In this document: positions 1 to 64,000 of the stretch, piece by piece
Position numbering within the stretch: the stretch's first letter is position 1
Layout: every line of letters starts with the position of its first letter
Assembly (NCBI GenBank): GCA_902523435.1
Contig: CABYZM010000004.1
Span: 7,501-71,500, forward strand
Origin: an uncultured SAR116 cluster alpha proteobacterium
GTDB taxonomy: Bacteria > Pseudomonadota > Alphaproteobacteria > Puniceispirillales > Puniceispirillaceae
Reading direction: 5' to 3'
Length of the DNA stretch: 64,000 nucleotides
Made by a program: the position numbers and the translations under genes
The notes under the pieces: generated by a model
What the model was told of the DNA's origin: nothing
The model's database searches: none
The model's input: only the letters and a program-made list of their open reading frames with translations

Positions 1-1449
1 GCAACAGCCCCTGTTGAGTTGATCACACAACCAGCCACCCTTCAGTTCTTGAATAAGAATAAGACACAGATAATGCACGATTCTAGTGAACCCTTAGATG
101 ATAGTAACGGTGACGTGCCTGTGCCCGCAGCGCGGCCTGATTATGCGTCCATCTGGAACGGACGTGTTGTAGGTGTTGCTGGTCCTACAGGTCGCCCAGA
201 TATATTGGATATGTGGCCCGAATCAACGAAAGATTTAGCAGATATGGTTCGACAGCAGACAGGGCAAACGGTATTATCAGAAACAAAGCTCACCTTATCG
301 GCAGGGGATACACTTGCCAAAATCTTGCTTAAAGCGAAATTTACGAATCAGGATGTCGCCTATGTTTCAGAAGCATTATCTCGGCATCTAAACCTGCGCC
401 GTCTGCAAATTGGCACAGAATTTACAGCTGGCCTGGATGAAGATAAACGCGCTATTGCCCTGAAAGTCAGCCTGCCCACAAGCCAGCAGACCTCTAGCGA
501 AGTTGGCAATGTTTTTCTTGACCATTATGTATTGCGGGACAGCCCTGAAGATGCTGGATTAAGTTGGCATGCCATAAAGGCTGTTCGCCCCGTTGACCAG
601 GCCGCTGTTCACGCTGGCAATGAGATTGATTTGTCACTGTATGAAGCTGCTCGCCAAGTCAATATACCAATTGATGCGTTTGAAAAATTTGTCCGAGTGA
701 TGGGCTTTTCTGTTGATTTCCAGCGCGACATTCAGCGAGGCGATAAGTTTGAACTGGTTTACGAAAAGACTGTTGACCGGCTGACAGGTGATGTACTCAG
801 TTCGGGCAAATTGAATTATGCAGGCATAATTTTGTCTGGCAAAAGAATGGGCTATTACCGGTTTGCTCATCCTGACGGGCAGATTGGTTGGTATGACCGA
901 AATGGAAAATCTGCCGTGCGGACTTTGATGCGGACACCTGTTAACGGGGCCCGCTTGAGTTCACGCTATGGTATGAGACGCCATCCGGTAACAGGCTTCA
1001 ACGCTATGCATCGCGGAATTGATTTTGCGGTGCCCACGGGCACACCCATCCTAGCTGCAGGCTCTGGGTCTGTCGAAGCTGCTGGATGGAATGGAAATTA
1101 TGGAAAATATGTCCGCATACGGCATAACTCAACCTACAAAACTGCCTATGCTCATATGTCACGCATTGCCCAGGGGATCAGCAAAGGCCGCAAAATAACA
1201 CAGGGCGAAGTGATTGGCTTTGTCGGTTCAACTGGCCGGTCAACAGGCCCACACCTGCATTATGAAATTATGGTGAATAACCGACAAGTCAATCCAATGA
1301 CCGTTCAACTGCCCGCTGGGAAAGGTGTTCCCAACGATCAGATGCAGGCCTTTTCTGATGTGGTCAAGGCTATTGAGAAACAAATGAAAGATAGCCTAAC
1401 GCCTGATTATGTTGGTGTGACCCTGCAGCAGGCTGCCCTTGAACGCTGA
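1..1449 (+). CDS. M23 family metallopeptidase, LysM/OapA-like N-terminal region, 5'-truncated by window edge
   Basis: GMRRHPVTGFNAMHRGIDFAVPTGTPILAAGSG...STGPHLHYEI peptidase M23 motifs; reading frame is open from base 1 and the listed start is TTG. Confidence 0.9.
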   Translation, partial: ATAPVELITQPATLQFLNKNKTQIMHDSSEPLDDSNGDVPVPAARPDYASIWNGRVVGVAGPTGRPDILDMWPESTKDLADMVRQQTGQTVLSETKLTLSAGDTLAKILLKAKFTNQDVAYVSEALSRHLNLRRLQIGTEFTAGLDEDKRAIALKVSLPTSQQTSSEVGNVFLDHYVLRDSPEDAGLSWHAIKAVRPVDQAAVHAGNEIDLSLYEAARQVNIPIDAFEKFVRVMGFSVDFQRDIQRGDKFELVYEKTVDRLTGDVLSSGKLNYAGIILSGKRMGYYRFAHPDGQIGWYDRNGKSAVRTLMRTPVNGARLSSRYGMRRHPVTGFNAMHRGIDFAVPTGTPILAAGSGSVEAAGWNGNYGKYVRIRHNSTYKTAYAHMSRIAQGISKGRKITQGEVIGFVGSTGRSTGPHLHYEIMVNNRQVNPMTVQLPAGKGVPNDQMQAFSDVVKAIEKQMKDSLTPDYVGVTLQQAALER

Positions 1450-1458
1450 ACTAATCCA

Positions 1459-2238
1459 ATGAGTGCTTCTGATCAGACTTCAACACCTTGCAGACTCGCT
1501 GAAATCTGGCAATATCCGTTTAAAGGATTTCCTGGCCAGCGGTTTTCTAGCGTTAAAGTTATTGCTGACCAGCTCTTGCCTGCTGACCGACGCTTTGCAG
1601 TTAGTAACGGTCACCCAGCCAGCCATGAAAAACTGAATGAGGGCTGGCTGAGCAAACGCCATTTCATTCAACTTTTATCTGAACCGCGTCTGGCAGAACT
1701 AACGCTTGACTATGATGAAATTAGGGAGCGCATCCAACTGACCGATAGAACAGGTGCTGCCATCTCGGCAGCTGCTTACGAGGCGGAACAAGTAATGGAC
1801 AGATTACATGCTTTGCTACCAGACCGGTTTCAGCTGACACCGCGCCTGTGCCGCCTTTCAAATGGTGGCTATACAGATACACAAGCCCCCTGGATCAGCC
1901 TTGCAGGCACAGCCTCACTGGTAGATTTCAGCAAAGTCACTCACACATCGGTGGATAAAAGACGGTTTCGTCTGAATTTGCTTATTGAGACGCAAACACC
2001 ATTCGAAGAATTTGACTGGAAAGGCAAACATATCTGCATTGGTGATGTCGAACTTGAAATAATTGAACCGGTTGGGAGATGCGCAGCCATTAACGTGGAC
2101 CCCGACACCGCGGACTCATCACTAAATCATTTACGCACCATGCTCCAAATCTATGGTCATACAAATTTTGGGATGTTTGCGCGGATTGTGAAGAAGGGTA
2201 CACTAATTCAGGGTGCAAATATGCATTTCATCAGCTGA
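1459..2238 (+). CDS. MOSC domain-containing protein
   Basis: N-terminal beta-barrel-like segment (AEIWQYPFKGFPGQ) and C-terminal GRCAAINVDPDT motif. Confidence 0.85.
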   Translation: MSASDQTSTPCRLAEIWQYPFKGFPGQRFSSVKVIADQLLPADRRFAVSNGHPASHEKLNEGWLSKRHFIQLLSEPRLAELTLDYDEIRERIQLTDRTGAAISAAAYEAEQVMDRLHALLPDRFQLTPRLCRLSNGGYTDTQAPWISLAGTASLVDFSKVTHTSVDKRRFRLNLLIETQTPFEEFDWKGKHICIGDVELEIIEPVGRCAAINVDPDTADSSLNHLRTMLQIYGHTNFGMFARIVKKGTLIQGANMHFIS

Positions 2239-2253
2239 ATGTGCGTAATTAGT

Positions 2254-2700
2254 TCACGCGACAGCCTCGTCAGCTTCTGCTGCAGTCTGCGCACCTGTTT
2301 CAGCCGCTTCTTCATCCTGCAGTTCCGCCGCCTGAACATCATCAGCTGACTTTTCGGACGTTTCTGACGCAGCACTCTCGGGCTTACGGTTTTGCTGCTG
2401 ACGCTCTTCTTGATTGCGGCGATGTTGATCAGCTGCTTGGACAATTGTCTGATGTATGCGGTAATAGTGGTCAGCAAACTGGGCCAGAGCTTCAGCAGAA
2501 ATCCGTTCGCCAGAAGCGTTTGCATCATGCGCAAGTGCTGTATATTTTTCATATAATTGTAGGGCATTACCCCGCAGACGCCCGTCTGGTCCATTTGAAT
2601 CAAATGTCGTATTCCGGTTAACATTGGTTTGTCCGTGGTTACTGTTACGCCGCCCACGCCCACGCGAGCGCTTTTGGTTCTGACCCTGATTATGTCTCAT
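2254..2700 (-). CDS. DUF4167 domain-containing protein
   Basis: Basic N-terminus followed by GPDGRLRGNALQLYEKYTALAHDA...HYYRIHQ; downstream of prmC. Confidence 0.85.
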   Translation of the reverse strand: MRHNQGQNQKRSRGRGRRNSNHGQTNVNRNTTFDSNGPDGRLRGNALQLYEKYTALAHDANASGERISAEALAQFADHYYRIHQTIVQAADQHRRNQEERQQQNRKPESAASETSEKSADDVQAAELQDEEAAETGAQTAAEADEAVA

Positions 2701-2842
2701 GAAAAATCCAATGCTGTGAAATCAGTTCGAACTGAAACAATTATGTTTGTTTTCGTATCGGAAATAGGTGACGGGGCAACATATCGCCAACTTGTCACAT
2801 TAACTTATTGCCCTGTTCTGAGAATAAAGGCAAGAAAAAACG

Positions 2843-3754
2843 TCATTTTTTGCCTAATATTAAACATCGGTCTCGGCCAGCAAGATCTGGACGGACCGCA
2901 TAAAGCTGCAGACCGGCCTGTTCAGCCAATTTTTTTACAGCATTTGTCTGCTCAGCCCCAATTTCAAGAAACAAACGGCCCTCCATTGCAAGCTTGGCTG
3001 GAATTTGCGGCAATAGTTCGGCATAGGCAACAAGACCATCTGCGCCAGCAAACAGGGCAAGTGATGGGTCATAATCTGCCACGTCACGTGCGAGTGTGCT
3101 ATCTCCAGTTGAAATATAAGGTGGGTTGGCCAAAACCAGATCAAAGCTGCCCTCTACCCCTTCGACCCAGTTAGAACATATAAACTGGGCCCGGTCAGCT
3201 AGACCAAGCTGAGCTGCATTCGCTCGGGCTTGCGACACAGCAAGGGGGGCAAGATCCACTCCTATGCCTGATGTTTTAGGCAGTGCACTGAGAAGGCTGA
3301 GCAAAAGACACCCTGACCCTGTTCCTAAATCGAGACATGAGAGTGCCTTTGTATCAAAAGCTGCGCTACGAGTGTAGTCCACGGCGGCATCTACTAGACA
3401 TTCACTGTCTGGGCGTGGGTCGAGTGTATGGTCATTCAGGCAGAAACACAAAGAATAGAACTCACGCTTGCCGCGCATCCGACTTATCGGATAACCGCTG
3501 TTGCGCTGGGCTATAAGAGCATCAAGTTTAGCGGCCTGCGCAACCGTCAGCATTAGGCTTTCGTGGCCGAAAACAGGTGAATCACGGCCAACCGCAAGAC
3601 CAAGTAGCCAGCGCGCATCCAGATAGCTAGGCGCGTGCAGACGGGACTTAACCTGCCGGAGCAGATCCGGCATCGCACTTCGCAGTTCTGCCTCGAGTTC
3701 AAAAGGACGCTGGCTAGCCTTTGGATTGTCTATGTCGAGAATTTCTGTTTTCAC
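2843..3754 (-). CDS. prmC: Peptide chain release factor N5-glutamine methyltransferase
   Basis: NPPY motif (VLANPPYIS), SAM-binding [15 protein letters not shown]; overlaps the prfA stop (ATGA). Confidence 0.95.
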
Positions 3755-4833
3755 CCATCCTCCTGTCCTTCAGCCAGGCGAGCAGCCTGGTCTTCTGCCG
3801 CCAACGCATCAATCACTTCTTCAAGAGATTCGCCAGCCAGGATTTTTTCCAGCTTATATAAGGTAAGATTTATCCGGTGGTCTGTTACCCGTCCCTGCGG
3901 GAAATTATAGGTTCTGATCCGCTCTGACCTGTCTCCAGTTCCTACCTGGCCTCTTCGTGATGCTGCCCTTTCTGCCTGCTGTCGCGCTCGTTCAGCATCA
4001 TAAAGCCGTGCACGTAAAATTTTCATGGCCTTGGCACGGTTCTTATGCTGCGACTTCTCATCCTGCTGGCTGACAATGATTCCAGTTGGTAAATGTGTGA
4101 TGCGAACGGCAGAATCAGTCGTGTTCACTGATTGCCCCCCCGGACCAGACGCCCTGAACACATCAACCCGCAAATCACTCTCATTAATCTGTATATCAAC
4201 ATCCTGCGCTTCTGGCAAAACCGCTACAGTTGCCGCAGAGGTATGAATACGCCCACCGGTTTCTGTTTCGGGAACTCGCTGTACTCGATGCACACCCGAT
4301 TCAAATTTTAATTTGGCAAAGACATCCTGACCTGAAATATTTGCGGTTGCTTCTTTATAGCCTCCAATTCCTGTTTCCGAGATATCCATGACTTCAAACC
4401 GCCACCCATATTTAGCTGCAAAACGCTGATACATGCCGAATAAATCAGAAGCGAACAGAGCGGCTTCCTCGCCACCAGTTCCTGCTCTGACTTCAATAAT
4501 TGCGTTACGGGCATCATCAGTGTCTTTAGGTAGAAGTAACAGTTTCAGCTTATGTTCCTCATCTGGCAGTCGAGAAGCCAATTCTTCTGTTTCTGTACGG
4601 GCAAGTTCGATAAGTTCATCATCGGTTTCACTCACAGCTATGTCTTTTGCATCCTGCAGGCTTTTCTGCAGCTGACGAACAATTTCAACCTGCTGGGCCA
4701 CTGGTTTAATCTCCGCCAGTTCGCGTGAGAGCTGCATAAGCTGGTCAGAAGATAAGGCAGCTGCATTAGCCAGTCTGCCCTCAATGTCCTGACGACGCTC
4801 CAGCACCCTGTCCATATTGGTTTCAAGGCTCAT
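3751..4833 (-). CDS. prfA: Peptide chain release factor 1
   Basis: GGQ motif [25 protein letters not shown]; start refined to MSLETN. Confidence 0.97.
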
Positions 4834-4834
4834 C

Positions 4835-6103
4835 TTAATCACTTTCCTGGGAAGTTTCACTCAGCCGCTCAGACAGCCATGTTGTGAGCTTAGATATTTC
4901 CACTTCAAACTGTTCGCCATCAGCCATGCTGCGTACACTGACCGCCCCACGTCTGAGCTCGTCTGAGCCAGCAATGACCACACTTGCACAACCAAGCCTG
5001 CTCGCAGCCCTCATTTTTTTGGCCATATTTCCATTTATCAGCATCAGGCAAGATAAACCTGCCTGACGCAGTGAAACAGCCAGTCCGAATGCTTCTGGCT
5101 CTGCATCTATATCGGCTGCAATAAGTCCGATATCTGGCACAGCAGCAGAATGATCATCCCCAAGTAGCGCTAACCGTTCGATGCCTGCCGCGAAGCCAAC
5201 AGCTGGCAAAGGTGGACCTCCGAGTGTTTCTGACAGGCCATCATACCGCCCACCCCCCAAAACCGTACCCTGCGCGCCAAGCGCATTGGTAATAAACTCG
5301 AATGCAGTATGTGAATAATAATCAAGCCCCCTTACAAGAAGCGGATCAAGAACAAATTCGATAGCTGCCTTATTCAAACAACCAGAGACCTGATCAAAAT
5401 GTGCCTTAGCCTCATTGCTAAGGTAAGAAGGTAAGCGAGGGGCTTCAGTCAGAATTGCTTGATCAGCCTCAGATTTTGAATCCAAAATCCGCAACGGATT
5501 ACTGTCAAGGCGTCGTTGGCTGTCTTCAGACAGGCTACTACGATACTGTGTTAGATAGTCTATCAGGGCCTGCCGATAGGCCAGACGACTTTTCTGATCC
5601 CCTAAGGAATTCAGGTGAAGTTTTGTATGCGGCAGAATTTTAAGCTCAGATAAAATTGCAGCACCGACTGAGATAATTTCTGCGTCTGCCAGTGGACTGG
5701 TTGGCCCTATAAGCTCGCACCCAATTTGATGAAACTGTCGCATACGCCCTTTCTGTGGCCGTTCATAGCGAAACATGGGACCTGCATAAAACCAGCGTAA
5801 AGGCAGTGACTGGGTTAACCCGTTCGATATGACCGCTCGCATTGCTGACGCTGTCCCTTCAGGCCGCAGTGTCAGTCCAGTGCCACCCCTGTCTTCAAAG
5901 CTGTAAGTTTCCTTTGCAACAACATCGGATGAAGCCCCCAAAGGTCGGCTGAAAACTTGCGTAAATTCAAACACTGGCGTAGCCATATCTTGAAAACCAG
6001 AACGGCGGGCTACATCTTGGGCAACAGAAACGACATAATTATGCCGAGCCTTATCTTCTGGCAAAAGATCGGCTGTCCCTCTGACTGGCTGAAGCAAATC
6101 CAT
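4835..6103 (-). CDS. hisS: Histidyl-tRNA synthetase
   Basis: Class II aaRS motifs, [23 protein letters not shown]; start refined to [15 protein letters not shown]. Confidence 0.97.
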
Positions 6104-6198
6104 TTTCTCGTCCTTATTTTTGATCATTGAAGCAGCCAAAAAGAAGCAAAGCAAACCTTCTATCGGCTTGCCTAAGTCTGTTCACCACAAAGTTTTGA

Positions 6199-7314
6199 CT
6201 AATGTTCGGGCAGGCTATCCATCTTGGCAACATGAGATTCCACTAGGCCGACTACGTGGTCAACAATTCCCTCGTTCGTCAGCCGGTGATGGGCCAGCCC
6301 AGAGATATACACCTGATGATTATCCTTACCGCCGCCAGTCAGACCAAAATCTGTTTCACGGGCTTCCCCTGGGCCATTTACCACACAACCAATTATGGAA
6401 ACAGTCAAAGGCTTATTAATGTGCGACAGCCTTTCTTCAATTTCCTGAACTGTATTAATCACATCGAACTGCTGACGCGCGCACGATGGGCAGGAGATCA
6501 CAGTTACACCGCGACGGCGCAACCCCAGAGATTTCAGCATTTCATAGGCCACTCTGACCTCTTCAGAAGGGTCTGCTGACAATGAGACCCTGATTGTATC
6601 ACCAATGCCAGACCACAAAAGATTGCCAAGACCAATCGCTGATTTTACAGTTCCTGCCCGTAATCCACCAGCTTCTGTTATTCCAATATGAAGCGGGCAA
6701 TCGATCACATCTGAAAGCTGCTGATAGGCGGCAACAGCTAGAAACACGTCAGATGCCTTTACTGAAATCTTGAATTCGTGAAAATCCAGCTCCTGAAGAT
6801 GATGGGCATGGTCAAGAGCTGATTCAACCAGAGCTTCAGGACAAGGTTCTCCGTATTTTTCAAGAAGATGTTTTTCTAAAGAACCGCCATTCACACCTAT
6901 GCGCATTGAAGATCCATTCGCGCGAGCCGCACGCACTACTTCAGCAACCCGTTCAGCACTTCCAATATTTCCTGGATTAATCCTAAGACAGGCCGCCCCC
7001 GCATCTGCTGCTTCCAGCGCGCGCTTGTAATGAAAATGAATATCTGCCACAAGCGGAACTGGACTTTCTCGGCAAATTTGTTTTAGTGCAGCCGTGCTCT
7101 GTTCATCAGGACAGGATACCCGCACAATATCGGCCCCTGCTCCAGCAGCAGCATTTATCTGGGCCAGCGTTCCAGCAATATCTGTGGTCGGGGTGTTAGT
7201 CATTGTCTGAACAGAAATTGGCGCATCGCCGCCAACTGCAACTGGCCCGACAAATATCTGACGGCTTTTGCGGCGCTCAATTGAACGATAAGGACGGTAA
7301 GCCTGTGAGAACAT
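6199..7314 (-). CDS. ispG: 4-hydroxy-3-methylbut-2-enyl diphosphate synthase
   Basis: [38 protein letters not shown]. Confidence 0.97.
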
Positions 7315-7469
7315 ATCTTTGGCTCTGTAATTTCAGGTAGCTGTTTTCTTGGTAAGACCGATTAACCAAATGCCGATTCTCACTAATCGTACCTGTTTTA
7401 CCCTCACTTGACCAGTCGAAACAACACTATACAGCTTCTATTTTGAAAGCATTAAAGTAGCATTTCTGA

Positions 7470-8570
7470 TCAATAGGTAAGTTGGTTCCGGCGGGTTAAA
7501 AGAGTTTCACGGTTCAAACGCAGATCACGCAATATCTCTCCAGTCTGACCGGCATCAAAAGCCGACAGATTCACCATCTCAAGACGCAGCCCGCCAGCAT
7601 TGCCTGTACTCAGAAAAAGTTCATCGATTGTTGACAGGGCCAGCTCATCACCATCACGCATCAATTTTGTTACCAGCACCTCACCATTGGCGCGTGTGAC
7701 TTCGATCCAGGCACTGGCTGTTGCCTTGATTATCACTTCTTTTTCAGGAATGCGGGCGGTCGCTCGAGCGGCCACGCCTGTTAGCGCTTGATCAAATGAC
7801 ATTTCAGCATTAGGAAGAGGCGTAGTCTCCGCTGGATATTCCATTACGGCGAGCGCTGTTTGTGTCTCTTCTGAGGAACTTACCGACTCCAATGCAGTTG
7901 CATTAGGCATCACCTCCGGTTCAGATAAAAGTGGATATTGCTCAACCTCGACAAGTTCCGTTTCACCTTTTTGCTGGGAAGTTATTGGCTGCGGTCTATA
8001 GTTGGGATCCCCATCTGGTGTTTTTTCTGTTGTCTCCGCTTCAGTAAGAGCCTGGGCTGAGGGCTGTGTAGGCTGTTCGAATTGTTTAACTTCAGTTTCA
8101 ACTAGAGCCGCCAGCTTCTCAGGCTTTGATATAGATGATGCAATTAGCTCATCATCAGGAGCTAAATTGTAGGTGAGAACTGTCCAACCAACATAAACCG
8201 CCAGCCCAATAAGAACGGCAAACATCGCCAACATACTGCCCGCAACACGTGGCACAAGAGCTTGAACTGGAAAGCTGTATTCGGGCTTTTTAGTTACATC
8301 ATCGGACAGCGACTTGAAGCTGGCTATATGGGATGCTGAGTCAATCCCAACTGCCTTGCAATAATTCCTAATATACCCTGGTATATAACCAATACCAGGA
8401 AGGCTTTCAAAATCCCCTGCTTCCAGAGCTGTCAGGTTTGCATACGACAATCGCGTACGTTCAGCTATATCTCGCAATGAAATATTGGATTTTTCGCGTT
8501 CAGCTTTAAGCGCCTGACCGATAGCCAGCGCTGGATATTCTACCATTTCTCGTTCGTTTTTCGTGTACAT
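7470..8570 (-). CDS. RodZ-like helix-turn-helix protein with DUF4115-like C-terminus
   Basis: N-terminal HTH (GQALKAEREKSNISLRDIAERTRLSYANLTALE), one TM segment, C-terminal SAWIEVTRANGEVLV domain. Confidence 0.85.
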   Translation of the reverse strand: MYTKNEREMVEYPALAIGQALKAEREKSNISLRDIAERTRLSYANLTALEAGDFESLPGIGYIPGYIRNYCKAVGIDSASHIASFKSLSDDVTKKPEYSFPVQALVPRVAGSMLAMFAVLIGLAVYVGWTVLTYNLAPDDELIASSISKPEKLAALVETEVKQFEQPTQPSAQALTEAETTEKTPDGDPNYRPQPITSQQKGETELVEVEQYPLLSEPEVMPNATALESVSSSEETQTALAVMEYPAETTPLPNAEMSFDQALTGVAARATARIPEKEVIIKATASAWIEVTRANGEVLVTKLMRDGDELALSTIDELFLSTGNAGGLRLEMVNLSAFDAGQTGEILRDLRLNRETLLTRRNQLTY

Positions 8571-8710
8571 GTCTTAACCATTAACACCGTAAAGTAACGA
8601 ACCAATCTTGCTTTTTATTACCTTAAATTGAATAGAAATACTACAAAAACTTTAAGATTCGGAATTTTTAGGCCTAAATATTGGTTTGCCAGGTTGTATT
8701 AAGCTATGAT

Positions 8711-9931
8711 TCAGGCTGTTTCAAGGCCAAAGGCATCATGCAGGCTGCGGACAGCTAGCTCTGTGTAATCTGAATCAATTAGTACTGATATCTTGATCTC
8801 TGAAGTTGAAATCACATGCAGATTTATGCCTTTCTCAGCCAGGACAGAAAACATAGTTCGCGCGATTCCAGGTTGCGAGCGCATTGCCGTGCCGATTACA
8901 GATACTTTTGCCATATCAGGGTCAGCTACCAAAGCCTGATGGCCTAACTTATTCTTGATCGCTTCAAGACAGTCAACAGCCTTGTCCAGTTCAAGCGCAC
9001 CCAATGAAAAAGTGATGTCGGTATTCTGTTTATCAGCAGATGCCGATTGAACAATCATATCCACATTGATGTGATGTTCAGCAAGTGTCCCAAATACTGT
9101 CGCCGCAATGCCTGGCTGATCTGCTAAGTTCACTAGCGTCACTTTAGCTTCATCTCTGCTGTAGGCTATACCGCTGATTTTTTGTTCTTCCATAACATCA
9201 TCCTCATCAATCACAAGCGTTCCTGGCTCATCTGAAAAGCTGGACAGCACCTGCAGATGAACATTGTGCCGCATCGCCATAGCAACAGACCGGGTCTGCA
9301 AGACCTTGGCTCCAGCTGAAGCCATTTCCAGCATTTCTTCAAAGGTAATCTCTTCAAGCTTACGCGCTTTCGGCATAATGCGGGGGTCTGCTGTATACAC
9401 GCCATCAACATCTGTATAAATATCACATCTATCTGCATTCAATGCGGCTGCTAGTGCCACGGCAGAAGTGTCCGAGCCACCCCGGCCAAGCGTAGTTACC
9501 CGCCCTCCAGGACTAATACCCTGAAAGCCAGCAACAACAGCAACCTGGCCTTGCATAAGTCTTTCCTCGACCTGGGCTACATCAATACCCTCAATCCTCG
9601 CAGAACTGTGAATGTCGTCAGTCTGTAAAGGGATTTGCCAGCCCAGCCATGACCGCGCATCAACTCCAATATTCTGAAGCGCAATCGCAAGCAAACCTAC
9701 CGTTACCTGTTCACCCGTAGCCACAATTACATCATATTCACGCGCGTCATGAACGGGGCCGATATCTGTTGCCCATTCAACCAGCTGATTCGTCGTGCCA
9801 GACATGGCAGAGACCACAACCGCGACCTGATTGCCCGCATCAACCTCTGCTTTCACTCGCTGTGCAACCGTCCTTATTCGGTCGAGATCAGCGACAGACG
9901 TGCCTCCAAATTTTTGAACAATACGCGCCAT
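8711..9931 (-). CDS. lysC: Aspartate kinase
   Basis: MARIVQKFGGTSVADLDRI, tandem ACT domains. Confidence 0.96.
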   Translation of the reverse strand: MARIVQKFGGTSVADLDRIRTVAQRVKAEVDAGNQVAVVVSAMSGTTNQLVEWATDIGPVHDAREYDVIVATGEQVTVGLLAIALQNIGVDARSWLGWQIPLQTDDIHSSARIEGIDVAQVEERLMQGQVAVVAGFQGISPGGRVTTLGRGGSDTSAVALAAALNADRCDIYTDVDGVYTADPRIMPKARKLEEITFEEMLEMASAGAKVLQTRSVAMAMRHNVHLQVLSSFSDEPGTLVIDEDDVMEEQKISGIAYSRDEAKVTLVNLADQPGIAATVFGTLAEHHINVDMIVQSASADKQNTDITFSLGALELDKAVDCLEAIKNKLGHQALVADPDMAKVSVIGTAMRSQPGIARTMFSVLAEKGINLHVISTSEIKISVLIDSDYTELAVRSLHDAFGLETA

Positions 9932-10166
9932 AATCAACCTGTTATTCTGTGCTGGCCACTGCTGCTTTAGCTTTAGGCGGCCTGCGCTGCTGCATGCGTC
10001 ATGATTTAAAAACCGCTGCCCTCTGTTACACGAATTCTACAGAAGAGAAAAGAGCAGGTGGGGGGCGCTGTAACGATTTACTTCATTTACTTACCTGTCC
10101 TATGATGAAATAGAACGAAAGGTTAGCAATCCTGATGGGCTGCACAACATAGCCAAGGACCAATAT

Positions 10167-10928
10167 ATGTCATCCATGCCAGACACCCAATCCACAGTAG
10201 ATGCTGATGATATTTCCCGTTTCAACAGTCAGGCTGGACAGTGGTGGGACCCAGATGGGCCTATGAAACCCCTGCATCTGTTCACCCCTGTGCGTTTGGA
10301 ATATATTCTGGCCGCTGCCCGTCGCACCAAACTCATAGCTTACCAACGAGATAATCTTTTGCCGCTTGATGGCTGCAAAGTTCTAGATGTAGGGTGTGGC
10401 GGCGGTCTTTTAGCCGAACCCTTATGCCGGCTAGGGGCAGACATCACAGCAATTGACGCCTCTCAGGGCGCGATTGACGTCGCAAAAGCCCATGCCGCGT
10501 CACAGGGTTTGTCAATCACTTATAAGAACCTGCCTATTGAATCATTGGCAAAAACTCCGACAATGCAGAAAGAATTTGACCTAATTTACGCTTCTGAAAT
10601 TATCGAACATGTGAATAACAGGCATCAGTTTTTGCAGTCCATGCGGCGGCTGCTCAAAGCTGATGGCGTGATCATATTCACGACAATAAACAAGACTTTG
10701 CCTGCGCTGCTGTTAGCTAAGTTTGCAGCTGAATATATACTCAATTTGGTGCCACGGGGCACGCATCAGTTTGAAAAATTTATCCGGCCTGAACAGCTAC
10801 AACGCGAATGTGCTGATGCAGGGATTCTGATTGATGATATTACTGGTTTTATTCCAACTACGCAGGGAGGATTCCGGTTTTCGTCTGTCACAGCTGTAAA
10901 TTACGGCGCCTCTGGTCAGCTAGCGTAG
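10167..10928 (+). CDS. ubiG: Bifunctional 2-polyprenyl-6-hydroxyphenol methylase / 3-demethylubiquinol 3-O-methyltransferase
   Basis: FNSQAGQWWDPDGPMKPLHLFTPVRLEYI, LDVGCGGGLLAEPLCRLGA; adjacent to lysC. Confidence 0.95.
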   Translation: MSSMPDTQSTVDADDISRFNSQAGQWWDPDGPMKPLHLFTPVRLEYILAAARRTKLIAYQRDNLLPLDGCKVLDVGCGGGLLAEPLCRLGADITAIDASQGAIDVAKAHAASQGLSITYKNLPIESLAKTPTMQKEFDLIYASEIIEHVNNRHQFLQSMRRLLKADGVIIFTTINKTLPALLLAKFAAEYILNLVPRGTHQFEKFIRPEQLQRECADAGILIDDITGFIPTTQGGFRFSSVTAVNYGASGQLA

Positions 10929-10949
10929 CTATTCGCCATACTTTTTTAA

Positions 10950-11462
10950 TTAATGTTCAGGTGGCAGCTCTGGCAACGGCAGAATGTCGATCCCATCTTC
11001 ACTCAGTTCTCGATGTTCTTCTGCTGTGCAGGTGCCATAAATATTCTGCTCTTCAGCTCTACCCTCTTGAATTTTACGGGCCTCTTCAGAAAATTTATCG
11101 CCGACATTAGTAAATTCAGCCCGAATTTTCTGATGCAGGGCCCGAACCGCGATCCGCAAGGCCGCTGACCCTTCCCCCACAGACGGAGCAAGAGCCGCAG
11201 ATGGGCCCGTGGCAGCAACAGTTTCAGGGGCAGGCATCGGATCAACTGCAGGGGGCAGAGCATCCTGCTGCTGTTCTACAATCCGTGCCTTTGTCTTTGG
11301 GGTTGACAAGTTTGGGGTTGATAACCGTTTTTCAACATTTGTGCTTCCACAATAAGGGCAGTCAAGCAGACCTGTTTGCAACTGCTGACGGATCGCATCA
11401 GCATCAGCAAACCAACCTTCAAATTCATGATCATATTCACATCCAAGCGAGAATTTTTTCAT
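10950..11462 (-). CDS. DUF1178 family protein
   Basis: MKKFSLGCEYDHEFEGWFAD...LLDCPYCGSTNVEKRLSTPN with CxxC. Confidence 0.85.
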   Translation of the reverse strand: MKKFSLGCEYDHEFEGWFADADAIRQQLQTGLLDCPYCGSTNVEKRLSTPNLSTPKTKARIVEQQQDALPPAVDPMPAPETVAATGPSAALAPSVGEGSAALRIAVRALHQKIRAEFTNVGDKFSEEARKIQEGRAEEQNIYGTCTAEEHRELSEDGIDILPLPELPPEH

Positions 11463-11526
11463 AACTCTCTCACGTATTCACCTAATTTTTCCTAAGGATT
11501 TTTACTCTTTTCAGGGCGTCCCTCTT

Positions 11527-14124
11527 TTAAATCTTCCCATGGCAATGTTTATATTTCTTACCTGAACCACAGGGGCAGGGCGCATTGCGTGGCACTTTAC
11601 CAGTTGGGGCAGCAGCTGGGGCCGTTTCTGAAGAGGCCAGGTCTTCATCCGGCCCTCGCAGTTCAACATGTGATAACGCCATCGTAACTGTTTGCCGCAT
11701 GGTTGTCAGCATCGCTTCAAACATAATAAAGGCTTCACGCTTATATTCATTCAAAGGATCTTTCTGGGCATAAGCGCGAAGATTGATCCCCTGACGTAGC
11801 TGTTCAAGCTGAAGCAGATGTTCTTTCCATTGCTGATCCAGCACCTGAAGCAGAAGTGATTTTTCTGCCATCCGCATAATTTCCGGCCCAAAACGTGTGC
11901 CTTTTTCAGCCATATAGCTATCTGAAAGGCTTTGCAAGCGTTCCGTGATTTCTTCTTCAGCAATGCCATCCTCTGCGATCCAATCCTCTGCCGGAATATC
12001 AAGTCCAAGTGTAGCGCGTGATGAGGCTTTTAGCTTTTCCGCATCCCACTGATCAGCAAAACTGTTTTGCGGAATTGCCTCTTCAACAATTGTGTCAATC
12101 GAATCATGACGCATATCACGAACTGTTTCGTGCACATTGGGAGTTTCCATGATTTCCTTGCGTTGCGAGAAAATAACGTGACGCTGGTCATTCATAACAT
12201 CATCATAGCGCAATAGCTGTTTGCGAATTTCAAAATTATGCGCCTCAACCTTTGACTGGGCCTTTTCCACAGCTTTGTTAATCCAAGGATGGGTAATGGC
12301 CTCACCTTCTTCAAGGCCGAGTTTCTGCAGCATGCCATCGAGCTTTTCAGAGCCAAATATCCGCATTAAATCATCTTCTAAAGACAAGAAGAATTTCGAT
12401 GCGCCCGGATCTCCCTGACGACCAGTCCGGCCACGCAACTGGTTATCAATGCGTCGCGATTCATGGCGCTCAGTACCCACCACATACAACCCACCTTCAG
12501 CCAGAGCGTTGACTTTCAGTGCATCAATTTCAGAAGCAATTGCAGATGATTTTACCGCGTTAACCTGACCCTCACTATCTGTGGCTTCATGCGCAATGCG
12601 CATATCAAGATTGCCACCCAGCTGAATATCTGTTCCCCGGCCAGCCATATTTGTGGCAATTGTCACCGCACCTGGCACACCAGCAAGGGCGATGATTTTT
12701 GCTTCTTCTTCATGAAAACGGGCATTTAGGACTTTATGTTTGATTTTCTTCTTTTTCAGCGCTTCAGACAGCGCTTCTGATTTTTCAATTGTAACTGTGC
12801 CGACCAGAATGGGCTGCCCGCGGGACTGGCAATCTGTTATCAGAGCAATCACAGCTTCATCTCGCTCTTTGGAAGTCCGATAAACTTCGTCATCATGGTC
12901 AATTCGCTTAACCTCTAGATTTGTGGGTATAGGAATAACCGAAAGATTATAAATTTCAGAAAATTCTCCAGCTTCTGTCTGGGCTGTGCCTGTCATACCA
13001 GCAAGCTTGTCATATAACCTAAAATAATTCTGATAAGTAACCGATGCCAGAGTCTGGTTTTCAGCTTGAATCTGCAAATTTTCCTTTGCTTCGATGGCCT
13101 GATGCAAGCCATCAGAGTAGCGGCGACCTTCCATAGCCCGTCCAGTAAATTCATCAATTATAATGACCTGACCAGCTTTCACCATATAATGAGTGTCTCG
13201 ATGGAACATCTTATGAGCCCGCAACGCTTGGTTCAAGTGATGAAGCATGCTTACATTGGCAATATCATAAAGGCTACCATCATGCATCAGGCCAGCTTCA
13301 ATCAGCAGCTGTTCTGCGTGCTGGACACCGGTTTCTGTCATCGTTACGCTGCGAGCTTTCTCGTCACGTTCGAAATCATCATCCCGCAAGGCAGTAACCA
13401 GCTTATTTGCTGACTTATACAGATCTTGAGATGTTTCGGCAGGGCCAGAGATAATCAGAGGTGTTCTCGCCTCATCGATAAGGATAGAATCCACCTCATC
13501 CACAATGGCAAAATTATGGTCTCTTTGCACCATATCTTCCAATGTGAATTTCAAATTGTCCCGCAGATAATCAAAACCAAATTCATTATTGGTGCCATAG
13601 GTCACATCTGCCTGGTAGGCTGCCCGTCGCACATCATCTTCGATGCTAGGTATAACACAACCCACGCTCAGCCCTAAAAATTCATATACCTGGCCCATCC
13701 AGCCTGCATCACGACTGGCCAAATAATCATTGACCGTCACCACATGCACCCCCCTGCCTGTCAGCGCGTTAAGGTAGACAGCAAGTGTAGCCGCAAGGGT
13801 TTTTCCCTCTCCCGTTTTCATTTCTGAAATGCGGCCTTCATGTAGGGCAATCCCGCCCATTAGCTGAACATCAAAATGCCGCTGGCCAAGCGTACGCACA
13901 GCGGCCTCACGCACAATAGCAAATGCATCGACAAGCAGATCATCAAGACTTTCGCCAGTATCGTGGCGGCCTTTTAGTGTTGCTGTCATCTGCTTCAGAT
14001 CGTCATCACTCATTGCCTTGTAAGTTGGCTCGGCGGCGTTTATCGCATCAACCTTTCCCTGCAGCCTTTTAACATCTTTGCTGCCGGTCTCTCCAAATAG
14101 ACTTTTGGCGAGTGATGAAAACAT
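11527..14124 (-). CDS. secA: Preprotein translocase subunit SecA
   Basis: [33 protein letters not shown]-terminal [15 protein letters not shown] zinc motif. Confidence 0.98.
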
Positions 14125-14151
14125 ATTCCTTATTTCCCTTATCCACTTGAT

Positions 14152-14340
14152 TTAGGGTTCAAACGATGTAAACCAATATGGATATACCCAGTGTGAAATC
14201 CCGCCATGCCCGACTAGCACAGACCGACTTACTTCTTGCAGATAGGCATTGAACAGGTCTTTGTCAAACAAAAGTAGGACAAGCCAGCGCCCTGCAGCTG
14301 GTATTTTCACTGCCTTGCCAGTTGCAGGAGCTGATAGCAA
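14152..14340 (-). CDS. Possible small hypothetical protein (TTG start only; uncertain)
   Basis: Open frame of 62 aa (PAAGRWLVLLLFDKDLFNAYLQEVSRSVLVGHGGISHWVYPYWF) in the secA/ppiC intergenic region; no ATG. Confidence 0.2.
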   Translation of the reverse strand: MLSAPATGKAVKIPAAGRWLVLLLFDKDLFNAYLQEVSRSVLVGHGGISHWVYPYWFTSFEP

Positions 14341-14466
14341 TATGGTAATTGGGACAGGAACTGTAAATATGCATATATGGGCGGACAGACAATTATAATG
14401 TCGGAACCCCGCCTGCTACATGCGCTAGCAATCCCAGAACAACTGGCTCAAGTAAGGAAACGACAG

Positions 14467-15348
14467 ATGAAACCATTCACAAATCGCTCTCTTCTGCAAG
14501 TACTTACAGCTTTGTGCTTTCCGATCCTGTTTGCGGTTAGTCAATCTGTAAGGGCGCAAGACGCCCCAAAAATCACTGTTGCCACTGTGAATGGAGAAGA
14601 AATTTATTTGGAGGAGGTGATGGCACTTCGGGATCGATTGCCTGCTGATTTGCTTCAACAGCCTATGGAAACCTATTTTGACAGACTTGTGGATGATATC
14701 ATTGATTCACGTCTGGCCGCTGCTGCAGGCAATGAAGCTGGTCTGACAGAAGACCCCGAAATTCTGCGACGGATGAGCATTGCGGCCCAGCGCGTTCTGG
14801 CTGAAGCCTGGGTAAGTGGCGAAATCAGGAAGCGAATAACAGATGCCGAACTGAAAGCTGCTTACGATACCTATATTGCTGACACAGGTTCGCGTGAGGA
14901 AGTGAAAGCAAGACATATACTGGTAGCCGAAAAACAAATAGCCGAAGACATCATCAGGCAGCTGAAAGGTGGGGCTGATTTCATCATGCTAGCAAAAGAA
15001 AAATCAACTGGGCCTAGTGGGCCGAATGGTGGTGATTTAGGGTATTTTGGCCGCGGGGCGATGCTCCCTACATTTGAAACTGCCGCTTTTGACCTTGATA
15101 TTGGCCAGCATTCTGAATTCCCTGTGCAGACCCAGTTTGGCTGGCATGTCATCCTGCTTGAAGATAAGCGCATAGCTGAACCTCCAAGCTATGTTGCTCT
15201 TCAGCCGCAGTTACAACAAAATCTGATCAATCAGAACCTCGCTAGGCTACTGGACGAATTACGACAGGGTGCGTCTTTTTCTAAACGCAGCTTCACTGAT
15301 ATCCGCAGTGATGCCCAAGCATCAAACGAAAATAACGCGGCAAACTAA
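14467..15348 (+). CDS. Parvulin-type peptidylprolyl isomerase, exported
   Basis: Signal peptide MKPFTNRSLLQVLTALCFPILFAVSQSVRAQ; rotamase motif KARHILV...GGDLGYFGRGAMLPTFETAAF; start refined. Confidence 0.92.
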   Translation: MKPFTNRSLLQVLTALCFPILFAVSQSVRAQDAPKITVATVNGEEIYLEEVMALRDRLPADLLQQPMETYFDRLVDDIIDSRLAAAAGNEAGLTEDPEILRRMSIAAQRVLAEAWVSGEIRKRITDAELKAAYDTYIADTGSREEVKARHILVAEKQIAEDIIRQLKGGADFIMLAKEKSTGPSGPNGGDLGYFGRGAMLPTFETAAFDLDIGQHSEFPVQTQFGWHVILLEDKRIAEPPSYVALQPQLQQNLINQNLARLLDELRQGASFSKRSFTDIRSDAQASNENNAAN

Positions 15349-15359
15349 TACAGATAGTC

Positions 15360-16595
15360 ATGGCAGAACTGACCCCCTCTCTTTTGGCTCCAGCGCAGTT
15401 TCCCGACCTGCCTCCTCTTGCCGGCATAAAGCTGGCCACAGCAGCAACCGGACTGAAATACGAAGGCCGGGACGACCTGTTTCTGATAATGGCTGATGAA
15501 GGAAGCAGCTTTGCCGGTGTATTCACAACAAGTGCCACAGCTGCTGCACCTGTGCATGTGTCGCGTGCAGGGCTTAAAAACGGGCATGCCCGAGCTGTGC
15601 TGACCAACGCAGGTAACGCCAATGCTTTTACGGGCCACGCAGGGGAAGCAGAGATTTCTATTTACAGGTCAGCCTTTGCCGCTGCACTTGACCTGACGGA
15701 AGAACAAATTCTGATCGCCTCAACAGGTGTTATTGGTGAACCGCTGGACGGACAGGCAATAGCTGGTTTTGCCTCCCAAATAAACAATCGGACTGGTAGT
15801 GCCAGCTGGCATGACGCTGCCTTGGCAATTCACACAACAGATACCTTTGCCAAAGGAGCCAGCAGGAGTCTAATGCTAGAAGGGCAGCGCGTCACAATCA
15901 ACGGGATTGCTAAAGGATCTGGTATGATCGCCCCAGATATGGCGACCATGCTGGCCTATATAGCCACTGACGCATCGATTGCAACGGCCTGTCTTCAGCA
16001 GATGCTAGAGAAGGCTGTAAGCGCCAGCTTTAACGCAATCACAGTTGACAGTGACACATCCACATCGGACAGCGTCTATCTGCTGGCGACACATAAAGCA
16101 GACCATCAGAAAATCACTGATATGGACAGCAAACTAGGAGAGACTTTCTATATAGCCCTGAAGGAGGTAATGATTGATCTGGCTCAGCAGATTGTAAAAG
16201 ATGGTGAAGGGGCAAGCAAATTTATCACTGTGCGTGTACGCGCAGCAGAGACGGATAGGGATGCCCGGACCATTGCATTTGCCATTGCCAATTCCCCTCT
16301 AGTCAAAACCGCAATTGCTGGGGCAGATGCAAATTGGGGCCGTATTGTCATGGCCATTGGCAAGTCTGGAGCGAAGGCAGATCGCGACCGGTTGGGGATC
16401 AGTATTGGCGGCATTGTCATTGCACAGAATGGCCAGCGCAAAGATGGATATAATGAAGCTCCTGTAGCCGCGCACATGGCTGGTGATGATATTGATATTT
16501 TGATCGATATGGGTCTGGGTACAGGAGAGGCCGTTGTCTGGACCTGTGACTTAACCCATGGTTATATCGCTATCAACGCAGATTACAGAAGTTAA
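15360..16595 (+). CDS. argJ: Bifunctional glutamate N-acetyltransferase / amino-acid acetyltransferase
   Basis: GIAKGSGMIAPDMATMLAYIATDA (ATML processing site). Confidence 0.97.
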   Translation: MAELTPSLLAPAQFPDLPPLAGIKLATAATGLKYEGRDDLFLIMADEGSSFAGVFTTSATAAAPVHVSRAGLKNGHARAVLTNAGNANAFTGHAGEAEISIYRSAFAAALDLTEEQILIASTGVIGEPLDGQAIAGFASQINNRTGSASWHDAALAIHTTDTFAKGASRSLMLEGQRVTINGIAKGSGMIAPDMATMLAYIATDASIATACLQQMLEKAVSASFNAITVDSDTSTSDSVYLLATHKADHQKITDMDSKLGETFYIALKEVMIDLAQQIVKDGEGASKFITVRVRAAETDRDARTIAFAIANSPLVKTAIAGADANWGRIVMAIGKSGAKADRDRLGISIGGIVIAQNGQRKDGYNEAPVAAHMAGDDIDILIDMGLGTGEAVVWTCDLTHGYIAINADYRS

Positions 16596-16599
16596 CCCA

Positions 16600-17028
16600 A
16601 TGACAGTTGCGACTCAGACTCCTTTGCCGCTTCTGGTAATCCCGGCAATTGCGCTGGTTGATAATGACGGCCGGATATTGCTGGCAAAGCGGCCGAGGAA
16701 CAAGCCGATGGGGGGGTTGTGGGAATTTCCCGGCGGCAAGATAGAAAAGTGCGAAACGCCTGAGCAGGCTCTGATACGTGAAATAGATGAGGAGCTGGGT
16801 GTAAACACCAAGCAAGCCTGTCTGGCCCCTGTTAGCTTTGCCTCACATGCCTATGATGCATTCCACCTACTGCTACTTTTGTATATTTGCCGACGCTGGC
16901 AGGGCAGCCCGGAACCAAAAGAGGGCGGCGAGCTGGCTTGGGTAAAGCCATCCCAATTACGCCAGTTTGATATGCCGCCTGCAAATAAAGAGTTCATTTC
17001 TGTTCTTCAGGACCTACTCTTTGCCTGA
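16600..17028 (+). CDS. mutT: NUDIX hydrolase, 8-oxo-dGTP diphosphatase-like
   Basis: Nudix box GGKIEKCETPEQALIREIDEELGV; start refined to MTVATQ. Confidence 0.9.
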   Translation: MTVATQTPLPLLVIPAIALVDNDGRILLAKRPRNKPMGGLWEFPGGKIEKCETPEQALIREIDEELGVNTKQACLAPVSFASHAYDAFHLLLLLYICRRWQGSPEPKEGGELAWVKPSQLRQFDMPPANKEFISVLQDLLFA

Positions 17029-17072
17029 GGCTGCCGAACTGCGTTTAAAAGTCAAATAATCAGCAAACTAAG

Positions 17073-17996
17073 TCAGCCGCCTTTCAACGGTGTTTCTGTT
17101 GTTCCCAGCGCCTCTGCTAACCGGTTGGCCGCACTGCCCGGACGCAAGGGTTGAGGCTGACTGGTGTCAGGGGCCCAGCCAGTTAAGGTGATTAGCTCAA
17201 CAGTAGCCTTAATCTGACCACCAGAATGTGAAAATTTCTGCTTATAAAGCGTTGCCGCCCGCATAAACACAGCCCGAGGTGTAAAATGACTTATCCGGCC
17301 AAAAAGACAATTCTGGCCGCCCATTGCCTTAATATCTGCCATTAAGCGGAACATATCCGGATAAGTCACTGTCAAAAGCTCAGCATCAGCAACCGGCAAT
17401 GCAAATCCGGCTCGCTGCAGCAAACTGCCCAATTCGCGAATATCTGCCATAGGCATGCAGCGCGGGCTGATGCCACCACAAATTTCTGTTTCTGCCTCAG
17501 CAAGGCAGCCACGCAATTCAGTTAAGCTGCGTCCACCAAGCATATTAGCGAGCAACAACCCGTCAGGCCGCAAAGCAAGACAAATCTGGGACAGTATACC
17601 CGGCAGATCATTCATCCAGTGCAAAAAAATGGCCGATAACACAGCATCACAAGAGGTTGGTGCAATGGGCAAAATATCATCTGACATCACTAGGTTTTTT
17701 TGCACAGACGGATTGGCCACTTTGGCCCGCTGAACAAAAGCCGCCGACGGGTCTATCTGTGTAATCTTCATGGGCTGTTCATGAAACCGCGCCGGTAAGG
17801 CAGCACTCATCTGCCCACCATGGCAGCCCAGATCAAGAATATCTGTAAAGTCGCGTCTGACCAGCTCTAACCGTTCAGCTAAACGCGCACAGGCCAGTTC
17901 CTTCAAAAAAGCGGTTTTCTCATAGCCAGCAGCTGCACGGTCGCGGTTGTGCAGCCAGGCAGACCTGTCAAATATCCGTGGCGTTGTCTGGACCAT
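17073..17996 (-). CDS. Class I SAM-dependent methyltransferase (BioC/NDUFAF5-like)
   Basis: IFDRSAWLHNRDRAA...ILDLGCHGGQMSAAL. Confidence 0.85.
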   Translation of the reverse strand: MVQTTPRIFDRSAWLHNRDRAAAGYEKTAFLKELACARLAERLELVRRDFTDILDLGCHGGQMSAALPARFHEQPMKITQIDPSAAFVQRAKVANPSVQKNLVMSDDILPIAPTSCDAVLSAIFLHWMNDLPGILSQICLALRPDGLLLANMLGGRSLTELRGCLAEAETEICGGISPRCMPMADIRELGSLLQRAGFALPVADAELLTVTYPDMFRLMADIKAMGGQNCLFGRISHFTPRAVFMRAATLYKQKFSHSGGQIKATVELITLTGWAPDTSQPQPLRPGSAANRLAEALGTTETPLKGG

Positions 17997-18284
17997 ATAT
18001 GAAGAGGTAGTGCGAAGCGCACATCCTGTCCTGTGTTTATGTTTGATTTTTCTCGCTGCTTTATAAGCAGAAGAACAACGAAAGGCAAATGCGAACCTAG
18101 CAAATAAACCAGGACAAGATAATAAAACTCGCGTAGGCGCTTTTCGTCAGATAGAGTGCAGGTCAGATGGTGCACGGGTCTTAATCAATGTGCTATGCAT
18201 TTTGTCTTGCGTTTCTGTATAGCTATCCCCATATGCTAACAATAGAGCTTTAACCCCAAAAAAATAAATATAGGCCCGTCCGCA

Positions 18285-18560
18285 ATGTCCACACCGTCTG
18301 GCAAGATAGAAATCTACACAACCCTGTTTTGTCCGTTTTGTAACCGGGCCAAACAGCTTCTCGATGCAAAAGGGGTAATGTATTACGAGACAGATGTCAC
18401 AACCAGACTCAGCCTGCGTGAGGGCATGACCGAACGTGCTGGAGGGCGCACTTCTGTGCCGCAGATTTTTATTGATGGACAGCATATTGGCGGGTGTAAT
18501 GATTTACTGGCCCTTGAACGGTCAGGCCAGCTGGACAGGCTGCTTCAGGTTGCCAGCTAA
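18285..18560 (+). CDS. grxC: Glutaredoxin 3
   Basis: YTTLFCPFCNRAKQLL...SVPQIFIDGQHIGGCNDL. Confidence 0.93.
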   Translation: MSTPSGKIEIYTTLFCPFCNRAKQLLDAKGVMYYETDVTTRLSLREGMTERAGGRTSVPQIFIDGQHIGGCNDLLALERSGQLDRLLQVAS

Positions 18561-19384
18561 TGACACGCACCGTTCAAGTTGCTGTCCTGCAATATTGTGC
18601 TGGCCCAGACCAAGTCACCACTCTGCCTCTTATGCGTCGCTTGATTACGGAAGCAGCCGACAGTGGAGCTGTGTTCATCTGTCTACCGGAATGTGCAAAC
18701 TTTCTGGCAAAAGACCGGGCGGCCTTGCAAGAACTAGCAGAGGATGAAGCTTCCAGCCAAAGCCTTTCCTGCTTACAAGAACTGGCGAACACATTTAAGA
18801 TTCATATCAACGCAGGGTCACTGATGATGCGAGCAAACAATGATGACCGGCAGGCCAACCGTGGCTATCTTATCGGCCCGGATGGGGATATTCTGACCCG
18901 ATATAACAAAATTCACATGTTTGATGCGGATGTTGGTGACGGGAAGAAATATCGCGAATCAGAACATTTCAAGCCAGGTGACGCTGTGATTCATTGCAAG
19001 ACAGCGATTGGCCATATTGGCCTGTCTATCTGTTACGACATCCGCTTTCCCAATCTGTATCGCCAACTTGGCCAAGCTGGAACTGAAATCATAACAATAC
19101 CCGCAGCTTTTACCCAAACAACAGGTGCAGCACACTGGCATGTTCTGCAGCGCGCTAGAGCGATAGAAACAGGAAGTTTTATACTAGCTGCAGCACAATG
19201 TGGTAGACATGCTGATGGCCGGCAGACTTACGGTCATAGCCTGATCATCAACCCCTGGGGAAAAATTCTGGCTGACGCTGGCGACAGGGCCAACAGTGTT
19301 TTGCAAGCTGAAATAGACCTAGATGAGGTAAAAAGGGCTCGAGCAGCGCTACGCCATTTGCAGCATCAGCCAAATTACAGCTGA
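18560..19384 (+). CDS. Carbon-nitrogen hydrolase (nitrilase superfamily)
   Basis: Glu (CLPECAN), Lys (YNKIHMFD), Cys (LSICYDIRFP) triad; TAATG overlap with grxC. Confidence 0.93.
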   Translation: MTRTVQVAVLQYCAGPDQVTTLPLMRRLITEAADSGAVFICLPECANFLAKDRAALQELAEDEASSQSLSCLQELANTFKIHINAGSLMMRANNDDRQANRGYLIGPDGDILTRYNKIHMFDADVGDGKKYRESEHFKPGDAVIHCKTAIGHIGLSICYDIRFPNLYRQLGQAGTEIITIPAAFTQTTGAAHWHVLQRARAIETGSFILAAAQCGRHADGRQTYGHSLIINPWGKILADAGDRANSVLQAEIDLDEVKRARAALRHLQHQPNYS

Positions 19385-19404
19385 TAAACGTTAGACATTT
19401 ACCG

Positions 19405-20361
19405 TTACGCTAGGGCCGCATTACCAATGGTGACATATTTTTTGCGCCGGTCTGCCCGCAGCTCTGCAGGGGACAAGCCTTGCAGCTCATCTAACTGACG
19501 GAGTAATTCTACCGACAGACTCTCCAATGCCTGTTTAATTTGCCGATGCGCGCCACCAAGCGGCTCAACCACAATGGCGTCAATAACGCCAAGTTGCTTC
19601 ATATCCTGTGCGGTTAGCCGTAAAGCTTCTGCCGCAATCTGTGCCTTTTCAGAACTGCGCCACAAAATAGATGCACAGCCTTCAGGAGAGATGACAGAAT
19701 AGACAGCATGTTCAAACATCACCACTCGGTTGCCAGTGGCAAGCGCAATAGCACCACCTGATCCACCCTCACCCACAATGGCTGAAATCAGGGGTGTTTT
19801 CAGATTCAGGCAGGCCTGAATAGACCGTGCAATTGCTTCTGCCTGACCGCGTTCTTCTGCGCCACGTCCAGGATAAGCTCCAGCTGTATCAACAAAACTT
19901 AGCACAGGCAGGTTAAAATTATTGGCCAATTCCATCAATCGGATCGCCTTGCGATATCCTTCAGGTCGAACCATGCCAAAATTCCTTTTAATCCGCTGTT
20001 CTGTAGTGCTGCCCTTTTCAGTGCCCATCACCACAACCGGCTGCCCTTGAAACCGCGCCAGGCCGCCAATGATGGCATAATCCTCAGCATAGTTACGATC
20101 CCCTGAAAGCGGAGTAAAATCTGTGAACATATGCGCAATGATCTGAACCAATTTAGGGCGTTCAGGATGACGGGCAACCTGAACCTTTTCCCATGGTCCC
20201 AGCTTTTTATAAGTCTGGGACAGTTCTTTATCAATGCGCGATTGAAGCTTACCAATTTCATCTGCAATATTCAGCCCGCTGTCCCCACCCAGATGGCGCA
20301 ATTCTTCAATCTTACCTTCCAGAGCGGCAATTGGCTTTTCAAAATCAAGAAAGTGGTGCAT
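19405..20361 (-). CDS. accA: Acetyl-CoA carboxylase carboxyltransferase subunit alpha
   Basis: FIDTAGAYPG-like (FVDTAGAYPGRGAEERGQAEAIA), SPEGCASILWRS. Confidence 0.97.
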   Translation of the reverse strand: MHHFLDFEKPIAALEGKIEELRHLGGDSGLNIADEIGKLQSRIDKELSQTYKKLGPWEKVQVARHPERPKLVQIIAHMFTDFTPLSGDRNYAEDYAIIGGLARFQGQPVVVMGTEKGSTTEQRIKRNFGMVRPEGYRKAIRLMELANNFNLPVLSFVDTAGAYPGRGAEERGQAEAIARSIQACLNLKTPLISAIVGEGGSGGAIALATGNRVVMFEHAVYSVISPEGCASILWRSSEKAQIAAEALRLTAQDMKQLGVIDAIVVEPLGGAHRQIKQALESLSVELLRQLDELQGLSPAELRADRRKKYVTIGNAALA

Positions 20362-20413
20362 TCAATCCATCCGATGTTTATCAGAAAAATAACTGGAGCT
20401 TACCTAGGTTGTT

Positions 20414-21367
20414 TTACTTGTTTTTCTGCTCTGCTGCAAGCGGGTGCGCGCCGGTGACTAGCTGGTAAAGGCGATCAGAGCGGGTGGTTGTGTAGATTTG
20501 TGTAGTAGCGATATCCGCATGACCAAGTAATGTCTGCAAACTGCGCAAATCTGCCCCATTATTCAACATATGCGTGGCAAAAGAATGCCGCAGCACATGC
20601 GGACTGACCCTATCCGCGCGCAAGCCGGCGTGGGCGGCCATTTGTTTCAGCAAAACACTGAATTTCTGGCGGGTAAGTTCTGATTTTGCATCAGCGAGAA
20701 GCTGATCCGAATGGGTCACAGGGCCATCCGCGTCACGGTGCGCCAGCCAAAGCCTCGCCACCTCAACAGATACAGCTGTCAAAGGGGACAGCCGTTCACG
20801 CCCTCCCTTGCCTTTAATAACCAGCATCTGTTTGTCTCCGGCCATGTCCTGAACACGCAAAGCCAGTAATTCTGAAATCCTCAGACCGCCAGCATATAAA
20901 AGCTCCAACCCAGCCCGCATTTGCAGGGCTTGTGTCTCTGGAAGATGCGCGCTGGCCTCTATCAAGGTTATAACCTCATCCTCCGACAGGCTTTTTGGCA
21001 GGCTCTGCGGCAGCTTCGGGCTGTCAAGGAACTGAGATGGGTTATCTGTACGATGATTTTCCGCAACCATCCAACTCATAAAATGACGCAGAGTAGACAG
21101 GCGCCGGGCAATTGTGCGGGCGGTCAGGCCCTGCTTATACCAAAGTTGAAGCTCCTTACGCAGATCATTTGCAGACGCAGTTTGCAATCCCCCCGCAGCT
21201 GTATCTGATGACAGATTTGCGAGGCCGGTTGCCACAACGTAAAGATCGCTATGGTAGGCGGACAATGTATGCTTTGAAACCGCTTTTTCAGCAGCAATGG
21301 TCTGCAGAAACCGGTCAATCAGCCCAGTATCATTCCGCACCGCCGATATCTGACCCTGCTCCTCCAT
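20414..21367 (-). CDS. xerD: Site-specific tyrosine recombinase XerD
   Basis: SPHVLRHSFATHMLNNGADLRSLQTLLGHADIATTQIYT catalytic motifs; chromosomal-type context next to accA. Confidence 0.9.
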   Translation of the reverse strand: MEEQGQISAVRNDTGLIDRFLQTIAAEKAVSKHTLSAYHSDLYVVATGLANLSSDTAAGGLQTASANDLRKELQLWYKQGLTARTIARRLSTLRHFMSWMVAENHRTDNPSQFLDSPKLPQSLPKSLSEDEVITLIEASAHLPETQALQMRAGLELLYAGGLRISELLALRVQDMAGDKQMLVIKGKGGRERLSPLTAVSVEVARLWLAHRDADGPVTHSDQLLADAKSELTRQKFSVLLKQMAAHAGLRADRVSPHVLRHSFATHMLNNGADLRSLQTLLGHADIATTQIYTTTRSDRLYQLVTGAHPLAAEQKNK

Positions 21368-21374
21368 TTTTACC

Positions 21375-23327
21375 TCAACCTGAATTGCTGGTGAAATTGG
21401 ATCTTAAAAGAGACGAGATCATAAGCTCATGTGCCAATGCAGAAGCTGTACTATCAAGACCCACCTGCTGCAATGCAGCAATGACCCGCGAACCATCGGA
21501 AGGCGCGACCCAGCCCAGATGCACAGGCTGGACAAGGCTTGCAGCGATTAGGCCTACCTCGCCAACTCGTCCAGCTTCAGCTGCCTGTTCAAGCGCCAAG
21601 AGGCCGAAGGCAGACAGACGATGATATGGTGCAGGCCAGTCACTAAAGCCATCTGCACCCTCTGATGAGTTAGTCAGACGGGCCACCCAATCAAATGACG
21701 GGGTTGAAATACCAATCGCGTCTAAAATCGGCAAAAGCGACCAGCAGTCTAGCCTCATCATAACGTCAGCATCCCATGCCATATTGTCTGTAAGTTGCAA
21801 GACGGTCTGAATGTCATAAGCTTTCTGAGATGCTGCATCCAGCATAACGGGCAGGGGCTGGGATGGATCTGCCAAGGCCAGGATAACCGCATAATCAGAA
21901 GCAAGCTGTTCTGACAACGTCGCTGCTTCTGTCATCTCCAAACGTTGACGGATCAGGCTGGCATATAAATCTATAAGCAAATCAATTCGGCCGGCCTGAG
22001 TTTCTCGCCTGAGGGCCTCCACAATCAGCATATCTGTATCCTCGCCCTGGCGTGTGGCCAGTCCAACCCACAAATATGCTGAGTTCAGGCCATGCCCGCG
22101 CAGATGAGCCTTCCCCTCTGCATTTTGATTGCGCAGACTAGCTAAAGCGGCTTCAGCCGGAACAGGTGCAGTCAGCAAGGACCGCCAGATTTGTTCTGTC
22201 TCTCCGGCTGTCTGCACATTTCTGTCCAGCATCTGATAACTGGTGTTCAATGCAGCATCAGGGGCAAGATAGCGAAAACTGGCGGCCGCCTGTATCATAG
22301 ATGGAGGAAGATTTTCAAAAGCATCAGCTGAAATCTGTTCATGTGCGGCATCCATAAGAACAAGATGCAGCAAGGATAAGTCATCAAGGTCTAAAGATAA
22401 CGTGGCCGCCCGACCCAGCAGTTTATCTACCAGCTGGAAAAAATTATCATCCTGCTCACCACTTGCCCGCAGAATATCTGCTGCGAAACTGGCTGCACCC
22501 AACTGACCGTCGAGCAAGGCACAGATGATCCTGGCCTTGTGCCAGAACGCATCCAAAGTCTGAAGCGCAAACTGTTCAGCATCACTGCAGGCCGCTTTAT
22601 CAGCACGGCGGACCATATCATATTCAATCTGCCATCTCTTCCACTCAGACCATTCTTCATCCAAAGGCAAGAGCCGAACAATCTGCGATAATTTATCTGA
22701 TTGACCAGAACGCGCCAGCCAGTCCAGCCTAGCCTCAACAAGCTGTTCAGCCAAATTCCCTGCATTCTTTGGAGGTACAGCTGTTTGAACTGTAATTGCG
22801 GAAGTTAGAGCCAACAGCGCCGCTGAACTGCCTCTTGCAGGTGTCGCTTTCAGCAGCGCCAATGCCTGTTCGGCATCAGAGTTTGACCATATCAGAGAAT
22901 TTATGACTGTATCTACCGATGTAATTTGGTTCAAGCCAATTGATGCCAGCCCAACTTTTGAAATAGAACGCCTGCCAACCCGGCCAGCAGCAACTGATGT
23001 CTGAGAGGCTTCCTTACCCCCAGCTGGCGCTTTTGCATCTGTCTGCCCACCACTGAGCTCACTGTCTGCAGTGGCCTGCAATGAAGCATTCAGATCGCCA
23101 ACAAACTGGGTTTCATCTGGCCGTGACTTATCTGTTTCTGAGGAGTTAAAATTGGCTAGATCTGTTAGGCTAACAGGACCCTGCGCCAGCTCGCTTTCCT
23201 GCTCCGCAGCCAGCTGTGAAGCTCCAAATAGTGGGGGCAGAAAGATGCAAATCAACAAAAAGCAAGCTCTAGCCACAATTAACTGACGAAGAGCGGGTCT
23301 GAGCAGATTAATTTTCAAGACGTTCAT
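21375..23327 (-). CDS. Uncharacterised 650-aa exported or membrane-anchored helical protein
   Basis: Long ORF with N-terminal hydrophobic signal (LIVARACFLLICIFLPPLFGASQLAAEQ), Ala/Leu-rich helical body, ends 7 bp before the xerD ORF start. Confidence 0.8.
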   Translation of the reverse strand: MNVLKINLLRPALRQLIVARACFLLICIFLPPLFGASQLAAEQESELAQGPVSLTDLANFNSSETDKSRPDETQFVGDLNASLQATADSELSGGQTDAKAPAGGKEASQTSVAAGRVGRRSISKVGLASIGLNQITSVDTVINSLIWSNSDAEQALALLKATPARGSSAALLALTSAITVQTAVPPKNAGNLAEQLVEARLDWLARSGQSDKLSQIVRLLPLDEEWSEWKRWQIEYDMVRRADKAACSDAEQFALQTLDAFWHKARIICALLDGQLGAASFAADILRASGEQDDNFFQLVDKLLGRAATLSLDLDDLSLLHLVLMDAAHEQISADAFENLPPSMIQAAASFRYLAPDAALNTSYQMLDRNVQTAGETEQIWRSLLTAPVPAEAALASLRNQNAEGKAHLRGHGLNSAYLWVGLATRQGEDTDMLIVEALRRETQAGRIDLLIDLYASLIRQRLEMTEAATLSEQLASDYAVILALADPSQPLPVMLDAASQKAYDIQTVLQLTDNMAWDADVMMRLDCWSLLPILDAIGISTPSFDWVARLTNSSEGADGFSDWPAPYHRLSAFGLLALEQAAEAGRVGEVGLIAASLVQPVHLGWVAPSDGSRVIAALQQVGLDSTASALAHELMISSLLRSNFTSNSG

Positions 23328-23445
23328 CCGGGATAATCTTTGAAACCGTCTTGACCGGAGCCGGAATTTGCCAGGTAGATAGAAAGGTCAACCCGCCAAA
23401 ACCACACACCAGAACAAGAATTAAAAACAGGCGCATACCAGTCAT
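23308..23445 (-). CDS. 45-aa membrane micro-protein (not in supplied ORF track)
   Basis: My translation: MTGMRLFLILVLVCGFGGLTFLSTWQIPAPVKTVSKIIPDERLEN*; one TM helix; overlaps the start of the 650-aa ORF by 20 bp. Confidence 0.7.
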   Translation of the reverse strand: MTGMRLFLILVLVCGFGGLTFLSTWQIPAPVKTVSKIIPDERLEN

Positions 23446-23702
23446 ATCATATGTCCTTCATCTGCATCACTACAATGTCTATATCAGAATTTTTGTTCAA
23501 TAATATATCCAGCGTAACCATAATAACTTAAAATTGACATACGGAAACATTATGGCAGTGATGAGGCAATGTGAAAAGTCGTAACATGCTTTTTAACCAC
23601 TATGCAGTGGTGACTTAACTTGCAGACCAAGCTAGACTTTAGCCAGATTAGACTTTAAATAGCGATCAAGAAAAAATAAGCAAAATCATACCAAGAGCGC
23701 AG

Positions 23703-24317
23703 ATGTTAACTTTCACACCTGAACAGCGCCGCCGGTTCGCAGCAGATATTGATGGCGAATACCAACCAAAAACAAAAAAACCCATTGTTCTTGTTGGACT
23801 AATGGGCTCAGGAAAAACCGCACTTGGCAAACGTCTTGCTGTTGCCTTAGGCCTGTCATTCGTAGACAGCGACACAATTATTGAGAAAAAATCTGGGCTA
23901 CTTATCCGCAATATTTTTGAGATCAGCGGGGAGGCAAAGTTTAGAGAAATGGAGCACAAAACCATTTTAAGTAATCTAAAAAGCTCGCCGGTCATTTTGT
24001 CAACGGGCGGTGGTGCGTTTTGCAATCCCAAAACACGGGCGGCCATAAAAACCCACGCAATCAGCGTATGGCTAGATGCAAAACCAACAGACCTCCTGCA
24101 CCGTATTGGCAACACATCATCACGGCCTTTATTGAATGCGGGCGACCCTTTACAAATTCTGAGTGATTTGCGCCAACAGCGTATGGCTGATTATCAGCAG
24201 GCAGAACTTCATGTCAAAACTGGGCGGCATTCCCTCCGCCTGTCGATGAAAAAAATACTCAATATCCTTGAGCAGAACAGCTATATTGAAGCTGTGTCAG
24301 ACAAAAATGACAAATAA
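23703..24317 (+). CDS. aroK: Shikimate kinase
   Basis: Walker A GLMGSGKTALGKRLA, ILSTGGGAF, followed by aroB. Confidence 0.95.
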   Translation: MLTFTPEQRRRFAADIDGEYQPKTKKPIVLVGLMGSGKTALGKRLAVALGLSFVDSDTIIEKKSGLLIRNIFEISGEAKFREMEHKTILSNLKSSPVILSTGGGAFCNPKTRAAIKTHAISVWLDAKPTDLLHRIGNTSSRPLLNAGDPLQILSDLRQQRMADYQQAELHVKTGRHSLRLSMKKILNILEQNSYIEAVSDKNDK

Positions 24318-24344
24318 ATTACCGGCATATGAGGCCTCAAAAAT

Positions 24345-25454
24345 ATGACCACCACCTCATCGCGCGTCCATGTCGCTCTGGCTAAAAACAGCTATGATAT
24401 TCACATCGGCCATGATCTATTCACTGCTGCGGCAGATGATTTGTCTACTCTGCTGGCAGAAAAACAGGTTGTAATCATCACAGATGCGAACATCGCACCG
24501 CTTCATCTTCAGGCCACCGAAAAGGCATTGGCTGAATTTGCCCGCCAAACTGTCAGCTTTATTCTGCCAGCTGGCGAAGCCAGTAAGTCATTCGGCACGT
24601 ATGAGCAGCTCGTAAATGATATTCTGGGGCTTCCTATTGACAGGCAAACGGTTTTGGTGGCCCTTGGCGGTGGTGTAATTGGTGATCTGGCTGGTTTTGC
24701 TGCCGCCAGCCTTTTGCGAGGCCTTGATTTCATCCAAATTCCTACCAGCCTTCTAGCTCAGGTGGACAGTTCTGTCGGCGGCAAGACAGGGATTAACACA
24801 GCTGCAGGAAAAAATCTGGTTGGGGCGTTTCATCAGCCTCGGCTGGTTCTTGCAGACATCAGTATGCTGGCCAGCCTGCCCGCAAGAGAATTAAAGGCAG
24901 GTTACGCAGAGGTGGTAAAATATGGCCTTTTGGGCGATGCTGCATTTTTCGAGTGGCTGGAGGTTAACGGGCGTGGCGTAATCAGCGGTGATACTGACGT
25001 TCAGGCGGAGGTTGTGCGGCGATCCTGTCAGATTAAAGCTGATATTGTTGCTGCTGATGAATATGAGGCTGGCCGGCGAGCCTTGTTGAATCTTGGCCAT
25101 ACCTTTGCGCATGCGTTTGAGGCTGTCGCCGGTTATGATGGCCGGCTGTTGCATGGTGAGGCTGTCAGTGCGGGCCTAGTCTGCGCATTTGCATTTTCCC
25201 GGCAGCTTGGCTTATGTTCAGGACAGGATGTGATGCGCGTGTCCGCCCATCTGCAGAACATGGAGATGCCTGCACAAAATGACCAGCTAGCCGCCGGGCA
25301 GGCAGAACCGAAGGTTTTGATTGAGCACATGCGTAAAGATAAAAAGACCCGGCAGGGCAAGCTGACCTTCATTCTCGCCCGGCAAATAGGTGAGGCTTTT
25401 GTTGCCGGGGACATTGATGAGGCTGAGCTGAACAGATTTTTGGAGACGCTATGA
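24345..25454 (+). CDS. aroB: 3-dehydroquinate synthase
   Basis: ALGGGVIGDLAGFAAASLLRG, QVDSSVGGKTGIN, NLGHTFAHAFE. Confidence 0.97.
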   Translation: MTTTSSRVHVALAKNSYDIHIGHDLFTAAADDLSTLLAEKQVVIITDANIAPLHLQATEKALAEFARQTVSFILPAGEASKSFGTYEQLVNDILGLPIDRQTVLVALGGGVIGDLAGFAAASLLRGLDFIQIPTSLLAQVDSSVGGKTGINTAAGKNLVGAFHQPRLVLADISMLASLPARELKAGYAEVVKYGLLGDAAFFEWLEVNGRGVISGDTDVQAEVVRRSCQIKADIVAADEYEAGRRALLNLGHTFAHAFEAVAGYDGRLLHGEAVSAGLVCAFAFSRQLGLCSGQDVMRVSAHLQNMEMPAQNDQLAAGQAEPKVLIEHMRKDKKTRQGKLTFILARQIGEAFVAGDIDEAELNRFLETL

Positions 25455-26725
25455 GTATCGCGCTTTCAACAGCAATACTCTTGTTGATCATTTTATTGCT
25501 TATCATGATATCAGCGTTTTTTTCCAGTGCTGAAACTGCCTTGACGGCGGCTTCAGAAGCACGAATAAGGCAATTGGCAAAAACAAAGGCCAACCGTCAG
25601 GCAATGCGTGTCGAGAAGTTGCGCAAAAACAAAGAAGAGCTGATCAGTACAATTCTTGTGGGTAATAATCTGGTCAATATCCTGGCCTCAGCTCTAGCAA
25701 CATCAGCTGCTATTTCGCTGACGGGTGATGGTGGCGTCGCGCTGGCCACATTGGTCATGACAGTAATTATTGTCCTGTTTGCTGAAGTTCTTCCAAAAAG
25801 CTATGCTTTTAATAACGCAGACAGATTTTCCCTGAAAATCGCACTGATTGTGCAGATCATTGTTTGGGCTCTGAAACCTGTGACCTGGAGCCTGCGGGTG
25901 ATTGTCATCCGCCTACTGCGCAATAAAAGCGAAGAGGGCACTTCACGCGAAGATGAATTACGTGGACTGATTGATCTACATAGCGAGGATACAGATGAAG
26001 ATGGAAGAGAGACAGGAGCCATGCTGTCCTCTGTTCTCGATCTAGGTGAGCTAACAGTGGAGGAGATCATGACACACAGGGCGTCAGTATCTTCAGTTGA
26101 TGCGCATGATGACCCAGAAGAAATATTGCGTTTTGTGCTGCGCTCACCGCATACTCGGCATCCGGTGTATTCCGGCAAGCCTGAAAATATTACAGGAGTT
26201 CTGCATGTTAAGGCCCTGCTGCGAGCTATTGAAGAGAATGCTGATCGCGATTTAAGTGGGCTGAACATTAAGGATATTGCAACTGAACCTTTCTTTGTGC
26301 CAGAAACCACACCGTTATTTGCCCAGCTTCAGGCCTTTCGGGCACGGCGTGAGCATTTTGCAGTGGTGATAGATGAATATGGAGACCTGCGTGGAATAGT
26401 GACGCTTGAAGATATCTTAGAGGAGATTGTTGGGGATATTGATGATGAAACGGATATTGATCTGCCTGATGTTAAACCGCAGCCAGATGGTTCATATATT
26501 GCTGAGGGCACAGTCACTTTGCGTGATTTGAATCGTCTACTGGCTTTAGAACTCCCCGATGATGAGGCCTCTACATTAGCGGGGCTTATTATTTACGAAA
26601 GCCAACATATCCCCTCTGTCGGACAGGAGTTCAAGTTTCATGATATACGCTTTAAAATCATTGCCCGCCAAAACAATCAGATCACTTCGATTAGATTATG
26701 GCTGCCTGCCAACAAACAGCTATGA
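25451..26725 (+). CDS. HlyC/CorC family transporter (DUF21 + CBS + CorC_HlyC)
   Basis: DUF21 membrane domain, CBS pair, VIDEYGDLRGIVTLEDILEEIVGDI; ATGA overlap with aroB. Confidence 0.93.
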   Translation: MSIALSTAILLLIILLLIMISAFFSSAETALTAASEARIRQLAKTKANRQAMRVEKLRKNKEELISTILVGNNLVNILASALATSAAISLTGDGGVALATLVMTVIIVLFAEVLPKSYAFNNADRFSLKIALIVQIIVWALKPVTWSLRVIVIRLLRNKSEEGTSREDELRGLIDLHSEDTDEDGRETGAMLSSVLDLGELTVEEIMTHRASVSSVDAHDDPEEILRFVLRSPHTRHPVYSGKPENITGVLHVKALLRAIEENADRDLSGLNIKDIATEPFFVPETTPLFAQLQAFRARREHFAVVIDEYGDLRGIVTLEDILEEIVGDIDDETDIDLPDVKPQPDGSYIAEGTVTLRDLNRLLALELPDDEASTLAGLIIYESQHIPSVGQEFKFHDIRFKIIARQNNQITSIRLWLPANKQL

Positions 26726-26741
26726 ATGTAAAGGATAACAT

Positions 26742-27287
26742 ATGAAGACTCAGCATCTCTCCCCGCCTGCTGAACGTGAAGACAGACATAACCGCCAAGT
26801 AAGCTGTCACGGTTATGCCCGTAAAGACGGGTTGCTAGATATCGAAGGTGAGCTGATTGACACAAAGGCCTATGACTTTCCATCCTCTACCCATGGCATC
26901 ATCACATCAGGCACGCCCGTTCACCATATGCAGGTCAGAATTACAATTGATTTTGAGATGGTGATCCAGCATGCCGAAGCTGTGACGGTAAATGGTCCTT
27001 ATGCGATCTGCCCAAAGGGAGCGGAAAACATCATTGGCCTGATTGGCCTTAAAATCGGGCCTGGCTGGAAGCGAAAAGTTCAGGCTGCCATCGGCGGGCC
27101 AAAGGGCTGTACTCATATTACTGAATTGATGGGCCCAATGGCCACAACTGCTTTCCAGACACTCTATGGCGAAAAGGCCCGGCAGAAACGGGATGCCTTA
27201 GGGGCAGATCAGAACCAGCAGCTAAAGACCCCTCTGCCCAGCTTGACTAACAGTTGTATTGCCTATGCTCAACAGAATGACGAATAA
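26742..27287 (+). CDS. DUF2889 domain-containing protein
   Basis: RHNRQVSCHGYARKDGLLDIEGELIDTKAY...GPKGCTHITELMGPMATTAFQT. Confidence 0.85.
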   Translation: MKTQHLSPPAEREDRHNRQVSCHGYARKDGLLDIEGELIDTKAYDFPSSTHGIITSGTPVHHMQVRITIDFEMVIQHAEAVTVNGPYAICPKGAENIIGLIGLKIGPGWKRKVQAAIGGPKGCTHITELMGPMATTAFQTLYGEKARQKRDALGADQNQQLKTPLPSLTNSCIAYAQQNDE

Positions 27288-27313
27288 ACCACACATTCAC
27301 GAGCTGGATAGCC

Positions 27314-27592
27314 TCAGTCTTTGATGATGGTGATCTGAAGCGCGTGCACCGGACCAGCCAGAAAATCAGCCAAACTTGAGGTGATCATCCTGTGCGCAGC
27401 CACACGGCTTAACCCTCGCAAGGCAGGCGCAGCAATCTGAAGATTAAAATGGGACTGGCCGCCGTCTGGCGCACCCACATGGCCTGCATGCTGCCAGCTG
27501 ACATCCTCTATTTTCAGTACAGATGGTGATAAGTCAGCTTTCAAGCGCGCCACCATTTGATCAGCGATTTTCGTTTCTGAATGTGGCGTCAT
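27314..27592 (-). CDS. bolA: BolA family protein
   Basis: LKIEDVSWQHAGHVGAPDGGQSHFNLQI...SRVAAHRMI; start refined to MTPHSETK. Confidence 0.88.
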   Translation of the reverse strand: MTPHSETKIADQMVARLKADLSPSVLKIEDVSWQHAGHVGAPDGGQSHFNLQIAAPALRGLSRVAAHRMITSSLADFLAGPVHALQITIIKD

Positions 27593-27689
27593 CCTTATTA
27601 TTCCTCTGCAGTCTACTAAGCCTAATAAAAGCATTGTTTTATCGAAGGCTGAGCTTGTAAAGCCCTCTTTATGACTTATACTGAAACAG

Positions 27690-28274
27690 ATGAGACGGAA
27701 ACATAAAATTGACATTGATTTTGCCGTTAAAGCTGGTGAGCAAATTATATCTGACGCTGGCCTAAATATTTGTATGGCTGAGGGCTGTTTTGATAGAGGC
27801 ACATATCCCGCACCCAAAAACAGACAGGAATTGCGCAGTCATATCTGGTTTTGCTTAAATCATATCCGCATGTTCAACAGCCAGTGGAACTATTATGACG
27901 GGCTGGAGGGAGAAGCGCTGGAACGTGAGATCAGACGGGCCACCACGTGGGAGCGGCCTAGCTGGAAATTTGGCACGGGCCCCTCTGCAAAAATAGCCAA
28001 TTCTGAGCCTTTTGAAGACAAATTTTCATTTTTTGACGAGCCAGAAACAAAAACACATATTGCAGCTCAGAATTTGACAGTAGAAGAAAAGAAAGCCTAT
28101 GCGCTGCTTGAACTGGAGCCTGGTGCAGATGAAAAGGCCATAAAGCAGCGATATAAAGCGCTGGCAAAAGAGCTGCACCCTGATCATAACCAGTCAGACC
28201 CAGCTGCGGAAGACAGGCTAAAAGAAATAAATCTTGCTTATGCTGTGTTGCGTAAAAACATAAAAAGCCTTTGA
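27690..28274 (+). CDS. J-domain-containing protein (C-terminal DnaJ domain)
   Basis: AYALLELEPGADEKAIKQRYKALAKELHPDHN with HPD motif; upstream of cobS. Confidence 0.92.
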   Translation: MRRKHKIDIDFAVKAGEQIISDAGLNICMAEGCFDRGTYPAPKNRQELRSHIWFCLNHIRMFNSQWNYYDGLEGEALEREIRRATTWERPSWKFGTGPSAKIANSEPFEDKFSFFDEPETKTHIAAQNLTVEEKKAYALLELEPGADEKAIKQRYKALAKELHPDHNQSDPAAEDRLKEINLAYAVLRKNIKSL

Positions 28275-28413
28275 CAGCGCCATTAACAAACTATCGCAGG
28301 CGCCACTGATGGGGATTTGAAGAGGTGCGAGCACATTCATTTGCCGTTGCATTTTACCTGTGCGCCTGATAACTGCTAATCTTCAGATTAAGATGAAATT
28401 CGGAGTCAAGTTT

Positions 28414-29418
28414 ATGTCCGCAGAAACAACCCACGGCCAAACCGCACATTCTCTTTCCGCCCCTGATATTGAAGTGGATGCAAAGAAACTGTTCGGCCTC
28501 GATATTAACCTGAAAGTTCCAGCATTTTCAGCGCCGTCAGCTTATGTGCCTGCTGTGGATCCCGATTATCAGTTTGATAATGATACGACCTTGGCGATCT
28601 TGGCTGGTTTTTCACACAACCGGCGCGTTATGGTTCAGGGCTATCATGGCACTGGTAAATCAACTCATATTGAACAGGTCGCTGCCCGCCTAAACTGGCC
28701 GTGCATGCGTATAAATCTAGACAGTCATGTCAGCCGCATTGACCTTGTTGGTAAAGATGCCATTGTTCTGAAAGATGGTAAGCAAGTTACTGAATTCCGC
28801 GAAGGGATCCTACCGTGGGCAATTCAGAACTGTGTGGCACTGGTATTCGATGAATATGATGCGGGCCGCGCAGATGTGATGTTCGTAATCCAGCGCATCC
28901 TAGAAGTTGACGGAAAGCTGACCCTACTGGATACGAGCCGGGTTATCACCCCTAATCCGTATTTTCGCCTGTTTGCTACGGCAAACACCGTTGGCCTTGG
29001 AGATACAACCGGCCTTTATCACGGTACCCAGCAGATTAATCAGGGTCAGATGGACAGATGGTCAATTGTGACAACCTTAAATTATCTATCGCATGAAGAT
29101 GAACTAAACATTATTCTGGCAAAGCAGAAGCCATATCAGACGGATGAGGGCCGCAAACAAATTGACCAGATGGTGCGCATGGCAGATATGACGCGCAAAG
29201 GATTTATGGCTGGAGATCTATCTACCCTAATGTCACCACGGACGGTTCTGACCTGGGCTGAAAATGCCCTGATTTTCGATGATATTACTCTAGCGTTTAG
29301 ATTAAGCTTCTTGAACAAATGTGATGAGATTGAACGACCAACCTTGGCTGAATATTACCAGCGCATCTTTGGCGTTGACCTGCCAGAAGCCCCAGCCATG
29401 ACACAGAAGGCATCCTGA
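28414..29418 (+). CDS. cobS: Cobaltochelatase CobS subunit-like AAA+ ATPase
   Basis: [25 protein letters not shown] Walker [22 protein letters not shown]; start refined to MSAETTHGQ. Confidence 0.93.
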
Positions 29419-29455
29419 CAACTTCAGTAACGAAACGGTGTAGGGATACGAAACG

Positions 29456-31318
29456 TTGAGTCAAAACGAGCCGTCTGATTTCTTGAAAGCAAATGCTGCG
29501 GCATTGCGTGCACTTGCAGGCGGTGTGGACCGCCAGGTCCGTTATGCCGGACAGGACACCCATATTGGCAAGACGGAAATAAGGCTGCCTGCTCTGCCGC
29601 GTGAAACCGGCCAGAAAATGCGCTCTGACAGCCGCGGCGCAGCTGATTCAGCTGGATTATGGCTAGCTCATCACAATGATCAAACACATCAATCCCTCTG
29701 CCCGTCAGCACCAGCGGCAAAAGCTATCTTTGATGCTGCTGAAACAGCACGGGTTGAAGCGATTGGCGCGAACCAGATGACAGGTGTAGCGCAGAACCTG
29801 TCGGCCCGGCTAAATAAGAAATATTCAACCTCAACAATTGGGGCGCCTGATTCCGGTGATGATAATGCAGTGGTGGATGCTGTGCGACTGATGGTGCGTG
29901 AAGCGCTGACAGGGGAGGCCCCACCTGCGTCGACTGCCATGGTCATGGATTTATGGCGTCCCTGGATTAATGCACGGGCAGAAGATCTGCTGCAGGAAAT
30001 GCGTTCATGTGAGGAGAATCAGTCTGATTTTGCTGAGTTGTCGAGACGCCTTATTGGCGCGCTGCAGTCTGATTTGGGAGATGCTGCAGATCAGAATGAG
30101 GATGGCAGTGATGCAGAGGATGATGCCAATGATAAAGCATCACAGGATGACGGATCTGCAGATGATGCCCAATCTGCAACAGGTGAAGATGACAGTGAGG
30201 GCGATGAGAGCCAGGGTGTTGAGCAGGATGGTGACGCGGCTGGAATGGCCTCAGATGACAGCACAGATATAGATGCTGATTCAGATATGGACGGAATGAC
30301 AGATGGGGAATCACCAGGTGGAGAGCCTGGCCAGAACCCCTATCAGATAGAGCCTGGCCCAGATGTATATAGAATTTTTACAGACCAGTATGACGAAGTG
30401 ATTGATGCTGCAGATTTATGTGATCCAGAAGAGCTAGAGCGGCTGCGCAATATGCTGGACCGCCACATGGAAAATCTAAATCAGATGATTGGCAAGCTAG
30501 CCAATAGGCTGCAGCGCAAACTTATGGCTTTTCAGAACCGGTCTTGGGAATTTGATCTTGAAGAAGGTCTTTTGGATGCCGGCAAGCTGCATCGTGTTGT
30601 CACCCAGCCCTTCAGCGCTCTCTCTTATAAGCAGGAACAGGACACAAAATTCAGAGACACAATTGTCACTCTACTGTTGGATAATTCAGGCTCGATGCGG
30701 GGACGGCCTATCACCATTGCTGCTGTTACGGCTGATATTATGGCCCGCACGCTGGAGCGGTGTGGGGTAAAGGTTGAAATTCTGGGCTTCACTACAAAAG
30801 CTTGGAAAGGCGGACAGTCGCGGGAATACTGGCAGGGCGCTGGGAAACCAGCTATGCCTGGCCGGTTAAATGATTTGCGCCACATTATATACAAATCTGC
30901 TGACCAGCCAATGCGCCGTGCACGTAAGTCACTTGGCCTCATGCTGCGCGAAGGCATCCTGAAGGAAAATATTGATGGCGAGGCATTGGTCTGGGCCCAT
31001 GACAGGCTGGTCAGCCGTGCAGAAGACAGACGCATCATGATGGTCATTTCAGATGGTGCACCCGTTGATGATTCAACATTGTCTTCAAACAGCGGCAATT
31101 ATCTTGAGAAGCATCTGCGCCAGACTATTGCCATGATTGAAAACAAATCCCCCGTACAATTGCTGGCGATCGGCATTGGCCATGATGTGACCCGCTATTA
31201 CAAACGGGCTGTAACCATAACAGATGTTGATCAGTTAGGCGGCACGGTGATTGGCGAGCTGGCAGATTTGTTTGACGAAGATAAATCACCCGGGTCAATG
31301 CACCGATTTAAACGGTAA
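29456..31318 (+). CDS. cobT: Cobaltochelatase CobT subunit-like VWA protein
   Basis: Central acidic region, C-terminal [22 protein letters not shown], adjacent to cobS. Confidence 0.93.
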
Positions 31319-31324
31319 TAAAAA

Positions 31325-31346
31325 ACCCTGCCGTTTCAAGCAGGGT
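31325..31346. terminator. Putative bidirectional rho-independent terminator between convergent cobT and rpmB
   Basis: ACCCTGC-cgtttcaa-GCAGGGT flanked by A-rich and T-rich sides. Confidence 0.7.
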
Positions 31347-31407
31347 GTTTCTTATCAGTTCAATCACTTAACGTTCAATTAAATGCTGAGCTTGCTACCC
31401 GAGCGCA

Positions 31408-31692
31408 TTAAGCTGACTGTGCTGACATAATCTCTCGCTTGAGTGCACGAGCCTCATCAGCCAGCTCTGAATTACGGGCCTGCAACAAAAATGCATCCAA
31501 ACCACCATGCTTTTCAACAGTTCGAATCGCACTAACAGAAACACGCAGTGAGACGTCACGGCCCAAAATCTCTGATGACATGCTGGTGCGTTGAAGGTTT
31601 GGCAGAAACCGTCTGCGGGTGCGGTTATTCGCGTGGCTCACATTATTGCCTGACATCACGCCTTTACCTGTAATTTGACACCGTTTTGACAT
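31408..31692 (-). CDS. rpmB: 50S ribosomal protein L28
   Basis: [34 protein letters not shown]; start refined. Confidence 0.96.
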
Positions 31693-31871
31693 AGCTTTTG
31701 TCCTTTCACGCCAGCCCTTTGAGCTCAAAAAATGCAACAATCGGGGGTTTATAAGTCCAAATAAGCAAAAGGTCAAGCCAAAGCGACCCTTAGGCGATCG
31801 TCTAACAAATTATCCAAAATATGGTGCTGCAGGACAGTCAGATTTGTCGCGCAGCCCATCTGCGGCACCAT

Positions 31872-33000
31872 TTAATTGTCTAATTGAAGCTTTGCGCATT
31901 CTACGGCGACATGGGCCGCGTGCCTGACAGCTTGCTTAGCCGAGAGACCGGCTTGTTTTACATCTGAAATTGTCAAAAGCCCGTCGGCTTTCATCATAGC
32001 GCGCAATCCAGTAAGAAGATCAGCCACCATCAGTGGGCCCTGAAGGGCAAGAGCTGTGTAGAGCTGAACAAGATCAGCTCCCGCTAGAAGACGAGCGTAG
32101 GCCTGCTCTGCTGAACCTATGCCGCCGACACCAATAAGCGCTACTGGCTGGCCTGACCCACGCAGATGTTTAGCTGCTTCTGCTATTTTCTGCAGTGCCA
32201 AAAAGGTGAGAGGCTGGCCAGAAAGCCCCCCCCGCCTCATCCTTAAGCGCTGAGGACAAGTTCTCCGGGCGGGAGGTGGTTGTATTTGTCAGGATAAATC
32301 CAGAAATACCGCAATCAAGAGCGATATCCATAGAGCGAAAAAGTTCAGCTGCATCCAGATCAGGTGCCAACTTCACAAATATTGGTGGGCGACCTGCTTT
32401 TGGTCCGCAAGCATCATCCCGACCGTCAAAGGCCGCCTGCAGACAGGCTCTCAGCCCCTCCTCATGCTGAAGATCCCGCAGGCCTGGCGTATTTGGAGAA
32501 GATAGATTCACTGTCAGATAGTCCGCAAAACGGCTGAGGTGGGCAGCTGATTTATGGTAGTCGGCAGCTTTATCCTGACTTAATTTATTGGCCCCGATAT
32601 TCACGCCCAGAATTCCATGTCTAGTGGACCTGCTGGACAGATGGGCAGCAGCGACACGCATGCCTTTAGAATTAAAGCCATAACGGTTAATCACCGCGTC
32701 ATCTGCGGTGAGCCGGAACACACGTGGACGCGGGTTACCCATCTGTGGCAAGGGGGTGATTGTTCCCACTTCAACACAGCCAAAGCCCAACCGGAAGGCT
32801 CCCATATATGCTTCTGCATTCTTATCAAATCCAGCTGCCAACCCGACAGGATTATCAAATGCCATCCCGGCAATATTGGTTGGCAGAAGCAGCTGATTAG
32901 CAACTGGGGCAAGGCCCAGGCGCAGCGCCTGTATCGTCAGATTATGGGCCAGTTCTGCAGGGAGCCTACTTGTCAATTTTGCTGCGAGTTGCCACATCAA
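31872..33000 (-). pseudogene. pyrD: Dihydroorotate dehydrogenase (quinone), frameshifted at a homopolymer
   Basis: Two overlapping ORFs: 33000-32170 (FDNPVGLAAGFDKNAEA...VKLAPDLDA) and 32240-31872 (GLSGQPLTFLALQKIAEAAKHL...GVGGIGS); they join at the C8 run 32226-32233. Confidence 0.9.
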
Positions 33001-33026
33001 TCTATTTAGTTCACTCCTTGCCGTTT

Positions 33027-34637
33027 TCAGCTGTCTGATGCGGATCCCGCCAGTTCATCTGTCAGGACCTTATCACATAACGCAACAGATTCCTGTAAGC
33101 CATACAGCTTAAAGAAACTACCCATGCGTGGGCCTTGGGCCTGACCCAGCATGGTTTCATAAAGGCAGCTAAACCAGTCACGCAGATTTTCATAATGCGC
33201 TTTGCCAGCTGCATAGACAGCTGACTGAACATCTGCAGCCAGAGCATCTGTGGGCATAACGGCCAGACTGTCCCGCAGGGCTGTGATATAGACCTTTTCA
33301 TCAGGCGTAGCCATGCGGTATCGTTTTGTTGGTCTGACCCTGTCCTGATAGAACTGCACTGCATAAGTAGCCAGCCTATCTAACTCAGGATGAGCCTGCG
33401 GACTAGTGTCTGGTGCATAAGCACGGATGTATCCCCACAAGCTATCAGATGTTTCAGCAGAACAAACCGCTGCCAGATTCAACAGCAAGGAAAAACTAAC
33501 AGGCATGGCTGTTGGTGTTTCGTCCTGGTTAATCCGGATATGCCAGGCAGGATTTTCCAGCCTGCCTGCGGGCGCTGCATCGTTCAGCTTTTCCCTATAG
33601 GCGTAGAACTCATCAACTGTTTTAGGAATTAAATCGAAATAGAGCCGCTTGGCGCGCTTTGGCTGACCATACATGAACAAAGCCAGTGATTCAGGATTGC
33701 CATAGCGTAACCAGTCTTCAATCGACAGGCCATTGCCCTTTGATTTTGAAATTTTTTCACCATTCTGATCCAAAAACAGCTCATAAGAAAACCCAGCAGG
33801 CGGTGTCGCCTTCAATGCCCTGACTATTCTTGATGAAAGCGTGACAGACTCAATCAAATCCTTGCCACTCATTTCATAATCAACGCCCAACGCGTACCAG
33901 CGCATGGCCCAATCAGCCTTCCATTGAAGCTTACAATGCCCGCCCGTCACAGGCACGCTGACATTATCATTTGTTTGCGGGTCAATATAGGTGATTACAC
34001 CTGCTTTTGCGTCCTGAGAGACAACCTTTGCCTGGAGAACCTTTCCGGTGCGCGGACAAAGAGGTAAAAACGGGCTGTATGTTTCACGCCTTTCAGGGCC
34101 CAGTGTCGGCAAGATGATATTTGTCACCGCATCATAATTTGCTAGAATATCCAGCAAAGCCTGGTCAAACTGGCCAGAGCTGTACATATCTGTTGCGCTT
34201 ATGAATTCATAATCAAAACCAAAGCTGTCCAGAAACGCCTTAAGGCGGGCGTTATTATGAGCACCAAATGACGAATGCGTGCCAAAAGGATCAGGGACCT
34301 GTGTTAGCGGCATCTGCAAATATTCGGAAATAAAATCCGGGTTTGGCACATTGTCAGGCACTTTGCGCAGCCCGTCCATATCATCAGAAAAACACACCAG
34401 CCTAGTTGCTCGGCCTGTCAGACATTCAAAAGCATGCCTCACCATGGAGGTTCTGACCACTTCGCCAAAGGTGCCAATATGGGGTAGTCCGGATGGACCA
34501 TAACCTGTTTCAAACAAAATCGGTCGTTCCGGCAGGTCATCTTTCAGCTTTGCTATCCTGTCCTGAAGAGCTCGGGCTTCAGCAAAAGGCCATGCCTTGG
34601 CATCTTCAGCAAGTGATCTAAGTTGTTCTGCGGACAC
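33027..34637 (-). CDS. lysK: Class I lysyl-tRNA synthetase
   Basis: GPSGLPHIGTFGEVVRTSMV (HIGH-like), KISKSKGNGLSIEDWLRYG (KMSKS-like). Confidence 0.94.
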   Translation of the reverse strand: MSAEQLRSLAEDAKAWPFAEARALQDRIAKLKDDLPERPILFETGYGPSGLPHIGTFGEVVRTSMVRHAFECLTGRATRLVCFSDDMDGLRKVPDNVPNPDFISEYLQMPLTQVPDPFGTHSSFGAHNNARLKAFLDSFGFDYEFISATDMYSSGQFDQALLDILANYDAVTNIILPTLGPERRETYSPFLPLCPRTGKVLQAKVVSQDAKAGVITYIDPQTNDNVSVPVTGGHCKLQWKADWAMRWYALGVDYEMSGKDLIESVTLSSRIVRALKATPPAGFSYELFLDQNGEKISKSKGNGLSIEDWLRYGNPESLALFMYGQPKRAKRLYFDLIPKTVDEFYAYREKLNDAAPAGRLENPAWHIRINQDETPTAMPVSFSLLLNLAAVCSAETSDSLWGYIRAYAPDTSPQAHPELDRLATYAVQFYQDRVRPTKRYRMATPDEKVYITALRDSLAVMPTDALAADVQSAVYAAGKAHYENLRDWFSCLYETMLGQAQGPRMGSFFKLYGLQESVALCDKVLTDELAGSASDS

Positions 34638-34824
34638 GGAAGAAATGAGCCTATTTAAATCATGTTTCGGGGTGGGCTATTACAGCACAGATGTAAACTT
34701 AATCCAATCATCCGAAGCTACCCACACAGTTTGAAGAAGGTGATAAGAGGTCAGCTAAGTCTGGTCAAGCCCCTGCCTGCATAAAAGCTGGGCAAATTTG
34801 TCTGTGCTGGTTATAGTGCAGCCC

Positions 34825-37572
34825 ATGAATACTCCCTTAGACTTGAGTGCATTTTCCGCTCTGTTTCCTGATTTTAATGATGTAGTCATCATCTCAGGTG
34901 ATGGTGAGATTACACGCAAAGACAGGGGCGTTCCAGAAGAGTTTACCATACAACAGCGTTATCTGATCTGTCACCGCAAATGGAGCGAAGCGCGACTGCA
35001 GGCAGAATTACCGAGAGCTGTGGATGTGTTGGAACTGTTTGCCTTTGTTCGGCCTGCTCAGTTTTGTCTTCCTACACCTGCTGGTTTGGCCACGCAGCTG
35101 GGTCTAGCCACACCTGTTTCAGCAGAAGATAAGGCACTGACCATCTTTCATGCCGCACAAAAGCTGATAGATGAGCTAGCTGATCAACCAGATAAGGTGA
35201 AGCAGAAACTGGCCCGGCTTGCAGACATGATGGGACGGGGCGGCTGGCAATGGACTGGCCCGGTGATGGCTGGTCTTGGGGCTGTTTCCGGGCCTGAAGG
35301 CCCCCCAGATGGGCGCAATGCTGCGATCTGGGTTGATTTGGATGAGATTGACGAGACACCGCCACGCGGTGAACCGGGCATAAGCCCAATCTTGCCTGAT
35401 GCATCGCGTAAACGGCTGAAGGATATGTTGGGAAAGACAGCAGAAACACGTAAATCCCAGTCTGATTATGCAGCTGCCCTGGCTTCTGTCTTCGCCAGCC
35501 CGGACAGCACATCTGGACCTGTATTGTTACTGGCTGAAGCTGGAACCGGCACAGGTAAAACACTAGGCTATCTGGCTCCAGCCACCTTATGGGCAGAAGA
35601 CAATAAGGCTGCTGTTTGGGTATCAACCTATACCCGAACACTGCAGCATCAAATTGCTGATGAGCTGTCCCGCCTGCATGACCGCAGTGAAACTGGTGGG
35701 AAAAAAGTAGTAATTCGAAAGGGGCGTGAGAATTATCTGTGTCTGCTGAATTTAGAAGAAGCGCTATCGCGTTTGCCTGGTCAGCCCGCAGATGCTGTGG
35801 CACTCGGACTTATGGCCCGCTGGGCCTCTGCCAGTCCAGATGGTGATTTAACTGGCAGCAGTTTTCCAGCATGGTTGATTGACCTTATTGGTACACGGAC
35901 CAGCCTGGGCCTGGCGGACAGGCGCGGCGAATGCATCCATTCTGCCTGTCTGCATTATCATAAATGTTTTGTCGAAAAATCCATCCGCGCAGCACGGCAA
36001 GCGGATATTGTGATTGCCAATCACGCCCTGGTTATGGTTCAGGCAACTTTGGGCGGTATGGAAGATAAATTCTCACCAACTCGCTATATTTTTGATGAAG
36101 GCCACAACGTCTTTGATGCTGCTGATAGCGCATTCGCAGCTGCTCTGACAGCCGGTGAAACTGCTGAACTGCGCCGCTGGGTGAGAGGGGCTGAGGATGG
36201 CCGTCGTGGCCGTGCTCGTGGCTTGGAAAAACGCTTGGCAGAACTTATTGCTGGTGATGAGTCCGCAGTCGCTGCCCTTGATGAAGCCAGTGAAGCAGCT
36301 CGTATCCTGCCTGGAACAGGCTGGCGTAAACGTCTGAATGAAGCAAGTCCAGTCGGACCAGCTGAATTTTTTTTCGCTGCAGTCCGCGAGGCTGTCTATT
36401 CACGCGTTACCAGCCCAGACAGCCTGTATGATTTACAGGCAGAGTTGTATCCAGCACCTGAAGCAGTTATCAAAGCTGGCCTGGCGTTTAAGAATAGCCT
36501 TGACCAGCTGTCAGACCCTCTGATGCAGCTGGCAAAGTATCTGCGCAGTCTATTAGATGATGAAGCAGAACATCTGGACAGCCAGACCCGGACTCGAATT
36601 GAAGGCGCAGCGCGCAGTCTTTTGCGACGCGCATCAGGGCCTGTCGCTTCTTGGTTGGTGATGCTAGACGATCTTACTGGAAACGGACGTGACGGATTTA
36701 TCGACTGGATGCAGATAGACAGGCGCGATAGTAAAGATATTGATCTGGGGCTGTTGAGGCATTGGCTTGACCCAACCATTCCGTTTTCCCAACAGGTAAT
36801 AAATAGTGCCCATGGAATCGCCATTACATCTGCAACCTTAAAAGATGAGACCGCGCAGCCAGATGACGCAGAAAATAACCAAGGGTGGGCCGCTGCAAAG
36901 CTGGTATCAGGCGCGGCCCATATTGACCAACCTGCTCTATTAAGTGAGCATGCTTCCCCTTTTAACTATGCTCGTCAGGCCCGTATTTTTGTTGTTAATG
37001 ATGTAGCCAGGGATCGAACTGAGGGTGTTGCTGCAGCGATGGCCGCGTTAATGGTTGCTGCTGGTGGTGGTGCTCTGGGGCTGTTTACCTCTATTCAACG
37101 ACTTCGAGCGACTTGGCCAGACCTCGCCCAGCGGCTTGCAGAGGCAGATATTCCACTTTATGCCCAACATATGGACAGAATGAATCTACAAACACTGCTT
37201 CAACTGTTCCGTGAAGATAGACGCTCTGCACTCATAGGCACAGATGCGGTGCGTGATGGGGTGGACGTGCCTGGGGATGCATTGCGGATGATGATTTATG
37301 AACGCGTGCCCTGGCCTCGTGCAGATATGCTGTTCCGGGCCAGATCAGCTTGGCAGGGGCGTGACGCTTGGACAGACAGGATTACGCGGATGAAGCTTCG
37401 TCAGGCGTTTGGCCGACTGATCAGACGCGCTGATGATAAGGGCGTGTTTGTGATGCTAGACAACCGTATGCCGACCAGGCTAACCACTGCCTTTCCAAAA
37501 GATGTCGAGGTTGTGCGTTGCGGCCTAGCGGAAGTTATTGCAGAGACAAAAGTCTTTTTAAGCGAGATATAA
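34825..37572 (+). CDS. ATP-dependent DNA helicase, DinG/XPD-like
   Basis: AEAGTGTGKTLGYLAPA Walker A, FDEGHNVFDAAD (DEGH), cysteines CIHSACLHYHKC, C-terminal GRLIRRADDKGV. Confidence 0.92.
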   Translation: MNTPLDLSAFSALFPDFNDVVIISGDGEITRKDRGVPEEFTIQQRYLICHRKWSEARLQAELPRAVDVLELFAFVRPAQFCLPTPAGLATQLGLATPVSAEDKALTIFHAAQKLIDELADQPDKVKQKLARLADMMGRGGWQWTGPVMAGLGAVSGPEGPPDGRNAAIWVDLDEIDETPPRGEPGISPILPDASRKRLKDMLGKTAETRKSQSDYAAALASVFASPDSTSGPVLLLAEAGTGTGKTLGYLAPATLWAEDNKAAVWVSTYTRTLQHQIADELSRLHDRSETGGKKVVIRKGRENYLCLLNLEEALSRLPGQPADAVALGLMARWASASPDGDLTGSSFPAWLIDLIGTRTSLGLADRRGECIHSACLHYHKCFVEKSIRAARQADIVIANHALVMVQATLGGMEDKFSPTRYIFDEGHNVFDAADSAFAAALTAGETAELRRWVRGAEDGRRGRARGLEKRLAELIAGDESAVAALDEASEAARILPGTGWRKRLNEASPVGPAEFFFAAVREAVYSRVTSPDSLYDLQAELYPAPEAVIKAGLAFKNSLDQLSDPLMQLAKYLRSLLDDEAEHLDSQTRTRIEGAARSLLRRASGPVASWLVMLDDLTGNGRDGFIDWMQIDRRDSKDIDLGLLRHWLDPTIPFSQQVINSAHGIAITSATLKDETAQPDDAENNQGWAAAKLVSGAAHIDQPALLSEHASPFNYARQARIFVVNDVARDRTEGVAAAMAALMVAAGGGALGLFTSIQRLRATWPDLAQRLAEADIPLYAQHMDRMNLQTLLQLFREDRRSALIGTDAVRDGVDVPGDALRMMIYERVPWPRADMLFRARSAWQGRDAWTDRITRMKLRQAFGRLIRRADDKGVFVMLDNRMPTRLTTAFPKDVEVVRCGLAEVIAETKVFLSEI

Positions 37573-37576
37573 AAAA

Positions 37577-37604
37577 ACAGCCGGGTGATACCCCACCCGG
37601 CTGT
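37577..37604. terminator. Bidirectional rho-independent terminator (convergent helicase/groEL)
   Basis: Perfect 11-bp stem ACAGCCGGGTG-ataccc-CACCCGGCTGT after an A7 run. Confidence 0.85.
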
Positions 37605-37635
37605 ATTGAGAGAGTTTTGTAATAAGAGTGGAGGT

Positions 37636-39324
<1,689 letters not shown>

Positions 39325-39337
39325 TCATTCCGGCTAT

Positions 39338-39625
39338 TCAGCCAACAATTCCCATAATGTCTGATTCTTTCATTATTATGTAATCAGTTCCGTCTAACTT
39401 GATCTCTGTACCTGACCACTTTCCAAACAGCACTGTATCGCCAGCTTTTACATCTAGTGGCGTCACCTTGCCCTGCTCATCCTTGCTGCCCGAACCAACG
39501 GCAATAATTTTGCCCTGCATTGGCTTTTCTTTTGCTGTATCAGGGATAATAATCCCACCAGCTGACTTTTCATCTGATTCTTCGCGTTCAACAAGAACAC
39601 GATCGTGAAGCGGCTTGAATTTCAT
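39338..39625 (-). CDS. groES: Co-chaperonin GroES
   Basis: [35 protein letters not shown]; start refined. Confidence 0.98.
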
Positions 39626-39674
39626 GCTTTCATCTCCAAACTTTTCCAAAACAATTTTTGTGTTTTGCTCCTCA

Positions 39675-39701
39675 CTAGCACTCTCAAAAAGAGAGTGCTA
39701 G
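39675..39701 (-). promoter_or_regulatory. CIRCE element (HrcA operator) upstream of groES
   Basis: CTAGCACTC-N9-GAGTGCTAG, 9-9-9 inverted repeat matching the TTAGCACTC-N9-GAGTGCTAA consensus. Confidence 0.95.
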
Positions 39702-39912
39702 CTTTCGCTTCCGCATTACGTGGGGGCTTTGGCGAAAAGAGTCAAGATAACAAAATTAAAAAATTTTAAATTTAATTCCTCATCGCATTATTGTTCAAGG
39801 AAAGCAGCCTTGCCAGATTGCGGCAAAACAGCGCTTTGGCTTTGTTTGCGCTTTGATAACAATGAAAATTAGAGTAGACAATTACCTTTAAATTACTAAA
39901 GACGACAAACAA

Positions 39913-40926
39913 ATGCCCAAATTACTCTCTGCTCAGTCTTCCTACGGCTATGACCGCGCCCTTATCTGGTGGCTCTTTGGTATGGTTGGTCTAGTTGCCA
40001 TTATGGTGGTGATTGGCGGTGTAACCCGCCTTACAGGCAGCGGACTGTCTATGGTTGAATGGCGACCTATTATGGGCGTTTTGCCTCCTCTGACAGAAGT
40101 TGAATGGATGCGGGTTTTTAACCTCTATCAAGCCTCACCTGAATTTCAGCAAGTCAACATGGATATGAATCTGTCCGAGTTTAAGGTGATTTTCTTCTGG
40201 GAATATGTGCATCGGGTCTGGGGCCGACTGCTGGGGCTAGCCTTTGGTTTGCCTTTGCTGTTTTTCTGGCTCGCGGGGCGGATCCCTCAGGGTTATGGCC
40301 TGCCACTTTTAGGTTTGCTCGCGCTAGGCAGCATGCAGGGTATTATTGGCTGGTGGATGGTCACTTCTGGCTTGGTTGATAATCCCGCTGTCTCACAGTA
40401 TCGGCTTGTAATCCATCTCAGCACGGCGCTGCTCATTCTATTGCTATTACTGTGGACAGCATTAAATCTGCACTTTGGGCGGTCAAAGCGGCCATCTGGC
40501 CGTGCCGCAGCTACCTTGCTGTTGGTATTGCTAACTATTATTGCCGGAGCCTTTGTCGCCGGCATGGATGCCGGTCTTCTCTACAATGAATACCCTTTGA
40601 TGGGCGATGGGCTGGTCCCCGTCGAATATTGGGAAAATGGCCTTTCTGACCCGTTTGACAATCCGGCTTCAGCCCAGTTCCACCATCGCTGGATAGCGGT
40701 GCTGGCTGTGTTGGCTGTAGCAGGTTTGTGGGTGTCTGGTATGCGAAGGGGGTTGGGTGGTATTGTGCATATTATGGCGCTGTCTGTAATTATTCAGTTC
40801 CTACTTGGACTTACCACATTACTGCTTGGCGTCCCCGTCTGGGCTGGAGCACTGCATCAGGCCGGGGCAGTTCTTTTACTCAGTTTAGTTTTGATTGTTA
40901 CACATAGGCTGCAGGCACAGCAATGA
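39913..40926 (+). CDS. ctaA: Heme A synthase
   Basis: Multi-TM; VIGGVTRLTGSGLSMVEWRPIMGVLPP, WEYVHRVWGRLLG, QFHHRWIAV. Confidence 0.95.
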   Translation: MPKLLSAQSSYGYDRALIWWLFGMVGLVAIMVVIGGVTRLTGSGLSMVEWRPIMGVLPPLTEVEWMRVFNLYQASPEFQQVNMDMNLSEFKVIFFWEYVHRVWGRLLGLAFGLPLLFFWLAGRIPQGYGLPLLGLLALGSMQGIIGWWMVTSGLVDNPAVSQYRLVIHLSTALLILLLLLWTALNLHFGRSKRPSGRAAATLLLVLLTIIAGAFVAGMDAGLLYNEYPLMGDGLVPVEYWENGLSDPFDNPASAQFHHRWIAVLAVLAVAGLWVSGMRRGLGGIVHIMALSVIIQFLLGLTTLLLGVPVWAGALHQAGAVLLLSLVLIVTHRLQAQQ

Positions 40927-40954
40927 ATTAAGTCCTTAAATCCTAACAGCCAAT

Positions 40955-42724
40955 TTAGGGTTGCCGGGGTAATTTAGGCCGGATATGCAGCTCACGTAGC
41001 GCAATGTCATCAACCTCAGATGGGGCGTTCATCATTAAATCTTCAGCCTTGCCATTCATAGGAAACATAATGACCTCACGGATATTGGGCTCGTCAGCAA
41101 TCAGCATCACCATCCGGTCAATACCCGGGGCAATTCCACCATGCGGCGGCGCGCCAAATTTAAAAGCATTAATCATGCCTGCGAACTGGTCATCAACCAC
41201 TTCCGGCCCATAGCCAGCAATGTCAAAAGCTTTATACATTACCTCCGGTAAATGGTTCCGGATAGCCCCACTTGACAATTCCACCCCGTTGCAGACCAGG
41301 TCATACTGCCAGGCTTTAATTGTAAGCGGGTCTTGGGTATTCAGAGCATCAAGTCCGCCTTGCGGCATTGAAAATGGGTTATGCGAGAATTCAATTTTGC
41401 CTGTTGCCTCATCCAGTTCAAACATCGGAAAATCAACGATCCAGCAGAATTTAAAGCTTTTATAATCAATCAGATTTTGCTCTACCCCAATCCGCACACG
41501 TGCCTTTCCGGCGAGAGTGGCTGCTTCACTCGCAGGTGCGCAGGCAAAAAAGGCTGAATCACCATCACTCAACCCTAAACGGGTGCGAATTTCCTCAGCT
41601 TTTTCGGCTCCAAGCGCCTTCGCCACCGGACCACGGGCTTCGCCTTCACCATAAATGATATAGCCCATGCCTGGTGCGCCTTCACCTTGCGCCCAACTGT
41701 TCATTCTGTCCGCAACCGCCCGGCTACCGCATCCTGGCCCTGGCACAGCGCGAACCACCGCCCCTTTCTCAATATTTTTGGCAAAAATAGAAAAATCAGA
41801 ACCGTCAAAAATATCAGTTACATCAGCAATTTCGATCGGAACCCGCAAATCAGGCTTGTCTGAGCCATATTTCAGAATAGCCTCATCAAATGGGATGTGT
41901 ATGAAGTCAGGATCGATCTGCTTATCTGAAAATTCTTCAAATACACCCCGAATTACAGGTTCAACGGCAGCAAATATATCTTTCTGTTCAACAAAACTCA
42001 TCTCAAGATCAAGTTGGTAAAATTCACCTGGGCTACGGTCAGCGCGGCTGTCTTCATCACGGAAACAGGGCGCAATCTGAAAATAACGGTCAAAACCAGA
42101 AACCATTATGAGCTGTTTGAATTGCTGAGGTGCCTGCGGCAGGGCATAAAATTTACCGGGATGCAGCCTTGCAGGCACGAGAAAATCACGTGCTCCTTCC
42201 GGTGATGAGGCTGTCAGAATTGGTGTTTGAAACTCTGTGAAGCCTTGAGCAACCATACGCTGGCGGATAGACTGAATTATCTGCGCACGAAGCATCATAT
42301 TCCCATGCGGTCGGCTACGGCGCAGATCAAGATACCGGTACTTGAGCCTTACTTCTTCACCAGAATCCTCATCAGAATTGACCTGCAGAGGCAATGTTTC
42401 AGCAGCAGACTGAACGATGAAATCCTCTATATGGACCTCAATCTCTCCCGTGGGGAGATTGCCATTGACTGTATCTTCTGAACGAGCCCTGACTTTGCCG
42501 GTAATGGTCACAACGGTCTCATTACGCACATCCTCAGCTTTGGCAAAGGCTGCATCAGTGTTGTCCGTCACACATTGTATCAACCCGTAATGATCACGCA
42601 AATCAATAAACACAACACCGCCATGATCACGTTTGCGATGGACCCACCCGGATAATCTGACGGTCTGACCAATATCTGTGGACCTTAAAGCCTCACAATG
42701 ATGTGATCGATAAGGGTGCAACAT
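40955..42724 (-). CDS. aspS: Aspartyl-tRNA synthetase
   Basis: [55 protein letters not shown]; start refined to MLHPYRSH. Confidence 0.97.
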
Positions 42725-42828
42725 CTCTGTCTCCATCACTTGAAAAACTACCGGAGTAAAACCCTGCCGCAGTATGCATCAAAACTGCCAAACTGCAAGC
42801 TTTTGTCTGGCTTAAGCCTCTATCGAAT

Positions 42829-43833
42829 TCAACTCCGCCGACGTCTGCGGCGGCGTCTGCTCTGCCCATCTTCGGCACTGTCAGGCAAATCTTTCCAAGG
42901 TTTACCCAGCTTTGCTTCAATTTCTGTGAGCGTTGCTGTGCTTGCCAAAGGGGTCTGGTTCAAAGCCTGTGCCATCAACCGGACATGTTCAGGACTAGTC
43001 CCGCAGCAGCCACCAATGATTTTTACCCCCAAATCACGAGCCAGAACCGCGTAATCAGCCATCAGTTCAGGCGTGCCATGATAATGAACCTTCCCATCAA
43101 CATAAACAGGAATGCCACAATTGCCTTTCGCGATGACAGCTGGGTTTTTTTCTCTATGTTTAAATTTATACACAGTATCCAGAAGCTCAGCCGGACCAAT
43201 CCCACAATTAGCCCCAAAGGCGTCAAGACCAAGTGATGTTGCAAATTCGGTGTAGGCAGCTGGTGTGACCCCCATCATGGTCCGTCCTGCCGTATCAAAG
43301 GTCATTGTTGCTGCGACAGGCAGATTTGTCCGCCGCGCTCCTTTGACAGCAGCTTCAACTTCTTCCAGTGATGACATGGTTTCAATCCACAGCAGATCTG
43401 CTCCACCCTCAGCCAGAGCAAAGGCCTGTTCAGCAAAAGCCTGCTCAGCAGCGTCAGATGTTAATGCGCCAAGGGGCTGGAACAGCTCCCCTGTCGGGCC
43501 CATGGACCCAGCAACTAGAACTTGTTTATCTGCCGCATCTGCTGCCTGACGGGCCAGTCCTGCAGCGGCCAAATTCAGCGCATTCACGCTATTCTCAGCC
43601 TGATGCAACTTTAAGCGAAACGATGTACCGCCAAAAGAATTGGTCAAAATAATATCAGCCCCGGCCGCAACAAAGCTAGCATGTAAAGTGGTTACACGGT
43701 CTGGATATTCAACATTCCATAATTCTGGCGGATAACCGGTTTCAAGCCCCGCATGAAAAAAATTTGTTCCTGTTGCGCCATCTGCCAACAACCAGTCTCT
43801 TGTTGCGAATATCTGTTCAAATGTTTGTCTCAT
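42829..43833 (-). CDS. Homocysteine S-methyltransferase family protein (betaine-homocysteine methyltransferase-like)
   Basis: LADGATGTNFFHAGLETGYPPELWN, zinc ligand motif GGCCGTSPEHV; C-terminal R8 tail. Confidence 0.9.
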   Translation of the reverse strand: MRQTFEQIFATRDWLLADGATGTNFFHAGLETGYPPELWNVEYPDRVTTLHASFVAAGADIILTNSFGGTSFRLKLHQAENSVNALNLAAAGLARQAADAADKQVLVAGSMGPTGELFQPLGALTSDAAEQAFAEQAFALAEGGADLLWIETMSSLEEVEAAVKGARRTNLPVAATMTFDTAGRTMMGVTPAAYTEFATSLGLDAFGANCGIGPAELLDTVYKFKHREKNPAVIAKGNCGIPVYVDGKVHYHGTPELMADYAVLARDLGVKIIGGCCGTSPEHVRLMAQALNQTPLASTATLTEIEAKLGKPWKDLPDSAEDGQSRRRRRRRRS

Positions 43834-43875
43834 AACTCAGTCTTACTCTGATAGGCGGTAAGGGACTATGCGTCG

Positions 43876-44085
43876 CTATTTCTTCTGGCGACGCCGTATC
43901 CGTCTAGGGTGAAGACCTGTTTTTTCAGATCGGCGCTGTTTCAGGTCTTGCAGGAGTTCAGCTTGCTCATATGTGCTCATTGCCGACCACCTAGCAATCT
44001 CCCGGCGGCTTCGATAACAGCCCAGACAATTTCCAGTTTCCGGGTCAATCTGACAAATACTTATGCAGGGTGAAGGCAACGTCAT
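43876..44085 (-). CDS. DUF1289 domain-containing protein
   Basis: PCISICQIDPETGNCLGCYRSRREIARWSAM. Confidence 0.88.
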   Translation of the reverse strand: MTLPSPCISICQIDPETGNCLGCYRSRREIARWSAMSTYEQAELLQDLKQRRSEKTGLHPRRIRRRQKK

Positions 44086-44144
44086 TCTTGTTTTATCCTG
44101 CTGTTATTTGGTCCCCAATCAGCCAGACTAGCCTGAAATGGCCC

Positions 44145-44669
44145 TTAGGCAGCTGCACTGTCACCATTCTGTTCTTCAAGGCAGACAGCCACAAAATCAC
44201 GCGTTATAATTGTGATTGACGTCTCATCATCTACCCATAACAGGCGGTTATGACGACCTGTCTCACCCTTATCGCGTATCAGTTCCGTCTGAATGGCTGT
44301 ATCTATTTCACTTATCAGGTTTAGCGCATCGCCCTGAACCAGAATGGGCATATTTTCTCGTAAAAACGCCTTGATAATGCGTGCGGCGTGTAATTCTTCA
44401 GCCAACATCTCAAGATGCATTTCACCAGACGGGATTATTAAGGCGTCATAATCAACTGCGAGCGTTTCTGAGAGCTGGGAATCAACAGGGTAAGACATGC
44501 CTAGCTGTGTCCCTGTCCGGCCCTGTACTAGTCCTGTAGACGCAGAAATCACTCTCAGCTGTGCGTTCTGGCCAATTAGCATCCTCTGAATTTCAACAAA
44601 ATTCTTTTCTTCAAATCCGGTGGCAACCATGATTGCAATTTTTTGACCTGAAAGCGTTGTCTTCGTCAT
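44145..44669 (-). CDS. DJ-1/PfpI family protein
   Basis: KIAIMVATGFEEKNFVEIQRML...YDALIIPSGEMHLEML; diverged nucleophile region. Confidence 0.7.
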   Translation of the reverse strand: MTKTTLSGQKIAIMVATGFEEKNFVEIQRMLIGQNAQLRVISASTGLVQGRTGTQLGMSYPVDSQLSETLAVDYDALIIPSGEMHLEMLAEELHAARIIKAFLRENMPILVQGDALNLISEIDTAIQTELIRDKGETGRHNRLLWVDDETSITIITRDFVAVCLEEQNGDSAAA

Positions 44670-44989
44670 AAATATCACTCCATTTATGCATGTATTCGCC
44701 GTAAACTGATTTTAATGTCCTTGTTTGTAGTATCCTTGTTAACCGCGTCTGACCATAGACACCAGCTAAGTGCTACTCATTATTGAGCGGGCTGTTTCAA
44801 CTCTTCGTTGCCCACCATGTATATTTTGACCGGGAAAATGCCGATTAGGCACAGATATAAACCTAGTTACCGATTATGCGCGGTTTATACAGAGGGTAAG
44901 AAAAGATTTCAACCAATTTATGCGACATTGAGGTTGATTCAGGTTGGCATACCTGTTGGCGCTCTCTGACACTAAATAGCCAGACGTAA

Positions 44990-45066
44990 TGGAGCGGACG
45001 ACGGGGTTCAAAAATGCGAACTTCTAGCTTGGAAAGCTCATGCTTTGTCGACTGGTCTGCACCCGC
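44990..45066 (-). tRNA. Degenerate tRNA-Gly(UCC)-like sequence, probable tRNA pseudogene
   Basis: Minus strand GCGGGTG CAGACCAGTCGACAAAGCA TGAGC TTTCCAA GCTAG AAGTTC GCATT TTTGAAC CCCGT CGTCCGC T CCA: 7/7 acceptor pairing incl. wobbles, U73-CCA, TCC anticodon; D, anticodon and T stems mismatched. Confidence 0.5.
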
Positions 45067-45320
45067 ATTCTAATCTAAGGGAGTGTCGACGTTCAGAAAT
45101 TCTGTCAAGGCAATAGGTTTCTTTCAGGTCTATATTTTTGACACTTTATGTCTGCCAGATTAACACAGGTGTTTAGATACAAGTTAGGATTGTCTGATCT
45201 TCATAACAGCATTTAGCGTATAGAAAAGAAGAGAAATCAGGCATCAGCTGCTAGGGTACACATCGCTTGGTTGCATCAATGACATTTGTCACAAAAATGA
45301 GTAAGGATCGGATTTGAGTC

Positions 45321-45959
45321 ATGACACCATATGACAGCACTACACCTGAAAGAGAGAGCAGCACTGCATCTCAGCTGGAAACAGTAGAACAAAGACCAAG
45401 CAGGGAAGACGCCGAAAAAGCCGTAGAACTGCTGCTGCGCTGGGCTGGGGATGACCCGTCGCGCGAGGGGTTAGTGGATACACCTGCCCGTGTTGTCAGA
45501 GCTTATGAAGAATTTTTTTCCGGCTATCAAGAAGACCCTGAGGATATGCTAACCCGGACCTTCGAAGAGGTCGAAGGCTACGATGATATGGTGATGTTGC
45601 GCGGTATTGATCTGCAATCCCATTGTGAGCATCATATGGTTCCCATTTTGGGGCAGGCGCATATTGCCTACCTACCCGATCGCCGTGTTGTCGGCATATC
45701 CAAGCTAGCCCGTGTTCTGGATAGCTTTGGTAGACGCTTGCAAACACAGGAAACAATGACAGCACAAGTCGCAAATGCGATTCAGAACGCATTGAAACCA
45801 AAAGGTGTTGCAATCCTTGTTGACGCGAAACATCAATGCATGACGACAAGAGGCGTGAAGAAGCCCAACGTATCGATGGTTACCACTAGGTTTACTGGAC
45901 ATTTCAAGGATAATGCTGAACTGCGCGATCGTTTCTATCAGCATATTAAGCTTGGATAG
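45321..45959 (+). CDS. folE: GTP cyclohydrolase I
   Basis: [53 protein letters not shown]. Confidence 0.97.
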
Positions 45960-46066
45960 TTTGACTGGACATTTTGGTTAAAACACGCCTATAACCTCAG
46001 CTATATCCAGCAGATCATGCTGGATGAAAGACCCCTAGCGCATGAGGATGAGGCGAAAAAACGCTG

Positions 46067-47512
46067 ATGCACGCTGCACCTGTTCTCAAAATCTTAGGTC
46101 TGTTGCTATCTATTCTGGCTGTTGCCATGCTTATCCCAATGTCTTTCGATTTAATCAGCGGCAATTTGGACTGGAATGCTTTTGCTGCTGCATCGTTGTT
46201 CACTGGCTTTATTGGTATCTGTCTATGGCTAGCCAACCGAAAGATCAATGACAATGAGCTTGGCCTGAAAGAGGCATTTTTGCTGACCAATGGTGCATGG
46301 GCCCTGATTGGTCTATTTGGCGCTTTGCCTTTTTACTTCTCAAGCCTTGAACTGTCCGTGGTTGATTCAGTTTTTGAGTCTACATCTGGCATCACCACCA
46401 CGGGTTCAACGATTTTAAGCGACATTGAGCAAGCTTCTTCAGGCCTGTTAATCTGGAGGGCTTTATTACAATGGCTAGGAGGAGTTGGGATCATTGTAAT
46501 GGCCATAGCTGTTTTGCCAATGCTGTCAGTTGGCGGAATGCAGCTGTTCCGCACAGAATCATTTGAGACAGCAGATAAGGTTATTCCCCGGGCTACTCAG
46601 CTGGCTGGGGGCATTTTTGCTGTCTATACTGGGCTGACTATTTTATGGACAGCTATGCTAGCTGGTGCTGGGATGCCCTCATTTGACGCTCTCGCACATG
46701 CAATGACAACACTTGCAACAGGTGGATATTCAACAAAAACATCTTCAGTTGGGGCATTTGACTCGCATCTGATTGAGCTAATTATAATTGCGGGCATGAT
46801 CGTTGGGAGCCTGCCATTTGTGCACTATCTGGCTCTGGCACGTGGCGGCTGGAAAGGACTGTGGAATGACCCGCAGGTTAAATGGTTTGTGGTTCTTATG
46901 GCTGCCGTTATTACTCTGATCACAATTGACCTAAACAAAGATGGTCATGGCTGGGCAGATGCCCTACGTCTGTCTTCATTTAACTCCATTTCCGTTTTAA
47001 CAGGCACAGGCTATGGAACAGCTGACTTTGCGCTGTGGGGTGGGGCGTCAACAACTATTCTCCTGATCTGCATGTTTATCGGCGGGTGTGCGGGGTCCAC
47101 CACCTGCGGAATTAAAATGTTCAGGCTTCAAGTGCTGGCGGCCAATATTAAGGTTCAACTTGCCCGGTTGCTAAGGCCTCACGCTGTTGTGATTGCTTAT
47201 TACAACAAGCGGCCTGTCCCAGAGCCGGTGCTGGATGCAGTTATGGGGTTTTTCTACCTTTATATACTGTGTTTTGTTGCGCTGACGATGATTTTAGGGC
47301 TGTTTGGCCTTGATTTTCAAACAGCATTATCAGGAGCAGCTACTTCTATCTCAAATGTTGGTCCAGGTTTGGGTGATGTAATTGGCCCAGCTGGTGACTT
47401 CAGCAATCTTCCAGCCGGTGCAAAATGGGCCATGTGTTTAGGCATGCTGCTTGGCCGCCTTGAGCTTTTCACAGTCCTAGTCATGCTAAGCCCACGTTTT
47501 TGGGGCCGTTAA
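46067..47512 (+). CDS. TrkH family potassium uptake protein
   Basis: Multi-TM; SGITTTGSTIL filter-like motif, LLQWLGGVGIIVMAIAVLPML, FIGGCAGSTTCGIKMFR. Confidence 0.93.
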   Translation: MHAAPVLKILGLLLSILAVAMLIPMSFDLISGNLDWNAFAAASLFTGFIGICLWLANRKINDNELGLKEAFLLTNGAWALIGLFGALPFYFSSLELSVVDSVFESTSGITTTGSTILSDIEQASSGLLIWRALLQWLGGVGIIVMAIAVLPMLSVGGMQLFRTESFETADKVIPRATQLAGGIFAVYTGLTILWTAMLAGAGMPSFDALAHAMTTLATGGYSTKTSSVGAFDSHLIELIIIAGMIVGSLPFVHYLALARGGWKGLWNDPQVKWFVVLMAAVITLITIDLNKDGHGWADALRLSSFNSISVLTGTGYGTADFALWGGASTTILLICMFIGGCAGSTTCGIKMFRLQVLAANIKVQLARLLRPHAVVIAYYNKRPVPEPVLDAVMGFFYLYILCFVALTMILGLFGLDFQTALSGAATSISNVGPGLGDVIGPAGDFSNLPAGAKWAMCLGMLLGRLELFTVLVMLSPRFWGR

Positions 47513-47517
47513 TTAAG

Positions 47518-48129
47518 TTATGGTCGAATAATTTCAGCGATGTTTGTGATCTGTTTGCGAGCTTCGATATCCAGCAAATTCACGGCCTCAATCATGACTT
47601 CCCTTACAGCAATTTGACGTTCATTCGGGGTCTTGGATTCGCTTAATGTGCGGGTTGTTGAGGCAATCACGTCGACAATACCCTGCTTACCACCAACAGG
47701 CTGTACCCACATTAGCTTTGTTACGATATCAACACGAATTTTACTTTCTTGCTGATCGGAAAAGACTTCTAAAAGGGCCGTACCCTGCGGCAGATCCGTC
47801 ACTTGGACACTGGCTTGTGAAATATCGAGAACAACTTCACCAGAACCGCCTACGGGCACCAATGCATATTTTGCCCAGTCCACCACCATCGACGATAGAT
47901 CGGGCACCAGCGTGTGCTCGATAAAAGGAGGCTCCATCGGCATCTGCCAGTTTTCAATAATTTCCAGCTTGCGAGCATCTACCCGAATTGATTCAAAGCC
48001 CGCAGGGTCATACTTTGACAGTGGGGGTGCAGCAGGAGGTGGATTTGCACATCCATTTAAGACAGCAAGAAGTCCAGCGAAAATCAGACAGGAAAAAATT
48101 CGTCTGCTTCGCAAAGGGTGGTTAATCAT
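47518..48129 (-). CDS. Putative lipoprotein, function unknown
   Basis: Lipobox-like LLAVLNGCANPPPAAPP; 203 aa. Confidence 0.75.
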   Translation of the reverse strand: MINHPLRSRRIFSCLIFAGLLAVLNGCANPPPAAPPLSKYDPAGFESIRVDARKLEIIENWQMPMEPPFIEHTLVPDLSSMVVDWAKYALVPVGGSGEVVLDISQASVQVTDLPQGTALLEVFSDQQESKIRVDIVTKLMWVQPVGGKQGIVDVIASTTRTLSESKTPNERQIAVREVMIEAVNLLDIEARKQITNIAEIIRP

Positions 48130-48260
48130 TCTAGTTCACCTCAGGCGGTTATGCCAACTATGTCGACAATGATAACAAAGCTTTGTAAAAATTGAAGCAA
48201 AAAGTCATCACATTTGCAGATGAATACTCTCTGCCTAATTTTGGTTCACCACCAAACTTA

Positions 48261-49220
48261 TTAAAAGTCTTGACTATGATAGCTTCGTGTTGTTTTACAA
48301 AACTCGCAATTAACAACCAAATGTCCTGTCTCATCGCTCATATCTATGCGCTGTTCAGGAGACAAGGACTGCAGCATCGATTCAACTTTTTCTGCTGAAC
48401 ACCGGCAATGATCAGACATCGGGCGAAAGGGCTGAATATGAAGTCCGTTGGCATGAAACAACCGGAACAACAGTTCATCAGGACGTAAGGTTGCATCAAG
48501 CAGTTCTGCCTTCTGTGCAGATGACATTAACACCATCGCTGTGTGCCATTCATCTTCAAGCGATGCTGCGGACCACTTTAGAGAGTCTTGACCACCCTCT
48601 TCAGCGATCTGTTGCAGGAACAGAGCCGCGCTCTGCCACCCTGAGGCTGTTTTTTGAGCAACCGTGATCACATTCGCAGCCAGCTGCTCAGAATTTTTGA
48701 ACCATGTCACAGCACAATGTCCCAAATGCGGACCTTCAAGTTCAACAATACCCTGATAGCGATGGGCAAAACCCCCACTTGGTGCGGCCTGATCAATTGT
48801 AAACGCGACGTGGCCTGCTCCCATCAGTCGAGGCAGAACAGCTGAACCTGATTCATTGAGTTGCGCTACCTGCTGATCATCAAAGGCAGCATAAGAGCGT
48901 ATATGACCATCTGATGTTACATCTGCAAACAAAGTTTTAACAGCCCCGTCACCTTTCGCCTGAACAGTGAAAACACCCTCAAATTTCAGGGTTGTGGACA
49001 AGCAAGCTGCGAGACCCATCATCTCTGCGCACACTTCACTGACATTATTCGGGTAAGCGTGACGGTCAAGAATTGATGCTGCCGGAGAAAACAAACGCGC
49101 AAGCCTGCCTCTAATTAGTGGTTTTGACTGGCTAGCCACCTCACCTGTCAGATAAAAGGGGACAACACAGCTTTGATCCGCAGCCGCCCTCTTTGCATTA
49201 TCAAATGACTTATCTACCAT
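48261..49220 (-). CDS. hslO: Hsp33 family redox chaperone HslO
   Basis: DHCRCSAEKVESML...VVNCEFCKTTRSY (CxC...CxxC), upstream of argF/argD as in alphaproteobacteria. Confidence 0.92.
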   Translation of the reverse strand: MVDKSFDNAKRAAADQSCVVPFYLTGEVASQSKPLIRGRLARLFSPAASILDRHAYPNNVSEVCAEMMGLAACLSTTLKFEGVFTVQAKGDGAVKTLFADVTSDGHIRSYAAFDDQQVAQLNESGSAVLPRLMGAGHVAFTIDQAAPSGGFAHRYQGIVELEGPHLGHCAVTWFKNSEQLAANVITVAQKTASGWQSAALFLQQIAEEGGQDSLKWSAASLEDEWHTAMVLMSSAQKAELLDATLRPDELLFRLFHANGLHIQPFRPMSDHCRCSAEKVESMLQSLSPEQRIDMSDETGHLVVNCEFCKTTRSYHSQDF

Positions 49221-49253
49221 GAGCAGATACCTGACGTCACCATCACCCCCTAT

Positions 49254-50153
49254 TTAATAATTATTATTAAAAATATGGACCATGATGGCTTTTTGTGCGT
49301 GAAGACGGTTTTCAGCTTCATCGAACACAACTGATTGTGGGCCATCAATCACCTCAGCAGTGACTTCCTGTCCACGCAAAGCAGGCAGACAATGCAGGAA
49401 CAGCGCATCTGGCTGAGCAAGGTCAAGAAGCGTCTGGTTGACCTGAAACGGCTTTAAATCTTTAACCCTTGTGCCTTTATCATCACCCATTGATACCCAT
49501 ACATCTGTGACCAGCACACTGGCGTTACGGGCAGCCTCCTGCGCATCTTTTGTGACGACAATATTGGCCCCTTTTTCCAGCGCCCAGGCAATCAGCTCGG
49601 CAGATGGGTGGTAGGCCTCAGGTCCGACAAGCCTTAATTCAAACCCAAAAAGGGCAGCTGCTTCTATCCAGCTATTTGCAACATTATTCCCATCACCAAA
49701 CCAGACAATAATCTCATTATTAAGGCTACCATGATGTTCAATGACCGTCTGCAGGTCTGCCAGTATTTGACAGGGATGAGATCGGTCTGTAAGCCCGTTA
49801 ATAACGGGTATACTTGCATTTTTAACAAGCTCAGTCAGCGTCTCGTGCTTCATCGCCCTGATCATTAGACCATCCAGATAACGGGACAGAACCTTGGCTG
49901 TATCGCAAACTGTTTCGCCACGGCCTAGCTGCAGATCACTTGCAGCCAAAAACACTGGTGTTCCCCCTAGCTGGGAAATCCCCACCTCAAATGAGACCCG
50001 TGTCCGAGTAGACGGTTTTTCAAAAATCATGCCGATGTGAAGACCGTCGAGCGGCCGCCCCACATCGTGACCAGATTTCAAATCACGGGCGGTATCAAGC
50101 AAGGAACTTAAACGTTCCCTGTCAAAATCCTTTATATCCAGAAAGTGCCGCAT
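49254..50153 (-). CDS. argF: Ornithine carbamoyltransferase
   Basis: FEKPSTRTRVSFEVGISQLGG, FLHCLPALRGQEV. Confidence 0.97.
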   Translation of the reverse strand: MRHFLDIKDFDRERLSSLLDTARDLKSGHDVGRPLDGLHIGMIFEKPSTRTRVSFEVGISQLGGTPVFLAASDLQLGRGETVCDTAKVLSRYLDGLMIRAMKHETLTELVKNASIPVINGLTDRSHPCQILADLQTVIEHHGSLNNEIIVWFGDGNNVANSWIEAAALFGFELRLVGPEAYHPSAELIAWALEKGANIVVTKDAQEAARNASVLVTDVWVSMGDDKGTRVKDLKPFQVNQTLLDLAQPDALFLHCLPALRGQEVTAEVIDGPQSVVFDEAENRLHAQKAIMVHIFNNNY

Positions 50154-50188
50154 GGCGTTTATCCTTGTTGGTTCAGCACAACCGCGGC

Positions 50189-51391
50189 TTAAGTAGCCGC
50201 CACTTCTGAAAAAAAATGTTCCAGAGCGGACTGCGCAATCGCCAGATCATCCTCATTTATGGTCAGAGGGGGAAGAAGACGCAGAACATTATCTGCTGCA
50301 GGAACACAGAGTAGATGCCTGTCTCGCAAGGCTCTTGTCGCCTCACCAACGGCAATGTCATCTCCCAGACGTAGTCCTCGCAGCAGCCCTGCCCCACGCA
50401 ACTCGATAATTTTCTCCGGCCAGGCGTGTTGAAGCTGCGTTAGATAACCATCCAGACTGGCTATGCGTTCTCGAACTGCAACCAGAAATCCATCCTCCTC
50501 CAGCCCGTCAAGAACAGCATTCGCAACAGCCATTGCCAACGGATTGCCGCCAAAGGTTGAGCCATGACTGCCTGGCCCCATTGCCTCGCCAATATCCCGT
50601 CTGGCGATAACTGCACCCACAGGAAAACCACCCCCAAGCCCTTTCGCCAGCACCACCAGATCAGGCTGAATATCGGCTGCCTGATACGCGAATAAATGGC
50701 CGGTGCGGCCCATACCGCTCTGCACCTCATCAGCGATGAGCAAGCAGCCATATTCATCAGCCGCGGCCCTAATGCCCTGCATATACCCATCAGGAGCGGC
50801 ATTTGCCCCGCCTTCACCCTGCACAGGCTCAACCATAATTGCTGCCACATCATCTGACAGCGCATCACGCAAACTGTTTAGATTACCAAAAGGCACATGT
50901 TCAAATCCAAGCGGCATCGGTCCAAACCCGTCTCTGAATAGCGGCTTATCTGTGGCAGCCAGCATAGCCAATGTACGGCCATGAAATGAACCACCAGCAC
51001 ATAAGATTTTGTAGCATCCCTCACCAGAGGTTCTGTTCTTGAAACGGCGGGCCATTTTCACAGCCGCTTCATTGGCTTCAGCACCTGAATTACAGAAAAA
51101 TACGTGCTCAAGCTTGGCATGTCCTGCAAGCCGTGTGGCCAGACGTTCCTGTTCGGGGATCCGGTATAGATTTGACGTGTGCCAGAGCTTATCGGCCTGT
51201 TGATGCAAGGCTGCAGTCAGCCGGGGATCATTATGACCAAATATATTGACGGCAATCCCTGTTGCACAATCCAGATAAGCTTTGTCATCCGCGGTATAGA
51301 GCCAGCTGCCCTGACCCCGGACGAAACTTAGATTTGCCCGCCCATAGGTCGGCATTACCGCTGAGTCCGAATATGCGCTTTGATCTGCCAT
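50189..51391 (-). CDS. argD: Acetylornithine transaminase
   Basis: YLDCATGIAVNIFGHNDP, ADEVQSGMGRTGHLFA, VLAKGLGGGFPVGAV, GSHGSTFGGNPLA. Confidence 0.97.
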   Translation of the reverse strand: MADQSAYSDSAVMPTYGRANLSFVRGQGSWLYTADDKAYLDCATGIAVNIFGHNDPRLTAALHQQADKLWHTSNLYRIPEQERLATRLAGHAKLEHVFFCNSGAEANEAAVKMARRFKNRTSGEGCYKILCAGGSFHGRTLAMLAATDKPLFRDGFGPMPLGFEHVPFGNLNSLRDALSDDVAAIMVEPVQGEGGANAAPDGYMQGIRAAADEYGCLLIADEVQSGMGRTGHLFAYQAADIQPDLVVLAKGLGGGFPVGAVIARRDIGEAMGPGSHGSTFGGNPLAMAVANAVLDGLEEDGFLVAVRERIASLDGYLTQLQHAWPEKIIELRGAGLLRGLRLGDDIAVGEATRALRDRHLLCVPAADNVLRLLPPLTINEDDLAIAQSALEHFFSEVAAT

Positions 51392-51497
51392 GGTATTGTG
51401 CCTTAGCCTTTATCAGAAGAAAGCCGCAAGCTATGCCAAAAATTCAGGCTTACTGTCAAGTAAATTCAGATTTGTGGCTGAACCGCAGAACAGCTCA

Positions 51498-52625
51498 TCA
51501 GGCGTGAAAATGCTTGGCCAGCTTCAGTCCCTGGGACTGATAGTTTGACCCTGAACCCTCTGCACCATAAAGATAGTTTGGTGCAGCTGCCATTGGCTCA
51601 TAAACTAATCGACAGACGGTCTGCCCCTGTTCAATCAGGAAAGGCACATCATGGGATCGCACCTCAAGAACAGCTCTAGTCGGGAGCGCGCCAGTGGCAT
51701 CATCCCCGAAACCGGGGTCAAAAAACCCGGCATAATGGGCCCGGAATTCACCAACACGAGTATCATAGGCCCGCATTTCAGCAGCATAATCAGGCGGCAC
51801 AGTTACAAATTCGCGGCTGGCCAGGATGTAAAATTCATCCGGATTTAACACCAGCCCTCCTTTGGAGAGATCACAAAGCGTCACTGCTTCCCAGAACCGT
51901 GCCGCCGGCTGGCCACCAACGACATCGACATCAATAAGCCCAGCATGTTTGCGCGCACGCCAGCCAATCAGCTCTGTGTCTGTCTGCGGATTTAGATTTA
52001 CAGACAAACCAATACCATCCTGAATAGAAATCTGTGTCTGATCATCAAACTGCACAATTTTATGCGCCTGCTGCAACAGGGTAAGAGCAGCGTCATCAAG
52101 GCTCTGCTGACCACGGCGCAGACGAAGCTGGGACAAGCGGCTACCTTGTCTGACCTTAATAGAAAAAGTCCGCGGCGATATCTCTGCATAAAGCGGGCCA
52201 TTATACCCTGCAGCAACAGCTTCAAATTCAATCGCCCCATCTGTGATCAAACGTGTGAAGACATCAAGGCGGCCGGTTGAACTTTTTGGGTTGGCCAATG
52301 CGGACAGACTTGGCGGCAGGGCCAGTCTTTCCTGGAGCTCAACGATATAAACGCAGCCTGTTTCCAGAACTGCCCCATCTGAGAGATTAAGCGGGTACAT
52401 CGCGAACTTTTCAATTTTATTCTGAACGGTCTGGTTAATGCCAGGCAGGAAAGAAGCCTGTATCCGCCAAGCACGCCTGCCCAGCCGCAGATCAAGACTG
52501 GCCGGCTGGATCTGATCCTTGGCCAGTTTTGTTGCTGAAGAGATAAAACCCTTTTTAAAACATGCATTGAGTTCCTGAACAGGCAATATGCCATCTGCAG
52601 CCGGTTTTGCCTCAATTGATGTCAC
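51498..52625 (-). CDS. Two-domain 2'-deoxycytidine 5'-triphosphate deaminase family protein
   Basis: IQPASLDLRLGRRAWRI, ANPKSSTGRLDVFTRLITDG, second dUTPase-like half; ~375 aa. Confidence 0.85.
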   Translation of the reverse strand: MTSIEAKPAADGILPVQELNACFKKGFISSATKLAKDQIQPASLDLRLGRRAWRIQASFLPGINQTVQNKIEKFAMYPLNLSDGAVLETGCVYIVELQERLALPPSLSALANPKSSTGRLDVFTRLITDGAIEFEAVAAGYNGPLYAEISPRTFSIKVRQGSRLSQLRLRRGQQSLDDAALTLLQQAHKIVQFDDQTQISIQDGIGLSVNLNPQTDTELIGWRARKHAGLIDVDVVGGQPAARFWEAVTLCDLSKGGLVLNPDEFYILASREFVTVPPDYAAEMRAYDTRVGEFRAHYAGFFDPGFGDDATGALPTRAVLEVRSHDVPFLIEQGQTVCRLVYEPMAAAPNYLYGAEGSGSNYQSQGLKLAKHFHA

Positions 52626-52666
52626 TTGAACGCGCCCTTCTTTTCACCGCAGTTATCGAAAAGCTG

Positions 52667-53485
52667 CTAGCTTTTTAGACGAAAACCAGATGCCAGCAGC
52701 CGGAAACATATAATAGCAAGAAAGACTGTCATGCCTGCCACCACCATAAAAGATGTTCCCAAATAGCTTTCCAACAATCCCGTCATCCCATATCGAAAAC
52801 CGTCTATTATCATGAAAAAAGGGTTCAGACCAGCGATTGTATCAAAGGGAGCAGGCAAGCGGCCTATCGAATAAAAGGTGCCTGAAAGAAAAGCTAACGG
52901 CTGAACAATAAAGTTTGTAATTGCTGAGAGATGCTCAAACTTCTGAGCCCAAACACCCGCAATGAGTCCTGCCATTGCCATCACCGCTGCCCCTAAAAGT
53001 AAGAACAGCAGAGCTGTTAGAAGAGACGGCGGCGGGATGATCGCATCAAAGAACCAGAATGTGGCAATGCAGACAAAGGCAACCAACACTCCTCTGGTCA
53101 CAGCCGCTGCCGCCATTGCTGTCAAAATTTCGCCTGGGCCAAGTGGCGGCATCAGCAAATCAACAATATTGCCCTGAACCTTGGCGCTGGTAATCGAGGA
53201 TGATGTATTGGCAAACGCATTTTGCAATACGGTCATCATCACAAGCCCTGGTGCCAAAAACTGAATAAAATTTGTACCGGTTCCCAACCCAACCCGTTCA
53301 CCGACGACAACAGAAAATATCATCATAAATAAAACAGCTGTAACAACAGGTCCAAGTAATGTCTGGGTCGGAACATTCAAGAACCGATGCACTTCCTTAA
53401 GGTAAAGAGTCTTCACGCCAATCCAGTTAACCCCTGAAATGCGAACAGGCCTGACAAGAGAGGATTTATAGGGGCTGCGAACCAT
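52667..53485 (-). CDS. ABC-2 type transporter permease
   Basis: Six-TM-like profile; QTLLGPVVTAVLFMMIFSVVVG...FIQFLAPGLVMMTVLQNAFANTSSSI. Confidence 0.88.
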   Translation of the reverse strand: MVRSPYKSSLVRPVRISGVNWIGVKTLYLKEVHRFLNVPTQTLLGPVVTAVLFMMIFSVVVGERVGLGTGTNFIQFLAPGLVMMTVLQNAFANTSSSITSAKVQGNIVDLLMPPLGPGEILTAMAAAAVTRGVLVAFVCIATFWFFDAIIPPPSLLTALLFLLLGAAVMAMAGLIAGVWAQKFEHLSAITNFIVQPLAFLSGTFYSIGRLPAPFDTIAGLNPFFMIIDGFRYGMTGLLESYLGTSFMVVAGMTVFLAIICFRLLASGFRLKS

Positions 53486-53617
53486 GAGAGATGGGACCTG
53501 TTAGACAAGAAGATGAAGAATCTGTTAGACAGATAGAGTGCCAGCAGAAAAAACGCAAGTCACAGGTCAGGCCTGAAACCTTTTGGCAACAATGACTAAG
53601 CATAAGAAGTAAGTGTC

Positions 53618-54220
53618 ATGACAGCTGACCATCTCAATAATTCCGCGCCCAGACCATCTGCAGAGCAAATAAAAAAAAGACTAACCAACAAAGCTTTTCA
53701 TTATCTGAGCCGTTATGCCAGCACCTCCAGCCGACTGGAAACCATATTACGCAAATTTGCCCAACGCAAATTAGATCGGGCCGACCCCGATCTGTTAGAT
53801 CAGATAATACGAGAGGTTACCGACAACTGTGTAAGGTTAGGCTATATTGATGACGAGGCTTTTATCAGGAGCCAATTCAGACAGGGTCTTCGGAGCGGGT
53901 TTTCGCAAAGGCGGATCCTTTTGAAATTAGCCCAAAGGGGAATCAGCCGCGATCTGGCTGAGAATGTTATGGACGAACAGACCAGCAGAGCAGCAGATCA
54001 AAGAAACAGTGAGCTGGCGGCGGCACTGATCTATGCCCGCAAAAAATCTGTTGGCCCCTATTCACGCGCTGAACATCACCCTGAAGACAACCAGAGGCAT
54101 CTGGCCCGTCTGGCCAGAAACGGCTTTGCTTTTGGTGTTGCCAAACAGGTTGTGGCCTTGCCCTCTGCTGATGCGGCAGATGAGTTGCTTGATAAGATTT
54201 ATCCGCATCAGCTAGACTGA
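53618..54220 (+). CDS. recX: RecX family regulatory protein
   Basis: LTNKAFHYLSRYASTSSRLETILRKFAQRK...GYIDDEAFIRSQFRQGLRSGFSQRRILLKLAQRGI. Confidence 0.82.
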   Translation: MTADHLNNSAPRPSAEQIKKRLTNKAFHYLSRYASTSSRLETILRKFAQRKLDRADPDLLDQIIREVTDNCVRLGYIDDEAFIRSQFRQGLRSGFSQRRILLKLAQRGISRDLAENVMDEQTSRAADQRNSELAAALIYARKKSVGPYSRAEHHPEDNQRHLARLARNGFAFGVAKQVVALPSADAADELLDKIYPHQLD

Positions 54221-54342
54221 AGCAATAGTAGGACAGATTGTCAGAAGGAAAATCCAACTTATGCCTTTGCTATTTTGCAAGTTTCTGCGTACAAAAGAGG
54301 CATGATTTAGTCTTTAATTAATTGGGTATCAGGGGGAGACAG

Positions 54343-56286
54343 ATGAGCGAGAACCGAACCTTTCCGCCATCAGATGAGGGCGCCTCACAAGCGCATATTA
54401 ATATTGAGGGCTATCAGAAAGCTTACGCAGAATCACTTTCAGATCCAGACGCGTTCTGGGCTGAACATGGCAAACGGATTGACTGGATACAGCCATATAC
54501 AAAAATTTCTGATGTTAGCTATCACAAGCCGGATGTGCATATCAAATGGTACGAGGACGGAACGCTAAATGCATCCGCAAACTGCCTTGATCGTCATCTG
54601 GAAACCAGAGGTGATAAGACAGCAATTCTGTGGGAAGGTGACGACCCGGCTGATGCGAAGCATATTACCTTTAAAGAGCTGCATGCGCAGGTTTGCCACT
54701 TTGCAAATGCCCTGAAAGCAAGAGGCGTTAATAAAGGTGACCGGGTAACCATTTACATGCCAATGGTCCCTGAAGCTGCGGTCGCTATGCTGGCCTGCGC
54801 CCGTATCGGGGCCATCCATTCTGTTGTGTTTGGCGGGTTTTCGCCTGACGCGCTTGCTGGCCGGATAAAAGATTGCGGATCAACAGTTATAATTACTGCA
54901 GATGAAGGAATAAGAGGGGGACGGCCTATCCCGCTGAAAGCCAATACTGATAAGGCTCTTGCAGCATGCCCTGACTGTACAACCTGTTTTGTCGTGCGCC
55001 GGACTGGTACTGATATCGCCTGGCAGGACGGACGGGATGTCTGGTATCACGAAGCGGTAGAGGCTGCTGATGCAGCTTGCCCACCAACCGAAATGAATGC
55101 TGAAGATCCGATGTTCATTCTTTATACATCCGGCTCAACAGGGAAACCAAAAGGGGTTCTGCATACCACTGGCGGCTATATGGTTTATGCCTCTATGACA
55201 CATCATTATGTGTTTGATTATAAGGATGAGGATATTTACTGGTGTACTGCTGATGTGGGCTGGGTAACAGGCCACAGCTACATCCTGTATGGCCCGTTGG
55301 CAAACGGGGCCACCACATTGATGTTTGAGGGTGTGCCGACCTACCCGGACTCTGGCCGTTTTTGGCAGGTTGTAGAAAAACACAAGGTGACAATTTTCTA
55401 CACAGCACCTACAGCCATCCGCGCATTGATGCGTGAGGGTGATGAGCCGGTGAAAAAATGGGATCGTAGTTCTTTGCGCTTGCTGGGATCTGTGGGCGAG
55501 CCTATTAACCCAGAAGCGTGGATGTGGTATCGGGATGTTGTTGGTGACGGGCGCTGTCCGATTGTGGATACCTGGTGGCAAACGGAAACAGGAGGCATTT
55601 TGATTACGCCTCTACCTGGGGCAACAACCACAAAGCCCGGGTCTGCCACCATGCCTTTCTTTGGTGTTGAACCCGTTCTAGTCGATAACGAAAATAACGA
55701 ATTGACAGGGGCAATAGAGGGTAATTTGTGTATAAACAGGTCCTGGCCAGGCCAGATGCGGACTGTCTATGGAGACCATCAGCGCTTTATTGATACCTAT
55801 TTTTCAACTTTTGAAGGGCGTTATTTCTCTGGTGACGGGGCCCGCCGTGATGAGGATGGCTATTACTGGATCACAGGACGCGTCGATGATGTTTTGAATG
55901 TGTCTGGTCACAGAATGGGCACAGCTGAGATCGAATCCGCTCTTGTTGCGCATCCAAAAGTTGCTGAATCAGCAATTGTTGGTTATCCGCATAATATCAA
56001 AGGACAGGGCATTTACGCCTATGTTACCCTCAATGCAGATGAGGCCCCATCTGATGAATTGCGGGCTGAGCTGCGCAACTGGGTCCGCCAGGAGATTGGT
56101 CCGATTGCCAGCCCTGATCTGCTGCAGTGGGCACCAGGCCTGCCAAAAACACGTTCAGGGAAAATCATGCGCCGGATTTTGCGTAAAATTGCGGCTGATG
56201 ATTTTTCTGAACTGGGCGATACATCTACATTAGCTGACCCCTCTGTTGTTGAGGATCTAATTAAGCACAGACAGAGTAAAGACTGA
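54343..56286 (+). CDS. acs: Acetate--CoA ligase
   Basis: [65 protein letters not shown]; start refined. Confidence 0.96.
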
Positions 56287-56497
56287 TGTAACTTCTCTCT
56301 GCGGCTTTACAACTCTGCCCGTTCGCTTTTCGAGAAGACAAGAAAGGGCAGGCATCTTTCCTGATACTCAAGCCCCACAGCGTTGGTTATTGTCATTTGG
56401 CTGTGAACAGATTATGTTCTGGCAGTCGAATATACACGATCCAAAAATTCGGGCCTTTTCATGCAAGGCTGCTTTCAGAAACATATTCCGGTGCGTA

Positions 56498-56779
56498 ATG
56501 ATGAACGCTATTCTGACCCTGATAGACAATATTGTTGATATTTATATTTTTACCTTGCTGGCTTATGTGATTGCCAGCTGGTTAGTCACCTTTAAGATTA
56601 TTAACCCCTGGCAGCCTTTTGTACGCTGGATCTTGCAGGCACTGGGCCGCTTACATGAACCACTTCTCAGCCGAATACGGTCTGTACTGCCTGATTTTGG
56701 TGGTATCGATATAAGCCCGATTATTGTTTTGCTGGCGGTTCAGTTTGGCCGCAATCTGCTGTTCGAATATGGGGCTTAA
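56498..56779 (+). CDS. YggT family membrane protein
   Basis: MMNAILTLIDNIVDIYIFTLLAYVIASWLV...RLHEPLLSRIRSVLPDFGGIDISPIIVLL; start refined. Confidence 0.88.
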   Translation: MMNAILTLIDNIVDIYIFTLLAYVIASWLVTFKIINPWQPFVRWILQALGRLHEPLLSRIRSVLPDFGGIDISPIIVLLAVQFGRNLLFEYGA

Positions 56780-56875
56780 ACTGTTAACTTCAGTTGAACC
56801 CAGCAAGAGAATTAGGTGGATGGTATTTCTAGAAAATTCAGTCATTTTTGCAAACCTGATCGGGAGGCCAGATTC

Positions 56876-57769
56876 ATGACTGCACATTTAATTGATGGTA
56901 AAAAATTTGCCACAAGTCTGGCCGATAAAATTGCAGCATCAGTTTCTATAATAAAAAATACATATCAGGTGACACCTTGTCTTGCTGTCGTGCTGGTAGG
57001 CACAGATCCTGCCAGTCAAGTTTACGTCCGCAACAAGGGTCAGCAAACCAGAGCTGCGGGCATGACCTCAATAGAACACAAACTGCCTTCAACTGCTTCT
57101 GAAGCGCAACTGCTGGCACTGATTGACAGCATGAATAAAGATGAAGCGATTGACGGCATATTGATCCAGCTGCCGCTGCCAGAACAGATAAATGAAGCAT
57201 CTGTCATTCAGGCCATTGCCCCTGAAAAAGATGTTGACGGGTTTCATGTAGTGAATGCTGGCCTGCTGGCAACAGGCCATCGCGGCCTGGTGCCTTGCAC
57301 GCCGCTGGGCTGTTTATTGCTGTTGCAGGATCACCTTGGTGATTTGTCAGGCGCCAATGCTGTTGTTCTTGGCCGGTCAAATATTGTTGGCAAACCCATG
57401 GCCCAGCTCTTAACAGCTGCACATACCACAACGACCATTGCACATTCCCGTAGCTGCGATTTACCCAAAATCTGCAAACAGGCAGATATACTTGTAGTGG
57501 CTGTGGGCAACCCTGAAATGGTGACTGGTGACTGGATAAAACCAGGCGCAACGGTCATTGATGTTGGAATTAACCGTGTTGCCAACCCTACAGGGACAGA
57601 CAGAGATTACAGACTGACTGGTGATGTCGATTTTGTCTCAGCAGCTTCAGTTGCTGGTGCAATCACGCCTGTTCCTGGCGGTGTTGGTCCGATGACAATT
57701 GCCTGTCTGCTCAGAAATACGCTAATTGCTGGGTGTCGGCGCCGCAATATCGAACTAGATGGGTATTGA
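56876..57769 (+). CDS. folD: Methylenetetrahydrofolate dehydrogenase / methenyltetrahydrofolate cyclohydrolase
   Basis: [52 protein letters not shown]. Confidence 0.97.
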
Positions 57770-57817
57770 GAACAGCTGATTAAGAGGCTGGATGACACGC
57801 TATTAAGAGAGGATTAA

Positions 57818-58042
57818 GTGATGAGTCCGTTTTCCGTGACTACTTTTGGCTGGCATGAATTGATTACGATCATAGGCCTCGCCGGTGTCGCTGGCATCTT
57901 ATTTTGGGGCGTGATTACAATGGGTCGCGGCGGTGCATATAATAAGAATAATTCAAATAAAATAATGCGCTATCGCATTATCGGTCAGGCTTTTGTGTTG
58001 CTAGTTTTCCTGACCCTTTTGTGGTTAAAGCGTGAAGCATAA
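57818..58042 (+). CDS. Twin transmembrane helix small protein (HIG1-like)
   Basis: 74 aa with two TM helices; NKIMRYRIIGQAFVLLVFLTLLWLK; upstream of adenosyltransferase. Confidence 0.8.
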   Translation: MMSPFSVTTFGWHELITIIGLAGVAGILFWGVITMGRGGAYNKNNSNKIMRYRIIGQAFVLLVFLTLLWLKREA

Positions 58043-58098
58043 GGGACAGAGACGGTTATCAATCCATTGTTATGATCTAACTGAAGACAGGCAGAATT

Positions 58099-58674
58099 AT
58101 GGTCAAACTGAACAAAATATACACACGCACAGGCGATGATGGCACCACCAGTCTTATTGGTGGCGGACGTGTATCAAAACATGCCCGCCGGCCGTCAGCG
58201 TTTGGGGAAGTTGATGAGCTGAATTCTGTTCTGGGACTGGCAAGATTACATTGTCAGGACAGTGACCGTCTGCAAGCGTTGGACCGCCAGATTGCCCGGA
58301 TTCAAAATGATTTGTTCGATCTTGGCGCAGATCTGGCCACTGTTGATGAAACAGCACCCGCTCTGCGTATCACACAAACACAGGTCACACGTCTGGAACG
58401 GGAGATTGATGTTGTAAATTCAAATCTGCAACCGCTGACATCGTTCATCCTGCCTGGCGGCAAGCCGTTAGCCGCATGGCTGCATCTGGGACGGACAGTT
58501 GCCAGACGCGCCGAACGCCGAATGACGGAATTAGCGGTAGAAGAACCTGTTAATGAAGCCGCGATGCAATATATTAATCGTGTTTCTGATTTGTTGTTTG
58601 TATTGGCTCGACATGCTAATGATGACGGTGAACGTGACGTCCTGTGGATTCCAGGGGACAATCAATCAAGCTGA
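58099..58674 (+). CDS. Cob(I)yrinic acid a,c-diamide adenosyltransferase, PduO type
   Basis: KIYTRTGDDGTTSLIGGGRVSKHARRPSAFGEVDELNSVLG. Confidence 0.95.
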   Translation: MVKLNKIYTRTGDDGTTSLIGGGRVSKHARRPSAFGEVDELNSVLGLARLHCQDSDRLQALDRQIARIQNDLFDLGADLATVDETAPALRITQTQVTRLEREIDVVNSNLQPLTSFILPGGKPLAAWLHLGRTVARRAERRMTELAVEEPVNEAAMQYINRVSDLLFVLARHANDDGERDVLWIPGDNQSS

Positions 58675-58737
58675 TATTAAAAAGAGGCTGATAAGGCTAT
58701 CTGACAGCCAGTTTAAATAAAGAAAAGGATTGGCAAA

Positions 58738-59487
58738 ATGAAGATTTTGGTACCTGTTAAAAGGGTCATCGATTATAATGTGAAGGTCAGAGTGAAACCA
58801 GACCAGTCCGGTGTTGAGCTGACCAATGTCAAAATGGCAATGAACCCCTTTGATGAAATTGCTGTTGAGCAAGCCTTGAGGATTAAGGAAGCTGGTAAGG
58901 CAGATGAAATTGTGCTAGTCTCTGTTGGCCCGTCACAATCCCAGGAAACGATTCGTACCGGCCTTGCGATGGGAGCGGATAGAGGCATTCATATTGAAGC
59001 TGATCAGGACATTGAGCCTCTGGCAGTTGCCAAGCTTTTAAAGGCTGTTGTGAAAAAAGAAAGCCCCGGCCTTGTGATTTGCGGCAAGCAGGCTATCGAT
59101 GATGACAGCAACCAAACAGGCCAGATGCTATCTGCTCTGCTAGGCTGGGCACAGGCCACATTTGCCTCCAGTGTTGATTTGGGCAGTGAAAAAGCAAAAA
59201 TCATCCGCGAAGTTGATGGAGGGCTGGAACATATTGAAGTGGTCTTGCCTGCGGTCATTACGGTTGACCTGCGGCTGAATGAGCCACGTTATGCGTCTCT
59301 GCCAAATATCATGAAGGCCAAAAAGAAGCCGATAGACAGCCTGAGCGTAGATGAGCTGAGCGTTGACGCAACCCCACGGCTGAAAGTGTTGAAAGTTGAG
59401 GAGCCAGCAGCCCGGTCAGCCGGCATTAAAGTTCGGTCGGTTGCTGAGCTGGTTGATAAACTAAAAAATGAAGCAAAGGTGATATGA
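58738..59487 (+). CDS. etfB: Electron transfer flavoprotein subunit beta
   Basis: [51 protein letters not shown]. Confidence 0.97.
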
Positions 59488-60419
59488 TGAGCATTCTTGT
59501 TATTGTCGAACATGATAATGGTACTGTAAATGCAGCAACGCTGAACACTGTCGCCGCAGCCCAGGCTATCGGCGGCGATATTCACGCGCTTGTCTCTGGA
59601 CATAATTGCAGCACAGCAGCAGAGGCGGCTGCAGCGATTGCAGGAATCAGCAAAGTGATTGTTTCTGATGCAGCTGAAAACGCGAATGGGCTGGCTGAAA
59701 ATATCGCTCCACTGATCGCAGGCATGGCGGACAGCTATTCCCATATTCTGGCTCCGGCGACAACTTATGGAAAAAATATTCTGCCACGTGTAGCTGCCTT
59801 AAGTGATACAGCACAGATTTCAGATATTATCGCTGTGATTGATAAAGACACTTTCCAACGGCCCATCTACGCAGGAAATGCACTAGCAACAGTGCGGTCA
59901 GGCGATGCGCTTAAAATCATCACAGTCCGCAGCACGGCCTTTGAAGCGGTTGCAGACACGGGAGGCACAGCAACAATTGAACAAATTGATGCAGCCGGTG
60001 ATGCCGGCCTGTCTTCTTTTGAGAAGTCTGAGTTGTCAAAGTCAGAACGCCCAGAGCTGACCTCCGCAGGCATTGTGGTATCAGGTGGCCGCGGCATGCA
60101 GGATGGCTCAAATTTTGGTATGCTTGAAAAAATCGCTGATAAGCTAGGTGCCGCAGTTGGCGCGTCCAGAGCTGCTGTTGACGCGGGTTTCGTACCAAAT
60201 GATTATCAGGTTGGCCAGACAGGCAAAGTGGTTGCCCCTGATTTATACATGGCTGTTGGGATTTCAGGTGCGATCCAGCATCTGGCTGGCATGAAAGACA
60301 GCAAGGTTATTGTCGCCATTAACAAAGATGACGAGGCTCCAATTTTCCAAGTTGCCGATTACGGACTGGTCGCTGATTTGTTTGACGCTGTACCCGAGCT
60401 TGATACAGAATTGGGCTGA
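59484..60419 (+). CDS. etfA: Electron transfer flavoprotein subunit alpha
   Basis: [69 protein letters not shown]. Confidence 0.97.
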
Positions 60420-60466
60420 CCTGCAGGGGTGCGTTCAGCATCACGTCAGGATAAGCTAGCAGGCGT

Positions 60467-61036
60467 TCAGCTGAAATAGTTCCTGATGTGGTGAAGAACG
60501 GGGGCTGTATCCCACTCTGCAGGCCCTGTATGCGAAGCATATTCAGACTGATTGGGCTTGATCAGCAAGGTGGTTGGCAGGACCCGTAACTGAACTGCAC
60601 GGGCCCATTCGCCTTTAGGATCATAAGCTGATAGCGGGGTGGTAACGCTGCGTTGATCGAGGAATGGCTGCGCAACAGCAGCCCCGCCCCGGTCAAGGTT
60701 TACTAGAATCACCTGTATGGATGCAGCCTTGAGCTGAGTAGCTGCAGCTTCAAGAGCTGGCAGTTCGACAATACACGGCGCACACCAGCTGGCCCAAAAA
60801 TTGACCAGCAGTGCCTGTCCTGACATATCAGCAAGCTGCAAAGGCTGACCAGATTGAGTCATCAACGCTGTAAAAGGCAAGGGCTGCGTTCCTGCTGTCA
60901 GCTTTAGCGCACCTTCATCTGCTGTGGCAGATAAAAAGGGGACAGCCAGCAATACAGGCGCCAATAACAGAGCCGCTGCTTGACGGCGAGTTAAGATTTG
61001 GGGCTGATCATTTCTCATTTCTGTCTTATAAGACAT
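60467..61036 (-). CDS. TlpA family thiol:disulfide oxidoreductase
   Basis: VNFWASWCAPCIVELPALE; N-terminal signal; divergent from argH. Confidence 0.92.
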   Translation of the reverse strand: MSYKTEMRNDQPQILTRRQAAALLLAPVLLAVPFLSATADEGALKLTAGTQPLPFTALMTQSGQPLQLADMSGQALLVNFWASWCAPCIVELPALEAAATQLKAASIQVILVNLDRGGAAVAQPFLDQRSVTTPLSAYDPKGEWARAVQLRVLPTTLLIKPNQSEYASHTGPAEWDTAPVLHHIRNYFS

Positions 61037-61119
61037 AAAAAGGCACCTAAAGTTAGAGCAGTTTGAGCGAACAGCAACAGTTATACCACAGTCTGTGATA
61101 CTTTGAATGGGGATTTAGC

Positions 61120-62553
61120 ATGAGACCCTCCAAACCACATCATTCTAGCCAGAAAAAGGCATCAACAATCTGGGGCGGCCGGTTTGCTAACGGGCCATCA
61201 CAGCTGATGCAGGAAATTAACGCCTCAATCAGCTTCGACAAAACCCTTTACCGTCAAGATATCGCCGGGTCAATTGCGCATGCAAAGATGCTGGCAGACC
61301 AGAATATATTGACTGCTGATGACCGTGATCAAATCATTTCTGGCTTGCAGCAAATCGAAAAGGATATTGACGCTGGTACATTCATATTTTCAGACCAGCT
61401 TGAAGATATCCATATGAATATTGAGACGCGGCTTGCAGAGCTAATTGGTAATCCGGCAAAACGACTACATACAGCCCGATCCCGAAATGATCAGGTCGCC
61501 ACAGATCTCAGGCTTTGGCTGCGGGAAGCCATTACAGATATTGACGGCATGCTTGCCGGGCTGCAGGAAGCTTTGCTTGATCAGGCAGAGGCTCATAGCG
61601 AGACCGTGATGCCAGGCTATACACATCTGCAGACGGCTCAGCCAATTACTTTTGGCTTTCACCTGATGGCTTATGTGCAGATGCTTGGACGAGACCGCAG
61701 CCGTTTTGCTGACTGTTCCAAGCGTATGAATGAATCCCCACTTGGTGCAGCAGCACTTGCCGGCACATCGCATCCGATTGATCGGCATAAAACAGCTGCC
61801 TTGCTGGACTTTGAACAGCCTATGGCAAATGCCATGGATGCTGTTTCCGCCCGTGATTTTGCCGTTGAATTCATGTCTGCAGCGTCTATCTGTTCAACTC
61901 ATCTGTCACGTCTTGCTGAAGAAATTGTGATATGGTCTACAGACAGATTTGGCTTTATCAGCTTATCTGATGCCTATACAACAGGCTCTTCAATCATGCC
62001 ACAGAAACGCAATCCTGATGCAGCAGAGCTAATCCGGGCGAAGCCTGGCCGGATAATGGGTGACATGGTCGCATTGCTGACTGTCTTAAAAGGCCTGCCA
62101 CTCGCCTATGGCAAGGATATGCAGGAAGATAAGGAACCTGTATTTGATGCGGAGAAATCACTCTGCATCAGCCTGATGGCAATGACAGGCATGATAGAAG
62201 ATATGACCGTTCATCCGGAGGCGATGCGCCAGGCCCTGAGAAAAGGCCATCCAACGGCAACAGATCTGGCAGATTATTTGGTCGCTGAGCTTAATATTCC
62301 TTTTAGAAATGCGCATCACATCACGGGTGCGCTGGTCGCCCTTGCAGATGAAAAAGGTTGTGGACTCGATGACTTGTCGCTGGAAGAACTGCAGTCTGTT
62401 GAGCCACAACTGACTGGTGCAGTCCAGGCTATTTTATCCATTGACCATGCTGTGGCAGCCAGAACAAGCTATGGTGGCACAGCCCCTGAGCAGGTGCGCG
62501 CCTGCATCACTGAAGCTAGAGCTCAGTTTCTGTTCGTTACCAACGCGACATAA
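61120..62553 (+). CDS. argH: Argininosuccinate lyase
   Basis: [39 protein letters not shown]. Confidence 0.98.
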
Positions 62554-62574
62554 CAGTGCAAGGAAAGTAACCTC

Positions 62575-62697
62575 ATGCGTATTTTTATTATTTTACTGTC
62601 TGGCCTGCTGATTGCAGGAGCGCTGACAGCTTGTGGCAAGAAAGGCAATCCGGTACGCCCATCTGAAGTGACTGAAACAGAACAAGCGGCCGGCTAA
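62575..62697 (+). CDS. lptM: Small lipoprotein, LptM-like (not in supplied ORF track)
   Basis: My translation MRIFIILLSGLLIAGALTACGKKGNPVRPSEVTETEQAAG*; lipobox LTAC-GKKG; between argH and lysA. Confidence 0.85.
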   Translation: MRIFIILLSGLLIAGALTACGKKGNPVRPSEVTETEQAAG

Positions 62698-62705
62698 ATA
62701 AACGA

Positions 62706-63965
62706 ATGAGACATATAAGAAGAAATGAGCGCGGCCAACTGACCATAGGCGGCCACATGGCAGTTGATTTAGCTGAGCGGTTTGGCACACCCCTTTACGT
62801 TTATTCAGGTGATGGGCTCGTTGCTCATTATGCTGCTTTTGAAGCTGCTGTATCCGAGCTGGACTGTGTTGTGCATTATGCCGTTAAAGCTAATTCGTCA
62901 CTTGGGGTTCTCGGCTTGTTAGCACAGCAGGGTGCTGGCGCTGATATTGTTTCAGGTGGTGAGATGAAGCGCGCCCTTATCGCAGGCATAGCCCCAGATA
63001 AAATAGTGTTTTCAGGGGTCGGCAAAACAGATGATGAAATCAGAGCCGCTCTGCAGGCAGGCATAGCCCAAATCAACGCAGAATCAGCAACTGAACTGCG
63101 CCATATTAGTCAAATTGCAGCAGAGACAAAGCAGCAAGCTGCTGTTGCCCTGCGAGTGAATGTGAATGTTGATCCGGGCAGTCACGCAAAAATTTCCACA
63201 GGTCAGCGATCAACAAAATTCGGCATTCCTGTTGCAAATGGTGAAGCCGCCATGTTGTATCGCCAGCTCTGTTCTGATCCGAATCTTATCCCACGGGGTC
63301 TTGCTGTGCATATTGGCTCGCAGCTGCGCAAGCTGGATCCGTTTGAGCTTGCCTATCAGGAACTTCTGGTATTAGCTGACATGCTTCGTGCAGAAGGGCT
63401 GGATGTGCCCATGCTGGATTTAGGAGGTGGACTTGGCGTGGATTATGAAGAGGACAAAACACCCGATTTTGACGCCTATGGACAGATGGTTACGCGTATT
63501 TTTGCCAGCCGGGACTATAAGGTAGGTTTTGAGCCAGGAAGGTCAATCGCCGCAGATAATGGTGTATTTCTAACCAGAACCTTATTTGTCAAAAAAGGTG
63601 AAAATAAGCGGTTCATCATTGTTGATGGGGCTATGAATGACCTAATCAGACCGACGCTCTATGAGGCATTTCACAGAATAGAACCTGTTGGCCAACCCAA
63701 TCCTGTAATAGGGCTTGCTGATATCGTTGGGCCAGTGTGTGAAACAGGTGATTATCTGGGACAAGGCCGCGCTATGCCAGCAATTGCCGAAGGTGAGATC
63801 TTGGCCGTTCTGTCTGCCGGGGCCTATGGGGCCGTAATGATGTCAAACTATAATACACGTCCAGAAGCAGCTGAAGTAATGATCCATGATGAGGCGGTAC
63901 ATGTTCTGCGGCCTAGACGCAATGTTAAAGATCTTCTGAAACTAGAACACAACCCATTCAGCTGA
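62706..63965 (+). CDS. lysA: Diaminopimelate decarboxylase
   Basis: YAVKANSSLGVLGLLAQQGAGADIVSGGE, DLGGGLGVDYE, GPVCETGDYLGQGRAMP. Confidence 0.97.
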   Translation: MRHIRRNERGQLTIGGHMAVDLAERFGTPLYVYSGDGLVAHYAAFEAAVSELDCVVHYAVKANSSLGVLGLLAQQGAGADIVSGGEMKRALIAGIAPDKIVFSGVGKTDDEIRAALQAGIAQINAESATELRHISQIAAETKQQAAVALRVNVNVDPGSHAKISTGQRSTKFGIPVANGEAAMLYRQLCSDPNLIPRGLAVHIGSQLRKLDPFELAYQELLVLADMLRAEGLDVPMLDLGGGLGVDYEEDKTPDFDAYGQMVTRIFASRDYKVGFEPGRSIAADNGVFLTRTLFVKKGENKRFIIVDGAMNDLIRPTLYEAFHRIEPVGQPNPVIGLADIVGPVCETGDYLGQGRAMPAIAEGEILAVLSAGAYGAVMMSNYNTRPEAAEVMIHDEAVHVLRPRRNVKDLLKLEHNPFS

Positions 63966-64000
63966 GCATGATATATATCTGCCTAAAATAAGCGTGGCGG

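Follow-up and report, generated by a model that had tools for sequence, protein, structure and literature searches.

A probable unitary pseudogene derived from tRNA-Gly(CCC), located upstream of folE in SAR116 alphaproteobacteria

Introduction

Bacterial tRNA pseudogenes, which have been counted with tRNAscan-SE (PMC9858662), share homology with functional tRNAs and have lost their structure. As for the decoding of glycine codons, the E. coli tRNA-Gly(UCC) reads GGG, with the mnm5U34 modification improving the reading, and in Mycoplasma mycoides one tRNA-Gly(UCC) serves all four glycine codons (PMC10853795). At many named SAR116 folE loci we found a tRNA-Gly(CCC) gene upstream of folE and on the opposite strand; other folE loci are without it. 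Here we describe a 77-nt element with an encoded CCA that occupies this place, at 44990..45066 on the minus strand, in a 64,000-nt stretch of DNA (the window) from an uncultured SAR116 alphaproteobacterium. An earlier note, made from the letters of the window, had taken the element for a degenerate tRNA-Gly fossil.

Results

The reverse complement of positions 44990-45066 reads GCGGGTGCAGACCAGTCGACAAAGCATGAGCTTTCCAAGCTAGAAGTTCGCATTTTTGAACCCCGTCGTCCGCTCCA. Read in register with intact orthologs, the element pairs at all 7 positions of the acceptor stem (two of them G-U) and keeps U73 and CCA; the cloverleaf structure is lost, with 1/4 pairs left in the D-stem, 2/5 in the T-stem and 4/5 in the anticodon stem. 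The sequence, coordinates, strand and pairing counts given in the earlier note proved correct to the base, and its view of this minus-strand element as a degenerate tRNA-Gly fossil was right. The acceptor 5′ strand, GCGGGTG (45060..45066, minus strand), is the same in every copy that we compared. The best-preserved part is the 3′ end (44990..45009, minus strand), comprising the 3′ side of the T-arm, the acceptor 3′ strand and UCCA, with one variable column among three decayed copies. The former anticodon (45031..45033, minus strand) is now TCC, while intact orthologs have CCC and the copies of two sister species, G006 and G004, have TAC and TCT, respectively. The TT of the variable region (45019..45020, minus strand) holds a one-base T insertion common to the three decayed copies.

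General tRNA searches passed over the element. ARAGORN reported no tRNA in the window and Rfam no match at gathering threshold; a local Rfam search of 901 bases, relaxed to E ≤ 10, returned no tRNA either, and an RF00005 search of the whole genome did not list the element's place. The element thus does not reach the RF00005 gathering score expected of a functional tRNA, and the generic covariance-model hit that the earlier note had proposed as a check was absent also at relaxed threshold, but a model of the relatives' own tRNA-Gly(CCC) genes does detect the element. Built from 16 intact genes, this covariance model gave a single match in the 64 kb, at 44990-45066 on the minus strand (37.3 bits, E = 4.2e-8), running end to end (model positions 1-76), which establishes a homology with functional tRNA genes that exceeds chance. 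A pattern of paired acceptor plus CCA was dropped as proof of tRNA origin, since its 13 sites in the window fall within the 10-24 seen in shuffled sequences, and an Rfam match to SNORD56 near 45101 (E 5.3) was set aside as chance. The match to the CCC model, joined by the spacer-search matches in eight further genomes presented below, shows that the element is real and not a chance resemblance. The case is proven by homology and not by folding.

The element lies between a DJ-1/PfpI family gene (44145..44678, minus strand; PF01965, E 6.9e-10) and folE, encoding GTP cyclohydrolase I (45321..45959, plus strand; PF01227, E 1.3e-72), which served as syntenic anchors on its two sides. When the whole 642-nt spacer was used as DNA query against 41 related genomes, two full-length matches of about 85% were obtained, in G004 and G006, and eight further genomes matched at spacer positions ~310-389 alone, that is, at the element. 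In those eight, ARAGORN called a tRNA-Gly(CCC) at the matching place, and folE stood at the corresponding place in seven of the fetched loci; the sole exception, G009, had no folE within the fetched stretch. The position of the element is therefore orthologous to the one at which relatives carry an intact tRNA-Gly(CCC), upstream of folE. The closest view of the intact state comes from G007, a genome of the same genus rated 100% complete, in which the order homocysteine S-methyltransferase, DUF1289, DJ-1/PfpI (L187:6217-6747), tRNA-Gly(CCC) (~L187:7055-7130) and folE (L187:7398-8021) is collinear with the window and gives the intact tRNA gene the same neighbors as the element. The decayed form was found solely in the window's genome and the two sister species.

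Some variation was seen elsewhere in the group. At two SAR116 loci (L099:1784-3001 and L116:1735-3001) about 1.1 kb separates tRNA-Gly(CCC) from folE, as against the usual ~0.2-0.3 kb, and the gap in L099 holds an ORF whose sequence resembles an ABC-transporter ATPase. In a family-wide search, four genera (g5, g7, g8 and g9) had no tRNA-Gly(CCC)-like best match, the best being at the level of tRNA-Gly(GCC) or lower, a pattern that suggests more losses of the CCC isoacceptor.

Scores against the CCC model form a decay series, from 108 bits in G001 and 104.8 in G007 through 71.6 in G006 and 57.7 in G004 to 37.3 in the window. With RF00005 the G006 copy still passes the cut-off of 29 bits (35.1), and the G004 copy falls just under it (28.5). 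The G006 copy (L040:1502-1578), having a UAC anticodon and standing above the Rfam tRNA cut-off, could be mis-annotated as tRNA-Val. With the G001-3 sequence as reference, nine lesions are common to the three decayed copies (C11A, G26A, C27T, A28G, C34T, T42A, G45A, +T47 and G52A); by parsimony, these shared lesions indicate that the loss probably began in the common ancestor of the three, after the split from G007. Private changes that followed broke further pairs, so that the stems are broken differently in each species, and the anticodons now read UCC (window), UAC (G006, which also has no U33) and UCU (G004). Since a functional glycine tRNA that decoded the Arg codon AGA would do harm, the last of these argues that the G004 copy is dead.

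To compare rates, variable columns were counted in a three-way alignment of the window's genome, G004 and G006. The element has 19/77 (25%), a level equal to that in the rest of the spacer (132/565, 23%; p = 0.78) and well above that of the flanking coding sequence (76/804, 9%; p = 0.0003). Selection is thus relaxed, and the alignment indicates that, from the split of the three species onward, the element has evolved in the manner of spacer. Only the acceptor stem with UCCA departs from this: of the 27-31 inferred changes, about 1 falls in its 18/77 sites (P ~0.003-0.007). This weighs little, because the region was picked after looking and because, elsewhere in the spacer, 15% of 20-base windows likewise have no more than one variable column. 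That selection would keep the acceptor stem and CCA within a tRNA gene otherwise dead, so as to serve a recombinase as target, for example, or to yield a tRNA-half RNA, is very improbable.

Discussion

The parent of the element could be sought in another glycine tRNA, as its anticodon reads UCC and the earlier note had it as a tRNA-Gly(UCC) remnant, possibly a decaying duplicate. Alignment to the genome's own tRNA-Gly(UCC), by which the note had meant this to be judged, gave 50/77 identities, below the 58/77 obtained with the orthologous tRNA-Gly(CCC) and close to the 51/77 with Gly(GCC). The UCC look results from C34T, and the sister species have UAC and UCU instead. All the syntenic orthologs carry CCC, which already refutes a UCC duplicate and leaves it scarcely credible; what stands here is the ancestral gene, still in its original syntenic position.

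The same note had offered two further readings. A scar left at an attachment site by an integrative element that used the tRNA gene would agree with the 3′ end being the best-preserved part of the element, as the tRNA 3′ end is the usual att core. The 20-nt 3′ end, however, does not recur in the window (≤3 mismatches), so that there is no 3′-end direct repeat, and we found no remnant element or integrase nearby: the window's sole Phage_integrase match, to an XerC/D-like protein, lies ~24 kb off. Related genomes, where an integrated element was to be looked for, show no insert at the locus in the sister species and, in G007, neighbors that are contiguous and collinear with the window. With gene order unbroken, a scar is very unlikely. 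The recombinase itself, a tyrosine recombinase at 20414-21367 on the minus strand, scores below the NCBIfam XerC and XerD equivalog cut-offs and above the PRK00283 subfamily cut-off. Little more probable is a tRNA-like RNA kept for a role other than decoding, for example in the regulation of folE or as a tRNA fragment. The sparing of acceptor stem and CCA speaks for it, with a P value obtained post hoc; against it, stem breakage differs between species, conserved 20-nt stretches are as common in the spacer as noted above, and a simple sigma-70 scan gave no promoter-like site on the element's strand. Such a role is unsupported, given that the drift of the element keeps pace with that of the spacer.

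We conclude that the element is very probably a unitary pseudogene, that is, the single-copy and in-place remnant, of the SAR116 alphaproteobacterial tRNA-Gly(CCC), because intact orthologs are syntenic with it and the lesions shared by three species were followed by drift at the spacer's rate. On this evidence it is most likely without current function. An intact GGG-reading tRNA-Gly(CCC) upstream of folE would have been disabled in the common ancestor of the three species, after which the three copies would have drifted at the spacer's rate, each in its own way. The loss was presumably tolerated since tRNA-Gly(UCC) carries the GGG load: with its wobble uridine modified via the MnmE/MnmG pathway, this tRNA would read GGG as well as GGA and make the CCC isoacceptor dispensable. 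The window's genome and G006 both have an intact tRNA-Gly(UCC), with the same sequence, and all three genomes with a decayed copy have MnmG. None of the three, each 64-77% complete, yielded an intact tRNA-Gly(CCC); at this completeness, a CCC gene that has moved elsewhere and stayed intact is unlikely but retains some probability. Avoidance of GGG tied to the loss was considered and not seen. The GGG share of glycine codons is 18-19% in the window and 19.5% in G006, unchanged with respect to G007 (19%) and G001 (20%), and as this share is not lowered, the loss has left no mark on codon usage; GGG codons are still common despite it.

One locus presents the gene in its intact form, at two intermediate stages and in a far-decayed state, a well-resolved isoacceptor loss in progress that could be of use in dating when tRNA-Gly(CCC) was lost within SAR116. 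As the G006 copy is still above the Rfam cut-off, automatic calls may take the sister copies for odd tRNAs with UAC or UCU anticodons, and caution is advised. The loss itself is clean but ordinary, of a kind already known and with nothing new in kind.

Compared with the tRNA-Gly(CCC) genes of SAR116/Puniceispirillales (e.g., L035 and L038), the element is alike in locus, orientation, acceptor stem, U73, CCA and 58 of 77 bases, and differs in its broken D-stem and T-stem, the one-base insertion in the variable loop and the change of anticodon from CCC to UCC. With respect to bacterial tRNA pseudogenes in general, the window element is too decayed for ARAGORN or Rfam RF00005, and the loss is a unitary one, accompanied by intact orthologs and by two less-decayed copies in sister species.
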